DNA of 64,000 nt from Halodesulfovibrio sp. (lineage in GTDB: Bacteria; Desulfobacterota; Desulfovibrionia; Desulfovibrionales; Desulfovibrionaceae). Numbering within the stretch: position 1 is the stretch's first letter; every line of letters begins with the position of its first letter. A model generated the notes under the pieces. It made no database searches, was not told the DNA's origin, and saw only the letters and a program-made list of their open reading frames with translations. Shown piece by piece: positions 1 to 64,000 of this stretch. A program made the position numbers and the translations under genes. The stretch lies in NCBI RefSeq assembly GCF_025210605.1, contig NZ_JAOARI010000017.1, forward strand, positions 186,001 to 250,000. Direction: 5' to 3'.

Positions 1-1686
1 CCCGTGGCATCGTCACCCAATACTCCGGCAGATGCCTTCTTTATTCAGGTAGAGCACGGAACCATCGTCAGCCAAGGTCCAGCAGCGTTGCATCAAGGCA
101 CTGTGGTTGAAATTCGAGACCTGTTTGCCAATATTCCTGCACGACTCAAATTTTTAAAAACCAAAAATACCGAAACGAAACGTTGTCAGGAATTACTGTC
201 CCGTCTTGCTTTGGCGCGTCCTGACATTGGTTTCACCTTTACCAACAACGGACGAGAAGTCTGGCGTTTTCCGCAGAATCAATCCCTTCGTGACCGTTTA
301 GCAGTCCTGTGGCCACCGGCTATTACCGACGATCTACTGCCTCTTGAACACACGCGATCCGAATATACCGTTCGCGGTCTCACAGGGCATCCTAAAAAAG
401 CACAGCGCCGTGCTGACCGTATGCTCTTTTGGGTAAACGGACGTTCCGTAAACGACAGACTTCTTATGCGCGCAGCGCGCGACGGATATAAGGGGCGTCT
501 TATCAGCAAGGAATATCCTCAAATAGCGTTGTTCCTTGAAATGTCACCAGATCTTGTCGATGCCAACGTGCATCCGGCAAAAAATGAAGTCCGTTTTCAA
601 GATGAAAACAGCGTCTATCTTTCAGTTCGGAAGGCAATAGAGCACGCACTGGAGAATATTACAGAGCTGAGTCAGACAGAAGCGACTGAGGATCCTTTTT
701 CATCTCCCGCGCCACAAGCCCCTGAAGCCATACAAACCAGTATAAATCTGGAAACACCAGCACCGAAACCCGCTGGTTTCTGGGGAGCAGCAGACGATGA
801 AAGCGTCATCGGAAACAATTCATCTACAGAAGTCTCCGGCTACGAAACAGAAGTAATGCCGACTTCTCATGCTGCGTCTAGCTCAATTTCATCTGCACAC
901 GCTGATTTTGCAGACGTCACCATCGATTTTACACCGTCACAGCAACGTGCGGAAACACCATACACACCTGCCATGGCAGTTGAGGAGCCGCCGTCACCAA
1001 CAGCAAGCCAAGGTGACCTCTCTCTTGCGCCGCAAGCATATTCTGCTTCAAGTACTGACCATGCCACAACAGTTGAATCGCAAGTTGTGCATGAGGAAGC
1101 TATAAATCACACAGAGGGAAACAGTACGGCTATCATTGGTGATCTTACGTATCTCGGGCAGCTGGCAGACACATACCTCATCATTCGGCAACGGGATGAA
1201 AAGCTTGTGCTGCTTGACCAGCATGCAGTGCATGAACGAATTTTATTTGAACGTATTAAACGTGATGCATCACAAGGACATTCACAGCTTCTTGCCCTGC
1301 CGATAAACCTCACGCTGCATCCTTCGGAATCAAGTAGACTGCAAGAAATGTGGGGCGATCTCGAAACAATCGGTTTCTCTCTTGATACAGCTGGGGAAAC
1401 CGCTGTGCGCGTCAAAGGAATTCCGACAGCACTAGACACGGCTGAAGCCAAAGAATTCTTACGTGAAATTCTTTCCGGACAAATAAGTTCAATGGAAGAC
1501 TTATGGGCTATGATGTCCTGCAAAAGTGCTATTAAAGCCGGACAAAAACTTACATCTGACGAAGCAGCCGGACTTATCGCTCAATGGCTGAAAACACCGG
1601 ATCGTACCTATTGCCCGCATGGACGTCCGGCAGTACTCCAGTTCACCATTAATGATCTGGAAAAGATGTTTAAACGCAAAGGGTAA
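1..1686 (+). CDS. mutL: DNA mismatch repair protein MutL (3' part, start lies outside the window)
   Basis: MutL couples mismatch recognition by MutS to strand incision. The reading frame is open from the first base, so the N-terminal ATPase motifs are missing. What remains is the end of the transducer domain (including ANVHPAKNEVRF), a long low-complexity Pro/Ser/Thr linker at about fragment residues 220-375, and the C-terminal dimerisation domain. That domain contains DQHAVHERILFE (from fragment residue about 406), which matches the endonuclease metal-binding pattern DQHA-x2-E-x4-E. It also has SCK and CPHGRP near the end. These motifs mark a MutL with its own nicking activity, as in bacteria without MutH. 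A terminator follows at 1731. Identity is secure; nuclease activity is inferred from the motifs. Confidence 0.96.
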   Translation, partial: PVASSPNTPADAFFIQVEHGTIVSQGPAALHQGTVVEIRDLFANIPARLKFLKTKNTETKRCQELLSRLALARPDIGFTFTNNGREVWRFPQNQSLRDRLAVLWPPAITDDLLPLEHTRSEYTVRGLTGHPKKAQRRADRMLFWVNGRSVNDRLLMRAARDGYKGRLISKEYPQIALFLEMSPDLVDANVHPAKNEVRFQDENSVYLSVRKAIEHALENITELSQTEATEDPFSSPAPQAPEAIQTSINLETPAPKPAGFWGAADDESVIGNNSSTEVSGYETEVMPTSHAASSSISSAHADFADVTIDFTPSQQRAETPYTPAMAVEEPPSPTASQGDLSLAPQAYSASSTDHATTVESQVVHEEAINHTEGNSTAIIGDLTYLGQLADTYLIIRQRDEKLVLLDQHAVHERILFERIKRDASQGHSQLLALPINLTLHPSESSRLQEMWGDLETIGFSLDTAGETAVRVKGIPTALDTAEAKEFLREILSGQISSMEDLWAMMSCKSAIKAGQKLTSDEAAGLIAQWLKTPDRTYCPHGRPAVLQFTINDLEKMFKRKG

Positions 1687-1730
1687 CATCTCCCCGTCTA
1701 TCTAATATTCCTTTATCAAAAATAACACTG

Positions 1731-1759
1731 GAGCAGCCTGAAACAGGCTGCTCTTTTTT
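1731..1759 (+). terminator. Intrinsic terminator after mutL
   Basis: GAGCAGCCTG and CAGGCTGCTC form a 10 bp stem with a very short loop, followed by a run of T. It lies 45 bases after the mutL stop codon. Confidence 0.85.
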
Positions 1760-2036
1760 CATTCCAAGTATCGCGCTACCGAATATCACGCAGCTAAACG
1801 CAATACTCTTTCATAGGGTACGATAGATATTACAACGCATTAAGAGGACTGCTCTCTTTGATTACCGTTTGTGGATTGATTTTGTCCCATAACAGCCTGC
1901 CACTTTGCTAAAAATAGCAGATACAACATCAAGAACGCTGTATTGTGAAACGGTATTCAGTGAATTTTTTTCTCCATGAATACGCACACTATTTTCCATA
2001 CCCGCAACGCTCAGAGCAGCTCCGACGGAGGCAGAA
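1760..2036. other. Non-coding gap upstream of the DUF190 gene
   Basis: No convincing gene was found here on either strand. Short frames lack ribosome binding sites and recognisable sequence. The DUF190 ribosome binding site (GGAGG) lies at the right edge. I looked for a fluoride-riboswitch pattern and for remains of a crcB gene, because DUF190 genes often sit beside crcB, and saw neither. Confidence 0.5.
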
Positions 2037-2384
2037 ATGAAAGAATGTAAAAGTGTTGAACGTATTACATGCATCATCGACGAAGATAGAACTCACGATG
2101 GCGAGCCATTATACCGCGCAATTGTTGAAGCGGCTCAAGGGCACGACCTCGGCGGCGCTACCGTAACCAAAGGTATTATGGGATACGGTGCCGGAAAAGT
2201 TTTGCGTCGTGACCGCCCGCTTGGTCGCAACTCCAACCTGCCAGTTGTAATCAGCATCGTCGACGAAGCAGAAAAGCTTGATGGGTTCTCCAAAACACTC
2301 TGCGACATGGTACAACAAGGTATTATTCTACGCGAACCTGTGACCATGTGCGTTGTTCGCCATGCCGGTGAAACAGTCGAGTAA
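2037..2384 (+). CDS. DUF190 family protein
   Basis: This 115-residue protein matches the small DUF190 family, whose members have a GlnB-like ferredoxin fold. Visible family features are the central GGATVTKGIMGYG segment, the RDRPL stretch and the PVVISIVDE strand. Molecular function is not established. Relatives are commonly encoded next to the fluoride exporter CrcB, but no crcB is adjacent here. The start is supported by GGAGG a few bases upstream of the ATG. The gene appears to be monocistronic and ends at a terminator shared with the convergent hldD operon. Confidence 0.85.
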   Translation: MKECKSVERITCIIDEDRTHDGEPLYRAIVEAAQGHDLGGATVTKGIMGYGAGKVLRRDRPLGRNSNLPVVISIVDEAEKLDGFSKTLCDMVQQGIILREPVTMCVVRHAGETVE

Positions 2385-2392
2385 CACTGCAA

Positions 2393-2433
2393 AAATAAAA
2401 AAGGTGGAGACATACATCTCCACCTTTTTTTAT
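2393..2433. terminator. Bidirectional terminator between DUF190 gene and hldD operon
   Basis: The stem is AAGGTGGAGA / TCTCCACCTT around a short loop. It has a T run on the plus side and an A-rich tract on the other side that gives a U run on the minus strand. It therefore serves both convergent transcripts. Confidence 0.9.
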
Positions 2434-2497
2434 TGCAAATTACATGTGGCAGATACACTCTGCCATATGATTTCATATGCTTTATACGCGCTAGAAA

Positions 2498-3469
2498 CTA
2501 TAAATACGGGTCTTCCTGAGCAAGGTAGTTCTGCACGTAGTCTTTTGCACCTTCTTCAAGAGAACGGAATGTTACCGGACAACCTGCATCCTGAAGACGT
2601 TTCATTGGTGCTTCTGTAAAGTACTGATACTTACCGCGCAAAATTTCCGGCATTTCAATGTAGCTGATATTAGATTCAATATCCATTGCAGCAAAAACAG
2701 AATTGGCAAGATCATTCCAAGTACGGGCATTGCCTGTACCAATATTAAAAATGCCGTTAGCCTGCGGATTTTCAAGAAGCCACCACATAGCTTCAACGCA
2801 GTCTTTTACGTATACAAAGTCACGCTTTTGCCCACCGTGCGGGTAATCCGGATGGTAAGACTTAAAGAGCTTCATCTCTTTAGTTTCACCAATCTGAGAG
2901 AATGCCTTGCAAACAACACTCATCATGTTGCCTTTATGGTATTCATTAGGACCGTACACGTTAAAGAATTTAAGAGACGCAATCTTGTCGAGACGTCCGG
3001 TACGTTCTGCCCATAGATCAAAAAGCTGCTTGGAGTAGCCATACATATTCAATGGCTTGAGCTTATGCATGGTCTCAAGAGAATCCTCAAAACCGAACTG
3101 TCCATCACCGTATGTAGCAGCAGAGCTTGCATTAATGAAACGGGCGTTGTTCATAAGCGCAAGTTCGCACATTGCTTTTGTGTATTGCAGATTGTTTTCC
3201 ATAAGGAAGTCTGCATCTTTTTCGGTGGTAGAAGAACAAGCACCCATATGGATAACTGCATCAACTTCCCAAGGAAGCTGGTCATGCATCACCATCTCAA
3301 GAAAAGTATCGCGGTGGACATATTCTTCGTATGTGCGGTTAACAAGGTTTTTCCATTTTTCTGTAGAAGCGAGGTTGTCCACAACAATAATATCTGTAAT
3401 GCCCATTTCGTTGAGCTTCCAGACCATAGCGCTGCCGATCATTCCGGCGCCACCAGTAACAATGTACAT
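2498..3469 (-). CDS. hldD: ADP-L-glycero-D-manno-heptose 6-epimerase
   Basis: HldD converts ADP-D-glycero-manno-heptose to the L-glycero form, the last step in making the heptose of the LPS inner core. This is consistent with a Gram-negative envelope. The 323-residue protein is an extended short-chain dehydrogenase. It starts with the NAD(P)-binding motif TGGAGMIG, has the catalytic YGYSK motif near residue 140, and carries the family stretches FFNVYGPNEYHKG and YPHGGQKRDFVYVKD. Length is close to the usual 310-330. It is the last gene of a four-gene minus-strand run, 19 bases after the cysteine-cluster gene. The ATG is preceded by an AGGAGG-like site. Confidence 0.96.
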   Translation of the reverse strand: MYIVTGGAGMIGSAMVWKLNEMGITDIIVVDNLASTEKWKNLVNRTYEEYVHRDTFLEMVMHDQLPWEVDAVIHMGACSSTTEKDADFLMENNLQYTKAMCELALMNNARFINASSAATYGDGQFGFEDSLETMHKLKPLNMYGYSKQLFDLWAERTGRLDKIASLKFFNVYGPNEYHKGNMMSVVCKAFSQIGETKEMKLFKSYHPDYPHGGQKRDFVYVKDCVEAMWWLLENPQANGIFNIGTGNARTWNDLANSVFAAMDIESNISYIEMPEILRGKYQYFTEAPMKRLQDAGCPVTFRSLEEGAKDYVQNYLAQEDPYL

Positions 3470-3488
3470 TATGTCCTCCTAGCAGGAG

Positions 3489-4166
3489 CTAGCTTGCTTT
3501 TTTCTCGGTAATTTTCTCAAGTTTCGGACCATGCTCAGTTTCAACTACTCGCAAGCCAAACATAGATACGGTTTCGCCAAGGGTGCGTCCAAAAAGAAAT
3601 TCCATTTCAGTTGCCGGAACTCCGGCTTTTTCCATAACAACTTTACGGAAAGCCATATCGAAACGAACTGCTTCAAGAAACTCTTCTTTTGCGGAAGGGT
3701 CTTCTTTCATGCGCTCAAAAATAGTTCCGAGGTACTCGTAACCACATTTTTCTTCATGCATCCGCACCAGTTCAGCATAGCCGTTGTTATCACCAAGAAC
3801 ATCAAAACGGGTAATGCGGTTTTCGTCGTACATTTCCTGAATTGCATCAGGATTCCAACAGTCCAGAGTTCTACATTCTGCCGGACGGTCGTTGTAGATG
3901 AAGCACAGACGATCCACTACGTTAAAAAAGCAACAAGTCCATGTGCTCTCGTTACGGCGGGTAATCTTGACAATTTCCTGCTGAAGCGGTTCAAGCTGAC
4001 CTGTAACGTTGTTACGCATCAACTCACCACGACGAAATGTCATAAGATCTTTACGTTGAAAAATACCTTTTTCGTACAGCTCTAAATCTTCTTTGTGCAG
4101 AGCAGGACCGCCCTTGGCACAACAGGTACCGCAACGGGTACATTCTTTTTGTATTTCCTGACCCAT
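3489..4166 (-). CDS. YkgJ-type cysteine-cluster protein
   Basis: This 225-residue cytoplasmic protein belongs to the YkgJ/DUF3109-like cysteine-cluster family, thought to bind zinc or an Fe-S cluster. The sequence shows CTRCGTCC at residues 10-17, then CCFF and CRTLDC further on, which is the family's usual ligand set. The C-terminal 120 residues are mostly helical and carry no recognised domain. No reaction is known. It lies 36 bases after the kinase gene and 19 before hldD, so it is probably co-transcribed, but this does not reveal a function. The start has an AAAGGAG-like site upstream. Confidence 0.8.
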   Translation of the reverse strand: MGQEIQKECTRCGTCCAKGGPALHKEDLELYEKGIFQRKDLMTFRRGELMRNNVTGQLEPLQQEIVKITRRNESTWTCCFFNVVDRLCFIYNDRPAECRTLDCWNPDAIQEMYDENRITRFDVLGDNNGYAELVRMHEEKCGYEYLGTIFERMKEDPSAKEEFLEAVRFDMAFRKVVMEKAGVPATEMEFLFGRTLGETVSMFGLRVVETEHGPKLEKITEKKAS

Positions 4167-4202
4167 GTTAGGTCTCCTTTTTTATCTGTATGGACAGTTC
4201 GT

Positions 4203-5570
4203 CTATCCCCGCACCGCTCGTACAGCAAACTGGCATGTCATGTCCTGCCAGCCGACAAACCCCATTGATGCACTTACAAACCATGCCGCCATATACGACT
4301 TTGTATCACACGTCCAGAGCGTATCCTGTGCGCTGTCCAACAACTGCGGCACACAAAACGCTCCAAGTTCCGGTGGTTCCTGCACTAGTGACGATAATTC
4401 ATCGACTGTTGGCAATCGCCAATCTTGAAAGCCTGCAAATTTTTGCTCATTCAACACCGTAATGTATGTATGAGCTTCATCCCATGTACAAGCAAATTCA
4501 CTGCCGGACTGCTGCCACTTTTTACCGGTTGCAGCATCCGTTACTGTGCCGTCTTCATTATCAACCAAATCTGCCATGCCTACGCAATCTGGTCGCCATA
4601 ATGAATCCAGTCCAAAAAATTTCTGTGCGTTATCAAGCCGAACCTTAACAGGTTCTGAACGAAGAACAGGGGCATCTGTAGGGCAAGGAGGCGTCTCGGC
4701 GAACTCGTCAATAAACCGGCACTCGTTATCTACCCGCTCGCGCCATACTTCCACTAGCGAATCAAGCGCCAACCGCATTTCTTTAGCTGTAGAAAAACGC
4801 TTTGCAGGGTCAAACGCCATTGCTCTATCAAAAAAAGCATCCCAGTCACTATCTAAATCAAGAGAATACTGGCTTGCACGCGGAACAACATTGTTTGTAT
4901 ACAGAGCTTCATCCGTAGGCAACACTCCGGTAAGCATGCGGTATAACATAACGCCCACTGAAAAAATATCCGCCCTGCCGTCTACACTGTCCGGCGCTGC
5001 TTCCTGTTCCGGCGCGGCATAATACGGAGAGCCAATCCGCTCACCTTTAGCCGTGGATGTCGGCAACATTTCCCCGCGCAAACGGGATAATCCAAAATCT
5101 ATAAGCTTGATTTCGTCCAGTCCGGTAATCATCAAGTTAAACGGCTTCACATCGCGGTGCACAATTCCAGCCTGATGCATTCTATACAGAGCATCAAGGG
5201 TCTGGGACGCGTACGAAACCGCAACCGTGAGAGGCAATTTCCGAGTTGGTGCTTCAACACGGTAACTTTCACCGATGACCATGCCAAGGTTACGACAAAA
5301 ATACTCCATCACAAAAAAAGGCGTGTCGCCCGCGGTATCGTAGTCCCATATTGCTGCAATATTGGGATGATCGAGTTTACCCATTATACGAGCTTCTGTT
5401 TCAAAACGCGTAATCAACTCGTCCCGATCAACAAGAAGCTCCATCATCTCTGATGGTTTAAGCACCTTGAGAGCTACAATTCGATCTGTAACAGGCTGAC
5501 GAGCTTTAAATACAGCTCCCATGCCGCCTCTTCCAAGAAGCCCGCATACCGTATAACGTCCAATCTTCAT
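4203..5570 (-). CDS. Hanks-type Ser/Thr protein kinase with C-terminal Lcl (DUF1566) domain
   Basis: Residues 4 to about 270 form a complete eukaryotic-like protein kinase. It has the glycine loop LGRGGMGAVF, the ATP lysine in VALKVLKP, the catalytic loop HRDVKPFNL, the DFG motif in DFGLSR, and APEQ. The last about 110 residues are an Lcl/DUF1566 domain (DAATGKKWQQSG, GFQDWRLPTVDEL). Such domains are usually found in secreted or surface proteins, but no membrane segment separates the two parts here, so both should be cytoplasmic. The gene follows a metallophosphoesterase by only 16 bases, so kinase and putative phosphatase may be made together. Substrate is unknown. Confidence 0.93.
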   Translation of the reverse strand: MKIGRYTVCGLLGRGGMGAVFKARQPVTDRIVALKVLKPSEMMELLVDRDELITRFETEARIMGKLDHPNIAAIWDYDTAGDTPFFVMEYFCRNLGMVIGESYRVEAPTRKLPLTVAVSYASQTLDALYRMHQAGIVHRDVKPFNLMITGLDEIKLIDFGLSRLRGEMLPTSTAKGERIGSPYYAAPEQEAAPDSVDGRADIFSVGVMLYRMLTGVLPTDEALYTNNVVPRASQYSLDLDSDWDAFFDRAMAFDPAKRFSTAKEMRLALDSLVEVWRERVDNECRFIDEFAETPPCPTDAPVLRSEPVKVRLDNAQKFFGLDSLWRPDCVGMADLVDNEDGTVTDAATGKKWQQSGSEFACTWDEAHTYITVLNEQKFAGFQDWRLPTVDELSSLVQEPPELGAFCVPQLLDSAQDTLWTCDTKSYMAAWFVSASMGFVGWQDMTCQFAVRAVRG

Positions 5571-5586
5571 GAAATATTCCTGTAGC

Positions 5587-6321
5587 CTACGGCATCAACC
5601 GTCTGGCGTACCGTTCCGGCAAACCGCGAGCCTTCATCTTGGCAACAGTCTCAGCGGGGTCGTATGCAACACAGCGTACAATAAGCTCATGAGACTCCGT
5701 GTCCCACACAAGATATTTTGCCCGTGGGTCACCGTCCCGTGGTTGCCCTACCGCACCTGCATTTACCATATACCGGCTGATAAAATCGAGAGTATATTCC
5801 CCTTCATGCAAATCACACCGCTCTACAACGCCGTTTGCAGCGCGTACGAGTCCCAACTCATGTGTGTGTCCAAGAAAAGCAATTTGTTCGGGAAAACGAG
5901 AAAATTTTAGCAGAACTCTTTCGTCGTCCAGTTCCCATATATATTGGAAAGCAGAACGCGGCGGTAGCCCGTGAACAAACAACGCGCCGTGTAACGAAAG
6001 GACAAGAGGGAGCGAGCGCAAGTACTGCAATGACTGTTCAGAAAGCATCAACGCTGTTTTATCCACGACCTCTATGGATTGCTTGTTGAAACAGGATCGA
6101 TACTTACTGCGCCCAACGCCAAGCTCATGATTTCCGGCAACGGAAATAATACCCCGCTCCTGTACCGCTTTTACGCATAATTCAGGGTCGGGACCATACC
6201 CCACAATATCCCCAAGAGAAATTATCTCCGAAACATCTGGAAAAGAATGGGTAATATCATGTAGCACATGAGTAAGGGCTTCATAATTTGCATGAATATC
6301 TGACAGAACTGCAATTCGCAT
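5587..6321 (-). CDS. Metallophosphoesterase (calcineurin-like, YfcE/PrpE type)
   Basis: This 244-residue protein has the two-metal phosphoesterase motifs in order: SDIHAN at residues 7-12, GDIVGYGPDP, GNHELGV, LFVHGLPP and GHTHELGL. Family members hydrolyse phosphodiesters, dinucleotide polyphosphates or phosphoproteins, and the sequence does not show which. It is the first gene of the minus-strand run followed by the Ser/Thr kinase, which makes a role in reversing kinase action possible but unproven. The ribosome binding site is weak, and I chose the first ATG because SDIHAN must be near the N-terminus. Confidence 0.9.
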   Translation of the reverse strand: MRIAVLSDIHANYEALTHVLHDITHSFPDVSEIISLGDIVGYGPDPELCVKAVQERGIISVAGNHELGVGRSKYRSCFNKQSIEVVDKTALMLSEQSLQYLRSLPLVLSLHGALFVHGLPPRSAFQYIWELDDERVLLKFSRFPEQIAFLGHTHELGLVRAANGVVERCDLHEGEYTLDFISRYMVNAGAVGQPRDGDPRAKYLVWDTESHELIVRCVAYDPAETVAKMKARGLPERYARRLMP

Positions 6322-6527
6322 ATGCGGAGCATATCAGGAAGTGATTTTGCTGACAAACTTTTGCCAGTACAATTACAGCGTTCAAAGGAGATTGAGAAAA
6401 GGCAAGGCAGAGCCACGACTACGGCATATATAATCACTGAAGATTGCACTAACCGCGCAGCTCACGTACCCTGAAAACTGGATTCTTTCTTTTACCGAAA
6501 CAATAGTACTTTTATCGAGGTAATCGT

Positions 6528-7427
6528 ATGCAAATAGCAATGATCGGGCTTGGGCGTATGGGAATGAACATGGCACGCAGACTTATCAAGGACGGGCACG
6601 AAGTTGTTGTCTGGAACCGTTCCCCTGATAAAGTTGCCACCATGGTTTCGGAAGGTGCAATTGGAGCACAATCAATTAAAGAAGCAGTACAAAAACTTAC
6701 TGCACCGCGCATAGTATGGTGCATGCTCCCTTCCGGTGCTGTCACCCAGAAAGCTCTTGGAGAAATTTTAGAAGCACTTGATTCTGACGACCTTGTCATT
6801 GAAGGCGGCAACTCTTACTGGAAAGACGATCAAAAAAACTCAAAAAAATTTGTCGAAAAAGGGTGCGGCTATATTGATGCCGGAGTTTCCGGTGGCGTGT
6901 GGGGATTAAAAGTCGGGTACTGCACCATGGTTGGCGGTAAAGACCGTTTTGTCCACCGCGCCAAACCTATTTTCGATTCTCTTGCTCCGCCACGAGGCTG
7001 GAAACATGTAGGGCCTGTTGGAGCCGGTCATTTTGTTAAAATGGTACATAATGGCATTGAATACGCCATGATGGAAGCCATTGGTGAAGGCTTTGATCTC
7101 ATGCATAACGGTCCTTTCGATCACCTTGATCTCGGCGGCATTGCAGACCTGTGGGGACAAGGTAGCGTAGTCCGGTGCTGGTTGCTCGAGCTGCTTGTTC
7201 TTGCCTATGAGCGTGACCCCGACCTTTCTTCCATTCGAGGATACGTTGACGACTCCGGCGAAGGACGCTGGACAATACTCGATGGCGTAGAAAACGGCGT
7301 TTCTGTTCCGGTGCTGGCGCAATCTCTCTTTAAGCGTTTTGAATCACGGCAGAAAGATGTTTATTCCAACAAAATTCTTGCAGCTCTTCGTAACGAATTC
7401 GGCGGTCATGCCGTTAAAAAAGAGTAG
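6528..7427 (+). CDS. gnd: 6-phosphogluconate dehydrogenase, decarboxylating (short, probably NAD-dependent class)
   Basis: The enzyme oxidises 6-phosphogluconate to ribulose 5-phosphate and CO2, the third step of the oxidative pentose phosphate pathway. At 299 residues it belongs to the short class, typically NAD-linked, rather than the about 470-residue NADP class. It shows the N-terminal dinucleotide motif GLGRMGMNMARRL, the substrate-binding stretch VSGGVWGLKVGYCTMVGG, and GAGHFVKMVHNGIEYAMMEA with the catalytic lysine. The gene ends 8 bases before zwf, so the two are co-transcribed. No lactonase gene (pgl) is nearby. Confidence 0.93.
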   Translation: MQIAMIGLGRMGMNMARRLIKDGHEVVVWNRSPDKVATMVSEGAIGAQSIKEAVQKLTAPRIVWCMLPSGAVTQKALGEILEALDSDDLVIEGGNSYWKDDQKNSKKFVEKGCGYIDAGVSGGVWGLKVGYCTMVGGKDRFVHRAKPIFDSLAPPRGWKHVGPVGAGHFVKMVHNGIEYAMMEAIGEGFDLMHNGPFDHLDLGGIADLWGQGSVVRCWLLELLVLAYERDPDLSSIRGYVDDSGEGRWTILDGVENGVSVPVLAQSLFKRFESRQKDVYSNKILAALRNEFGGHAVKKE

Positions 7428-7435
7428 GTGCGCCC

Positions 7436-9037
7436 ATGCCAAGTTTTGAAGCAACCGTTGCTCCATCCTCTGCCCCCTGTGAAGAGCGCAGACCGGACGG
7501 ATGCGGAGTAATTATTTTTGGTGCATCCGGTGACCTTGTATACAGAAAACTCCTTCCGGCACTCTTTCATCTGTTTATGCGCGAACTCATGCCGGAGCAA
7601 TTCTATATTCTTGGATTTGCCCGCACAAATATGAATGATGACGACTTTCGGAATCGAACACGGGAAGCACTCAGCGATGCCCACGAAACGAGCGATTCTG
7701 CAATTATTGACGCTTTTCTTTCCAAATGCATGTATGTCTCCGGTGACTACAAAGATCCTGAAGCCTATAAGCGCTTGCAAAAAAAAGCTGCCAGTTGCGA
7801 TTGTGATTTCTCACAAAAAGAAAATAAGCTCTTTTATCTAGCACTGCCACCACAGCTGCATCCAACAGTTGTCAGCCGGTTATCTGAATGCGGTTTAACT
7901 ATGGAAGGTGAAGATAAAAATCCGTGGGCACGCGTAGTTTTTGAAAAACCGTTCGGACACGATTTAAACTCAGCACTGGAACTGGATAAACATCTTTGCT
8001 CCATGCTCACACCGTCACAGATTTTCCGCATAGATCACTATCTCGGAAAAGAGACGGTTCAGTCCATTTTGATGCTCCGCTTTGCAAACATTATGTTCGA
8101 ACCGCTTTGGAATCAGCGCTATATTGATAACATCCAGATAACCGTAGCGGAATCCGTGGGCGTTGAGCACAGGGGCGGATACTACGAACAGGCGGGATGT
8201 CTGCGCGACATGTTCCAGAACCATATGTTGCAAATGCTCTCACTTGTCACAATGGAACCACCAACACGGTTTGAAGCAGAATTTGTTCAAGGCGAGCGGG
8301 TTAAACTGCTTAAAGCTATACGTCCGTGGTCAGAGCGTACTCTTAAGGAAAATATTGTCCGTGGACAGTACACCGCAGGAAGGCTGCACGGCAGCGACGC
8401 TATTGGGTATCACGATGAAGCAAACATCGCGAAAGATTCGCAGACAGAAACCTTTGTCGGCATGAAACTCTATATCGATAACTGGCGCTGGCAGGGAGTG
8501 CCTATATATATGCGTTCCGGCAAACGCCTCAGCATGCGCGAATCAGAAGTAGCAGTAACCTTCAAGCGTGTTCCACACTCCATGTTCGGGTTTGCTTCCC
8601 AGCACGAGATGCCAGCCAATATTCTGGTTATGAAAATTCAACCGAATGAAGGGGTCGATCTTACAATCCATACAAAGCAGCCGGGTCCCAAAACCTGTAT
8701 GGCAAGCTTATCCCTTTCGTTTAAGTACGAAGAAGTGTTCGGCATTGTTCCACCGGATGCGTATGAACGATTATTACTCGATTGTATGCTCGGAGACCGT
8801 ACCCTTTTCCTTTCCAGTGAAGGGGTAGAAGCCGCATGGACAGTCGTCGATCCAATCCTCAATTACTGGCGGGATCACCCAGAAAATGCACCACTGCATC
8901 CGTATAAATCCGGTTCATGGGGCCCTGCTGCCTCAGATGATCTTCTGCTACGAAGCGGACACCAATGGCGCAACCCACCGGAAGAACACGGAACCCATTT
9001 CAAAAGTCTGGCAAAACCGCTCATTGTGCGGAAATAA
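7436..9037 (+). CDS. zwf: Glucose-6-phosphate 1-dehydrogenase
   Basis: Zwf oxidises glucose 6-phosphate to 6-phosphogluconolactone and generates NAD(P)H. The 533-residue protein has the coenzyme motif FGASGDLVYRKLLPAL near residue 30, the signature RIDHYLGKE with the catalytic histidine in the second domain, and the conserved EKPFGHD segment. It is slightly longer than usual because of an N-terminal extension of about 20 residues and a C-terminal tail. It follows gnd by 8 bases and is closed by a strong terminator, giving a gnd-zwf operon for NADPH and pentose supply. Confidence 0.96.
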   Translation: MPSFEATVAPSSAPCEERRPDGCGVIIFGASGDLVYRKLLPALFHLFMRELMPEQFYILGFARTNMNDDDFRNRTREALSDAHETSDSAIIDAFLSKCMYVSGDYKDPEAYKRLQKKAASCDCDFSQKENKLFYLALPPQLHPTVVSRLSECGLTMEGEDKNPWARVVFEKPFGHDLNSALELDKHLCSMLTPSQIFRIDHYLGKETVQSILMLRFANIMFEPLWNQRYIDNIQITVAESVGVEHRGGYYEQAGCLRDMFQNHMLQMLSLVTMEPPTRFEAEFVQGERVKLLKAIRPWSERTLKENIVRGQYTAGRLHGSDAIGYHDEANIAKDSQTETFVGMKLYIDNWRWQGVPIYMRSGKRLSMRESEVAVTFKRVPHSMFGFASQHEMPANILVMKIQPNEGVDLTIHTKQPGPKTCMASLSLSFKYEEVFGIVPPDAYERLLLDCMLGDRTLFLSSEGVEAAWTVVDPILNYWRDHPENAPLHPYKSGSWGPAASDDLLLRSGHQWRNPPEEHGTHFKSLAKPLIVRK

Positions 9038-9051
9038 GTATTGGTACTAAT

Positions 9052-9106
9052 CACTATCAGGGGGAAGCTTATACACGAACAGCTTCCCCCTGATAGTGAA
9101 ATTTTT
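9052..9106 (+). terminator. Strong intrinsic terminator after zwf
   Basis: An 18 bp perfect stem (arms 9052-9069 and 9081-9098, CACTATCAGGGGGAAGCT and its complement) with an 11-base loop is followed by AAATTTTT. Confidence 0.92.
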
Positions 9107-9173
9107 CCAGCCCAGAACACCTATTCACGAAATCACACCTGACAGGCATGGTAGCATTTGATATATCCATAGC

Positions 9174-11963
9174 ATGTTTCGTCCTTTTACTACCCCTATT
9201 GAAGATATAGCCATCATCTTCGGACATGAACGCACCCGCAGCGACGGTCAGAAAAGAATATATTCCATCGCTGGGGTACGAATTTCACCAGATGCCAAGA
9301 CCAGCACCTTCACCTCACACATTCGCTCAGATAAATTACGCGCACGAGAGTATGCCCATTCTCAACTTAGCGAAGCACAGTTAAAAAAAGCACCGGACGA
9401 AATAACGGCATCGGGTCATTTACAAGACTTTCTCGAAGGGGTGGACCATATTATAGGATATGTTCCCAATGGACATATCATCTCCCTTGAGCCGCTCTGC
9501 AACAATGAACGCATTATTGATGCCGCTCTGCTGGCAGATTACTTCATGCCGTGGACTGGTGCGGCTACAGCAAAATCCCTATGGGAATATTTAAACAAGC
9601 AGGAGCGCAAAAAGGTAAGCTTTTCAGCAATGGAAGGTGCTGAACTATGCGTTGATCTGCTCAAGCATGTATTCGGCACTGTTCTCAACGACACATCATA
9701 CCCTGCGGCGAGCACGCTGCGCTACTACTTACGGGCAAGCAACACGCTTTTCGGTACTTTTTGCTGTCACATGCTGGAACATTACAGCGATTATTTCGGA
9801 CAATCCCTCATTACTCCGGCAAGTAGACCGGAAACTGCCGATTGGGAGCAATTTTTAGACACTGTTCCGAAGCAGAACAAGGAAACACCACGACGCGAAG
9901 CTTTCACGAAGCTGCCGGAAAACGAGATTCAACAACTGTTCGATCAGCTTGCTCATAAACGTAAAGGCTACAGTGTACGTCAGCCTCAAGTAGACTACGC
10001 TACCAACGTTGCACATGCCATAAATTCTAACGCTGTCGCCTGTATTGAGGCAGGAACAGGCACTGGCAAAACGTTAGGCTACCTGCTCCCTGTAATGGAG
10101 TTTCTTAAGCGCAATCCTTCCCAACGGGTTGCTATTGCCACTTATACTAAAAGCTTACAAAAGCAACTGTACGGTAACGAACTGAACGCCTGCCGTGAAC
10201 TTTTTGGGCAATATAAGGATATCCCCGTTGCGCTCATTAAAGGGAAATCTAACTATGTGTGTGCGCACAAATTAAATGACATTCTTTCCCCGCTTCTTGA
10301 TGGGATAGAACTCCTCTCATGGCTGTATTTTGCCAACATTTGCTATAACTACCGTATTGCAGATTTAGATGACGTGACGCCACGCATGCGAGCCTACTTT
10401 GATGAAGGTCGTACCCTGAGCAATATTGCGCAAGAAGTATCGGCGGGCAATGGATGTTTCAGCACCCACAAACAATGCCCCGGAAATATTGTTACTGCGG
10501 AAGCTGCCCAATCACGGCTGGTCATTACAAACCACAATAAGCTTGTGCTCATGGAAAATGACACACTCTTGAGCGGACTTTTTACGCATTGCATCATCGA
10601 CGAAGCAAATCATTTTGAAGACGCAGTGCGCACGACATTAAGCCCAGAAGTATCTACATCTGACATTTTTTTCTACTGCAAATACCTGCGTGAGCAGTGC
10701 CGCAAACTTATACATGCCAGATCCATTTCGGAGATAATAGAGCATCAGGCAGAAGCGGTTGTCAGTGAAATTGCGTATGCAGTAACCAAAATGAATGCAC
10801 TGCGGGATCAGTTCAAACAGATGAATCAGTCTGCCGCATATGGGGCTGTTCCTGTAACGCCTGCCCATGCAGCCTTCACAGAAGGTGATGCCGCAAAAGA
10901 TCTTGCTATTTTGAACAAGCACCTCAAGCGCATTCACGAATTATCGGCATTTTTCACTGGTAAAAAGGCAAAAGATCTTCCCCTCGGCTACAAAACTATC
11001 TCCCGTTGCCGCACAATGCGAACATTATTGCAGGATGTTTGCACAAACCTTGATCTGATACGAAAAGGTCTGCACGAGGACGGCACATGGAAGTCTGTTC
11101 ATGTTTTCCCGCGTAACTGGCTGTTATGCGGTGGACAAGTCTACATGGGAGCGTTCATCCGTGAGTCCATCATCAAACATCTCGATACAATGGTACTCAC
11201 ATCTGCCACACTCACCCACCAATCCAGTTTTACTCCGTATCGGCGTTCGCTGGGACTTGGTAAAGCAGACAGAGTGCCTTTTGCAGATGAAGAAGCACCG
11301 CAAAAGCCGTGTTTCGTTGCCCGCATAGCTCCACCTTTTACACCGGACTACTCTCTTGTCGTCCCTTCAGACGCACCGAGCGGTTTATATGACCAAAAAA
11401 AGCTGTGGCTGGAATACACGTTGAAGGTCTTGCCAAAACTCATTGAATACAATGACGGCGCAACCCTTGTTCTTTGTGCAAGCTATGAGGATTTAGAAGC
11501 GCTCCGTAAAAGTCTGGAAAATACATACGACGGTAACTACCCCCTCCTTTTTCAGAGAAAAGGAGAGCCAGCAACCGCACTTATCGAAGAGTTTCGAACA
11601 ACCCGCGAAAGTGTCCTGTTCGGCGTAGAAACATTCTGGCATGGTGTAGATTTTCCAGGAAAAACACTTACTCAAGTTGTGATTACCCGCTTGCCCTTCC
11701 CTGCGCCCAACTCACCACTTATGGATGCCCGAAAGCGTTTTCTGCCAGAGGCAGCCTTCTGGGATCGTTACCGCTACGAAACTGCTATAAAATTCAGACA
11801 AGGAACTGGCAGACTCATTCGACGCGAGACCGACTCAGGAGTTGTTGTGGTGCTCGACAACAGGTTACTGCGCAATCAACGCCTTGCACCATGCGCTGTC
11901 ATTCAAGGAATGCGCAACATACCGGCGCGGCATCGTGGCAAAGGATGGAAAAACAAACCATAA
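9174..11963 (+). CDS. DinG/YoaA-like XPD-family helicase with an unusual N-terminal region
   Basis: The C-terminal two thirds is a superfamily 2 DNA helicase of the DinG/XPD type. It has Walker A AGTGTGKT at about residues 293-300, a Walker B box reading DEAN (from 476) where DinG has DEAH, SATL at motif III, and the end motif RQGTGRLIR. DinG proteins unwind 5' overhang DNA and R-loops and carry a 4Fe-4S cluster. Here I can place only three likely cluster cysteines (SNYVC, NGC, KQC). Residues 1-250 resemble in length and layout the DnaQ-type exonuclease domain fused to DinG in Firmicutes, but the acidic catalytic residues are not evident. It stands alone between terminators. Confidence 0.85.
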   Translation: MFRPFTTPIEDIAIIFGHERTRSDGQKRIYSIAGVRISPDAKTSTFTSHIRSDKLRAREYAHSQLSEAQLKKAPDEITASGHLQDFLEGVDHIIGYVPNGHIISLEPLCNNERIIDAALLADYFMPWTGAATAKSLWEYLNKQERKKVSFSAMEGAELCVDLLKHVFGTVLNDTSYPAASTLRYYLRASNTLFGTFCCHMLEHYSDYFGQSLITPASRPETADWEQFLDTVPKQNKETPRREAFTKLPENEIQQLFDQLAHKRKGYSVRQPQVDYATNVAHAINSNAVACIEAGTGTGKTLGYLLPVMEFLKRNPSQRVAIATYTKSLQKQLYGNELNACRELFGQYKDIPVALIKGKSNYVCAHKLNDILSPLLDGIELLSWLYFANICYNYRIADLDDVTPRMRAYFDEGRTLSNIAQEVSAGNGCFSTHKQCPGNIVTAEAAQSRLVITNHNKLVLMENDTLLSGLFTHCIIDEANHFEDAVRTTLSPEVSTSDIFFYCKYLREQCRKLIHARSISEIIEHQAEAVVSEIAYAVTKMNALRDQFKQMNQSAAYGAVPVTPAHAAFTEGDAAKDLAILNKHLKRIHELSAFFTGKKAKDLPLGYKTISRCRTMRTLLQDVCTNLDLIRKGLHEDGTWKSVHVFPRNWLLCGGQVYMGAFIRESIIKHLDTMVLTSATLTHQSSFTPYRRSLGLGKADRVPFADEEAPQKPCFVARIAPPFTPDYSLVVPSDAPSGLYDQKKLWLEYTLKVLPKLIEYNDGATLVLCASYEDLEALRKSLENTYDGNYPLLFQRKGEPATALIEEFRTTRESVLFGVETFWHGVDFPGKTLTQVVITRLPFPAPNSPLMDARKRFLPEAAFWDRYRYETAIKFRQGTGRLIRRETDSGVVVVLDNRLLRNQRLAPCAVIQGMRNIPARHRGKGWKNKP

Positions 11964-11980
11964 CCTTTCAAAATTTATCT

Positions 11981-12012
11981 GGACAAGGGAGCACTGCCCC
12001 CTTGTCCTTATT
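11981..12012. terminator. Terminator between the helicase gene and the small exported-protein gene
   Basis: GGACAAGGG pairs with CCCTTGTCC around a GC-rich loop, followed by TTATTT on the plus side. It fits the end of the helicase transcript. The U run on the minus side is poor. Confidence 0.7.
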
Positions 12013-12028
12013 TACTACGCAAAGCTAG

Positions 12029-12415
12029 TTATTCTTTTTCTCTCAACTGAGGCTTATCAGAAGCTTTTTTACACATGTTCTCGTATGCATGCGTAAAAAG
12101 CTTATTCAAGTCACCCATTGAACTCATACCGCTCATCTGTCCTGCAAGATATCCATGCAGAAAACCACGCTCGTATGAAAAAACTTTGGCTAAATCCATT
12201 TCGGTTGCTTTTGGGTTCTGCTTTTTAAATAACGCTTCCCCCTCAGTGAAGTATTGCTTTGCAACGGCATTTTTACGCATTTCAAGCGCAAGGTATCCGC
12301 ACTGAATTTTATTCTTATAATTTCCTGCAACGGGAGCATTACTCATTTCTTTTGGAGCAGCCACAGCAACCTGCGCAACGAGCATTAAGCTCATTGCCAG
12401 TAACAATACTCGCAT
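12029..12415 (-). CDS. Small exported protein of unknown function
   Basis: I do not recognise the family. From the chosen ATG at 12415 the product is 128 residues and starts with a clear signal peptide: MRVLLLAMSLMLVAQVAVAA with an Ala-x-Ala cleavage site. AAGGA lies at a good distance upstream, and an in-frame upstream ATG lacks these features. The mature part, about 108 residues, is hydrophilic and helical with two cysteines (QCGYLALEM and NMCKKAS). The segment FSYERGFLHGYLAGQMSG is glycine- and tyrosine-rich like a packed helix pair. It is probably periplasmic. No operon partner is evident. Confidence 0.75.
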   Translation of the reverse strand: MRVLLLAMSLMLVAQVAVAAPKEMSNAPVAGNYKNKIQCGYLALEMRKNAVAKQYFTEGEALFKKQNPKATEMDLAKVFSYERGFLHGYLAGQMSGMSSMGDLNKLFTHAYENMCKKASDKPQLREKE

Positions 12416-12674
12416 ATCTTTTTCCTTATTTTTATAATGACGATACATTGAGACATTACGCCACACGCATGTCCCATCATATACGCAATGCTGTCATTTT
12501 TTATCCCTGCCAAGGCTGGCGGCTACGACTAGCACGTACAAAAAACAATCGCACTATATAGCGAACCACTGCAAAAAGCATATTCTTTTCGTAGTTAAAT
12601 CGTAGCGCACGGAATGATCATCAATCAGGGTATAACAACATGACTCTGATTTCCCAGACAGCCTTCGCAGAGAA
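12416..12674. other. Non-coding upstream region of the exported-protein gene
   Basis: This is the AT-rich start of a 940-base non-coding stretch between divergent genes. I see no gene in it. It should hold the promoter for the minus-strand exported-protein gene, but no strong -35/-10 pair stands out. Confidence 0.4.
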
Positions 12675-12704
12675 GTGACAACATTTTCTTTTACGCTCTA
12701 TACT
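12675..12704 (+). promoter_or_regulatory. Possible sigma-70 promoter for a small transcript
   Basis: GTGACA at 12675-12680 and TATACT at 12699-12704 are separated by 18 bases. The -10 is good and the -35 differs from TTGACA at the first two positions. The proposed transcript would run to the terminator at 12848. Confidence 0.4.
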
Positions 12705-12710
12705 CATTTT

Positions 12711-12849
12711 TTTAAAAGCACATTCGCAATTATCTATAATAACACCACATCTACATGTAACCGTTTCATACCCTCTTTTTCTGTAACTCAAGTCACAGTT
12801 TACAGGGCTTTGAGCGGTATTTTACGGACGCTCAAAGGCTGCTTTTTTT
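12711..12849 (+). ncRNA. Candidate small RNA ending in a strong terminator
   Basis: A perfect 9 bp terminator stem (CTTTGAGCG / CGCTCAAAG) with a run of seven T stands far from the end of any plus-strand gene. An imperfect hairpin, CTGTAACT / AGTCACAG, lies just before it, and a plausible promoter lies about 100 bases upstream. This suggests a transcript of about 140 nt with two 3' stems. No coding frame with a ribosome binding site is present. Alternatively it is an attenuator in a long nrdD leader starting further upstream. This is an inference; no known sRNA family was recognised. Confidence 0.35.
12803..12848 (+). terminator. Orphan intrinsic terminator upstream of the cobalamin riboswitch
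   Basis: A 9 bp stem, CTTTGAGCG (12808-12816) and CGCTCAAAG (12829-12837), is extended by further pairs outside and followed by CTGCTTTTTTT. No gene ends before it on this strand. Confidence 0.75.
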
Positions 12850-13027
12850 GCTAACTCACCGGATTAGAACACGTAAGTGCAAAAAAGGTACATCGAATTT
12901 GTGCGTAAAAAAAATATATAAATGAATCTGGATAATTATCTTGTGAATTAGGTGTGGATTTGCCCTCGTTTAGAAACTCACTACTTGATGCTAAAGAGCC
13001 TTTTTGATAGCTCTTTGCCACCCAAAG

Positions 13028-13175
13028 AATACTTCCTTCAGGAGCCGAAAGGCGCAAAGGAAATCCGGTCAAAAATCCGGTGCGGTCCTGCCGCTGTAAT
13101 CTTGCCAGTCTTCTCAAAGACTATCGCCCACACGGTATATGAAGCAAGAAAGCCAGCTCCCTTCCTGAAGTCTAC
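13028..13175 (+). promoter_or_regulatory. Cobalamin (B12) riboswitch upstream of nrdD
   Basis: The sequence at 13057-13100 follows the conserved core of the cobalamin riboswitch almost base for base: AAAGGAAATCCGGT, then AAAATCCGG, then TGCGGTCCTGCCGCTGTAA. The closing helix is visible as CTTCAGG (13036-13042) with CCTGAAG (13164-13170), extended by AGGAGC with GCTCCC. A GCCAG box lies at 13152. A hairpin of ACCGGC / GCCGGT follows at about 13174-13197, and a second, GCCTG / CAGGC, at about 13222-13265; either could be the expression platform. Neither has a U run, so the mode of control is unclear. It probably represses the B12-independent reductase when cobalamin is plentiful. Confidence 0.88.
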
Positions 13176-13352
13176 CGGCACAAACGTGCTGCCGGTATAA
13201 TTCAAATAATCCATAACCTGTGCCTGCGTATATTGGGGTTCCGCCGCAGTATACACATCCCAGGCTGTTAGATGTCGAATTGCTTCGCAACGCATGCGTT
13301 CTTTTCGTGTGCCTTTCTTTTGCCATGCACTTTTTATGACGTCGGAGTTGTA

Positions 13353-15425
13353 ATGCCTAAACAGATTCTCAAGCGCGACGGTTGTATTGAAACCTGGTCC
13401 CTCGAACGAATTGCCCAAGCGATCCTTAAAGCACTCAAAAGCAGTGGCATCAAAGACCCACTTCTTTCTAAACGCCTTGCACGCAAGGTTGAGGAAAAAC
13501 TTGCCAATGTAGAAGCTCCAGAGCAAGAACAAGTACAAGATACTGTGCAACAAGTGCTTATGGAAGCTCGCTTGTATGCAGTAGCTGAGCGTTACATCAT
13601 TTACCGTGAAAAACGCCGTGAAATGCGTACACAAAATCAGGCATACTTTGACGTATCCAGCATGATTGAAAGCTACCTTGACCGCAGTGACTGGCGCGTT
13701 AATGAAAACTCCAACATGGGGCATTCATTCCAAGGTCTTATTCTTCACATGGCTGGTTCCGTTCAGGCTCGTTACGTGCTTGAAAAATATCCGGAAGAAA
13801 TCCGTCAGGCTCATACTCACGGTTACTTCCACATTCACGATCTTTCCTTCGGTCTTGCAGGCTACTGCTCCGGCTGGAGTCTCCGCGATCTGTTGCTTGA
13901 AGGCTTCAACCTTGAAGGTCGCTGTTGTTCTGCTCCTGCAAAACACTTCGACTCTGCGTGCGGTCAGATTGTAAACTTCCTCGGAACATTGCAGAACGAA
14001 TGGTCCGGTGCACAGGCGTTCAACAACGTTGATACATACCTTGCACCATTTATCCGCAACGATAACCTTGACTACCCTACCGTTCGTCAGCAGATTCAGA
14101 AACTTGTTTACAACCTGAACACCACTTCCCGTTGGGGCGGTCAAAGCCCGTTCACCAACTTTACCTTCGATATGGTTGTTCCTGCACACATTGCTAACGA
14201 ACCAATCATTATCGGCGGCGCGTTCCAAGACTCCACATACGGTGACTACCAGAAAGAAATGGATATGATTAACCGTGCATTCCTCGAGGTTATGCTCGAA
14301 GGTGACGCAGATGGTCGTATCTTCTCTTTCCCAATTCCTACATACAACGTTACCAAAGACTTTGACTGGGATTCCAAACCAGCTCAGCTTCTGATGGAAC
14401 TTACAGCTAAATACGGCGTTCCGTATTTCCAGAACTTCATCAACTCCGATCTTAATCCGGAAGATGTTCGTTCCATGTGCTGCCGTCTGCAAATGGATCT
14501 TCGCGAAATCCGCAAAAAGACTGGTGGTCTTTTCGGTGCTGGCGACCTCACCGGCTCCATCGGTGTTGTTACTCTGAACTTGCCTAAACTTGCCTACCTT
14601 GCACACAATGAAGAAGATTTCCTCGACCTCGTTGAAGAATATGCAGAAATGGCAAAAGAATCTCTCGAGTTCAAACGCAAACTTTGCGAAAAGAACCTCG
14701 ATGCTGGCATGTTCCCGTTCTCTCGTCGTTACCTCAAAAACGGATACAAAGGTCACTTCTCCACCATCGGTCTTATCGGTGGTCACGAAGCATGCCTCAA
14801 CCTGCTCGGAAAAGGTATCGAAACAGAAAGCGGTCTGCGCCTCATGCGTCGTGTACTCAACCACCTGCGCGCTCTTACAGTGCGTTTTCAGGAAGAGACA
14901 GGCAACCTGTACAACCTTGAAGCAACACCGGGTGAAGGCACTTGTTACCGTCTGGCTAAAACAGACAAAGACCTTTACGCAGACATCGTTTCTGCCGGTA
15001 GTGAAGTTCCGTACTACACCAACTCCACTCTGCTCCCTGTAGGTCTTACTCAGGACGTTTTCTACGCTCTTGAGCACCAGAACGAGCTGCAAACCCTGTA
15101 CAATGGTGGTACTGTATTCCACTCCTTCCTCGGCGAAGCTGTACCGGAACCGGAAAGCGTAAAGAATTTCCTCATCAAAGCGATGAGCAATACTAAAATT
15201 CCTTACATTTCCGTAACGCCTACCTTCTCCATTTGTAAGGAACACGGCTACATCAACGGCGAACACTTCAACTGCCCGACATGTGGCAGCGAAGCAGAAG
15301 TATACACCCGCGTTGTAGGGTACTACCGTCCAGTAAAACGCTGGAACAAAGGTAAGCAGGAAGAATACCGCGAACGTCAGGAATACGCACTGTCTGCGGT
15401 AACTGATTGCTGCTGCGGCAACTAG
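13353..15425 (+). CDS. nrdD: Anaerobic (class III) ribonucleoside-triphosphate reductase
   Basis: NrdD reduces ribonucleotides to deoxyribonucleotides using an oxygen-sensitive glycyl radical. From the ATG at 13353 the product is 690 residues. It has an N-terminal ATP-cone (residues about 3-95, KRDGCIETWSLERI), the large barrel domain with paired cysteines, and the glycyl-radical loop RVVGYY with the radical glycine at about residue 656. A cysteine cluster (CPTCGS) precedes the loop, and the tail ends in an unusual CCCGN. An upstream ATG in frame would add 27 residues unlike the family, so I rejected it. A cobalamin riboswitch precedes the gene and a terminator follows. The activase gene nrdG is not adjacent. 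Confidence 0.96.
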   Translation: MPKQILKRDGCIETWSLERIAQAILKALKSSGIKDPLLSKRLARKVEEKLANVEAPEQEQVQDTVQQVLMEARLYAVAERYIIYREKRREMRTQNQAYFDVSSMIESYLDRSDWRVNENSNMGHSFQGLILHMAGSVQARYVLEKYPEEIRQAHTHGYFHIHDLSFGLAGYCSGWSLRDLLLEGFNLEGRCCSAPAKHFDSACGQIVNFLGTLQNEWSGAQAFNNVDTYLAPFIRNDNLDYPTVRQQIQKLVYNLNTTSRWGGQSPFTNFTFDMVVPAHIANEPIIIGGAFQDSTYGDYQKEMDMINRAFLEVMLEGDADGRIFSFPIPTYNVTKDFDWDSKPAQLLMELTAKYGVPYFQNFINSDLNPEDVRSMCCRLQMDLREIRKKTGGLFGAGDLTGSIGVVTLNLPKLAYLAHNEEDFLDLVEEYAEMAKESLEFKRKLCEKNLDAGMFPFSRRYLKNGYKGHFSTIGLIGGHEACLNLLGKGIETESGLRLMRRVLNHLRALTVRFQEETGNLYNLEATPGEGTCYRLAKTDKDLYADIVSAGSEVPYYTNSTLLPVGLTQDVFYALEHQNELQTLYNGGTVFHSFLGEAVPEPESVKNFLIKAMSNTKIPYISVTPTFSICKEHGYINGEHFNCPTCGSEAEVYTRVVGYYRPVKRWNKGKQEEYRERQEYALSAVTDCCCGN

Positions 15426-15449
15426 TCTGCGCGTACGATACTATCAATA

Positions 15450-15484
15450 AAAAAGCCGTTCTGCTTATGCAGAACGGCTTTTCT
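15450..15484. terminator. Bidirectional terminator between nrdD and the DUF711 gene
   Basis: GCCGTTCTGC and GCAGAACGGC form a perfect 10 bp stem with a TTAT loop, with AAAAAA before and TTTTC after. It serves both convergent genes. Confidence 0.93.
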
Positions 15485-15520
15485 TGTATAATCGGCAGGG
15501 ATAAAAATCTAAAGGACAGC

Positions 15521-16891
15521 CTAGTTCTTCAAACTATGAATAGGCGCAGGAATGCGACCGCCAAGTTTAATAAACGGCTCTGCATTTCCACCCGGTACAG
15601 CCATAATTTTCGCTTCGCCAAGCAGACCGCCGAAGGAAACATTTTCGCCGACACCTTTACCCGGAACCGGAATAATTCGTACAGCTGTTGTTTTGCTGTT
15701 AATCATGCCGATTGCCATTTCATCTGCAATGATACCGGAAAGAGTCGAGGCTGTGGTATCCCCCGGAACTGCAACCATATCAAGACCTACAGAACAAACG
15801 CTGGTCATGGCTTCAAGCTTTTCCATAGTCAATGCACCGGATGCAGCAGCCGCAGCGATACTGGAATCTTCGGACACAGGAATAAACGCGCCAGAAAGAC
15901 CACCGACATGTGATGATGCAAACGCACCACCTTTTTTCACTGCATCGTTGAGCATAGCAAGAACCGCAGTGGAACCCGGTGCACCAATAGAAGAGAGTCC
16001 GACAGCTTCAAAAATCTCACCGACAGAGTCACCCACTTCCGGAGTCGGAGCTAATGACAAGTCCGCCACACCAAAAGGAAGTCCGAGACGCTCTGCCACT
16101 TCTTTACCGATGATTTCACCGACACGGGTTACTTTAAACGCAGTTCGCTTAATAACTTCGGCGATGTCGCCAAGGCTGTTCGCACTGCCATCCTGCACGG
16201 CACGATCAATAGCTTTTTTAACAACACCGGGACCGGAAACACCCACATTGATAACTGCTTCCGGCTCACCCACACCAAGGTAGGCTCCCGCCATAAACGG
16301 TACATCTTGCGGAATATTGGCAAAGACAACAAGCTTTGCACAGCCAAGACCGTCTGAATCTGCCGTGCGCGCTGCGATATCTTTAATTCGCTGCCCCATA
16401 AGTGCAACCGCATCCATATTGATACCGCTACGTGACGATGCAACGTTAATAGACGAGCAAACACGTTGTGTCACTGCCAGTGCTTCCGGCAGGGAATCAA
16501 TCAAGGCACGGTCGCCCTTGGTCATACCTTTTTCTACAAGCGCACCAAAACCACCGAGGAAATCAACACCCGCTTCCTGTGCAGCTTCATCAAGCACCTG
16601 ACACGCCTTAACCATCTGTTCCGGCGTAAAAGAAGAACATACAACACCCATCGGGCTTACGCTGATACGTTTATTAACGATTGGAATCCCGTACTTGTCG
16701 CCCACCTCATTACACGTAGCCACAAGTTTTTGAGAATAATGTCTGATCTTGGTGCGAACTCTATCTGCAAACACGTCAAAGTCGTGACTTGCACAGTCAA
16801 AAAGGCTGACACCAAGCGTAACAGTACGAACATCCAAGTGCTCATTTCGGAGCATAGCTAAAGTACTGAGTACTTCACGATCTGAAAGCAT
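15521..16891 (-). CDS. DUF711 / UPF0210 family (PFL family) protein
   Basis: This 456-residue cytoplasmic protein matches the UPF0210/DUF711 family, which is structurally related to glycyl-radical-type barrels but has no established reaction. Family stretches include [11 protein letters not shown] near residue 28, [34 protein letters not shown] and [10 protein letters not shown]. The start has AAGGA a suitable distance upstream. It lies 82 bases after an ACT-domain gene on the same strand. The same ACT-plus-UPF0210 pairing is found in many bacteria, including streptococci, so the two products probably work together. Confidence 0.9.
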
Positions 16892-16973
16892 CTTTTTTCC
16901 TTATAAAATGATGTACACAAAAACTCATCTTATACAGCTGCGACAATCAAGTAATGATTGTACCACATCTGAG

Positions 16974-17537
16974 CTACACAGGTTGCACCCTGTGCACCGC
17001 TTCGAAAATATCCCTATGCTGAACGCTCACCCGCAGCGAAAGCTCTTCCGCTTTGGTATTCAGCGCACCACGTAAAGCTGCAAGCTCTACAGAACCGGGG
17101 ACAGTTACCTCAAAAACAATAAGAGCATGTCCATCCGGCTGATCTTTAGGAACAATAGCTTTCAGGTTGGCAATATTCACATTAAACTCACCAAGAATAC
17201 CTGAAATTGCAGCAACCAGCCCTTTCTGGTCAGGGCCATCCACACTTACCACAAATGGCTGTGGATTTTCAGCAGACCAGCTTCTACCATCATAAAGGCG
17301 CGCTGTAACACTAAGGTCAATCTGTCGCTCAGTAAGTCCCTTCACCAGTGATTCTTGCAACGCTTCAACAGTGCACCCGTCCGGCATCTCAGCTATGACG
17401 ATTGCAGCAAATTCACTATGCAGAATAGTTTGACTTACTTCATTAATATTGCATTCCAACCCTGTTAGCAGGCTGGATACCGCATGTACGACTCCCGGAC
17501 CATCTTTGCCGAGAAATGATACAACTACCTTTTTCAT
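16974..17537 (-). CDS. ACT-domain regulatory protein (GcvR-like)
   Basis: The product from the ATG at 17537 is 187 residues and contains two ACT domains: residues about 3-80 (VVSFLGKDGPGVVHAV) and about 95-170 (VVSVDGPDQKGLVAAISGIL). ACT domains bind amino acids or other small ligands. Tandem-ACT proteins such as GcvR act as regulators without a DNA-binding domain. GGAG lies 9 bases before the chosen start, while an ATG six codons upstream has no such site. The downstream DUF711 gene is its conserved partner. The ligand is unknown. Confidence 0.88.
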   Translation of the reverse strand: MKKVVVSFLGKDGPGVVHAVSSLLTGLECNINEVSQTILHSEFAAIVIAEMPDGCTVEALQESLVKGLTERQIDLSVTARLYDGRSWSAENPQPFVVSVDGPDQKGLVAAISGILGEFNVNIANLKAIVPKDQPDGHALIVFEVTVPGSVELAALRGALNTKAEELSLRVSVQHRDIFEAVHRVQPV

Positions 17538-17823
17538 ATTTTGCACTCCAAACATATAGATACCGGAAGATTGATAGGCTCACACAATTATGTCAAGCCT
17601 GACAAAAGATAGTAGCCACACAGAACCATAGATAGCAGCTGTTTTACTACACAAGCAAGCTTCATCTCTTTTCACTACCCTACGTAGTCGGAACAGCCAT
17701 ATCCGCACAAGCATTTTTTAACAAAACAACACGCTGTATTTTATATATATTTTATATTAACAACAAAGCGTACATATTGGCTGACCAAGCCATGATATTT
17801 CAAATCACGCAAAGGATATTCGC

Positions 17824-18519
17824 ATGAAAAAGATCGGGTTGATAGGCGGAATGAGCTGGGAGTCTACTGTTACATACTACCGACTACTCAATGAAGGCGT
17901 GCGTGAACGGCTCGGCGGTTTGCATTCATGTCGTATTCTTATGGAAAGTGTTGATTTTTCAGAATACGAAACACTGATGCAAAAAGATGACTGGGAAGGA
18001 ATCGGCAATAAGCTCACACAAACTGCACTCAATACCGAGGCAGCTGGTGCGGATATGCTTCTTATCGGCGCGAACACTATGCATATGGCAGCTGACACGG
18101 TTCAGAGTTCATTAGAAATTCCTCTCATCCATATTGCTGACGCTATCGCAGAAAAGGCAAAAGAGCTTAATGTACAGAAGCTTGGCTTGCTTGGCACTAC
18201 ATTCACTATGGAAAAAGATTTTATCACCCGACCTCTTACAGAAAAATACGGGCTAGACGTTCTTATTCCTGATGAAAAAGCACGGACAGTTATCCACGAT
18301 AGTATCTTTAATGAATTTTGTTACGGAAAATTCATTAGCAGCACTCGTGAAAAATACATCCGTATAATTCAGCAGCTTGAGCGTGATGGCGCTGAGGCAA
18401 TTATCCTAGGCTGTACTGAAATAGCCCTGCTCGTTAAGCCGACAGATTGCAATATACCACTTATTGATACGGTACAGGCACATGTTGATGCTGCTCTCAA
18501 CGCAGCGCTCGGTGAATAA
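17824..18519 (+). CDS. Aspartate/glutamate racemase family protein (YgeA/RacX type)
   Basis: This 231-residue protein belongs to the PLP-independent amino-acid racemases. The N-terminal GLIGGMSWESTVTYY and the downstream GLLGTTFTMEKDF and GCTEIALL are typical of the YgeA branch. These enzymes normally use two cysteines. The second is present in GCTEI near residue 198, but the first is lost: the sequence reads LIGANTMH where YgeA has LCTNTMH. Some characterised relatives lacking the first cysteine racemise in only one direction, so activity may be altered. AAAGGA precedes the start. The gene is single and ends at a terminator shared with the convergent permease gene. Confidence 0.88.
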   Translation: MKKIGLIGGMSWESTVTYYRLLNEGVRERLGGLHSCRILMESVDFSEYETLMQKDDWEGIGNKLTQTALNTEAAGADMLLIGANTMHMAADTVQSSLEIPLIHIADAIAEKAKELNVQKLGLLGTTFTMEKDFITRPLTEKYGLDVLIPDEKARTVIHDSIFNEFCYGKFISSTREKYIRIIQQLERDGAEAIILGCTEIALLVKPTDCNIPLIDTVQAHVDAALNAALGE

Positions 18520-18561
18520 AAACGCTTATAACATCTTATTCTGTCAGCATATTTGAAAAAC

Positions 18562-18593
18562 AAAAAAGCCACGCTTTCAAGCGTGGCTTTTTG
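18562..18593. terminator. Bidirectional terminator between racemase and permease genes
   Basis: AAGCCACGC and GCGTGGCTT form a 9 bp stem with a short loop, preceded by AAAAAA and followed by TTTT. Confidence 0.9.
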
Positions 18594-18613
18594 CATCTAT
18601 AACTATCAATAAA

Positions 18614-19705
18614 TTAGTGACATCCGCAGGAAGCACCATGCTGATTTCCACGCCCGACATACTGCCTACCCACAAGGATAAGTAATAAAATCGCAGATAC
18701 ATAGGCGATAATTCCATGCTGATGCGCTTCGACATCATTAATCCATGAAAAAACTGAAAGACCAAGTTTTGCGTACAACCAGTTCACGGCAAGACCAAGA
18801 ATGACGGATGTTACCGCAATGGAACTTACGTAAATAAAGGCTACACGTTTACCGAGAGTCTGCGCTACGACAGTGATGGTTGCAGCGTTTGTTGCTGGTC
18901 CTGCTAACAGAAACACCAACGCACCACCCGGAGAAAGTCCTTTAAGTGCCAATGCGGCGGCAATAGGTGTCGATGCCGTTGCACAGACGTACATAGGCAC
19001 ACCAATGACTACCATTAGAATCATACTCAAAAGTCCGTCACCCACATATTCCTGAAAGAATGTAACCGGCAGGAATGTAGAGACAACAGCAGCGATAAGT
19101 ATACCAATCAACAGCCATTTTCCGATATCAGCAACCAGCTCTCCAAAAGCGAACTGCATACCGGTCATAAATTTTTCTGTAAACTTTGACCCAGTGGATT
19201 TTGAAGAACAACAGCCAGAAGTGCACTCTTCTTTCTTTAAGGTCGTCGGTGCGAAATTAAGCGGAGTGAACTCCACTTTGCCCGGTTTTGGTTTTTCGGG
19301 AAACATATCAACCAGTGTTCCAGCAGTCAGTGCGGATATAAATGCTGCCACCGGACGGACAATAGTCATAATAGGGTCAAGCAACGCGTAGGTAATCGCT
19401 ATTGAATCCACTCCGGTTTCGGGAGTAGAGATCATAAACGATGTCGTTGCTCCCTTACTTGCACCCTGTTGACGCAGTCCCGCTGCTGCCGGAATAACCC
19501 CGCAGGAACAAAGCGGTAAGGGAACGCCGAACATAGACGCCTTAACAACTGCCCCTTTTTTATTGCTACCAAGGTGGCGGGCAACAAAGTCATCCGGCAA
19601 AAATCCTTTAAGAAGCCCTGCGACAAAGAAACCGAAAAGAACGTATGGTGCGGCTTCAAGCAGTATGTCCCATACTTCGGCAAAGTATTGTATTACAATT
19701 TCCAT
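18614..19705 (-). CDS. SO_0444/ArsP-like permease (DUF318 family), probable metal or metalloid efflux
   Basis: From the ATG at 19705 the product is 363 residues with about eight membrane segments. The region PLPLCSCGVIPAAAGLRQQGASKGATTSF and the later GVPMYVCATASTPIAAAL are signatures of the DUF318 permeases, which include ArsP (organoarsenical export) and the SO_0444 Cu/Zn-type branch. I favour the latter because of the central cysteine cluster CTSGCCSSK and the C-terminal tail with His and CGCH, both possible metal ligands. A promoter with a palindrome at its start point lies just upstream. AGAGGT precedes the ATG. The metal exported is not known. Confidence 0.85.
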   Translation of the reverse strand: MEIVIQYFAEVWDILLEAAPYVLFGFFVAGLLKGFLPDDFVARHLGSNKKGAVVKASMFGVPLPLCSCGVIPAAAGLRQQGASKGATTSFMISTPETGVDSIAITYALLDPIMTIVRPVAAFISALTAGTLVDMFPEKPKPGKVEFTPLNFAPTTLKKEECTSGCCSSKSTGSKFTEKFMTGMQFAFGELVADIGKWLLIGILIAAVVSTFLPVTFFQEYVGDGLLSMILMVVIGVPMYVCATASTPIAAALALKGLSPGGALVFLLAGPATNAATITVVAQTLGKRVAFIYVSSIAVTSVILGLAVNWLYAKLGLSVFSWINDVEAHQHGIIAYVSAILLLILVGRQYVGRGNQHGASCGCH

Positions 19706-19730
19706 AGTTACCTCTGAAAAAGCATTACAC

Positions 19731-19746
19731 ATGAATACGTGTTCAT
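19731..19746. promoter_or_regulatory. Palindromic operator candidate in front of the permease gene
   Basis: ATGAATACGTGTTCAT is symmetric at 14 of 16 positions and resembles operators of ArsR/SmtB metal-responsive repressors (ATGAA...TTCAT). It lies just downstream of a good -35/-10 pair and 26 bases before the permease start codon. No ArsR gene is in the window. Confidence 0.45.
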
Positions 19747-19749
19747 ATG

Positions 19750-19778
19750 TAATTAAAACAGAAGGCTCAGCCGGTCAA
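19750..19778 (-). promoter_or_regulatory. Sigma-70-type promoter of the permease gene
   Basis: On the minus strand TTGACC (19778-19773) and TAATTA (19755-19750) are separated by 17 bases, which is near-consensus spacing. The palindrome at 19731-19746 covers the expected transcription start. Confidence 0.55.
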
Positions 19779-19820
19779 GATTGAAAAAAATTATTTTTGA
19801 AAATAGGATTCAATTAAACA

Positions 19821-19853
19821 AAAAAAGGACATCAAAAATGATGTCCTTTTTAA
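19821..19853 (-). terminator. Terminator of the lysozyme-like gene
   Basis: The stem AAAGGACATCA / TGATGTCCTTT is followed on the minus strand by a T run. It is the second of two nearly identical hairpins downstream of the gene ending at 20099. Confidence 0.8.
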
Positions 19854-19970
19854 ATGATAACAATCTGAATCTATTATAGAAAAAGAGAGTACCGCGTCAT
19901 ACAAGATTACTGCTGCAACGCCATTTATTTACCAAAACAACACTGCAACATGCAGACTAGCCATCAATCT

Positions 19971-19999
19971 GAAAGGACATCAAAGGTGATGTCCTTTCG
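19971..19999 (-). repeat. Second copy of the terminator hairpin, without a T run
   Basis: GAAAGGACATCA and TGATGTCCTTTC repeat the arms of the hairpin at 19821-19853, about 150 bases away, but no U run follows. It could be a duplicated terminator that has decayed or an mRNA 3' end stabiliser. Confidence 0.6.
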
Positions 20000-20098
20000 A
20001 TACCTATAGTCATAACAGGCTCCGTCTACTTATTGACACATGATGAGCTTTGTAAACTCAATCCGCTGTCATTCTTCTGAGCGCGGCATTATAATACA

Positions 20099-21229
20099 CT
20101 ACGCAAGCATAGCTAAAGCAGCACTTAACTCAGCATTCAACCTGTTTTGTACACCAGATCGAACAAGTGGAGATGAGGTTACAAATTCAGTATGACGCTG
20201 TGCATAAACATTCTTAATAAATGTTTCCTGCATTTCTTCTGAGAAGCCGCCTGTTTCGCCAAATGCTTTTGCAAATATTTTCACAGCCCCACGAGGACCA
20301 TGCTGCAAAGAGGTGGAAAGCAGAACTTCTTCCATAGCTGTACTCATGGAATCAATATTCATTTTTTCCTGCACAACACGAGCTACCGGCGTAAAATAGC
20401 GTGACTGCATAAATGCATCCTGCATTTTTTCAAACCGTACAGGGTCAATATTGGCTACTTCTTGCCAAGCTGTCGGCATTTCACCCTGCTTGGAACCAGT
20501 ATTTATTTCGCCCGCTGCCCGCAGATGCAATGAGATATCTGAGGCATGCGTATCAAGATACGTCAAAAAATCGTCCATTGTTCCACGTGCAGAAGAGAAC
20601 TGGTACTTACCGTACGAAGTTCCGCCTGTTGCATCGTATCCAATAGCACCAATATTTCCGGCTGCTCCAGATTCAAACATTGCTGCTAACGATCCGCGAA
20701 CATTGGTTTTACCAATAATCACATTTTCAGCTTCATGCTGTTCGCTATCGTCGCTTGAAGCACTGTCAGAAGCTTGAACAACCGTTTCAAGATCACCACG
20801 AACGACTTCGCGGCTCATCATTCCTTCTAAATTAAATGCAACACCAGCGGCAGAAGCTGTTTCGAGCTGATTTTTTTCAGCTGCTTCTGTCAGCATTTTG
20901 AGTGCATTACTTAAAACATTCGGCTTAACAGCTGAAATGTCTATAAAGTTTGCAAGTTGAGAAACATTTCCTAGGTTCGTTTTTGCAGATGAAACCTGCT
21001 CTGTACCAAGCAATCCATAGTATGGAGATTGAATAGGTAGAACAGAATTTCCGGCAGACGAAGACGATGCCATCGCGTCTGCAATTTGCTGCGGTTCTCT
21101 AAGCAAGGCTTCAAAACGGCTTACACCATTGTTTTGTGCAGCATTATCAAGTTTACTCGCACCTGTGCGCCGTTTTGACTGCTGCAGGACTCCCTGCACC
21201 TGCGCCATAGAAATCTGGGTCACAGACAT
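20099..21229 (-). CDS. Lysozyme-like protein, possibly flagellum-associated
   Basis: The 376-residue product has no signal peptide. Residues 1-170 are Ser/Ala/Gln-rich, low in hydrophobic residues and not assignable. The C-terminal part contains MFESGAAGNIGAIGYD followed by GGTSYGKYQFSSARGTM, the kind of Glu-Ser-Gly entry and Gly-Tyr-Gly-Lys-Tyr-Gln segment seen in lysozyme/transglycosylase-type cell-wall hydrolases. The glutamate is the likely catalytic residue. The gene is preceded by a -24/-12 sigma-54 promoter, which often drives flagellar genes. Together with the missing signal peptide this hints at export through the flagellar apparatus, but this is speculation. The fold call is moderate. 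Confidence 0.55.
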   Translation of the reverse strand: MSVTQISMAQVQGVLQQSKRRTGASKLDNAAQNNGVSRFEALLREPQQIADAMASSSSAGNSVLPIQSPYYGLLGTEQVSSAKTNLGNVSQLANFIDISAVKPNVLSNALKMLTEAAEKNQLETASAAGVAFNLEGMMSREVVRGDLETVVQASDSASSDDSEQHEAENVIIGKTNVRGSLAAMFESGAAGNIGAIGYDATGGTSYGKYQFSSARGTMDDFLTYLDTHASDISLHLRAAGEINTGSKQGEMPTAWQEVANIDPVRFEKMQDAFMQSRYFTPVARVVQEKMNIDSMSTAMEEVLLSTSLQHGPRGAVKIFAKAFGETGGFSEEMQETFIKNVYAQRHTEFVTSSPLVRSGVQNRLNAELSAALAMLA

Positions 21230-21678
21230 AGTTTTCCTCCTAAAGCTCCCCCGAGCTTGACAACGTACTCACGTTATTAAGCAAGTAAAATGCCAACCTT
21301 TTAGACTCGTTATAATCCGTGGCTTCCCAGAGGGGCGAGAGTACGTACTCACTGCTGTAATCCAAAACTTTGTCAATAATTTGAAAGTAATTTACTAAAA
21401 ATGGATGCAACACATCGCAAGCAACATTCCTTCAGTCTGTATCATTCCCAAGCTGTGTACTTTTTGTAATATAGAAGCAATGGCAATCCGTTCTCCAATT
21501 TTGCATTGATCTTCAGGAAGATATGCTGTCCGTATTCAGATTTTAGAAAATCGACACTTGACGCTGACAGCATTTGCCGTATCTTCCCCTAACGGAAAAA
21601 CGCTTAGCATCTGGTGCACCTATCTATTGTTGTACGATAGCTGCTGCACCTTAACCACCTTCGGATACAGGACATTCA
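21230..21678. other. Non-coding region between the lysozyme-like gene and topA
   Basis: The left end holds the sigma-54 promoter of the minus-strand gene. A perfect 12-base palindrome GAGTACGTACTC lies at 21339-21350, and AACGTACTCACGTT lies at about 21262-21275. Both contain ACGTACTC and might be a repeated protein-binding site. No gene was found in the remainder, and a clear topA promoter was not identified. Confidence 0.4.
21280..21295 (-). promoter_or_regulatory. Sigma-54 (-24/-12) promoter of the lysozyme-like gene
   Basis: Read on the minus strand the sequence is TGGCAT-TTTAC-TTGCT, which matches the sigma-54 consensus TGGCAC-N5-TTGCT at all but one position with exact spacing. The start codon lies about 50 bases further on. 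Confidence 0.7.
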
Positions 21679-23964
21679 ATGGGAAAAGACCTGATAATTG
21701 TAGAATCACCCGCAAAGGTGAAAACAATCAAAAAGTTTCTTGGCCGTAACTACATGGTTCACGCCAGTGTAGGTCATGTGCGCGATTTGCCAAAAAAAGA
21801 TCTCGGCGTTGACGAAGAAAAAAACTACAAGCCAAAGTATCAGATCATTCAGGGTAAGCAGAAAGTTGTTTCCACACTGAAAGAAGCAGCCGCTAAAGCT
21901 GACCATGTATACCTTGCTCCCGACCCCGACCGCGAAGGTGAAGCGATTGCATGGCATATTGCTGAGATTATCAAAAAAGAAAATCCTAACGCTAAGCGCA
22001 TTCAGTTTAACGAAATTACCGCCCGCGCCGTTCGAGAAGCACTTGAGCACCCAAAAGATTTGAATGAAGATCTATTTGATGCCCAGCAAGCTCGACGCAT
22101 TCTGGATCGTCTTGTTGGTTACAAGCTTTCTCCGCTGCTTTGGAACAAAGTAAAACGCGGTATCTCTGCCGGACGAGTACAATCTGTTGCCTTGCGTCTT
22201 ATTGTTGAGCGCGAAGCAGAGCGCTATGCGTTTACTCCAGAAGAATACTGGGTATTCAAAGCTGAAATGGAAGGTGAAACTCCGCCGCCGTTTAAAGCAG
22301 CATTGCATAAAATTGCAGGTAAAAAAGCAGTTGTACCAAATGAAGAAGCCGCCCTTGCGCTTCAGGAAGCAGTGCTTGCCTCCACAATGACTGTTGAAAA
22401 AGTTGAAGAGAAAAAACGCAGCCGTCAGCCGTTGCCGCCTTTCATCACTTCCACACTTCAGCAGGCAGCAAGTCAGCGACACGGCTATTCTGCAAAACGC
22501 ACCATGTCCATTGCGCAGCGCCTATATGAAGGTGTTGAGCTTGGCGACAAAGGTACAACAGCGCTTATCACGTACATGCGTACTGACTCTGTACGAATTG
22601 CGGACGACGCACGCGACGCTGCAAAAGAATTAATTCTCTCCATGTACGGCGAAGAATACGTTCCGGCAAAGCCGAGATTCTTCAAAACTAAATCCAGTGC
22701 TCAGGATGCTCACGAAGCTATCCGCCCTGTTGATGCTTCCATCACACCGGACTCCGTGCGTAGCCTGCTCCCGCGTGAGCAGCACGCCCTGTACACGCTC
22801 ATCTGGTCACGTTTCATGGCTTCCCAAATGGCTGCTGCGCAGTTCCACGACACCACAGTGACCATCGCAGCCGCTCCGAATCCGACCACAATCAAAGACG
22901 CAGATACGCTTGCAAGCACATGGCGAGTTAAGGGCGAGCGTATGCTCTTCCCTGGCTTCCTTGCTGTTTCTCCGCAGAAGACCAAAGAAGATTCTGTTGA
23001 GTTGCCAAAACTTGAAGCCGGACAAGCCATTCGTCTCATCAAGCTTGATAAAGAACAAAAATTTACGCAGCCGCCAGCCCGCTTCTCTGAAGCGTCACTG
23101 GTACGCGAAATGGAAGAGCTTGGCATCGGGCGTCCTTCCACCTACGCGGCTATTATCTCCACATTAATAGATCGCGGCTATGCACAGCTGGAAGAAAAGA
23201 ACTTTATTCCGACTGATTTAGGACGCGTCGTCTGTCAGCAGCTGGTAAAGCACTTCTCCACTCTTATGGATGTACGTTTTACCGCGCAGATGGAAACACT
23301 GCTTGATAACGTTGCAGAAGGGAAACTCAACTGGACACAGTTGATGACTGACTTCATGAACGATTTCAATCCGACGCTCGAAAAAGCAGCAACGGAAATG
23401 GAGTCCGTGAAGCAGGGACTTGAAACAGACCTTACCTGTTCAGAGTGTGGCAAGCCGATGATGATTAAATTCGGTAAGGCTGGCACATTCCTCGCGTGTT
23501 CCGGCTATCCAGACTGTAAGAACACATCAAACTTTACCCGTGACGACAACGGCAACGTCGTTCTTGTAGAGCGTCCAAAAGAAGAGCTGCAAAAAATGGG
23601 TGAATGCCCTGACTGTGGCAAAGACCTCGTGCTCAAACGCACTCGTACCGGAGGTCGTTTTATTGCATGCACAGGCTACCCAGAATGCAAACACGCCAAG
23701 CCGTTTTCAACAGGCGTCAAATGTCCGCGCTGTAACGAAGGCGAGATTGTCGAAAAATCTTCACGCTCTGGTAAAATCTTCTACTCCTGTAGCAGATACC
23801 CAAAATGTGACTACGCATTGTGGAACTACCCTGTTGAGGAAGAATGTCCACAGTGTGATTCCAAACTTCTGACAATCAAAACAACCAAGGCACGCGGCAA
23901 GCACTTAGCTTGTCCTGAAAAAACATGCCGCTACACCCGCAGCCTTGATGATGATTCTGAATAG
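21679..23964 (+). CDS. topA: DNA topoisomerase I
   Basis: This type IA topoisomerase relaxes negatively supercoiled DNA. The 761-residue protein starts with the Toprim domain (IVESPAKVKTIKKFLG, then the acidic triad in PDPDREGEAIAWH). It has the active-site tyrosine in ITYMRTDS at about residue 299. Its C-terminus carries four zinc-finger modules of the C-x2-C...C-x(4-5)-C type, beginning CSECGK, CPDCGK, CPRCNE and CPQCDS from about residue 580. Length and layout are standard. A terminator lies 65 bases downstream. Confidence 0.98.
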   Translation: MGKDLIIVESPAKVKTIKKFLGRNYMVHASVGHVRDLPKKDLGVDEEKNYKPKYQIIQGKQKVVSTLKEAAAKADHVYLAPDPDREGEAIAWHIAEIIKKENPNAKRIQFNEITARAVREALEHPKDLNEDLFDAQQARRILDRLVGYKLSPLLWNKVKRGISAGRVQSVALRLIVEREAERYAFTPEEYWVFKAEMEGETPPPFKAALHKIAGKKAVVPNEEAALALQEAVLASTMTVEKVEEKKRSRQPLPPFITSTLQQAASQRHGYSAKRTMSIAQRLYEGVELGDKGTTALITYMRTDSVRIADDARDAAKELILSMYGEEYVPAKPRFFKTKSSAQDAHEAIRPVDASITPDSVRSLLPREQHALYTLIWSRFMASQMAAAQFHDTTVTIAAAPNPTTIKDADTLASTWRVKGERMLFPGFLAVSPQKTKEDSVELPKLEAGQAIRLIKLDKEQKFTQPPARFSEASLVREMEELGIGRPSTYAAIISTLIDRGYAQLEEKNFIPTDLGRVVCQQLVKHFSTLMDVRFTAQMETLLDNVAEGKLNWTQLMTDFMNDFNPTLEKAATEMESVKQGLETDLTCSECGKPMMIKFGKAGTFLACSGYPDCKNTSNFTRDDNGNVVLVERPKEELQKMGECPDCGKDLVLKRTRTGGRFIACTGYPECKHAKPFSTGVKCPRCNEGEIVEKSSRSGKIFYSCSRYPKCDYALWNYPVEEECPQCDSKLLTIKTTKARGKHLACPEKTCRYTRSLDDDSE

Positions 23965-24029
23965 AATCAATTGTTGTTGAGTAAACAAGGCATAAATACC
24001 TGAACTCTCAGCACAGACAAAAAATTAAC

Positions 24030-24072
24030 AAAAGCCGCCCAAGCACATACAATGCTTGGGCGGCTTTTTGTG
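24030..24072 (+). terminator. Intrinsic terminator after topA
   Basis: AAGCCGCCCAAGC pairs with GCTTGGGCGGCTT over 13 bp and is followed by TTTTGTG. An A-rich tract lies before it. Confidence 0.92.
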
Positions 24073-24148
24073 TAATTCCCTAGTACAATTCTAGGAAACC
24101 AACTCAACGATACGCAACAAAAAAACAATACTCTATTTGGAGATTGTC

Positions 24149-24299
24149 TTTTTTATCCCCACGGACGTGGGGAACACCTCAAACAGTAAACATAGTCCAT
24201 CAAGCGTACCGGTTCATCCCCACTTGTGTGGGGAACACTTCGTGTGTAATTCGCCGCTCTAATGAAGCAGCGGTTCATCCCCACGGGGGTGGGGAACAC
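24149..24299 (-). CRISPR. Three-repeat CRISPR array with type I-E-like repeats, no cas genes nearby
   Basis: Three 29-base repeats at 24149-24177, 24210-24238 and 24271-24299 are separated by two 32-base spacers, exactly the I-E geometry. On the minus strand the repeat reads GTGTTCCCCAC-NNNN-GTGGGGATGAACCG. Each copy has a different four-base loop (read on plus: GGAC, TTGT, GGGG), while the CCCCAC/GTGGGG stem is constant. The copy at 24149 has lost its last bases (TTTTTT where the others have CGGTTC), as expected for the leader-distal end. The AT-rich segment from 24300 would then be the leader. The neighbours are topA and a transporter, so this is an orphan array. Confidence 0.93.
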
Positions 24300-24411
24300 T
24301 CTTTCGGTAACACACTAAAGATAAAGAAGAAAAATCGCCACATAAATTCTACCGACAAAAAACAAACAATTTTTAAAAAATCAGAAGTTATTATCCTAGA
24401 AAGACAGAGAG
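24300..24411 (-). other. Probable CRISPR leader (AT-rich)
   Basis: This stretch is rich in A and T and lies next to the best-preserved repeat, on the side where an I-E leader should be. It also contains the upstream region of the plus-strand transporter gene. Confidence 0.45.
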
Positions 24412-25614
24412 ATGACACGCTATTCTTGCGGTATGTCAGATTCTGCACTCCCCAATCCTCTCAAGGATAAAAACCTGCTGCTCTCGCTTGGTTTAATCAT
24501 TTTTATCCAGCTGGGTATTTCCAGCATCATTCCTATTCTTCCACTTATGAGCGATGAATTGGGGCTTTCGCTTGGCAAGGTGAGTCTTGTAGTAGCAGCC
24601 TATACGATGCCAAGCATTTTTTTGACACCCTTTGCCGGGTATCTTGCAGATCGATTCGGCAGAAAAGAAATTCTTATTCCAAGCTTACTTTTTTACTCTA
24701 TCACCGGAACGGGATGTGCGCTTGCACCATCATTTAGTATGCTGATCTGGCTTCGGCTATTACAGGGTATAAGCGTGGCAACGTTTGGCGTACTTTTTTC
24801 CACGATCATCGGAGACCTATATTCAGGCAAAGAACGTGTCAGAAACATGGGCTATATCACCACAACATTCAGCGCCTGCACAGCCGTAATTCCACTTGCA
24901 GGAGGCTTGCTGGCGCTCATACACTGGCGGCTTCCCTTTGCATTGCCTATTTTTGGATTTGTATATGCAAATCTTGCGTTCAAACATCTTTATGTACCCA
25001 ATCCAAACCATACACCAGACACCCGTAGCTATCTCGCAAACATAAAAAAATCTCTGTTCTTACATCATGGTCTGATATTGTATTCAATTACACTACTGGC
25101 AAGCGCAGGCAGCTTCGGTGCATATCAAATATACATGCCCAAGCTGGTAAATGTCGCCTTTTCTGGAAGTCCCGCACAAATCGGCAGCATACTCACGCTT
25201 TCAGCGTTGGTATCAGGTGTTATTTCGACACAACTCGTTGCCATCAACACCCTGTTTTCAAAGCGCAGTATGCTACTGGCATCCTTTATTCTCTATATAA
25301 TAAGTATGGGAATGATGCCATTTGCTGGCACATATTGGGGGCTAGCTATACCTATGGCGTTAAGCGGATTGGCTCAGGGCATGTCGTACAGTACAATACT
25401 GATGTTTCTTTCCGAAGCATCCAGCGCAGCACAGCGCGGAAGCATTATGGCAATCAATGCCAGTATGCTCACACTAGGACAATCAATTGCACCATATATA
25501 CTACTGCTACCGTACATGGCGGGCGGAACAGCATGGGCATTTATCACCGCTGCCAGCATTATGGCAGGATGTGTATGGCTTGCTCTACGGCTTCCACAAA
25601 CGCATAGGCAGTGA
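24412..25614 (+). CDS. MFS transporter, Bcr/CflA-like drug efflux type
   Basis: The 400-residue protein has about twelve membrane segments and the MFS signature AGYLADRFGRKE between segments 2 and 3. The first segment with IQLGISSIIPILPLM and the early SEDL-type loop resemble the Bcr/CflA multidrug exporters, although substrate cannot be told from the sequence. The start is uncertain: the ATG at 24412 follows a GA-rich stretch, and the ATG at 24433 would remove seven residues. No regulator or periplasmic partner is adjacent. Confidence 0.85.
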   Translation: MTRYSCGMSDSALPNPLKDKNLLLSLGLIIFIQLGISSIIPILPLMSDELGLSLGKVSLVVAAYTMPSIFLTPFAGYLADRFGRKEILIPSLLFYSITGTGCALAPSFSMLIWLRLLQGISVATFGVLFSTIIGDLYSGKERVRNMGYITTTFSACTAVIPLAGGLLALIHWRLPFALPIFGFVYANLAFKHLYVPNPNHTPDTRSYLANIKKSLFLHHGLILYSITLLASAGSFGAYQIYMPKLVNVAFSGSPAQIGSILTLSALVSGVISTQLVAINTLFSKRSMLLASFILYIISMGMMPFAGTYWGLAIPMALSGLAQGMSYSTILMFLSEASSAAQRGSIMAINASMLTLGQSIAPYILLLPYMAGGTAWAFITAASIMAGCVWLALRLPQTHRQ

Positions 25615-25777
25615 ATATGGCTACAAAGAGCACTGTGCACGAACAGTATCGCACAATGTTCTGCAAGCACATTGTCCGCGCATGCTTCAACACATCTCAA
25701 GATTGCTGTGATATGGGGAATAGAAGAATGGATAGCTCTATCTAGCAACCGCCGCTGAAGACGATTTATGCGCCAGA

Positions 25778-25861
25778 TAATACCTTACGGCTTGCTGTGC
25801 TGAACCTAGGTAAGTTCTCGGAGGGGGGGAGAATACACAACAAGCCGTAAAGGTAGTATTA
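25778..25861. repeat. Long inverted repeat of unknown role
   Basis: The arms 25778-25799 and 25836-25861 match over TAATAC, TACGGCTTG and TGTG, interrupted by a four-base bulge and one mismatch. The 36-base centre is G-rich and contains GGAGGGGGG. No T run follows on either strand, so it is not a typical terminator. It sits between the 3' ends of the convergent transporter and YbjQ-like genes. Confidence 0.6.
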
Positions 25862-25899
25862 CGCTGCCAAATGTGAAACAACCATTTGGAGGCGTATAG

Positions 25900-26241
25900 C
25901 TAAGCTCGTTTGGAACGGTCAAACTGCACAGCAGTACCGTAACAAGAGAAATATTTACTACCATCCGGATGGAACGCTATGTTCTCCTGATATCCGATGA
26001 TGGCTTGAGCACCTTTATTAACTGCACGAGCAGTCATACCGAAAAAGGCATCGTCGGAATCATAGCCGCGACATGCAACCAGCCCGAGAACTTTTCCGAT
26101 AGCACGTCCCTCGAGTACCTCAGTAGTTACTACAGGAAACCGACCGGCAAGAAATAAGTCCTTAACACGTTCCATATTTTCGGTACGAGCCTGTTCAGCC
26201 TGTGTCGGCTTTTTATCATTTCCACCAAGCAAAAATAACAT
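25900..26241 (-). CDS. YbjQ/UPF0145-like small protein
   Basis: The 113-residue product has the layout of the YbjQ (UPF0145) family: an early TTEVLEG segment, IGKVLGLVACRG, and a C-terminal half with ARAVNKGAQAIIGYQ and GTAVQF. The family forms a pentameric fold sometimes labelled heavy-metal-binding, with no proven function. The N-terminal 30 residues are polar and family-atypical. A perfect AGGAGG site precedes the ATG. The family assignment is moderate because sequence identity cannot be measured here. Confidence 0.6.
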   Translation of the reverse strand: MLFLLGGNDKKPTQAEQARTENMERVKDLFLAGRFPVVTTEVLEGRAIGKVLGLVACRGYDSDDAFFGMTARAVNKGAQAIIGYQENIAFHPDGSKYFSCYGTAVQFDRSKRA

Positions 26242-26491
26242 TGTAGTCCTCCTGAATTGGCACCCTATCTATCGGGAACGCCACATAATTGTCTTTGCCG
26301 TGACTTATAGCAAGGAGCTTGCCATTTTTGTAAGCAACTGTTTATAAAGAACTAATTCAACACAATGTCAAAAAGACGCCACTTCACCGTTGGTGACAAT
26401 TGAGTAAATAAACGGTACACGGAGGCGAGAGGGATGCTGCAAAATCATACTGGAGCGCCTTCAATCATTAGCTGCGAGGGGATTATTTTCT

Positions 26492-29400
26492 ATGGGTGCA
26501 CGCCTTTTCCGAATCTTTTTTTGCGTACTAGTAACCGTCATTTTGTCGGCGACATACGCTATTGCTGCCCCTACTGCGCCAATTAAAGAACGAAAAAATA
26601 TTCTGTATCTAAACTCCTACCACAACGGGTACGAATGGTCGGACAACCTTCTCGAAGGTTTTAAAAAGCGCATTGAAGACAGTCCGTATTCCATAATGTT
26701 GCAGGTTGAATATCTCGACTCCAAAAAATTTCCTTACGAACAAGCAATCCAACATGTCATGGAATTGTTCCGACGAAAATTTTCTGACACTCCCTTCGAC
26801 CTGATTGCCGTTTCAGACAACGATGCATTCAATTTTATCATTAAATACGGGGAAGAACTTTTTCCAGATGTCCCTGTTGTGTTTGTCGGGGTAAACGACT
26901 TTAACCCAGCACAAATTGCAGGCAAGCAAGTTACTGGTGTCACAGAAACGTTTGACGTAGCAGCAAACATCCGTCTTGCATTGGAGATGCACCCAAACCT
27001 GAAGCAATTGATTGTTATTGGTGACGAATCCGTCACGGGTAAGGCGATTCGCAAACAGGTTGTGGAAGGTATTCCTACTATTGATAAAGGGTTGAAGGTA
27101 CAATTTTGGACAGACCTGCCGCATAAAGAAATTATCCACCGTGTTAAACAGGTTTCCCGCGATACATTTTTTTATTTTATTCCGATGTATCGGGAAATTG
27201 ACGGTCAATTTTATTCCGCGCAGGAACTCCTGCAAAAGGTGCATGACAACACACATGCACCGCTTTATTCAAACTGGAGATTCTTACTCGGGCACGGCAT
27301 CCTCGGGGGTAAATTAATTTCCGGCGTAACTGACGGAAGACTTGCCGCTGAGCTTGGTCTTAAAATCCTTAACGGCACACCTGCAAATCAAATCCCTGTT
27401 ATATCCCAAAACACTTCACCGTGGGCATTCGACTACAACGAGTTAAAGCGCCTGCACATAAGCGAACGCGCGTTACCGGAATCTGCTAATATGATTAACG
27501 CGCCGAGCCGCTTCTACGAACTGAACAAGCAGGTGTTCTGGGTCATTATCATCAGCCTTATTCTTCTCACCATCACACTTGTTCTGTTGGTGATGAATAT
27601 TCTTGAAAAAAAATCTGTAGAGCAAAAAATTAAAGATCAGCTTTCATTTTTACGCCTGCTTATGGATACCATCCCGATTCCTATTTATTCGAAAGATAAG
27701 TATGGAAGATACCAGCAATGCAACCTTGCGTTCGAAAAGTTTTTCGGAGTTCAACGCGACGACATTTTGAATTGTAATGAATGGGAGCTGCAAGAATTCG
27801 GTCTGTCCCAGTTGCAGCACCCTGTCGATCATCAATTGCTGCAAGAACCGGATGAATCCATCTACGAACAGACTATTTCATCCCGCGAAGGCGGCGTACA
27901 CAATATCCTGCTGCACAAAGCAACAAACGTGAACGCCCGTGGTGAAATTGCGGGCATGGTGGGTGTCATCTTTGATTTTTCTGACCGCAAAAAGGCAGAA
28001 GACCGCTTACGCTTTGCAGAAGAAAAATACCGCTCTATCTTTGAAAACTCCCCGCTTGGCATTTTCAGGGTACGTCCTACAGGAGCCTTTGTTGATGTAA
28101 ACCCTGCGTTTGCGAGGATGAACGGGTATACTTCGCCAGCAGAGTTTATGGCAGATGAAAATAATGCCCTTGAAGATTTGTTACAGGATGTTGATTTCCA
28201 CAAAGCCCGTGCAAACGAGATTTTGACGTTTGAAAAAACACTGCTGCGCCCAGATAACACGAAAATTGCCGCAAACTTATCTGTGCGTGTTGTACGTGAC
28301 CGCCTGAATAACATTGAGCTTCTCGAAGGCTTTTCCGAAAACGTCACTACACGCAAACGCGCAGAAAAAGCATTACGCAATTCAGAACGAATGCTGCAAT
28401 CCGTCATGGACAACATCCCACAGCATGTTTCGTGGAAAAGTAATAACTTCAAATATATGGGAAGCAACAGGTCGTTCGATCAGTTCTTTGGCGTCCAGCA
28501 TGCCCGTGAGCTTATAGGCAAAACAGACGCAGAATTCTTGTTCAATAAACAAGATGCCGATGCAATGCAGCATGCTGACAGTCTGGTGCTTACCCGCAAC
28601 ATCCCGCAGCTAAAATCCAAAGAGCGTATCACGGATAAAGAAGGCAATCTTGTCTGGCTGGAAATAAACCGTCTGCCGCTTCACGGCGACAAAGGCGAAA
28701 TTGTGGGGCTGCTCACCACAGCAGAAGACATTACGCAACGCATCAACCTTGAGCGCCAATTGCTTCAGTCACAAAAAATGGAAGCTATCGGCACTCTTGC
28801 CGGTGGCATTGCCCATGACTTCAATAATATTCTGACGTCCATTATCAACTCAGTTGAACTGGCACTTATTGATATTGACGAGGAAACGCTCACATCCAAA
28901 GATTTGGAACGTGCATTGCGCGCCGCACAACATGGTAGCGGACTGGTGAAAAAGATCCTTACGTTCAGCAAGCCATCCGTTGCCGGATTCCGTACAATTA
29001 ATATTTTGGAAATTATGAACGAATCCGTGGGACTTATTTCAGCATCGCTACCACGTAATATTAACGTAGAAACAACCTATAATGTTGATGATGCACATAC
29101 CTTCGGTGATCCGACTCAAATGAATCAGGTCATGATGAATATATGTACAAACTCGTTCCAAGCATTGCGCGAGCATGGCGGCACGTTGTGCCTTAGTGTG
29201 GATGCGGAATATCTTACAGAAGAAAAAGCAAGTCAGTTCAACATCCCTAAGGGTGAATACTTCAAATTAGTCATTGAAGATAACGGGCCTGGCATTACGT
29301 CTGAAATTCAAGACAAGATTTTTGACCCGTTCTTCACTACAAAAGGAAAGACAGAAGGAACCGGCTTGGGGCTTTCCGTTGTTCTTGGAATTATCACAGG

Positions 29401-29896
29401 GCACGGCGGGGGTGTCGAAGTAAGTAGTATACCGTTTGAACGCACCGCTTTCACAATCTATCTCCCGCATATTGACAAACCAGTCTTAAGGGCAGAAGAA
29501 CAGCACGTAGAAAGTATTCTTCAAGGTGAAGGACGTATTTTGTTTGTTGAAGACGACCCTGACCAACTTACGACAATTCCTAGAGTTCTCAGAAACTTAG
29601 GCTATGAGGTTGACCCTATAGGTGATGCTGCGTTAGCAGCAGATATGATTAGTGAGCAACCCGAATCGTGGGATCTCGTCATCACGGATTTTGATATGCC
29701 CGAACTGAACGGTCTTGAGTTAGCGCAACATATCAGCGACACCGCACCGGAGCTTCCGGTTATTATGGTTTCCGGTCGAAATCTCGCAGCCAAAGGTGCT
29801 CAAGAAATTCCGTCTGTCAAAACCTTGGTCAGCAAGCCGTACAACAGTTCCATTATTGGAAAAGCAATCACTTCTGTACTGCACCCGTTACAGTAA
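26492..29896 (+). CDS. Hybrid sensor histidine kinase with periplasmic ABC-substrate-binding-type sensor domain
   Basis: The 1134-residue membrane protein starts with a signal sequence (residues about 5-27). A periplasmic domain like PF04392 ABC-type binding proteins covers about 35-300 (NILYLNSYHNGYEWS, FVGVNDFNPA). One membrane segment lies at about 348-370, then three PAS domains (about 380-500, 505-630, 640-760). The kinase core follows, with the phospho-acceptor His775 in GGIAHDFNNIL and the ATP site DNGPGI and GTGLGLSVV. A C-terminal receiver has Asp1066 in DFDMPELNG. The next gene, 53 bases on, is its sigma-54 response regulator. The pair sits where DVU3022-3023 sit in Desulfovibrio vulgaris, so it probably senses lactate or a related acid. 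The ligand is inferred. Confidence 0.93.
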   Translation: MGARLFRIFFCVLVTVILSATYAIAAPTAPIKERKNILYLNSYHNGYEWSDNLLEGFKKRIEDSPYSIMLQVEYLDSKKFPYEQAIQHVMELFRRKFSDTPFDLIAVSDNDAFNFIIKYGEELFPDVPVVFVGVNDFNPAQIAGKQVTGVTETFDVAANIRLALEMHPNLKQLIVIGDESVTGKAIRKQVVEGIPTIDKGLKVQFWTDLPHKEIIHRVKQVSRDTFFYFIPMYREIDGQFYSAQELLQKVHDNTHAPLYSNWRFLLGHGILGGKLISGVTDGRLAAELGLKILNGTPANQIPVISQNTSPWAFDYNELKRLHISERALPESANMINAPSRFYELNKQVFWVIIISLILLTITLVLLVMNILEKKSVEQKIKDQLSFLRLLMDTIPIPIYSKDKYGRYQQCNLAFEKFFGVQRDDILNCNEWELQEFGLSQLQHPVDHQLLQEPDESIYEQTISSREGGVHNILLHKATNVNARGEIAGMVGVIFDFSDRKKAEDRLRFAEEKYRSIFENSPLGIFRVRPTGAFVDVNPAFARMNGYTSPAEFMADENNALEDLLQDVDFHKARANEILTFEKTLLRPDNTKIAANLSVRVVRDRLNNIELLEGFSENVTTRKRAEKALRNSERMLQSVMDNIPQHVSWKSNNFKYMGSNRSFDQFFGVQHARELIGKTDAEFLFNKQDADAMQHADSLVLTRNIPQLKSKERITDKEGNLVWLEINRLPLHGDKGEIVGLLTTAEDITQRINLERQLLQSQKMEAIGTLAGGIAHDFNNILTSIINSVELALIDIDEETLTSKDLERALRAAQHGSGLVKKILTFSKPSVAGFRTINILEIMNESVGLISASLPRNINVETTYNVDDAHTFGDPTQMNQVMMNICTNSFQALREHGGTLCLSVDAEYLTEEKASQFNIPKGEYFKLVIEDNGPGITSEIQDKIFDPFFTTKGKTEGTGLGLSVVLGIITGHGGGVEVSSIPFERTAFTIYLPHIDKPVLRAEEQHVESILQGEGRILFVEDDPDQLTTIPRVLRNLGYEVDPIGDAALAADMISEQPESWDLVITDFDMPELNGLELAQHISDTAPELPVIMVSGRNLAAKGAQEIPSVKTLVSKPYNSSIIGKAITSVLHPLQ

Positions 29897-29949
29897 CTTC
29901 TCGCTAACCGCCCCAAAAGGCGCAGAAACACAAGTTTCGGAAACTGAGC

Positions 29950-31389
29950 ATGCCCAACATTCTGATTATTGATGATGACGTTAATATCTGTGAGACTTTC
30001 GAAAGTCTGCTTTCCCGCCTTCAATATGATTGCTCCACAGCACAGACTATTGCTCAAGGATTCAGTCTGCTGCGGGAACAAGAATTTGACGTGCTCTTTC
30101 TTGATGTCCGCCTTCCGGATGGCAACGGACTAGACTACCTTTCTGACATCGGACATTTTGATAATCCACCAGAAGTTATTATCTTAACAGGTGATGGCGA
30201 CCCGGCAGGAGCCGAAACAGCTATTCAACGCGGCGTGTGGGACTACCTTGTAAAACCTGCATCTATCAAAGATATTACGCAGACACTCAAGCGTGTTCTT
30301 AAATATCGTCAAGAAAAACGAGATAAAAGCCGCGACACAAAGCCACTAGCCAGTGCCCATATGGTCGGCACCAGCTCTATCATCCAAAACTGTTTCAGTC
30401 TGATGGCACAGGCAGCATCTACCGATGCAAACGTGCTCATCACGGGTGAGACAGGAACAGGCAAAGAACTTACGGCACGGACAATACATACCAACAGCAA
30501 ACGCTCAAAAGGAGATTTTGTTGTTGTTGACTGCGCTGCTTTAACAGAAACCTTGCTTGAATCGACACTGTTCGGACATAAAAAAGGGGCATTTACCGGC
30601 GCGCAAACCGATAAGGACGGGTTGGTAAAACTGGCAGACAACGGCACACTGTTTTTAGACGAAGTGGGCGAAATGCCTCTAACTATTCAGAAATCCTTTT
30701 TGCGCTTCCTGCAAGAACGGGTCTTTAGACCTGTAGGGGGAACTGTTGAAGAAAAAAGCGATTTCCGCCTTATTTCCGCAACAAACCGTAACCTGCAACA
30801 AATGGTCGAACAGGGAGAGTTTCGCCGAGATCTCTTCTTCCGCCTTAAAACAGTCCATATTGAACTTCCTGCTCTTCGTCTTCGTAACGATGACCTTGAA
30901 CAGCTTTCACAATATAGAATTGAGAAACTCTGCAAACAATATGGAATGCCCACTAAACATTTTTCTGCGGACTTTTTCCCTACGCTAGCCAAATACGACT
31001 GGCCGGGAAACGTTCGTGAGTTATTTAACGCCCTTGAACAGGCGTTAGTCGCTGCCGGTTCGGAATCTGTCCTCTACGCAAGACATCTTCCAGCCGACAT
31101 CCGTATCAAGATTGCACAAGCAAACCTTGTGCGCGGACTGGAAAATCAGACAACTACCGAGACTCAATCACCGGTGTCTGAAAAATCAGACCAGCAATCT
31201 GCGGCACCGTTTTCATTTTCTTTCGATGCGCTGCCCACATTGCGACAATTTAAATCTGATATGGAAAAAAAGTACCTTCTACAACTCATCGCGCAGCATG
31301 GTTCCAACATTCAAGAAATCTTGGAAACTTCGGGATTATCCCGCTCCCATCTCTATGCATTGCTGAAAAAGTATAATATCTCCTTATAA
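29950..31389 (+). CDS. lurR: Sigma-54-dependent response regulator, LurR-like activator of lactate utilisation
   Basis: This 479-residue NtrC-type protein has a receiver domain (residues 1-120, phospho-acceptor Asp52 in FLDVRLPDG). The AAA+ sigma-54 interaction domain has Walker A GETGTGKE at 166-173 and the GAFTGA loop at 213-218, followed by LFLDEVGEM. A C-terminal Fis-type helix-turn-helix (IQEILETSGLSRSHLYALLKKY) completes it. It activates open complex formation at -24/-12 promoters. In D. vulgaris the regulator at this position, LurR (DVU3023), controls the lactate operon. Here the operon follows directly, with a sigma-54 promoter at 31688. The gene name rests on this synteny. It is co-transcribed with the kinase. 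Confidence 0.88.
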   Translation: MPNILIIDDDVNICETFESLLSRLQYDCSTAQTIAQGFSLLREQEFDVLFLDVRLPDGNGLDYLSDIGHFDNPPEVIILTGDGDPAGAETAIQRGVWDYLVKPASIKDITQTLKRVLKYRQEKRDKSRDTKPLASAHMVGTSSIIQNCFSLMAQAASTDANVLITGETGTGKELTARTIHTNSKRSKGDFVVVDCAALTETLLESTLFGHKKGAFTGAQTDKDGLVKLADNGTLFLDEVGEMPLTIQKSFLRFLQERVFRPVGGTVEEKSDFRLISATNRNLQQMVEQGEFRRDLFFRLKTVHIELPALRLRNDDLEQLSQYRIEKLCKQYGMPTKHFSADFFPTLAKYDWPGNVRELFNALEQALVAAGSESVLYARHLPADIRIKIAQANLVRGLENQTTTETQSPVSEKSDQQSAAPFSFSFDALPTLRQFKSDMEKKYLLQLIAQHGSNIQEILETSGLSRSHLYALLKKYNISL

Positions 31390-31431
31390 AACAAGGTTGA
31401 TAAAACAAACAAAATAAACGCTAATATTATG

Positions 31432-31448
31432 CAAACAAGCATTGTTTG
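31432..31448. promoter_or_regulatory. Candidate upstream activator site for the LurR-like regulator
   Basis: CAAACA-AGCAT-TGTTTG is a perfect 6 bp dyad, flanked by further CAAACAAAA and TTTTGTTG stretches. It lies about 240 bases upstream of the -24 element, a normal enhancer distance for sigma-54 activators. Binding is inferred from position only. Confidence 0.4.
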
Positions 31449-31571
31449 TGTACTCATTTTGTTGTAGAAGGAGCAACTAGTTATATTCGTCTGATTTTTA
31501 AGACAAGATAACCTTTTAGATTTACAGGGTTAAGCCCCCCTGATTCAGGGATTATCCTTTTACTATTAGCC

Positions 31572-31598
31572 CTATCATCTATTGATAGTCTTATTTTT
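31572..31598 (+). terminator. Weak terminator after lurR
   Basis: CTATCA / TGATAG with a 5-base loop is followed by TCTTATTTTT. The stem is short. It would separate regulator and operon transcripts. An upstream dyad CCCTGA-T-TCAGGG lies at 31538-31550. Confidence 0.45.
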
Positions 31599-31687
31599 CA
31601 GACAACTTCGTGATTCGCAAAAAACCACAACAACAGCTTCTCAATATAACATATTGTAATCGCTGGGTTTATAAAAAATCACACAAG

Positions 31688-31703
31688 TGGCATATCTTTT
31701 GTA
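31688..31703 (+). promoter_or_regulatory. Sigma-54 (-24/-12) promoter of the lactate operon
   Basis: TGGCAT-ATCTT-TTGTA matches the sigma-54 consensus TGGCAC-N5-TTGCA with exact spacing and two mismatches. It lies about 150 bases before por and directly downstream of a gene for a sigma-54 activator. Confidence 0.65.
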
Positions 31704-31711
31704 TTGGTTAA

Positions 31712-35509
<3,798 letters not shown>

Positions 35510-35532
35510 CACGCAGCCAGCTAACTAGCTGT

Positions 35533-35582
35533 TAAAGGTTCCCGGTAAGGGAGCGGAAGCCTGAGCCGGGAACCTTTTTATT
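35533..35582 (+). terminator. Intercistronic terminator-like hairpin between por and lctP
   Basis: AAAGGTTCCCGG pairs with CCGGGAACCTTT and is followed by a short T-rich tail. It would let por be made in excess over the distal genes by partial termination or by protecting the 3' end. Confidence 0.8.
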
Positions 35583-35652
35583 CAATCGTATCCGTTTTAA
35601 TGGTGGAAAAGCGGATACGGTTGCTAACAACCTAAATGAGGAGCGTTTTATT

Positions 35653-37338
35653 ATGTTAGCAATGTTTGCTGTACTGCCTATTCTGGCAGCTCTTATTCTC
35701 ATGGTAGGCCTTCGCTGGCCTGCAACTAAGGCTATGCCTGTAGCTTGGGCGTGTGCTGTTCTTGGCGCAATGGCAGGCTGGGGTCTTGATGCAGGCTACG
35801 TAGCCGCTATGTCTTTCCATGGCCTCATTACAGCAATCTCCGTACTTATCATCGTTTTTGGTGCTATCCTTATTCTGTACACATTGCAGTACAGCGGTGG
35901 TATGGAAACAATTCAGTACGGCATGCAGCAGATTTCCGCTGACCGTCGCGTTCAGGCGATCATCATCGGTTTCATGTTTGCTGCATTCATTGAAGGTGCT
36001 GCTGGCTTCGGTACTCCGGCTGCTCTTGCTGCACCTCTGCTTCTGTCTCTTGGCTTCCCGCCACTCGCAGCAGCAGTACTCTGTCTCGTATTTAACTCTT
36101 TCCCAGTAACTTTTGGTGCTGTTGGTACCCCGATTATTCTCGGTCTTAAATACGTTCGCCCTCTCGTGGATCAGGCTGTTGCAGCTGGCATCCCGGGTCT
36201 CAACTTCGCTTCTGTCGATCAGTTCAACGCTGTTATCGGCCAGTGGGCAACCGTATACAACACACCAATGATTTACATCCTTCCTATCTTCATGCTCGGT
36301 TTCATCACCCGCTACTTCGGTCCTAACCGCAGCTGGAAAGAAGGCTTTGGCGCATGGAAATTCTGTGTATTTGCATCAACCGCATTTATCGTACCTTACC
36401 TCGTATTCGCTTGGATGATCGGTCCTGAGTTCCCATCCCTTATCGGTGGTCTCGTTGGTCTCGGTATCATCATTCTTGGTGCTAAAAACGGTTTCTGCAT
36501 GCCTAAAGATCACTTTGACTTTGGTGATCACAACAAATGGGATCCTGAATGGACTGGCGAAATTAAAGGTGGTGGTTCTACCAACTTTACTGCTCACATG
36601 TCTCAGTTCCGTGCATGGCTTCCATACGTTCTTATCGGTGCTATCCTCGTTGTTACCCGTATTCCTGAACTCGGTCTCAAAGGCATGCTCGCTGGCGTAT
36701 CTCTCGGCTTCGACGCAGGCTTCCTCGGCCACCCAGAAATTAAGAACTCAATTAAATACCTCTACCTGCCGGGCACCATTCCATTCGTACTCGTTGCTAT
36801 TCTCACCATCGGCCTGCACGGCATGAGCGGTGAAAATACCAAACGTGCTTGGAGTGAAGCTATCGCTAAGATGAAGAACCCAACCATCGCTCTCGTATTC
36901 GCAGTAGCGCTGGTATCCATCTTCCGTCTTTCCGCTAACAACCCTTCAGGTCTTCCTTCCATGCCATTGGCATTGGCGGAAGTTGCAGCTAACATCTTCG
37001 GTGGTGCATGGCCAATGTTTGCATCCTTCGTTGGTGGCTTAGGTGCATTTATTACTGGTTCCAACACCGTATCTGACCTTCTCTTCGCTGAATTCCAGTG
37101 GGGCATGGCAACACAGCTCGAGTTACCTCGTCAGCTTATCGTTGCTGCTCAGGCAGTTGGTGGTGGTATGGGTAACATGGTTTGTATCCACAACATCGTT
37201 GCTGCTTGTGCGGTTGTAGGTCTCTCTGGTCGTGAAGGCGCCATCCTTCGTCGTACCTACGGTCCTTTCCTCCTTTACGGCATCGTAGTTGGTATCATGG
37301 TATCAGCTTGTATCGTGATGTTCCCAACCCTCTTCTAA
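35653..37338 (+). CDS. lctP: L-lactate permease
   Basis: LctP imports lactate, probably with protons. The 561-residue protein is strongly hydrophobic with roughly 12-14 membrane segments and the LctP family stretches [31 protein letters not shown] and [14 protein letters not shown] near the C-terminus. Length is typical (about 550). AAATGAGGAG precedes the ATG at a good distance. It is second in the lactate operon, between strong hairpins on both sides. Confidence 0.97.
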
Positions 37339-37347
37339 AGTATACTT

Positions 37348-37385
37348 GCCGGAGACAGTCACATACGGCTGTCTCCAGCTTTTTA
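37348..37385 (+). terminator. Intrinsic terminator between lctP and glcD
   Basis: GGAGACAG (37351-37358) and CTGTCTCC (37369-37376) are extended by flanking GC pairs and followed by AGCTTTTTAC. It is a good intrinsic terminator, so downstream genes need read-through or another promoter. Confidence 0.75.
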
Positions 37386-37518
37386 CTAGTGTATTGAAGA
37401 ACGGGGCTACTGCGGAAGTGTGCCCCGTTTTTTCAAGTATTCGCCCAAGCTGCTCGTTGCCGGTTATTTTGAGCACTTGAGGCTGATTGTAGACAACATA
37501 ATTATTGAGGAGAACTCC

Positions 37519-38904
37519 GTGATTAGTGCGTCCTTGACTAAAGAATTTGAAGCCGCAGTCGGCAAAGAAAATGTGTTTACTTCTGAGCCGGAGCGTCAGG
37601 CTTACTCTTATGACTCCGCTGTACTTGAACCTGTAACTCCTGCATTGGTTGTTCGCCCGACCAATTCTGAAGAATTAGGTAAAGTTATTGCGCTCTGTAA
37701 CGAAAACAACTGCCCTATCACTGTACGCGGTGCCGGTACAAACCTTTCCGGCGGCACTATTCCAGATAAGCGTGATGGCATTGTTATTCTCACAAACGGT
37801 CTGAACAAGATCCTCGAAATCAACGAAGAAGATCTTTACGCTGTTGTTCAGCCGGGTGTTGTTACTGCACAGTTTGCACAGGAAGTTGCAAAACGTGGTC
37901 TGTTCTACCCGCCTGACCCGGGTTCTCAGGCTGTTTCCACTATCGGCGGTAACGTTGCCGAAAACGCCGGTGGTCTTCGCGGTCTTAAATATGGCGTAAC
38001 CAAAGATTACGTTATGGGTCTCGACTTTTTTGATGTAAACGGTCAGCTCGTAAAAACCGGTTCACGCACTGTTAAATGTGTAACCGGCTATAACCTTGCA
38101 GGTCTTATGGCTGCTTCTGAAGGCACTCTTGGTGTATTCAACGAAATCATCCTCAAACTTACACCACCACCTGCTGCATCTAAAGCTATGATGGCTGTAT
38201 TTGACGATGTTAACAAAGCTTCCGAAGCTGTTGCTTCCATTATTGCTGCCCACGTTGTTCCTTGTACTCTTGAATTCATGGATCAGGCTGCACTCAAACA
38301 CGTTGAAGCATACACTAAAGCAGGTCTTCCTGTAGAAGCTGCTGCTATTCTTCTTATCGAAGTAGACGGTCACCCGGGACAGGTTGCTGACGAAGCTGCT
38401 GTTGTAGAAAAATGTCTCTCTAAAGCTGGTGCAACTGCTGTTCACGTTGCAAAAGACGCTGAAGAGAAATTCAAACTGTGGGAAGCACGCCGTAACGCGC
38501 TGCCAGCTCTTGCTCGTGCTAAGCCGACTACAGTTCTTGAAGATGCAACAGTACCTCGCTCCCAGATTCCTGCAATGGTAGCTGCAATTAACGACATTGC
38601 GAAAAAATACGATCTTGCTATCGGCACATTCGGTCATGCTGGTGACGGTAACCTTCACCCGACAATCCTTTGTGACCGTCGTGATGCAAAAGAATTCCAC
38701 CGTGTAGAAGAAGCTGTTGATAATATCTTTGACGTAGCTCTTTCTCTCAAAGGTACACTTTCCGGCGAGCACGGCATTGGCATGGCAAAATCCAAGTGGA
38801 TGGAAAAGGAAACTTCCCGCGCAACAATTGACTACTCTCTCAATATGAAGCGTGCGATTGATCCTAATAACATCCTCAACCCAGGTAAAATCATCGCAGG
38901 GTAG
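37519..38904 (+). CDS. glcD: FAD-linked oxidase, probable D-lactate dehydrogenase (GlcD/Dld-II type)
   Basis: This flavoprotein probably oxidises D-lactate (or glycolate) to pyruvate and passes electrons to the Fe-S protein encoded next. I chose the GTG at 37519, which follows TTGAGGAG; an upstream ATG in frame would add 33 residues unlike the family. The 461-residue product has the FAD-binding domain (RGAGTNLSGG, then PPDPGSQ and STIGGNVAENAGGLRG) and the C-terminal oxidase domain with GHAGDGNLHP and SGEHGIGMAK. It ends 4 bases before the Fe-S gene. In D. vulgaris the equivalent gene is DVU3027. Confidence 0.93.
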   Translation: MISASLTKEFEAAVGKENVFTSEPERQAYSYDSAVLEPVTPALVVRPTNSEELGKVIALCNENNCPITVRGAGTNLSGGTIPDKRDGIVILTNGLNKILEINEEDLYAVVQPGVVTAQFAQEVAKRGLFYPPDPGSQAVSTIGGNVAENAGGLRGLKYGVTKDYVMGLDFFDVNGQLVKTGSRTVKCVTGYNLAGLMAASEGTLGVFNEIILKLTPPPAASKAMMAVFDDVNKASEAVASIIAAHVVPCTLEFMDQAALKHVEAYTKAGLPVEAAAILLIEVDGHPGQVADEAAVVEKCLSKAGATAVHVAKDAEEKFKLWEARRNALPALARAKPTTVLEDATVPRSQIPAMVAAINDIAKKYDLAIGTFGHAGDGNLHPTILCDRRDAKEFHRVEEAVDNIFDVALSLKGTLSGEHGIGMAKSKWMEKETSRATIDYSLNMKRAIDPNNILNPGKIIAG

Positions 38905-38908
38905 TAGT

Positions 38909-40204
38909 ATGTCAGCAGATCTTACTAAACTTGCGAAGCTCCTTCAGGAGCTGGATGACCAGATGGTTGCTTGCATGAAGTGCGGCATGTGTCAGGCTGT
39001 TTGTCCAGTTTTCTCCGAAACAATGAAAGAGTCTGACGTAACCCGTGGTAAAATTGCCCTGCTCGAGCGTCTTGCAGCAAAACTTATTAACGATGCAGAA
39101 GGTGTTCAGGAAGCTCTGAACCGCTGCCTGCTTTGCGGCTCCTGCGGAGCCAACTGTCCATCCGGCGTACAGATTAGCGATATCTTCATTAAAGCTCGTA
39201 GCATTGTTAACGAGTACATGGGGCTTTCCCCAGTGAAAAAAGCTATCCTGCGCGGCATGGTCGGCAACCCTAAGCTTTTCAACATGCTTCTTGATTTCGG
39301 TTCTAAGTTCCAGAACCTGATGACATCAAAAGCATCTGAAACTCAGGCTACCCGCAAAGCACTATTGCTTGAGCCATTTATCGGCAACCGTCATTTTAAT
39401 CCGGTTGCTAAAAAATCACTGCACGCCAAATACGGTACAATTGATACTCCTGCCGGAAAATCCGGTCTGCGAGTGCTCTTCTTCCCTGGCTGTGTAGCGG
39501 ATAAAATGTACACCAACATGGGCGAAGCATGTCTTAAAGTATTCAAGCATCACGGCGTAGGCGTCTGGATGCCAGCTACTCAGGCTTGCTGTGGTATTCC
39601 TGCTCTTTCAGCAGGCGATAGAACTGCCTATGACAAGATGGTGAAATACAACGCGGAAATTTTCGCCGAGGGTAAATATGATTATATTGTTGCCCCGTGC
39701 GGTTCCTGTATTTCTACCATCATGAAATACTGGCCTAAGTACGGTAAAGAATATCCGGCTGACGTGCAGGCAAAAATCGAAAAGATTGCTGCCAAAGCAA
39801 TGGATATTAATGAATTCCTCGTAGATGTTCTTGGTGTAAAACCGCAAGGCGATGCACCTAAGGGCGGAAAAAAGGTGACCTTCCACGATTCTTGTCACCT
39901 TAAAAAAGGACTCGGCGTAGCAGAACAGCCACGCGACCTTATCCGCATGAACAATAACTACGAACTGGTAGAAATGAATGAAGCTGACCGTTGCTGTGGA
40001 TGCGGCGGTACCTTCACATTATACCACTATGATCTGTCTAAACAGATCGGGGGACGTAAGCGTAACAACATTGTTGATACCGGTGCGCAGGTTGTATCTA
40101 CAGGCTGTCCTGCTTGTATGATGCAAATGAATGATATGCTTTCACAAAACTACGACAATGTAGAAGTAAAGCACAGCATCGAACTCTACGCTGAAACCCT
40201 GTAA
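38909..40204 (+). CDS. Fe-S/CCG-domain electron-transfer subunit (GlcF-like) of lactate dehydrogenase
   Basis: From the ATG at 38909 the product is 431 residues. It has two 4Fe-4S motifs near the N-terminus (CMKCGMCQAVCP and CLLCGSCGANCP) and two CCG domains (FFPGCVADK...CCGIP and FHDSCHLKKG...CCGCGGTF) of the kind found in GlcF and heterodisulfide reductase subunits. It probably takes electrons from the neighbouring flavoprotein and delivers them to the membrane quinone or a further Fe-S partner. The near overlap with glcD shows tight co-expression. It corresponds to DVU3028 by position. Confidence 0.92.
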   Translation: MSADLTKLAKLLQELDDQMVACMKCGMCQAVCPVFSETMKESDVTRGKIALLERLAAKLINDAEGVQEALNRCLLCGSCGANCPSGVQISDIFIKARSIVNEYMGLSPVKKAILRGMVGNPKLFNMLLDFGSKFQNLMTSKASETQATRKALLLEPFIGNRHFNPVAKKSLHAKYGTIDTPAGKSGLRVLFFPGCVADKMYTNMGEACLKVFKHHGVGVWMPATQACCGIPALSAGDRTAYDKMVKYNAEIFAEGKYDYIVAPCGSCISTIMKYWPKYGKEYPADVQAKIEKIAAKAMDINEFLVDVLGVKPQGDAPKGGKKVTFHDSCHLKKGLGVAEQPRDLIRMNNNYELVEMNEADRCCGCGGTFTLYHYDLSKQIGGRKRNNIVDTGAQVVSTGCPACMMQMNDMLSQNYDNVEVKHSIELYAETL

Positions 40205-40221
40205 TCGCTATGCGATATATG

Positions 40222-40395
40222 GTTCAGTGACAACGTCCTGAACTTACAGACTGAAACAAATCCGTACATTGTCATTGCGGTAGATATCTTTCTCCGACGT
40301 ATAGTGCGTAAGAGCTTGAAATTTATATTGCAATAACGCAATGTACGGGTTTGCCATCGGTCTGCAAAAGTATTCCTCAGGAAGTGGTTCTGAGG
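40222..40395 (+). other. Structured leader region upstream of pta
   Basis: Several complementary segments lie in order: GTTCAG (40222) with CTGAAC (40238); CAGAC (about 40247) with GTCTG (about 40360); AAATCCGTACATTG (40258-40271) with CAATGTACGGGTTT (40339-40352), 13 of 14 positions pairing; ATTGC with GCAAT inside; and CCTCAG (40375) with CTGAGG (40390). The result is a long branched RNA directly before the pta ribosome binding site. I matched no known riboswitch family. Confidence 0.55.
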
Positions 40396-40451
40396 GTGCA
40401 GGTTCGATCATAAAAATTGGCTAGTATCAATGGATATGCAAGGAGTCCATA

Positions 40452-42566
40452 GTGTCCCAAAACCTTTATATTACAGCTACCGAAGCAAGAACAGGTAAAT
40501 CTGCCGTTGTGCTCGGCATGATGCAGTTGCTGACTAAAGACATCAGCAACGTTGCGTTCTTCCGCCCTATCATCAATGATGATGAAAACGGCAAAAAAGA
40601 CCACGACATCAACCTCATTCTTGAATACTTCGGCATGGATATCCCTTACGAGGATACCTATGCTTACACACTCAATCAGGCTCGTGAGCTTATCAACAAC
40701 GGTCAGCGCTCCATCCTGCTTGAGAATATTCTCAACAAGTACAAACAGCTTGCTGACAAATACGACTTTGTTCTTTGTGAAGGAACTGACTTCCTCGGTA
40801 AAGATGCAGCTTTCGAATTCGACCTCAACGCAGATATTGCAGCTAACTTAGGCTCCCCTGTTCTTGTTGTTATCAACGGTCAGAAACAGGACTGCGAAGA
40901 AATTATCAGCTCCACCAAGCTCACACTCGATTCTCTCGAAGACAAAGGTCTCGATATCGTTGCTTCCGTCATTAACCGTGCAGAAGTAACCTCTTCACAG
41001 TGCGCAGACATCATTTCTCAGATCGGCACCAAAGACGATGCTGACAAAGAGCTTGCAGTCTACATTATTCCTGAAGAACCAACCCTGAGCAAACCGACTA
41101 TGAAAGACGTGGCTCAGTGGCTTGGCGGTGAAGTTGTTTACGGTGAAGACCGCTTGGACACCCGCGTAGACGACCTGTGCGTTGCAGCAATGCAGATTGG
41201 CAACTTCCTTGATTACGTGAAAGAAGCCAGTCTTGTTATCACCCCTGGTGACCGCTCAGACATCATTATTTCCACTCTCGCTTCCCGCATGTCTTCCACC
41301 TACCCGGATGTATCCGGTATTGTGCTTACTGGTGGTCTTGAGATGGCAAAGAATGTCAGCCGCCTTGTTGAAGGCTGGTCTGCGGCTCCAATTCCTGTAA
41401 TCAGCGTAAAACAGCACACCTACCTCGCTATTCAGGTTCTCAACCAGATGTACGGTCGCATTGATCCTAAAGACAGCCGCCGCGTTGCAACTGCTCTGGG
41501 TATCTTTGAAGACAACGTAGATACTGCGGAAGTTTCACGCCGCGTTATCTCCCGTAAATCTGACAAAATTACTCCAAAGATGTTTGAGTTCAACCTCATT
41601 GAGAAAGCTAAATCACATAAAATGCGCATTGTACTTCCTGAAGGTCAGGAAGAGCGTATCTTACGTGCAGCTGAAATGCTCAACCGTCGCGGTGTTGCAG
41701 AAATCATTCTGCTCGGTAACGTTGAAATCGTTAAACAGAAAATTTCTGAATTAGGTCTCCAGCTTTCTGATATCACTATCATTCAGCCAGAACTTGCACC
41801 TAACTTTGACGACTACGTAGAAACCTACTTTGAAGCACGTAAAAAGAAAGGTATCAGCATGGAGCACGCCCGTGACACCATGTGCGATACCACTTACTAC
41901 GGCACTATGATGGTTAAAAAAGGCGATGCAGACGGCATGGTATCCGGTGCAGTTAACACCACTGCACACACAATCCGTCCAGCATTCGAATTTATTAAAA
42001 CCAAACCGGAAGCTTCTATTGTTTCTTCCGTATTCCTCATGTGCCTCAAAGATCGTGTTCTTGTTTTCGGTGACTGCGCAGTTAACCCGAACCCTACTTC
42101 CGAACAGCTTGCTGAAATTGCTATCGGCTCTGCGGACACTGCACGCATTTTCAATGTTGACCCACGCATTGCAATGCTCTCTTACTCCACCGGTTCTTCC
42201 GGCAAAGGTGCAGATGTAGAAAAAGTTATTGAAGCTACTAAAATTGCTCAGGAACGTGCTCCACAGCTCAAACTGGAAGGCCCACTCCAGTACGATGCTG
42301 CTATCGATGCAGACGTTGCAGCGACTAAGCTTCCTGACTCCGAAGTTGCAGGTCAGGCCACTGTATTCATCTTCCCAGACCTCAACACCGGTAACAACAC
42401 ATACAAAGCTGTTCAGCGCGCTGCAAATGCAGTAGCTATCGGTCCAGTCTTGCAAGGACTCAATAAGCCTGTTAACGACTTGTCCCGCGGTTGTACCGTA
42501 CCAGACATTGTGAACACTGTTGCTATTACAGCAATTCAGGCACAAGCTGAGAAAGGGCTTATTTAG
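40452..42566 (+). CDS. pta: Phosphate acetyltransferase (long form with N-terminal P-loop and DRTGG domains)
   Basis: Pta converts acetyl-CoA and phosphate to acetyl phosphate, feeding AckA for ATP synthesis. The 704-residue protein is the long type. It has an N-terminal BioD-like P-loop domain (TEARTGKSAVVLG at residues 8-20), a DRTGG regulatory domain at about 220-330 (VVYGEDRLD, TPGDRSDI), and the catalytic PTA domain from about 378 (IVLPEGQEERILRA, then YSTGSSGKG). I chose the GTG start at 40452 because AAGGAG lies just upstream and the P-loop begins immediately. It is followed 25 bases later by ackA. Confidence 0.97.
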   Translation: MSQNLYITATEARTGKSAVVLGMMQLLTKDISNVAFFRPIINDDENGKKDHDINLILEYFGMDIPYEDTYAYTLNQARELINNGQRSILLENILNKYKQLADKYDFVLCEGTDFLGKDAAFEFDLNADIAANLGSPVLVVINGQKQDCEEIISSTKLTLDSLEDKGLDIVASVINRAEVTSSQCADIISQIGTKDDADKELAVYIIPEEPTLSKPTMKDVAQWLGGEVVYGEDRLDTRVDDLCVAAMQIGNFLDYVKEASLVITPGDRSDIIISTLASRMSSTYPDVSGIVLTGGLEMAKNVSRLVEGWSAAPIPVISVKQHTYLAIQVLNQMYGRIDPKDSRRVATALGIFEDNVDTAEVSRRVISRKSDKITPKMFEFNLIEKAKSHKMRIVLPEGQEERILRAAEMLNRRGVAEIILLGNVEIVKQKISELGLQLSDITIIQPELAPNFDDYVETYFEARKKKGISMEHARDTMCDTTYYGTMMVKKGDADGMVSGAVNTTAHTIRPAFEFIKTKPEASIVSSVFLMCLKDRVLVFGDCAVNPNPTSEQLAEIAIGSADTARIFNVDPRIAMLSYSTGSSGKGADVEKVIEATKIAQERAPQLKLEGPLQYDAAIDADVAATKLPDSEVAGQATVFIFPDLNTGNNTYKAVQRAANAVAIGPVLQGLNKPVNDLSRGCTVPDIVNTVAITAIQAQAEKGLI

Positions 42567-42591
42567 CCAGCACTTTTAAAGGATAAAATAG

Positions 42592-43794
42592 ATGAACGTA
42601 CTCGTAATTAACTCCGGCTCTTCTTCTTTGAAATTTCAACTGATTGACATGGAAAACGAAACCGCTCTTTGTTCCGGTCTCGTAGAACGTATCGGTCAGG
42701 ACATGGGCAAACTTGTTAACAAGATTGCTCCTGACACCGACGACGAACGTAAAGTTGTCATCGACGAAGCGTTTCCTAACCACGAAGTGGCTATGAAACG
42801 TGTTGTTGAACTGCTCACAGACGAAAAAGACGGCGTAATTAAAGATAAATCTGAAATTGGCGCAATCGGTCACCGTGTACTCCTCGGTGGCGAAGAAATT
42901 AAAGAATCCGTAAAAGTGGATGACAACGTAAAAGAGATTATCCGCAAATACATCCCACTCGGTCCTTTGCATAACCCTGCAAACCTTGATGGTATTGAAG
43001 TTTGTGAAACTCTCTTCCCTGGCACTCCAAACGTTGGTGTATTCGATACTGAATTCCACCAGACAATGCCTGAGAAAGCGTTCCTTTACCCGCTTCCTTA
43101 CGATCTTTACGAAGATCTTAGAATCCGTCGTTACGGCTTCCACGGCACTTCCCACCGTTTTGTTGCAAAACAGGCAGCAAAATTCATGGGTAAAGCACCA
43201 GAAGACCTTAACCTCGTGATTTGTCACCTTGGTAACGGTTGTTCCATGTCTGCTGTTAAAGCAGGTAAATGCGTAGACACCACCATGGGTATTACTCCTC
43301 TTGAAGGTCTCATGATGGGTACCCGTTGTGGCGACATCGACCCTGCTCTCGTTCCTTTCATCATGGATCGTAAAGGTCTTACCGGTGCAGAAGTTGATAC
43401 CCTCATGAACAAGCAGTCCGGTCTCTTCGGTATCTGCGGCATGAGCGATATGCGCGACATCCACGCAGCAGTAGAAAAAGGCGACGAAAAAGCAAAAACC
43501 GCTCTCGACATGTTCGTTTACCGCATCAAAAAATACATCGGCTCCTTCATTGCTGCACTCGGCAACGTTGACGCTATTGTATTTACTGCTGGTATCGGTG
43601 AAAACGATGACATCGTTCGCGAAATGGTTTGTGCTGACATGGATCTCTTCGGCATCAAAATTGATGTTGAAGAAAATGCAACCCGTCGTGGCACAGAACG
43701 TTCCATCAACGGTGGTGGCAAAACTGAAGTTCTTATTATCCCAACCAACGAAGAACTCGAAATCGCTCAGGCTACAGTTAAAGTACTCGCCTAG
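42592..43794 (+). CDS. ackA: Acetate kinase
   Basis: AckA transfers the phosphoryl group of acetyl phosphate to ADP, giving acetate and ATP by substrate-level phosphorylation. The 400-residue protein shows the N-terminal VLVINSGSSSLKF signature, the second signature RRYGFHGTSHRFV at about 180, and C-terminal FTAGIGEND with the nucleotide-site residues. Length is typical. It lies 25 bases after pta, so both are made from one message. A strong hairpin follows at 43820. Confidence 0.98.
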   Translation: MNVLVINSGSSSLKFQLIDMENETALCSGLVERIGQDMGKLVNKIAPDTDDERKVVIDEAFPNHEVAMKRVVELLTDEKDGVIKDKSEIGAIGHRVLLGGEEIKESVKVDDNVKEIIRKYIPLGPLHNPANLDGIEVCETLFPGTPNVGVFDTEFHQTMPEKAFLYPLPYDLYEDLRIRRYGFHGTSHRFVAKQAAKFMGKAPEDLNLVICHLGNGCSMSAVKAGKCVDTTMGITPLEGLMMGTRCGDIDPALVPFIMDRKGLTGAEVDTLMNKQSGLFGICGMSDMRDIHAAVEKGDEKAKTALDMFVYRIKKYIGSFIAALGNVDAIVFTAGIGENDDIVREMVCADMDLFGIKIDVEENATRRGTERSINGGGKTEVLIIPTNEELEIAQATVKVLA

Positions 43795-43819
43795 CATTTA
43801 AGTTCATTGCGAAGTTAAT

Positions 43820-43851
43820 CCGGAGCAGAAACGTGCCGGTTTCTGCTCCGG
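43820..43851 (+). terminator. Intercistronic hairpin after ackA
   Basis: CCGGAGCAGAAAC and GTTTCTGCTCCGG form a perfect 13 bp stem with a 6-base loop. The tail (TATTTGCC) is only weakly U-rich, so it may act as an mRNA 3'-end stabiliser with leaky termination. Confidence 0.7.
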
Positions 43852-43909
43852 TATTTGCCATTTTGCCGAAAGAGGTATATCCCGAAGCATCTTCTTTGGG
43901 AGGGAATAC

Positions 43910-44983
43910 ATGATTGGACTTTATATTGGATCTACAGACGCATTTGCGGGAAAAAATATTGTATTGATGGCTTTAGGGCTGGAGATGCAACGGCGCGGGA
44001 TGCGTGTAGGCTATATGAAGCCTGTCGGGTCACTTCCTAAACGGGTTGATGATGTCATCGGGGATGAGGACGCCATCGTCATTCAGGAGCTTCTCGGTCT
44101 TGAGATTTCTCCGGATATACTTACACCGGTAATTATTCCAGATAACCTGAGAGTCACTACCCTCTCTGATGAAACAGACGCTTTGGCTGCCATCCAAAGT
44201 GCCTACAACACCATTTCCAAAGACAAAGATGTTATGCTCGTCGGCGGTTGTGGTTCCATCCAATATACCGGTACCCACAGGGGTGTGGATGGTCTCACCT
44301 TGTCGCGAAAACTTGGATTGAAAACGTTACTCGTAGATCGTTACCGCAGAAACAGGCTCAACTATGATGCCATTCTTAACATTAAGAAAACACTCGGCGA
44401 CGATATGCTCGGAATACTGTTTAACGATGTACCGGAAGATTTTTCACGCGATGCAGAAGACATTCTGATTCCGTTTTTAGAAAAAAACGACGTGGATGTA
44501 TTCGGCATGGTTCCTAGAGACCCGATGCTTAACGCCATTAAAGCATCCGAACTCTCATGGCGCCTCAAAGGAAAAATCATCTCAGGTAACTCACAATCCC
44601 AACGTATTATTCAGAACTTCTTGATTGGTACTATGCAGGTGGAAAACTTTATGACGTATTTCCGCCAGTCATCCAATCTTGCCACCATTGTTGGTGGAGA
44701 CAGAACAGATTTGCAGCTTATCGCTATGGAAGGCGGATGTCCTTGTCTTATTGTGACAGGAAACATCACCCCTAACGAAATTGTACGTGCCCGTTCCGAA
44801 CAGCTTGGCGTTCCTGTTATTCAGGTTCCAGATGATACCTACTCCGTTGCTCGAAGCATGGAGCTTATTCTGAACAGTCAAAAACTTCGTGAACTGGTCA
44901 AAATCAAACGCGGCGCTGAACTTGTTGACAACTCGTTTGATTACAATAAGCTATGTAAAAAACTGGCTCGTCAATCTGAATAG
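43910..44983 (+). CDS. BioD-like P-loop and DRTGG-domain protein (paralogue of the Pta N-terminal part)
   Basis: The 357-residue protein has the same architecture as the first half of Pta: an N-terminal dethiobiotin-synthetase-like P-loop domain, where the motif reads STDAFAGKNIVLMA, and a DRTGG domain at about 215-330 (IISGNSQSQ, VGGDRTDLQ). It lacks the catalytic phosphotransacetylase domain. The function is not known. Its place between ackA and the lut genes, as with DVU3031 in D. vulgaris, suggests a regulatory or metabolite-sensing role in acetyl-phosphate metabolism. AGGGA precedes the ATG. Confidence 0.85.
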   Translation: MIGLYIGSTDAFAGKNIVLMALGLEMQRRGMRVGYMKPVGSLPKRVDDVIGDEDAIVIQELLGLEISPDILTPVIIPDNLRVTTLSDETDALAAIQSAYNTISKDKDVMLVGGCGSIQYTGTHRGVDGLTLSRKLGLKTLLVDRYRRNRLNYDAILNIKKTLGDDMLGILFNDVPEDFSRDAEDILIPFLEKNDVDVFGMVPRDPMLNAIKASELSWRLKGKIISGNSQSQRIIQNFLIGTMQVENFMTYFRQSSNLATIVGGDRTDLQLIAMEGGCPCLIVTGNITPNEIVRARSEQLGVPVIQVPDDTYSVARSMELILNSQKLRELVKIKRGAELVDNSFDYNKLCKKLARQSE

Positions 44984-45081
44984 TGCAGACCCTGCCCCAC
45001 TCAGTTGCCACAAAGCAAGTACGGATTGCACCACTGCATATGCATTTCTTTTCTACCGCAATTCTAGACAAAGGTAGAAAA

Positions 45082-45164
45082 GGTGAATGTCCGTACGAGC
45101 AAAGCTTAGTGTTGCCGCTTTGCTGAATTTGTCCGGAAGACCAAATTCTGTACGACATTCATCC
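45082..45164 (+). ncRNA. Candidate structured RNA: three-way junction in the lutC leader
   Basis: An outer helix pairs GAATGTC/GTAC (45085-45096, one bulged C) with GTAC/GACATTC (45150-45160), extended outward by three more pairs. It encloses two perfect hairpins placed end to end: AGCAAAGC (45098-45105) with GCTTTGCT (45117-45124), and GAATTTG (45125-45131) with CAAATTC (45142-45148). Only one unpaired base lies at each outer junction and none between the inner hairpins. The compact shape is what riboswitch aptamers and protein-binding leaders look like. No known family was recognised; the fold is by eye. Confidence 0.6.
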
Positions 45165-45255
45165 GTTGAGGAGATTCTACAACCATTACGGTTGCTGTTT
45201 TGCATGCACGAACCCGCCTGAATATCAGGATGCAGCGGTGGACGGTATGCTCAGC

Positions 45256-45274
45256 GGTGTTCTTACTGAACACC
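45256..45274 (+). promoter_or_regulatory. Hairpin next to the lutC ribosome binding site
   Basis: GGTGTTC (45256-45262) and GAACACC (45268-45274) form a perfect 7 bp stem with a TTACT loop, about 8 bases before the CAGGAG site of lutC. Two smaller stems, CAACC/GGTTG near 45179 and CCTGA/TCAGG near 45217, lie between it and the three-way junction. Confidence 0.55.
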
Positions 45275-45293
45275 ATAGTTTCAGGAGTGTCAC

Positions 45294-45890
45294 ATGAGCG
45301 ACCTCAAACAGCTTTTTCGCGAAAAAGCAGAATTGGTAGCTGCTAAAGTTACCAGCATTAAATCCATGGACGAAGCATACGCATACGCTGCAAAGTATGT
45401 TGCTGAAAAAAATCCATGCGAACTTCTCATTCCTTCCAGCCCTAATGCTCCACAGCCAGAGTTTGCTGCTGAAAAAATTATGGCTGCTCCAGAACTTTCC
45501 GATGAACAATACGCTGCACTTGAAAAAGAGTGTGAAGCAAATAACGTAAAGCTCATTAAATCCGGCATGCGTGACTACATGGCTGGTATTGATGCAGGCT
45601 TTACCATTGCAAACGCTGGTTTTGTTGAAACTGGTTCTATTGTTCAACAGTCCAACGGAGAAGAACTGCGCCTCGCAACTATGGTTTCAGAAGCACACAT
45701 TGCAGTGCTCTCTGCTTCCACAATTTATGAGGACTCCATCGCAGCAGAAAAACTTCTGCTCGAGTTGATGAGCGGCGTTGCATACACCGCTGTAATCACC
45801 GGCCCAAGCCGTACTGCTGACATCGAACGCACACTTGCTATCGGTGCACACGGCCCACTCGAACTCCACATTCTTCTCCTGGAGGACTAA
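45294..45890 (+). CDS. lutC: LutC/LldG-type lactate utilisation protein
   Basis: The 198-residue protein is a LUD-domain protein like LutC/LldG, a subunit of the iron-sulfur L-lactate dehydrogenase that replaces the flavin enzyme in many anaerobes. Typical stretches are FTIANAGFVETGSIV near residue 103, and GPSRTADIERTLAIGAHGPLELHILLLED at the C-terminus, which is the family hallmark. CAGGAG lies upstream of the ATG. The stop is followed after two bases by the start of the LutB-LutA fusion gene, so the two are translationally linked. Confidence 0.94.
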   Translation: MSDLKQLFREKAELVAAKVTSIKSMDEAYAYAAKYVAEKNPCELLIPSSPNAPQPEFAAEKIMAAPELSDEQYAALEKECEANNVKLIKSGMRDYMAGIDAGFTIANAGFVETGSIVQQSNGEELRLATMVSEAHIAVLSASTIYEDSIAAEKLLLELMSGVAYTAVITGPSRTADIERTLAIGAHGPLELHILLLED

Positions 45891-45892
45891 TC

Positions 45893-48037
45893 ATGCATAA
45901 AGCTGAAAATCTCAAAGAATACCGCGAAGACATGCAGGAAGCTCTTGATAACGAGTTTCTGCGCAAAGCTATGGATGCATTTGCTGTTGGCTACCGTGAA
46001 AACCGTGCAAAAGCATTCGCAGATATCAACGAAAAAGAACTCATTAAGAAAATTGCAGACTGTAAAGACTACGCTGTAAAAAACAATGCAGCACTTTTAA
46101 AGCAGTTTACTGAAGAAGCTGAAAAACGCGGTGTTCATGTTCACCTTGCAAAAGATGCGGAAGAGGCTAACTACCTCATCGCTAAAATTGCTAAAGAGAA
46201 CAACGTTAAAAAAATCATCAAATCCAAGTCTATGACTTCTGAGGAAACTCTCCTCAACCACTACCTCGAAGACGAACGATTTGAAGTTGTTGAAACTGAC
46301 CTCGGCGAATGGATTATTCAGATGCGCCATGAGGGACCTTCCCACATGGTTATGCCTGCAATTCACCTTTCCCGTTATCAGGTACAGGATCTTTTCTCCA
46401 AAAGAACCGGTCAGGAACTTGAGTCCGACCCTGTTAAACTGACCAAAGTTGCTCGCCGCGAACTGCGCCGTGACTTTGCAGATGCAGACATGGGTATCTC
46501 CGGTGCAAACTTCTGTGTGGCAGAAAACGGTCACATCGGCATCGCTACTAACGAAGGTAACGCACGCCTTACTACAACAGCTCCTCGTGTACACGTTGCG
46601 ATTGCTGGTATCGATAAGCTTGTTCCTAAGCTTACAGATGCTCTTACAGCACTTAAAGCACTTCCTCGTAACGCAACCGGTCAGGCTCTGACATCCTACG
46701 TTACATGGATTGGCGGTGCTACAGAGTGTGCACTGAATGAAGACCAGAAAAAAGAAATGCACATTGTATTCCTTGATAACGGTCGTTCTAAAATTGCAGA
46801 AGACGAAATGTTCTCTCAGATTTTCCGCTGTGTACGCTGTGGTGCCTGTGCGAACGTATGTCCTGTTTACCGTCTTGTTGGCGGTCACCAGATGGGTCAC
46901 ATTTACATTGGTGCAATCGGTCTTATCCTCACCTACTTCTTCCATGGTGAAGACAAAGCTAAAAACCTTGTGCACAACTGCATTAACTGTGGTGCATGTA
47001 AAAACATCTGTGCTGGCGGCATTGACCTTCCAGGTCTTATTAAAGAGCTGCGCGCACGTATTAACGAAGATAACGGCATGCCGGTTGAAACCAACCTCCT
47101 TGGTAAGGTTCTTAAAAACCGCAAGCTCTTCCACTCTCTCCTGCGCTTCGGTAAATGGGCACAGACTCCTGTAAAACAGGGACCATACCTGCGTCACTTA
47201 CCGCTCATGTTCATGAAAGATCAGGGCTTCCGTTCCTTCCCGACTATTGCAGACAAGCCGTTCCGTGATCGCTTTAAAGAGATCAAGCCAATGGTACACA
47301 ACCCAGTGCACCGTGTTGCTCTCTTCTCCGGTTGTGTTCAAGACTTTGTATACCCAGAGCAGATGGAAGCTGCTGTAAAAGTTATGGCACGCCATAACGT
47401 TGCTATCGACTTCCCAATGGATCAGAGCTGCTGTGGTCTTCCTGTACAGATGATGGGCGAAAAACAGGCGACCATCGACGTTGCAAAACAAAACGTTGAT
47501 GCGTTCGAAGGCACTAACTGCGACTACATCGTAACACTTTGTGCTTCCTGTGCTTCCCACTTGAAAGAATCCTATGCAGAGCTGCTTGCTGGTGATCGCA
47601 AATACAAAGAGAAAGTAAAACGCTTCTCTGCTAAGATCATCGACTTCTCTTCATATGTTCATGACGTACTTGGTGTATCAGCTGACGATTTCAATAAGTC
47701 TAATGAAAAAGTTGCGTACCACGCATCTTGTCACCTCTGCCGTGAACTCAAAGTTGTTGAGCAGCCTCGTAACCTTATCGAAATGGCAGGCGACTACGCT
47801 CCTTCCGCAGAAGAAGACGTATGTTGCGGCTTCGGTGGTACATTCACAGTTAAGTTCCCAGAACTGTCCTCAACACTGCTGGATAAAAAACTTACCAATA
47901 TCGAAGCAACCGGTGCTAAACGCCTTGTAGCAGACTGCCCGGGCTGTCTCCTGCACCTGCGCGGTGGTTCTAATGTTCGTAAAAACGACATGAAAGTAAC
48001 TCACATCGCAGAACTTCTCGCAGAAAACCTCAAGTAA
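45893..48037 (+). CDS. lutB: LutB-LutA fusion: iron-sulfur subunit of L-lactate dehydrogenase
   Basis: The 714-residue protein joins two subunits that are separate in Bacillus. Residues about 60-290 are the LUD domain of LutB (SKSMTSEE, ISGANFCVAENGHIGIATNEGNARL). Residues about 305-390 hold two 4Fe-4S motifs (CVRCGACANVCP and CINCGACKNIC). The remainder carries two CCG domains of the LutA/LldE type (LFSGCVQDFV...CCGLPV and YHASCHLCRE...CCGFGGTF). With LutC it should oxidise L-lactate to pyruvate. The same fusion is found in D. vulgaris (DVU3033). It is the last gene of the lactate regulon and is closed by a strong terminator. Confidence 0.94.
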   Translation: MHKAENLKEYREDMQEALDNEFLRKAMDAFAVGYRENRAKAFADINEKELIKKIADCKDYAVKNNAALLKQFTEEAEKRGVHVHLAKDAEEANYLIAKIAKENNVKKIIKSKSMTSEETLLNHYLEDERFEVVETDLGEWIIQMRHEGPSHMVMPAIHLSRYQVQDLFSKRTGQELESDPVKLTKVARRELRRDFADADMGISGANFCVAENGHIGIATNEGNARLTTTAPRVHVAIAGIDKLVPKLTDALTALKALPRNATGQALTSYVTWIGGATECALNEDQKKEMHIVFLDNGRSKIAEDEMFSQIFRCVRCGACANVCPVYRLVGGHQMGHIYIGAIGLILTYFFHGEDKAKNLVHNCINCGACKNICAGGIDLPGLIKELRARINEDNGMPVETNLLGKVLKNRKLFHSLLRFGKWAQTPVKQGPYLRHLPLMFMKDQGFRSFPTIADKPFRDRFKEIKPMVHNPVHRVALFSGCVQDFVYPEQMEAAVKVMARHNVAIDFPMDQSCCGLPVQMMGEKQATIDVAKQNVDAFEGTNCDYIVTLCASCASHLKESYAELLAGDRKYKEKVKRFSAKIIDFSSYVHDVLGVSADDFNKSNEKVAYHASCHLCRELKVVEQPRNLIEMAGDYAPSAEEDVCCGFGGTFTVKFPELSSTLLDKKLTNIEATGAKRLVADCPGCLLHLRGGSNVRKNDMKVTHIAELLAENLK

Positions 48038-48060
48038 TCTGCGCAGTATCATGCACTATT

Positions 48061-48097
48061 AAAAAGGAGGACACATTTGTGTCCTCCTTTTTTTATT
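48061..48097 (+). terminator. Terminator at the end of the lactate regulon
   Basis: AAAGGAGGACACA and TGTGTCCTCCTTT form a 13 bp stem with a very small loop, followed by TTTTTATT. Confidence 0.94.
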
Positions 48098-48584
48098 GCA
48101 GCCCTGCCACTGGGTTTTATTCTCCACTAAATACATGCGGACAGACTCTGCAACAAAAGTTCACGTATCTATATCAAGAACTAAAGTAACTTTTGCACCA
48201 ATGTAACAGAGATACTCCTTACAAAAAAAGTACTACTTTACTCCATATTCCATTCTTTTACGGCTAAATATAAACGCACCCCTTCCAATTCTTCCATACA
48301 CACAACAAGGGAGTACATATATACACTTACCGTTTTTATTACTTGGAGAATTTTAGATTGTATTTTTCTTTAAATACACTTTAGACAGCAACAACATAAT
48401 AAAAATAGACTCATATTTTTATACTACTACATAATTTTACTCTGCATTTTTATAAAAATAGATAGTCATTACAGATATTACCTACCCGCAATACCGTATA
48501 AAGAAAAACTATAATAAATTATTTGTAACTCAAACTAAAGATACACAACTCACTGTTTTTCTTGATTTTTCATCTACAGGAATA
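48098..48584. other. AT-rich non-coding region before the chemoreceptor gene
   Basis: About 490 bases, very AT-rich, especially 48400-48540. No gene, repeat or strong hairpin was found. Short frames on the minus strand lack ribosome binding sites. Confidence 0.5.
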
Positions 48585-48611
48585 TTAATATTTATCCCGT
48601 AATGCCGATAA
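48585..48611 (+). promoter_or_regulatory. Sigma-28 (FliA) promoter of the chemoreceptor gene
   Basis: TTAA at 48585-48588, 15 bases, then GCCGATAA at 48604-48611. The -10 matches the FliA consensus exactly and the -35 has one mismatch to TAAA, with perfect spacing. The start codon is 46 bases downstream. Confidence 0.75.
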
Positions 48612-48656
48612 GCATATACCAGCGACAGCCATGACCAGACAGCTAAAGGGGATAAC

Positions 48657-50474
48657 ATGTTTAGAAGATTAACAATTCGTGTGCGTGTATTTTTACTTTT
48701 ATCAGTAGTTTTACTTTTCATTGCAGGCATTCTTTTAATTAATGTACGTTTTGCAATACAATCAAATGAAGCAACAATTCACCATTTACAATCCGTCATG
48801 CTTGAAGATGAGAAGCAGACACTGCAAGTTGCAACACATTCGTTAGCACTCACTCTCAGTGCTGAACTTTCCACTATTGACAGCAAAGAAGAGCAACATC
48901 GCGTCATCCAGAATGCTCTTGAAAAAATTCGTTTTAAGGAAGATCAGTCAGGGTACTTTTTTGTTTTTGACGATACTACCAACGTAGCGCTTCCCACTAA
49001 AAAAACTGCTGTTGGCAAAGACATGGGGCAGTCACAGGACACCAACGGAATATACTACGTCCGTGAGCTCAAAAAAGCTGCATCGGCGGGTGGCGGATTT
49101 GTAGAATATGTATTCAACAAACCGGGGCAAGGTGACCAGCCAAAACTTGCTTACGCTGAAAGCATTCCACAAACCTCCTACTGGATTGGAACAGGAAGCT
49201 ATATCGACAACATAGAGAAACAAGGACAAATCGTTCGAGAAGAAGATGAGCAAATATTGTGGGAAAATATGATGTTGCAACTCTCTATCATCGCGACGGT
49301 ACTTCTGTTTGTCTTTGCCCCATTTTGTCTTTTTCTTGTGCGTTCCATCGTTACTCCTGTATCAGAAGCAAATTCAGTCGCGCGTCAAATCGCAGCAGGA
49401 AACCTTGATGTAGTTGTTGAAGCAACCGGAAATGATGAAATTTCCGCCCTGCAAGCATCACTCGGCGTTATGGCAGAAACACTCCGAAACAATATTGAAG
49501 ACATGGCTGCAAAAGAACAAGAAGCACAACATCAGGCTTCATTGGCGAGGGAAGCAGCCGCACGAGCAGAAGAGGCTATGCAGCAGGCTGCCGTTGCAAC
49601 CAGTCAAGGTATCAATACTGCGGCAGAGCGTCTTACAGGGCTTGTAGGAAGCATTAACGCCAACTCCACAGACCTTGCTGCAACCAGCAGACAACTTGAG
49701 CACGGGGCGGAAATCCAGCTGAACCGGATCAGCGAAACAGCTACCGCTATGGAAGAAATGAACGCCACAGTCCTTGAAGTTGCACGCAATGCTGGAGACG
49801 CAGCTGAGCGTACAGAACAATCCCGTCAACAGGCGGCAGAGGGACAAGCTGTCGTAAACGACACGATTCAGTCTATCGACACACTGCGAGAAATGACAGA
49901 GACACTTCGAGAAAACATGAACCAACTTGGCAGCGAGTCTGATGCTATCGGGGAAGTCATGACCATAATTAACGACATCGCCGATCAGACCAACCTGCTT
50001 GCGCTTAACGCAGCCATTGAAGCTGCAAGAGCTGGCGAGGCAGGCAGAGGCTTTGCGGTTGTAGCTGACGAAGTGCGTAAGCTTGCAGAAAAAACTATGG
50101 GTGCCACCAGTGAAGTTGGCAACAGCATCAGCACAATCCAACAGCTTGCACAAAAGAATATAAAAGGAATGGAAGAATCTACAGCAGCCATGCAATCAAC
50201 AGCTGAACGCTCGAAGACCTCAGGTGATATGCTTCAGTCAATTGTAGAAATGGCGAACGCAGCCGCAGCACAGGTGCAGTCCATTGCCGCAGCAGCCGAA
50301 GAACAGTCAGCGGCATCTGAGGAGATCACAAGGTCTATTGAAGAAATTAATGGCATAGCCAATGAATCACGCTCAATGGCAGGCAATGCAGAACAAAGTG
50401 TATCTGCCTTGCACACTGAGGCTAGAAACCTTCAAGAGATTATCCACGAATTGAAAGAGGAAGCCTCTAGCTAA
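48657..50474 (+). CDS. Methyl-accepting chemotaxis protein with single Cache sensor domain
   Basis: The 605-residue receptor has a first membrane segment at residues 9-30 and a periplasmic sCache_2-type domain at about 35-195 ([25 protein letters not shown]). A second membrane segment lies at about 203-226, then a HAMP domain and a long coiled-coil signalling domain. The kinase-contact tip reads [22 protein letters not shown]. No CheR-binding pentapeptide is seen at the C-terminus. Cache domains of this type often bind small organic acids, so lactate or pyruvate are reasonable but unproven ligands given the neighbours. A sigma-28 promoter and AAAGGGG precede it. Confidence 0.95.
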
Positions 50475-50543
50475 CATATAGAAATACAGAAAAACTCAGA
50501 GATACGGTCTACACATTCGTACACTTCGAGCATATCCCCACAC

Positions 50544-50576
50544 AACTGGCTGTAAGACGAGTTCTTGCAGCCAGTT
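50544..50576. terminator. Hairpin between the chemoreceptor and holB
   Basis: AACTGGCTGTAAG pairs with CTTGCAGCCAGTT, including one G-U pair, around a 7-base loop. A U run is lacking on both sides, so termination is likely but not certain. Confidence 0.55.
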
Positions 50577-50665
50577 TGCATATGCAGCAGCTAACTTGCA
50601 ATAAATTGAGCCAGAAAAAAGAATCGCCCCATCAAAAAAACGAGAGCAGCTATGAAAAATAAAAG

Positions 50666-51622
50666 CTAACGAATAGTGCGCCCGCTACTTTTAGCAGCAA
50701 ACTTTGCAAGAAGGTACATCTTAGTGCCAAGCCAATCTACTACAAGTGGCGGGGATACGAGTGCATTAAGAGAATCCTGACATTCACTCAGTACTTCATC
50801 CAACTTGCGCTGACGTCCCATATCAAGCTGTGCAAACAGACGTGCAAGCTCGCCACCTTTTCTACCAGTTATGGCACTTGCAAGCTCATGCTGACAATGC
50901 ACCAAGAGTTGCATGGCAAGAGTTGCATCCAGCGCACCGCGAGTTCCTGTTTTAGCTAGCAGCCCTGTACCTTCCACCATGAATGTTGCGAGTACATCTG
51001 CCCATTCGCGCACTTCTTCTGAACGAGCTGAAGAGTCACCCACAGGCCATGCAAGAGTCACTACCCAACTCCGTGATACCAAAGTAGGCAGCAATCGTTC
51101 GCGCTGCGGTGCGAGAAGAAGAAAACTGGTGTTTGGACGTGGTTCTTCGAGGGATTTAAGTAAGGCATTTGCGGATGCAATGCTCAAGGATTGTGCTTCG
51201 AACAAAACAACCACACGTTTTCTTTCTGAACGTGGCGGCTCACCAAGAATAGTGCGTAATTCCCGTATCCATTCTATTTTAATAGTTCCGGTAGCATTCG
51301 GTTCACCATCATAACCGATGGAACCGGCACGCCCATCGAAAAAAAACAAATCGCGTGATGCTTTGGTAATCATCTGTCTGCATGCACTACAATCCATGCA
51401 CGGTGCAGGAGAATTCAGACAATTAATACGCGCAGCCCAATAGAGCGCCACGGCTTCGCGTTCTTCGGCGGTTCCACCTTCGAACAAAACAACTTGTGGC
51501 GGGTCTTCTGCGAGCTGCTCAATAAAGCCCCGCACTCTGGCATGACGAGCATCCAGAGACGGGGCTATAATATCATGAGGCTCCAGAGCGGACTGGGTGG
51601 ATTGGTCTTTTGACGTACCCAA
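50666..51622 (-). CDS. holB: DNA polymerase III subunit delta'
   Basis: Delta' is the stator of the clamp loader. The 318-residue protein has the AAA+ layout with a degenerate nucleotide loop (FEGGTAEER instead of GxxGxGKT), which is common in delta' subunits. It has a zinc module (CLNSPAPCMDCSAC) and the ALLKSLEEPRPNTSFLLL segment typical of the family. The usual SRC motif reads SRS. It starts 18 bases after the purA stop codon and is therefore co-transcribed with it. Confidence 0.9.
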   Translation of the reverse strand: MGTSKDQSTQSALEPHDIIAPSLDARHARVRGFIEQLAEDPPQVVLFEGGTAEEREAVALYWAARINCLNSPAPCMDCSACRQMITKASRDLFFFDGRAGSIGYDGEPNATGTIKIEWIRELRTILGEPPRSERKRVVVLFEAQSLSIASANALLKSLEEPRPNTSFLLLAPQRERLLPTLVSRSWVVTLAWPVGDSSARSEEVREWADVLATFMVEGTGLLAKTGTRGALDATLAMQLLVHCQHELASAITGRKGGELARLFAQLDMGRQRKLDEVLSECQDSLNALVSPPLVVDWLGTKMYLLAKFAAKSSGRTIR

Positions 51623-51640
51623 ACCGTTACCTCCGGTTAG

Positions 51641-52996
<1,356 letters not shown>

Positions 52997-53131
52997 TTAA
53001 TACACTCTTTATAGTGCCGTCAATTGATTCCGAGAGAATTTTTTCACTAGCGACCTGTTAGATTCCTGTTATAATACGTATACGGAGAAAAAATCTGACG
53101 GTACGCCCCGTTATCTAACTTCGGAGAATCA

Positions 53132-54772
53132 ATGAAGAGACGCTTTTTCACCTCAAAAGAAGCCTACTTCCTGTTCCTGCTTATTGCAGCGCAAGCGGTA
53201 ATCATGCTGGGTACAGAAGTTGTGACGTATCTCTACCGGATGCCACCGGTGCGAGTCGTTGTGCCGAACGTCTCTCAATTTTCCTCTCTTGTTTCCCCAT
53301 ATGGTCTTGGTGTCGATGGCGAATTACTGAGTAGCTTTGCCAAAGATAAAGGCTACACCATCGCTATTCTTCGAGCCAAAAGTGCAAATGAAGCATGGAC
53401 ACTGATTGCAAATGACGAGGCAGACATGCTCGTAGGGTTCGGAGGAGAAATTCCAGAAGAATATGCCCATAAAATATCAGCCGGACCTGCATACGACGAA
53501 TACCGCTCCGTCACCATCCAAGACACAAAACTTACAGACAATAAAGAGCTACAGGCGCTTTGTACCAGTCTACTCAAGACTGTTCCGCATGGTGTAGATC
53601 GAGAAATCTACCGCGAAAATGCCACATTCCTGTCTTCGGTTGCCGATGCACTCCCGCAAGTAATGTCTCCTAGAGAAGACAGCGAGCCGTCAGGGCATAC
53701 ACCGTACGCCAAAGAAAAACTCTTTGGTGCGACTGTCAGCGTTGACGCCGACACAAAACAAGAAAAAGCGGCTGTGACCAAACAACTTCCAGCCGATGAA
53801 ATTCCAGCCACTGAAGCTCCCGAAACAGAATCTCTCGACGACGAAGACTGCGTCGATTTTGACCGATTCCACATGTACCATCTCATGTCATTCGATAATG
53901 ATAAGAACGGCACTGCGGAAATCGATATCCGCAACTTCACCATGCTCCAGCCATTTTTTCTCGATGTTGTCCCCAAAGCACAGACCAGAGCACCGCGCTC
54001 GTATCACTGGTTTTGGCGTAATGTATTCTTTGCCGGAGCAGGACTGCAAAAAGATTTAGCGGAGTTCTGGGAAGAAGTGCAGGCTAGCCATACCGTAGAA
54101 AAACTCATCGAGAAACATTACGGATTTTTCCCCGAAAAATTAAACTACTACGTTATTGCTAAACTTAAAAAAGCACTGCGCCGGAAGGTTCCACGATATT
54201 TAAAGACAATGCAGACCGCGAGTCAGAAAAACAATATCGACCCGCTTCTTTTAACTGCTGTCATATTTCAGGAATCACATTTTAGAAGCAGTGCGCGCAG
54301 CAGAACCGGTGTTCGCGGCTTAATGCAGATAACGCAAACAACAGCCAAAGAGCTGGGCATTAACCGGCTTGACCCGCACCAGTCTATTCTGGGCGGCGCA
54401 ACTTATCTGCGTAAATTATGGGACAGATTTGAAAAGTACAATCTGGCAGACTGGGACAGATGGTTCTTTACTCTTGCGGCATACAACCAAGGGTTTGGAC
54501 ATGTTACCGACGCGATTAAACTTTCGAAGAAACGCGGCGGCACTGGAAAAACATGGCAGGAACTCAAAGAAATTTTACCGCTTCTGGCCTGGAAGCGTTA
54601 CTACTCTCAGACCAGACACGGTTATTGTCGCGGCTACGAAGCCGTTACATACGTGGAAAATATTCGGTACTACTATTATCTTCTTAACGGGCTAGTCGCT
54701 CTTTCGCGGCCGGAAGGGAAGAACCTTGGCAAGCTTCGGAGCAGCCTTAACCTCACCGCTTCCAGCATTTGA
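53132..54772 (+). CDS. mltF: Membrane-bound lytic murein transglycosylase F-like protein
   Basis: The 546-residue protein has a membrane anchor or signal segment at residues 12-30, a periplasmic solute-binding-protein-like domain, and a C-terminal SLT transglycosylase domain. The latter has the catalytic glutamate at about residue 381 in FQESHF, then RGLMQITQTTAKELG and YNQGFGHV. This order is that of MltF, which cleaves peptidoglycan. The solute-binding part is split by an acidic, Pro/Thr/Glu-rich insert at about 185-250 that is not part of usual MltF. GGAGA precedes the ATG. The last 81 bases overlap a convergent gene. Confidence 0.88.
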   Translation: MKRRFFTSKEAYFLFLLIAAQAVIMLGTEVVTYLYRMPPVRVVVPNVSQFSSLVSPYGLGVDGELLSSFAKDKGYTIAILRAKSANEAWTLIANDEADMLVGFGGEIPEEYAHKISAGPAYDEYRSVTIQDTKLTDNKELQALCTSLLKTVPHGVDREIYRENATFLSSVADALPQVMSPREDSEPSGHTPYAKEKLFGATVSVDADTKQEKAAVTKQLPADEIPATEAPETESLDDEDCVDFDRFHMYHLMSFDNDKNGTAEIDIRNFTMLQPFFLDVVPKAQTRAPRSYHWFWRNVFFAGAGLQKDLAEFWEEVQASHTVEKLIEKHYGFFPEKLNYYVIAKLKKALRRKVPRYLKTMQTASQKNNIDPLLLTAVIFQESHFRSSARSRTGVRGLMQITQTTAKELGINRLDPHQSILGGATYLRKLWDRFEKYNLADWDRWFFTLAAYNQGFGHVTDAIKLSKKRGGTGKTWQELKEILPLLAWKRYYSQTRHGYCRGYEAVTYVENIRYYYYLLNGLVALSRPEGKNLGKLRSSLNLTASSI

Positions 54773-55051
54773 TGCAGTTTGTGCATCTGATTTTTTTTCT
54801 ACAATATCAAATGCTGCCTGTGGCGGCATACTGTGCATATTTGCCTGTTCAGACTCAGCCCAGTTATGATTAAAAAGCTGGTTTTTCCAGCGCAATGCCT
54901 GAATCAGAGAAAAAATTAACGCAGATTCTTCCCACTCTCGGGTAGGTTCAAACTCATCTGTTTTATGTGCGTACTTTTCCCACAGATCCATAAGGGATGC
55001 TTCATCGAAGCTATTAAGCTGTGAAGCCAGCTTTCGGAGGGCGCGTTCCAT
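54692..55051 (-). CDS. Small protein of unknown function, overlapping mltF convergently
   Basis: I do not recognise the family. The frame is open from 55126, but the likely start is the ATG at 55051, which follows AAAGGAG by 12 bases; an ATG at 55117 is the alternative. The 119-residue product has a helical, Leu/Trp-rich middle (LNSFDEASLMDLWEKYAHKTDEF and SALIFSLIQALRWKNQLF) and a polar Ala/Lys-rich tail ending PFRPRKSD. It is probably cytoplasmic. The 3' end overlaps the mltF gene on the other strand by 81 bases. Coding status is supported by composition and ribosome binding site only. Confidence 0.55.
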   Translation of the reverse strand: MERALRKLASQLNSFDEASLMDLWEKYAHKTDEFEPTREWEESALIFSLIQALRWKNQLFNHNWAESEQANMHSMPPQAAFDIVEKKSDAQTASNAGSGEVKAAPKLAKVLPFRPRKSD

Positions 55052-55186
55052 AACAGCAAATTGCTCCTTTCTACATGTGAATAATGATGGTACCGAATCC
55101 TTACTGCAATCTGCCATTGCCTTCAAATGAAAATTGCCCCCCGTGCTACTGTATGATACTTTCTTGCGCCTCTAGGGGGTGTTGTT

Positions 55187-55212
55187 GCCGAGTTCTGGCA
55201 ACTGAACTCGGC
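55187..55212 (+). promoter_or_regulatory. Hairpin in the leader of the AICAR transformylase gene
   Basis: GCCGAGTTC (55187-55195) and GAACTCGGC (55204-55212) form a perfect 9 bp stem with an 8-base loop. Outer GGTG and CACC may extend it. It is not a terminator, as no U run follows, and I could not match it to the ZTP or purine riboswitches. Confidence 0.5.
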
Positions 55213-55275
55213 GATGCACCACATGTTTGTGTTTTATTTGGGCTACTAACATAAGACAAGCGGAGTCAAAACCTC

Positions 55276-56550
55276 ATGAGCGACTTGAAGAATATGTACA
55301 AAACCATTCTCGGTGATCCTTTTCCATCCGAGATGAAAGTTCAACTGGGCGATCAAGAGCTTGTGTATCGCAAGCGCACGTGGGAAATTGACGGGGAAGA
55401 AAAAGGGCTTCGTTACGGCGAAAACCCTGACCAGCCAGCAGCTGTGTACGAGCTGGCGGAAGGCTCCCTAACTCTTGGTGGTATGGAGTTTCGTGGACCG
55501 GGGAAAGGTCTTGTTTCTGCGTTAACTGAAGAAAATATGATTCAGGCAGGCAAGCATCCCGGCAAAACCAACCTGACAGATGTTGATAACGCCATTAACA
55601 TTTTGCAGTACCTCACTGCAAAACCGGCTGCCCTCATCTTAAAACACAATAACCCTTGCGGTGCCGCATGGTCAGACAAGGGTGTTGCAGACGCGCTTAA
55701 CAAAGCGTTCTGGAGCGACCGCATTGCAGCCTTCGGCGGCGCAGTGGTGGTAAACCGACCTATGGATTTAGAGTGTGCCAAAGTTATTAACAGCGCATAC
55801 TTTGAAGTAGTAGCAGCACCTGCTTTTGAAGAAGGCGTTGTTGAAGAACTGAAAAAACGCAAGAACCTGCGCATTCTCGAAATTCCGGGAATGGCGCATC
55901 TTGAAGAACTGGTTAACGTACCTATGCTGGACTTCAAGAGCCTCATCGACGGCGGCATTGTTATGCAGCAGTCCTTCCGTAACCGCATCCTCACAGCAGA
56001 CGACTTTATTCCTGCAACAGCAGAAAAAGACGGCGTAGAAGTAGCAGCACGCAAACCGACAGCGCAGGAAGCAGACGACCTTCTTTTTGCATGGGCTGTC
56101 GAAGCCGGTGTTACCTCCAACTCCATCATTTTTGCCCGCAATGGTGCTACCGTTTCTATCGGCACCGGCGAGCAGGACAGAGTGGGCTGCGTAGAACTTA
56201 CTATCCACAAAGCATACACAAAATTTGCAGATATGCTGGCGTTTAAAGAACACGGTATTTCTTTGTACGAGCTTAAGCTTAAAGCTCTTGCAGATAAAGA
56301 ATCGCAGGCAATTCTGGACGACATTGAAGCCCGCACCCGCGCTGAAAAAGGTGGACTGATGGGAACCGCTATGGTTTCTGACGGTTTCTTCCCGTTCCGC
56401 GACGGTGTTGATGCAGCACTTGCACACGGTGTAAGCGCAATTGCACAGCCGGGCGGCTCTATTCGTGACCACGAAGTTATCGAAGCTGTAAACGAAGCTT
56501 CACCACAGGTAGCTATGGTCTTTACCGCGCAGCGTTCCTTTAAACATTAA
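55276..56550 (+). CDS. purH: AICAR transformylase, stand-alone (PurH C-terminal part only)
   Basis: The enzyme formylates AICAR with 10-formyl-THF, the penultimate step to IMP. The 424-residue protein begins shortly before LRYGENPDQPAAVYEL, the start of the transformylase domain, and contains LKHNNPCGAA and the C-terminal AQPGGSIRDHEVI. The IMP cyclohydrolase domain that forms the first about 200 residues of bifunctional PurH is absent, so cyclisation must be done by another gene product. GGAG lies upstream of the ATG. The gene appears to be single. Confidence 0.93.
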   Translation: MSDLKNMYKTILGDPFPSEMKVQLGDQELVYRKRTWEIDGEEKGLRYGENPDQPAAVYELAEGSLTLGGMEFRGPGKGLVSALTEENMIQAGKHPGKTNLTDVDNAINILQYLTAKPAALILKHNNPCGAAWSDKGVADALNKAFWSDRIAAFGGAVVVNRPMDLECAKVINSAYFEVVAAPAFEEGVVEELKKRKNLRILEIPGMAHLEELVNVPMLDFKSLIDGGIVMQQSFRNRILTADDFIPATAEKDGVEVAARKPTAQEADDLLFAWAVEAGVTSNSIIFARNGATVSIGTGEQDRVGCVELTIHKAYTKFADMLAFKEHGISLYELKLKALADKESQAILDDIEARTRAEKGGLMGTAMVSDGFFPFRDGVDAALAHGVSAIAQPGGSIRDHEVIEAVNEASPQVAMVFTAQRSFKH

Positions 56551-56556
56551 TATCTT

Positions 56557-56590
56557 ACTTCCCGCAGGTACGGTGTTACCTGCGGGAAGT
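56557..56590 (+). terminator. Hairpin after purH
   Basis: ACTTCCCGCAGGTA and TACCTGCGGGAAGT form a perfect 14 bp stem with a 6-base loop. No T run follows, so it may act as a factor-dependent or processing 3' end. Confidence 0.65.
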
Positions 56591-56716
56591 TACCATATGC
56601 TGCATCAAAAAAATTTTGCTTCTTACTTGGAAGCACCCGAAAAATACTCGGTGACTAGCTCACCGCATTGATACAAATGAATACCGGCGCTGTCGGTTCC
56701 AAATAAAGCAGGTTAT

Positions 56717-58795
56717 ATGAGTGCTTCTTCTCTGGTTCGGTATCCCGGACCGGGCTGTGTTGTAGAGTTCATGCACGGTAACAAGGCTCAGCAAGGCTGG
56801 GTACTGGACGAACAAGGTGGAAAACTACGAATTCTGACGATTAACAAACGCGAGATGAAGCTTGCTTCCTCACGCGTTCTTCCTTGGGCAGGACCATCGT
56901 ACAGCGGTGAGCGCTCCCGACAGGAAATCGGTACGCTGTTAGAAGAGCACCGTGCAAAACGTGATGCTCTAAGCGCAGAAATCGACGCTCTGGAACTATG
57001 GGATTTTGCACAGGGCGAAGTCGACAAAGAATCCATCCTGTGGTTCGCAGAACTGCTTTGGGAAGATCCTAGCATAGACCAACTTGCAGGTCTTGGCAGT
57101 GCGATGCTGGCTTGCAAAACCCATTTCAAATTTCAGCCGCCTGAATTCGAAATCTATCCTGCTGAAAAAGTTGAAAAGCGCCTCGAAGAAGATCGAAAAC
57201 GTCAAGAACGTGAAGCACTTGTCACTCAAGGCATGGGCTTTTTCCGCTCCCTATGGGAAAAGCATTCAAAAGGTCGTGCACTTGGTAAAACACCGGATGA
57301 AGGTGTTGCAGATCAACTTAAATCTATCATTTTGAACCGCCTTAGTGATCCGGATAGCCACGAAATTGAGCAAGTTTGGAAACAACTCGCCAAAGGTCTA
57401 CCGGAAGACCCGCATATGGCACTGCACCTTGCCCGCGCATGGGATTTAGTCCCACCGCATCACAACTTCTGGCTCGATCGTGCAGACTATGACGCCACCA
57501 ACAACTGGGCTGACGAGTTCACTACAGACGTACAAGAGATCAAAGACAAATGTCTTTCTGTTCGCCAGCAACCAGAAGAACGAACCTACATTTCTATTGA
57601 TTCCGCCACTACCAAGGACATCGACGATGCGTTCAACATTGAGCGCCGTGGTGACGGCGGCTACCGCTTACGAATTTCTCTCGCCTGCCCTGCTGTTGCA
57701 TGGCCGTTCGGCAGCCGCTTTGATAAAGAAGTGCTGCGCCGTGCCACCAGTGTATATCTGCCGGAAGGCGATTGCCACATGATGCCGACCACGCTCGGTA
57801 CTGATTTCTTCAGTCTTCATGCTAAGGAAGAACGTCCGTCACTGATTCTTGATATGGAATGCAGCAGCACAGGTGAACTTGAGCGCTGCACGCCGGTTGC
57901 TGTCTGGGTCAATCTGGCTGCAAACCTGACCTATATTGATTCCGAAGCTGTCATCAACGGCGGAGGCGAAGATACACCTGCTGCCGAATTTGCAGAGCAA
58001 ATCAAGCTAGGTGCAGAATTAAGTGATAAGCTGCAAGAACAGCGTATAGCTAACGGTGCGGTTATCATCGAACGCAATGATCCTAAGGTGAAACTTTCCG
58101 GCGAAGGAGAAAACACCAAAGTTGAAATGATTCCTGCCGATGAGACACCAAAGGCTATGAAGCTTGTCAGCGAAATGATGATTCTGGCAAATACCGGTGT
58201 GGCAGAATGGGCAAAAGAACACGGTATTACCCTGCTGCACAGAACGCAGGACGTAGCTGTGCCAAAAGAATACGTCGGCGTATGGAGTGCACCGCACGAT
58301 ATTGCCCGTGTTGTTAAAGCGCTCTCTTCTGCTATTCTAGAAACAACACCAAGACCGCATAGAGGCATCGGTGTTAATGCATACAGCCCGATTACGTCTC
58401 CGCTCAGGCGCTACCCTGACCTTGTCAACGTAGCACAAGTAATACACTATGCTGCTACTGGTGAAGCGCAATGGTCAAACGAAGAAATCATGACAATGCT
58501 TCCTCTGCTGAATGCACGACTTGATTCCGTGGGACAAATCCAACGTTTCCGCCCTCGTTACTGGAAGTTGTTGTACTTCAAACAGCAAGGGGACAAAGTC
58601 TGGCGTGAATCCATTGTTACTGAAGAAAATGATGCTTTTGTAACTGTATCTTTACCGAACGAGCAAATTTTCGTACGTGGCAGACGTAAGTCTTTTGGTG
58701 ATAAGGTGAATCCGGGGCAGCATTTCATGGTTCGCATCGGCAAGGTTCACCCGTTAAATAATGAAATCCAGATTCTGGATGCTATGGAAAGTTAA
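56717..58795 (+). CDS. RNase II-family 3'-5' exoribonuclease (RNB domain)
   Basis: The 692-residue protein has a poorly conserved N-terminal region with a charged helix (about residues 150-190) and an RNB catalytic domain from about 290. The metal site is visible in YISIDSATTKDIDDAFNIE with the conserved aspartates, and the domain ends near TSPLRRYPDLVNV. The C-terminal part is a short S1-like RNA-binding tail. RNB enzymes degrade single-stranded RNA in mRNA turnover. It is closer in layout to the RNase II type of cyanobacteria and delta-proteobacteria than to RNase R. It is followed 72 bases later by plsY. Confidence 0.9.
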   Translation: MSASSLVRYPGPGCVVEFMHGNKAQQGWVLDEQGGKLRILTINKREMKLASSRVLPWAGPSYSGERSRQEIGTLLEEHRAKRDALSAEIDALELWDFAQGEVDKESILWFAELLWEDPSIDQLAGLGSAMLACKTHFKFQPPEFEIYPAEKVEKRLEEDRKRQEREALVTQGMGFFRSLWEKHSKGRALGKTPDEGVADQLKSIILNRLSDPDSHEIEQVWKQLAKGLPEDPHMALHLARAWDLVPPHHNFWLDRADYDATNNWADEFTTDVQEIKDKCLSVRQQPEERTYISIDSATTKDIDDAFNIERRGDGGYRLRISLACPAVAWPFGSRFDKEVLRRATSVYLPEGDCHMMPTTLGTDFFSLHAKEERPSLILDMECSSTGELERCTPVAVWVNLAANLTYIDSEAVINGGGEDTPAAEFAEQIKLGAELSDKLQEQRIANGAVIIERNDPKVKLSGEGENTKVEMIPADETPKAMKLVSEMMILANTGVAEWAKEHGITLLHRTQDVAVPKEYVGVWSAPHDIARVVKALSSAILETTPRPHRGIGVNAYSPITSPLRRYPDLVNVAQVIHYAATGEAQWSNEEIMTMLPLLNARLDSVGQIQRFRPRYWKLLYFKQQGDKVWRESIVTEENDAFVTVSLPNEQIFVRGRRKSFGDKVNPGQHFMVRIGKVHPLNNEIQILDAMES

Positions 58796-58867
58796 CAAAC
58801 TGTTTTGTGGCTGACACAACTACAGAGTTCACAGAATAGATAGTACGCTATCGCAAGGAGATTGAAC

Positions 58868-59473
58868 ATGCTGGCAAAACTTATTTGGCTTGGTATCGCG
58901 TATGTTATGGGTTCCATTCCGTTCGGTCTGCTCATCGCTCAAGCTACCTGCGGAATCGATCCGCGTCTTGACGGCAGTAAAAATGTCGGCGCTACCAACG
59001 TAGCCCGCCTGTGCGGCTTTAAATACGGCGTAGCAACACTGACATGCGATCTTCTTAAAGGCGCTATTCCGGTGGCAATTGCTTTTGTCATCAGCCACAA
59101 CTGGTTATTTTTAAGCCTTGTCGCACTTGCAGCACTTATGGGACACGTTTGCTCATGCTTCCTCAACTTTAAAGGCGGTAAAGCTGTAGCAACTACTGTC
59201 GGCGTTTTTGTTCCGCTGGCATTTTTCCCATTACTTTTTAGCTGTATTGTCAGCGCACTCGTCATTTGGCGCTCCGGCTTTGTATCTATGGGGTCACTCA
59301 CTCTTGTAGTAACCCTTCCTGTCTTCCTGTTCCTGTCCGGCCACTGGTCTTTTATTCCTTTGGCTCTCGTAGTGCTCGCACTCGTATTCTGGACTCATAG
59401 AGAAAATATTGTCCGCCTTGCTCATGGCGAAGAAAAATCGTGGCTTAAAAAGAAGCACGAGGAACAAGCATAA
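58868..59473 (+). CDS. plsY: Glycerol-3-phosphate acyltransferase PlsY
   Basis: PlsY transfers the acyl group of acyl phosphate to glycerol 3-phosphate in the inner membrane, the first step of phospholipid synthesis. The 201-residue protein has about five membrane segments and the three PlsY motifs: GSIPFGLL near the start, [13 protein letters not shown] with the substrate site, and [29 protein letters not shown]. The ATG at 58868 is preceded by AAGGAG. A TTG two codons earlier is also possible but worse placed. The stop overlaps the thrC start by one base. Confidence 0.96.
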
Positions 59474-60924
59474 TGAAAAACGCATCAGTATTCCCCGAGT
59501 ATCGGGGTACAATGGAATATTACTGTCTTGGTTGTGGTAAACGCTTCGGCATTGAAGAACTGCTGTACACCTGTCCTGAATGTGGCGGAGTATTTCTCTT
59601 AGACAACCTCGACTTTGAAAAACTTTCCGAGCGTACCGGTGAAGAATGGCGCGAACTGTTCGATACCCGCGCTGCTTCCAAAAACACCGCGCTTCGCGGC
59701 ATCTTCCGTTTTTACGAGCTGATGGCACCTGTGCTTGAAGAAGAAGACATTGTCTACTTAGGGGAAGGTAACACCCCTATCGTAGAAGCAAATGAACATC
59801 TTGCCAAACAAACCGGCATTCGCTTTGCGTTTAAAAACGACGGGCAAAACCCAAGCGCATCTTTTAAAGATCGCGGTATGGCATGTGCCTTTGCGTATCT
59901 TAAAGCGCTGGTTCGCAAAAATAACTGGGACGAAGTACTTACCGTATGCGCTTCAACCGGTGACACATCAGCGGCAGCAGCCTTGTATGCTTCACATATT
60001 GGCTCCCCGCTTAAATCCGTTGTACTTCTGCCGCATGGCAAAGTTACTCCGCAGCAGCTTTCACAGCCTCTAGGCTCCGGTGCAACCGTACTCGAAATTC
60101 CGGGCGTATTTGATGACTGCATGAAGGTTGTAGAAAACCTTGCAGAAAACTACCGCGTTGCTCTGCTCAACTCAAAGAACAGCTGGCGCATTCTCGGTCA
60201 GGAATCCTACGCTTTCGAAGTTGCACAGTGGTGTGACTGGGATCTGAAAGGAAAATGTGTCTTCGTTCCTGTTGGTAACGCCGGTAACATCACCGCTGTT
60301 ATGGGCGGTTTCCTCAAACTGCACCGCCTCGGCATCATCAATGAACTTCCGCGCGTTTTCGGCGTACAATCTCATCATGCAGACCCTGTATACCAGTATT
60401 ACAGTGTGGAAAATCCTGCTGACCGCGAATACAAGCCTGTTACAGTAACACCATCCGTTGCTCAGGCTGCCATGATCGGCAATCCTGTGTCATTCCCTCG
60501 CGTCAAACACTTTGCAGAACAGTTTGAAGCTATCGGCGGCAAAGGTTCTTTCCAAGTACTTCAAGTCACCGAACAGTCAATCATGGATTCCATGATTGAA
60601 GCAAACATGAACGGTCACATTGCATGTACACAAGGCGGAGAATGTTACGCTGGTCTCAAGCGAGCAAAAGAACTCGGTCTCATCGCTGAAGATGAATTTG
60701 CAATTCTTGATGCGACAGCACATGCACTCAAGTTCTCCGGTTTCCAAGACATGTATTTCAGCAACAGCTTCCCTGCTGAATTTGGTGTTACACCGGATAC
60801 TTCGCTTGCCAATGCTCCACAGCTTCTTATCGATGAAAAAGTAAAAGCAGAGTTAGCTCCGGAAGCATTTACCGAAGCTGCGGCAAAAACAATTGCTGAC
60901 AAACTCGGACTTCAGAGCAAATAA
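59473..60924 (+). CDS. thrC: Threonine synthase
   Basis: ThrC converts O-phosphohomoserine to threonine with PLP. The 483-residue protein begins with a rubredoxin-like zinc motif (CLGCGK and CPECGG) typical of one branch. The PLP lysine follows in NPSASFKDRGMA, then CASTGDTSAA and VPVGNAGNITA with the phosphate-binding glycine loop. The TAATG overlap with plsY couples translation of the two genes. A strong terminator follows at 61004. Confidence 0.96.
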   Translation: MKNASVFPEYRGTMEYYCLGCGKRFGIEELLYTCPECGGVFLLDNLDFEKLSERTGEEWRELFDTRAASKNTALRGIFRFYELMAPVLEEEDIVYLGEGNTPIVEANEHLAKQTGIRFAFKNDGQNPSASFKDRGMACAFAYLKALVRKNNWDEVLTVCASTGDTSAAAALYASHIGSPLKSVVLLPHGKVTPQQLSQPLGSGATVLEIPGVFDDCMKVVENLAENYRVALLNSKNSWRILGQESYAFEVAQWCDWDLKGKCVFVPVGNAGNITAVMGGFLKLHRLGIINELPRVFGVQSHHADPVYQYYSVENPADREYKPVTVTPSVAQAAMIGNPVSFPRVKHFAEQFEAIGGKGSFQVLQVTEQSIMDSMIEANMNGHIACTQGGECYAGLKRAKELGLIAEDEFAILDATAHALKFSGFQDMYFSNSFPAEFGVTPDTSLANAPQLLIDEKVKAELAPEAFTEAAAKTIADKLGLQSK

Positions 60925-61003
60925 TTTCTGCCTTCAAGATACGCCAATGGAGCTGTCTTCGATAACCAGAAAAGCGTTGTAGCAACGCTACTACAATACC
61001 ATT
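60925..61003. other. Gap after thrC with a short hairpin
   Basis: AGCGTTG and CAACGCT at about 60972-60989 form a short perfect hairpin just before the main terminator. No gene is present between thrC and comEC (60925-61345). Confidence 0.4.
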
Positions 61004-61042
61004 AAAAAAGGCTGTCCTATTGTGTAGGACAGCCTTTTTCTA
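61004..61042 (+). terminator. Intrinsic terminator after thrC
   Basis: AAAAAGGCTGTCCTA and TAGGACAGCCTTTTT pair over 15 bp around a very short loop, with a T run included. Confidence 0.94.
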
Positions 61043-61110
61043 TGCAGAGCAGTCGCAATGAAGCCGCGTAGAAAATAAATTACGGACAGGTATCGCATAA
61101 TAAAAAATTT

Positions 61111-61160
61111 GAAAGGGGGTCTGGGGGAAAACTTTCAAAGTTTTCAGCCCAGCCGCCGGA
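61111..61160. repeat. GC/AT palindromic element of a kind recurrent in Desulfovibrionales
   Basis: The core AAAACTTT-C-AAAGTTTT (61128-61144) is flanked by CTGGG (61121-61125) and CCCAG (61148-61152), preceded by GAAAGGGGGT and followed by CCGCCGGAGGC. From memory such GGGGGTCTGGGGGAAAAC-type palindromes recur between genes in Desulfovibrio genomes. Only one copy lies in this window, so repetition cannot be shown here. Confidence 0.45.
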
Positions 61161-61345
61161 GGCAAAAGCTTTTCATAGCCACCAACAGCCCAACAAGTCT
61201 CTTACGCCGCTATTTCCTGGAAAAATATCTACACATCAGTGTAATTTTGAAGCACCTAGCTCCCTTTTTTAGCTCAGTTGTAAAGTGCTATTTTTTGCAT
61301 TACCGTTGATAACAAATTTGTAACCAACGTCAGGAGCCGCGCCGC

Positions 61346-64000
61346 ATGGGGGATTTTCAAAAAATGGAGGACACTCCACCACAAGATTCTATCGCCTACC
61401 CCTCACTACTCATGTGGCAGTGGTATTTTTTAGCATGGTGCGCAGGACTATGGGGCGTCAGGTATGTAACGCCTGCACTGGTTCTGCTCGCGTCCATCAT
61501 TTTCTTCTACATATTTTCACGTCATCTCAACCACAAAGCTTCACAACGTTACCGCCCCCACAAGCCACTGCAAAGTAGTACACGCCTTGGTGCCTTCTTT
61601 ATATTCTTTGCTCTCGGCTTACATGTTGGAACAACAGCGCTCATGGAGCCTCCCTTTGATATCAACGCCCCTGACTCACTCCCCAAGGTTGTTCAGGACA
61701 AACAAAAAGTACTGGTAACTGGCGTTGTACGCGAAGTAATAACGTCGCCGGACAGACGCATTAAGTTTATTCTGACTGATGCACAGTACAGCCACAACGG
61801 CGTGGCTCACCCTATTACAGGGGATATTGTCTGGACATGGGCGAACCGAAAGGATGCGTGGAATAAACAACAAAAAGCAATAAAGCTCTCCCAAACGAGC
61901 CAGCAACAAACGGATGCACCAAAGAAAACTGCGGAAACAATTATGCGCCTGCGTCCTATGGTCGGCGAAAAAATTTCTCTGAAAGCAAAACTGTCACCAG
62001 TTGTAGGCTTCAGAAACCAAAGCCTTTGGAACAGCAAAGAGTACTGGCAAAACAGAGGAGTTTTCTGGCGCATGTGGACATGGGGGGATAAAGCTATCCC
62101 TATGCGCACAGGTGAAGTATCGCTTGTGCACCGGACACGCGAATCCATACGCTTTACCGTATCGCGCCAACTCGAAGAGCTGGTTCATACAGATTTCGGA
62201 AAAAAGCTTGCCTCAATCCTTGGAGTCACACCTGTCAGAGATGCTATCCGATTCATTCCGGCTTTAGTCTTCGGTGACAAATACGATATTCCCAGCAGAC
62301 GCTATACGCAGCTCTCCCGTGCTTCACTTTCCCACTCGTTTGCTCTGTCTGGAATGCATCTGGCAATCGTCGCAATAAGTATTTCACTGTTACTTTCAAT
62401 ATGCATACGGCGTGCAACTATATACGAGGTCATCAGCAAACCGAAACTCCTCGCACTGGGAATTATTCCTGCCGCCGCAATATATGTGTGGATAGGCGGC
62501 GGCTCACCTTCACTGATCCGCGCTTTTCTGATGCTTTGCTGCTGGTGTGTATTAGTCATGTTCAACCGCCCAAGAGTCTTTATGGATGGCTTATTCTGGG
62601 CGCTTGCTATCATGACCATAGTAAATCCGCTTGTCGTATTTGATCTCCGCCTTCAGCTATCTGCATTAGCTATCGTGGCACTGATTGTTGCTCATCCTAT
62701 TTTTTCTGCAATTAAAGCAAATAGCTTTCCTGAACAAACGAGCCGAGCACAGAGGATAAAGCGAGCTGCCTTCGACATTTTTTGCATGTCTCTCGCCATT
62801 CAACTTGTTCTGTTTCCGGTAACAATCTGGAACTTTAATGAGCTGTCGCTCTGGAATATTTTGAATATCGTTTGGTTGCCGTTACTTGGTGCGTTTATTA
62901 TGCCGCTCCTACTTATCGGGCTAGGTGTAGCATGCCTAAGCATGCTACTACCTGCACTTACTCCGGCAGCAGAAACTATTTTCATCACAGCTACTACGCC
63001 TATTTCCGCTCTTTTTGCTTTTCTGGATGATATGGACAAAGCGGGTTTTTTAGCGCCTGTCATCCTGCAACGTCCAAACTGGCTGGAAATTATCGCATGG
63101 TATGGCTGCCTTCTTTCTGGTCTCATCTGGTGGCTGATTGAAGGAAAAAACATTGTCCCTGCTATATATAATTCCGTAAACGAAGGTGCTCCTACATGGG
63201 AAAACAAGCTTTTTACCGCAGCTGGATTACCTCTTATCGGAGACGATATCGAACAAAAAAGTGCTCAGCATGCTAGCATACGGAGCACTTCGAATCTGGA
63301 AAAAAACACCGACACTAAAACTTCGCACCATTCCCCCGCAAACATACTTTCACGTTGGGCTTCCCGCTTTGCTCTCGGCAGTTTCATTCTTCTTCTCTGC
63401 GTACCACAAGTACTGCGAACACAGTTCCCTGAGCAGCGGACTCAGTTAGATGTACTGGATGTCGGGCAAGGACAGGCAATTTTACTCACTTTCCCGAATG
63501 GCAAACGCATGCTGATTGATGGTGGCGGGTTTGCTTCCCATTCATTTGATGTGGGACGCGCTATCATCATGCCTTCTATCACACGGCAACACGATGACTC
63601 GTTACAATGGGTACTAGCCACGCACCCAGATACCGACCATATTCGTGGACTATTCTACCCCATCGCACATGCTGATGTGCAAGGGTACTTTGCTACTGAT
63701 GCTGTTCCACACGGTTGGAACAAAAAGAAATTGCACGAAGCGCTCACGCAAGCAAACCTCACAAAAAAGCTACTCGCTGCCGGAGATGTCCTGACTATCT
63801 CTGAAAATCTGGAGATGGAAGTTCTTCACCCGCCAAAAACAACTCTTCTGGAAGGCAATAACAAATCACTTGTTTTGCGTCTTGTTAAACATGATGGTGC
63901 ACACCGCAAAGGGCTGGCACTGTTGACGGGCGATATAGAACTAGAAGGGATTGAAGAATTATTGCGCTCAAAAGCAGACCTGAGTGCAGATGTGCTCATC
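61346..64000 (+). CDS. comEC: ComEC/Rec2 family DNA uptake protein (5' part, runs off the window)
   Basis: ComEC forms the inner-membrane channel for single-stranded DNA during natural transformation. The frame is open from the ATG at 61346 (CAGGAG upstream) to the end of the window, 885 codons. It has two N-terminal membrane segments, a soluble DUF4131-like region, and the Competence domain with the signature SHSFALSGMHLAIVAI and several further membrane segments. A metallo-beta-lactamase domain from about residue 705 has LDVGQGQAILL and HPDTDHIRGL with the metal ligands. The charged stretch before that domain is longer than usual. The C-terminus is missing only because the window ends. Confidence 0.94.
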   Translation, partial: MGDFQKMEDTPPQDSIAYPSLLMWQWYFLAWCAGLWGVRYVTPALVLLASIIFFYIFSRHLNHKASQRYRPHKPLQSSTRLGAFFIFFALGLHVGTTALMEPPFDINAPDSLPKVVQDKQKVLVTGVVREVITSPDRRIKFILTDAQYSHNGVAHPITGDIVWTWANRKDAWNKQQKAIKLSQTSQQQTDAPKKTAETIMRLRPMVGEKISLKAKLSPVVGFRNQSLWNSKEYWQNRGVFWRMWTWGDKAIPMRTGEVSLVHRTRESIRFTVSRQLEELVHTDFGKKLASILGVTPVRDAIRFIPALVFGDKYDIPSRRYTQLSRASLSHSFALSGMHLAIVAISISLLLSICIRRATIYEVISKPKLLALGIIPAAAIYVWIGGGSPSLIRAFLMLCCWCVLVMFNRPRVFMDGLFWALAIMTIVNPLVVFDLRLQLSALAIVALIVAHPIFSAIKANSFPEQTSRAQRIKRAAFDIFCMSLAIQLVLFPVTIWNFNELSLWNILNIVWLPLLGAFIMPLLLIGLGVACLSMLLPALTPAAETIFITATTPISALFAFLDDMDKAGFLAPVILQRPNWLEIIAWYGCLLSGLIWWLIEGKNIVPAIYNSVNEGAPTWENKLFTAAGLPLIGDDIEQKSAQHASIRSTSNLEKNTDTKTSHHSPANILSRWASRFALGSFILLLCVPQVLRTQFPEQRTQLDVLDVGQGQAILLTFPNGKRMLIDGGGFASHSFDVGRAIIMPSITRQHDDSLQWVLATHPDTDHIRGLFYPIAHADVQGYFATDAVPHGWNKKKLHEALTQANLTKKLLAAGDVLTISENLEMEVLHPPKTTLLEGNNKSLVLRLVKHDGAHRKGLALLTGDIELEGIEELLRSKADLSADVLI

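Follow-up and report, generated by a model that had tools for sequence, protein, structure and literature searches.

A conserved, folded RNA leader of several helices before lutC in the luo operon of Halodesulfovibrio

The intercistronic gap before lutC in the marine sulfate reducer Halodesulfovibrio carries a real conserved, folded, non-coding RNA of several helices that is tied to one lutC gene. The gap comprises 310 bases at positions 44984-45293 on the + strand of the window, the whole stretch of 64,000 nucleotides that was analysed. Its first 20 bases are poorly conserved. The conserved RNA element, delimited with a six-genome Halodesulfovibrio alignment and its conservation profile, begins at about 45003 and runs for some 290 bases, up to the ribosome binding site of lutC (45003..45290, + strand). 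An original prediction, made from the letters of the window, had placed a three-way-junction RNA from 45082 onwards. That start is too late, since the sequence is conserved from about 45003 onwards and a covarying hairpin occupies 45047-45083.

Judged by gene order and content, the surrounding operon is the luo operon of Desulfovibrio. The genes are arranged as histidine kinase, sigma-54-type response regulator, por, lldP, lldG, lldH, pta, ackA, DRTGG (pta-N), lutC and lutB; names were assigned from a reading of the proteins and the D. vulgaris order. The DRTGG-type gene (pta-N, 43910-44983) is the upstream neighbour of the gap. The genes lutC (45294..45890, + strand) and lutB (45893..48037, + strand), recognized by open reading frame and homologues, follow it. 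LutC had been described as an iron-sulfur L-lactate dehydrogenase; it is the small LUD-domain subunit of that enzyme, and the iron-sulfur motifs sit in the LutB subunit encoded at 45893-48037. The sequence AGGAG (45283..45287, + strand), invariant in all six genomes, is the putative ribosome binding site of lutC. A terminator-like hairpin lies near 48065, after lutB. According to PMC4481167, the nine luo genes of D. vulgaris from por on are transcribed together, with the only mapped start lying before por, and the luo enzymes are proposed to form one complex. The Halodesulfovibrio locus resembles D. vulgaris luo (DVU3025-3033; PMC4481167, PMC6456213) in gene order, including DRTGG (pta-N) and lutCB, and in the sigma-54-type regulator upstream. 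In the passages searched, neither of the two papers mentions any structured leader upstream of DVU3032. That the Halodesulfovibrio genes are transcribed as an operon is assumed by analogy with D. vulgaris. A sigma-54-like promoter sequence, TGGCATATCTTTTGTA, was seen by eye before por at about 31704-31720 and fits the D. vulgaris operon. An own promoter for the leader was rejected, as no sigma-70-like match was found before it, and the leader is without a terminator bearing a strong U run.

The 5' half of the element consists of a hairpin, P1, followed by the three-way junction. P1 (45047..45083, + strand; 45047-45058 with 45072-45083) has the conserved loop sequence ATTCTAGA; over its 12 columns 95.8% of cells are paired and four pairs show changes on both sides. 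Two palindromes are candidate protein sites or contacts for RNA dimers: the perfect 10-base TGCATATGCA at 45035-45044, within conserved sequence preceding P1, and TCTAGA at 45062-45067, inside the P1 loop. From 45070 to 45175 the fold of lowest energy is the nested junction originally predicted, an outer helix enclosing hairpins of 8 and 7 bp with almost no junction base between the helices. Its energy is -32.7 kcal/mol, compared with -22.0 +/- 3.05 for shuffled sequences (z -3.5; 0 of 200 shuffles as stable). The junction spans 45084..45161 (+ strand). Its outer helix, proposed at about 11 pairs (45085-45096 with 45150-45160), is present there and is somewhat longer, with 13 consensus pairs between 45084-45097 and 45149-45161 and C45091 bulged. 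Hairpin P2 (45098..45124, + strand; 45098-45105 with 45117-45124) has 8 bp and the conserved loop part GTTGCC. Hairpin P3 (45125..45148, + strand; 45125-45131 with 45142-45148) has 7+2 bp and the invariant loop CGGAA. The 3' half contains the hairpin CAACC-ATTAC-GGTTG (45180..45194, + strand), invariant in all six genomes and hence offering nothing to test by covariation. Beyond it lies a second helical domain of the consensus fold (45197..45255, + strand; 45197-45207 with 45243-45255), which encloses CCGC/GCGG and CCTGA/TCAGG helices and has one pair with both-side changes. The perfect 7-bp hairpin expected just before the ribosome binding site is also found (45256..45274, + strand; 45256-45262 with 45268-45274), and it covaries, with two such pairs.

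Fold energy is a poor guide in this stretch of DNA. Tight junctions of this kind had been said to arise rarely by chance, a view that needs tempering: several other co-directional gaps of the window fold at z -5 to -7, probably because of terminators. When column-shuffled alignments are folded, several gaps give strong z-scores, and so does the minus strand. Fold z-scores were therefore rejected as proof, since other gaps score equally, and the case for the leader is based on conservation and on pair-preserving changes.

Covariation was assessed in an alignment of the window genome and five other Halodesulfovibrio genomes (n=6). In those five, the gap measures 318-321 bases and is 85-88% identical to the window leader. 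Across the 5' half, 97.4% of cells pair, and six pairs of P1-P3 carry both-side changes, against a shuffled mean of 2.3; none of 500 shuffles reached this number, and sliding the partners left 0-1 such pairs. P2 contributes one of these pairs, with 100% of its cells paired, and P3 another, with 98.1%. Compensatory changes, proposed as a check on all three helices of the junction, thus occur in P2 and P3; the outer helix shows one-sided changes only. In that helix 97.4% of cells are paired, three pairs vary on one side and none on both, so that its support is weaker than that of P1-P3. The changes are A-U to G-U or G-U to A-U. Read from the opposite strand, a G-U pair of this kind becomes an A-C mismatch, which indicates the + strand. 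Support is also weaker for the 3' half, where three pairs change on both sides, two of them in the hairpin before the ribosome binding site, and 74 of 500 shuffles score as high. For the whole leader there are nine both-side pairs against 0-1 when partners are slid. The structures were derived from the same alignments as the tests, which consequently lean towards them. The promoter region between the response regulator and por is also positive in the shuffle test, with 13 both-side pairs and 3-6 after sliding. For this reason reliance is placed on the slid control, the G-U strand asymmetry and conservation.

Conservation of the leader exceeds the neutral level and has no codon pattern. Of the four-fold codon sites in the genes on either side, only 35% show no change among the six genomes; for leader columns the invariant share is 74-78% in the 5' half, whether paired or unpaired, and 67-78% in the 3' half. 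Unpaired bases are conserved as strongly as paired ones. This is more than simple stabilizing hairpins need and suggests specific recognition by a protein, an RNA or a ligand.

The element has a narrow range. Two covariance models, of 139 and 133 positions, find one copy per genome, always directly before this lutC, in six of ten genomes of the genus. Building and searching with such models had been suggested as a check, and the outcome is a structured leader conserved in six Halodesulfovibrio genomes. Every genome with this lutC, six in all, carries the element, H. spirochaetisodalis JC271 among them. The other four genomes filed in the genus are without a close lutC, and their luo operon ends at the DRTGG gene; in three of them the next gene resembles, by eye, a chemotaxis-type gene located directly after lutB in the window. 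The presence of luo without lutCB in four of ten genomes marks the genes for L-lactate dehydrogenase as gained or lost in a lineage-specific manner. Beyond the six known copies nothing scored above chance with both models in 288 genomes of the family, with the 5' model in an order sample of 347 genomes or with the 3' model in a phylum sample of 395, under strict filters that could miss weak, diverged relatives. A lone match among the 288 genomes (E 0.023 per genome) was rejected as expected by chance. The covariance models matched none of the lutC loci taken from other genera. The absence of any described family of this shape, as first surmised, is borne out in Rfam 15, where no family reaches its gathering threshold; a weak match to a snoRNA (E 0.87) is taken as chance.

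The leader is one of five folded luo gaps. All five intercistronic gaps of the operon carry hairpins, and their mean identity is 0.79-0.88, compared with 0.45-0.76 in eight orthologous gaps from other parts of the window. The por-lldP gap (35510..35652, + strand) has a conserved terminator-like hairpin followed by a second long hairpin. The first of these, at 35534-35582 (AAAGGTTCCCGG...CCGGGAACCTTTTT), is strong, resembles an intrinsic terminator and is kept in six genomes; partial termination at such a site would leave por as the most abundant transcript. A conserved hairpin occupies the lldP-lldG gap (37339..37419, + strand). The lldH-pta gap (40205..40451, + strand), 247 bases and conserved, holds a long hairpin (AAATCCGTACATTG ... 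CAATGTACGGGTTT), folds at z -5.3 to -6.6 and has seven pairs with both-side changes. In the ackA-DRTGG gap (43798..43909, + strand; z -3.6 to -5.3) a conserved perfect 13-bp hairpin after ackA is accompanied by smaller ones. Four sister genomes keep a long hairpin in this gap with a different sequence. In another genus the ackA-lutC gap of 214-300 bases forms multiple hairpins with repeated GUGGAAG in the loops; it has no Rfam match at the four loci scanned and could be a separate RNA element. The DRTGG-lutC gap of two Nitratidesulfovibrio-type loci has only some 13-28 bases. Repeated modules common to the luo gaps were considered and rejected: the longest shared word, between the por-lldP gap and the leader, is 10 nt, a length reached in 17 of 500 shuffles, and this was one comparison among many. 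With place kept and sequence turning over, spacers acting in mRNA processing, stability or translation fit better than a ligand-specific aptamer.

The favoured explanation, held with about even confidence, is that the leader is a cis-acting structured intercistronic segment of the luo mRNA that sets LutCB output via processing, stability or translation. The leader would be transcribed as part of the operon mRNA. Its helices may then direct or block RNases and also serve as a structured leader for ribosome binding at lutC. The lutCB part would thereby be processed, stabilized and translated separately from the upstream pta-ackA. Control cistron by cistron fits better than a riboswitch because the leader belongs to a set of five conserved, folded gaps. 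In favour of this explanation are the conserved fold with both-side changes and its four conserved, folded counterparts in the operon. The replacement of sequence at a kept place, seen in the ackA hairpin and in the lutC leader of the other genus, points the same way, as does the lack of a promoter-like match or strong-U terminator in the leader. The single nine-gene transcript and the proposed complex of D. vulgaris, where subunit ratios would matter, add an argument by analogy. The strong folding of other gaps of the window and the extent of unpaired-base conservation count against it. Stem-loops within one polycistronic unit, its polycistronic nature being taken from D. vulgaris, are also the arrangement of selective RNA processing and stabilization. 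In the cip-cel operon of Clostridium (Ruminiclostridium) cellulolyticum, intergenic stem-loops direct cleavage and set transcript and subunit ratios (PMC4423207, PMC10311766). In both operons, each of them long, several gaps contain stem-loops and the gene products assemble into a complex (for luo, a proposed one). Cleavage sites and transcript ratios were measured for cip-cel, whereas the luo gaps are known from sequence; the Halodesulfovibrio leader is also longer and includes a three-way junction as well as conserved loops.

Recognition of the conserved loops by CsrA or another RNA-binding protein, which would repress or activate lutC translation, is possible but unlikely. The genome has csrA, unpaired bases are conserved, and the gap has five conserved GGA triplets, of which one lies in the P3 loop and another at the Shine-Dalgarno sequence (SD), a placement like that of CsrA/RsmA-bound leaders. 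Unlike those leaders, most GGA sites here are without the ANGGA form; only one conserved site (ACGGA near 45021) has this form, which is typical of CsrA, and GGAA loops are also common as stable tetraloop-like caps.

The leader had been proposed as a riboswitch or a protein-binding leader. The structured leader stands, and the riboswitch is unsupported: the element occurs in one genus, has no terminator-type switch and shows SD masking near zero. It is improbable that a metabolite, be it lactate, pyruvate, acetyl phosphate or another, is bound by the junction and second domain and thereby controls how accessible the ribosome binding site of lutC is. Equally improbable is the more specific form, a genus-specific riboswitch in which P1 and the three-way junction would be the aptamer, the second domain and the last hairpin the expression platform, and a pathway metabolite would control L-lactate dehydrogenase. 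A long multi-helix leader that ends at the ribosome binding site and has conserved loops is a likeness to the riboswitches and leader families of Rfam 15; those differ from the Halodesulfovibrio element, which ranges over one genus. Invariant loops and linkers would also suit a riboswitch, as would the invariant competing segments GTACGG/CCGTAC and CCTGA/TCAGG. By pairing with CCGTAC (45091-45096), GTACGG (45019..45024, + strand) could compete with the outer helix. This pairing has a predicted probability of at least 0.8 in two genomes, about 0.5 in one and at most 0.12 in three. The SD-masking CCTGA:TCAGG pairing has a probability of about 0 in all six genomes by equilibrium prediction without ligand, so that an anti-SD switch is not predicted, although one that forms with ligand could escape such a prediction. 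Confinement to six genomes of one genus, the prediction of the GTACGG helix in only part of them and the four sibling gaps, likewise structured, also speak against a riboswitch. If the riboswitch reading were true, the leader would sense the flux of central carbon.

A small RNA released from or encoded in the gap and acting in trans, with the proximity of lutC incidental, is very improbable. The compact, stable fold and the single copy per genome would suit it, but the element is always directly before lutC and never elsewhere, has no promoter-like match before it and no terminator at its end, and its structure runs into the ribosome binding site. A hidden short protein gene on the + strand, suggested by open frames of about 43-63 codons that cross the region in several of the genomes, is scarcely credible as the source of the conservation and was rejected: substitutions spread evenly over the three codon positions, with 8-11 non-synonymous against 0-1 synonymous codons in the three genomes compared, the frame is broken in the window, and the helices carry both-side changes.

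The leader is a defined RNA element, so far unlisted, for which an alignment and two covariance models now exist. Lactate oxidation is the metabolism most characteristic of these sulfate reducers. If the favoured explanation is true, the luo operon would be a tractable case of RNA control of stoichiometry outside the clostridial example.
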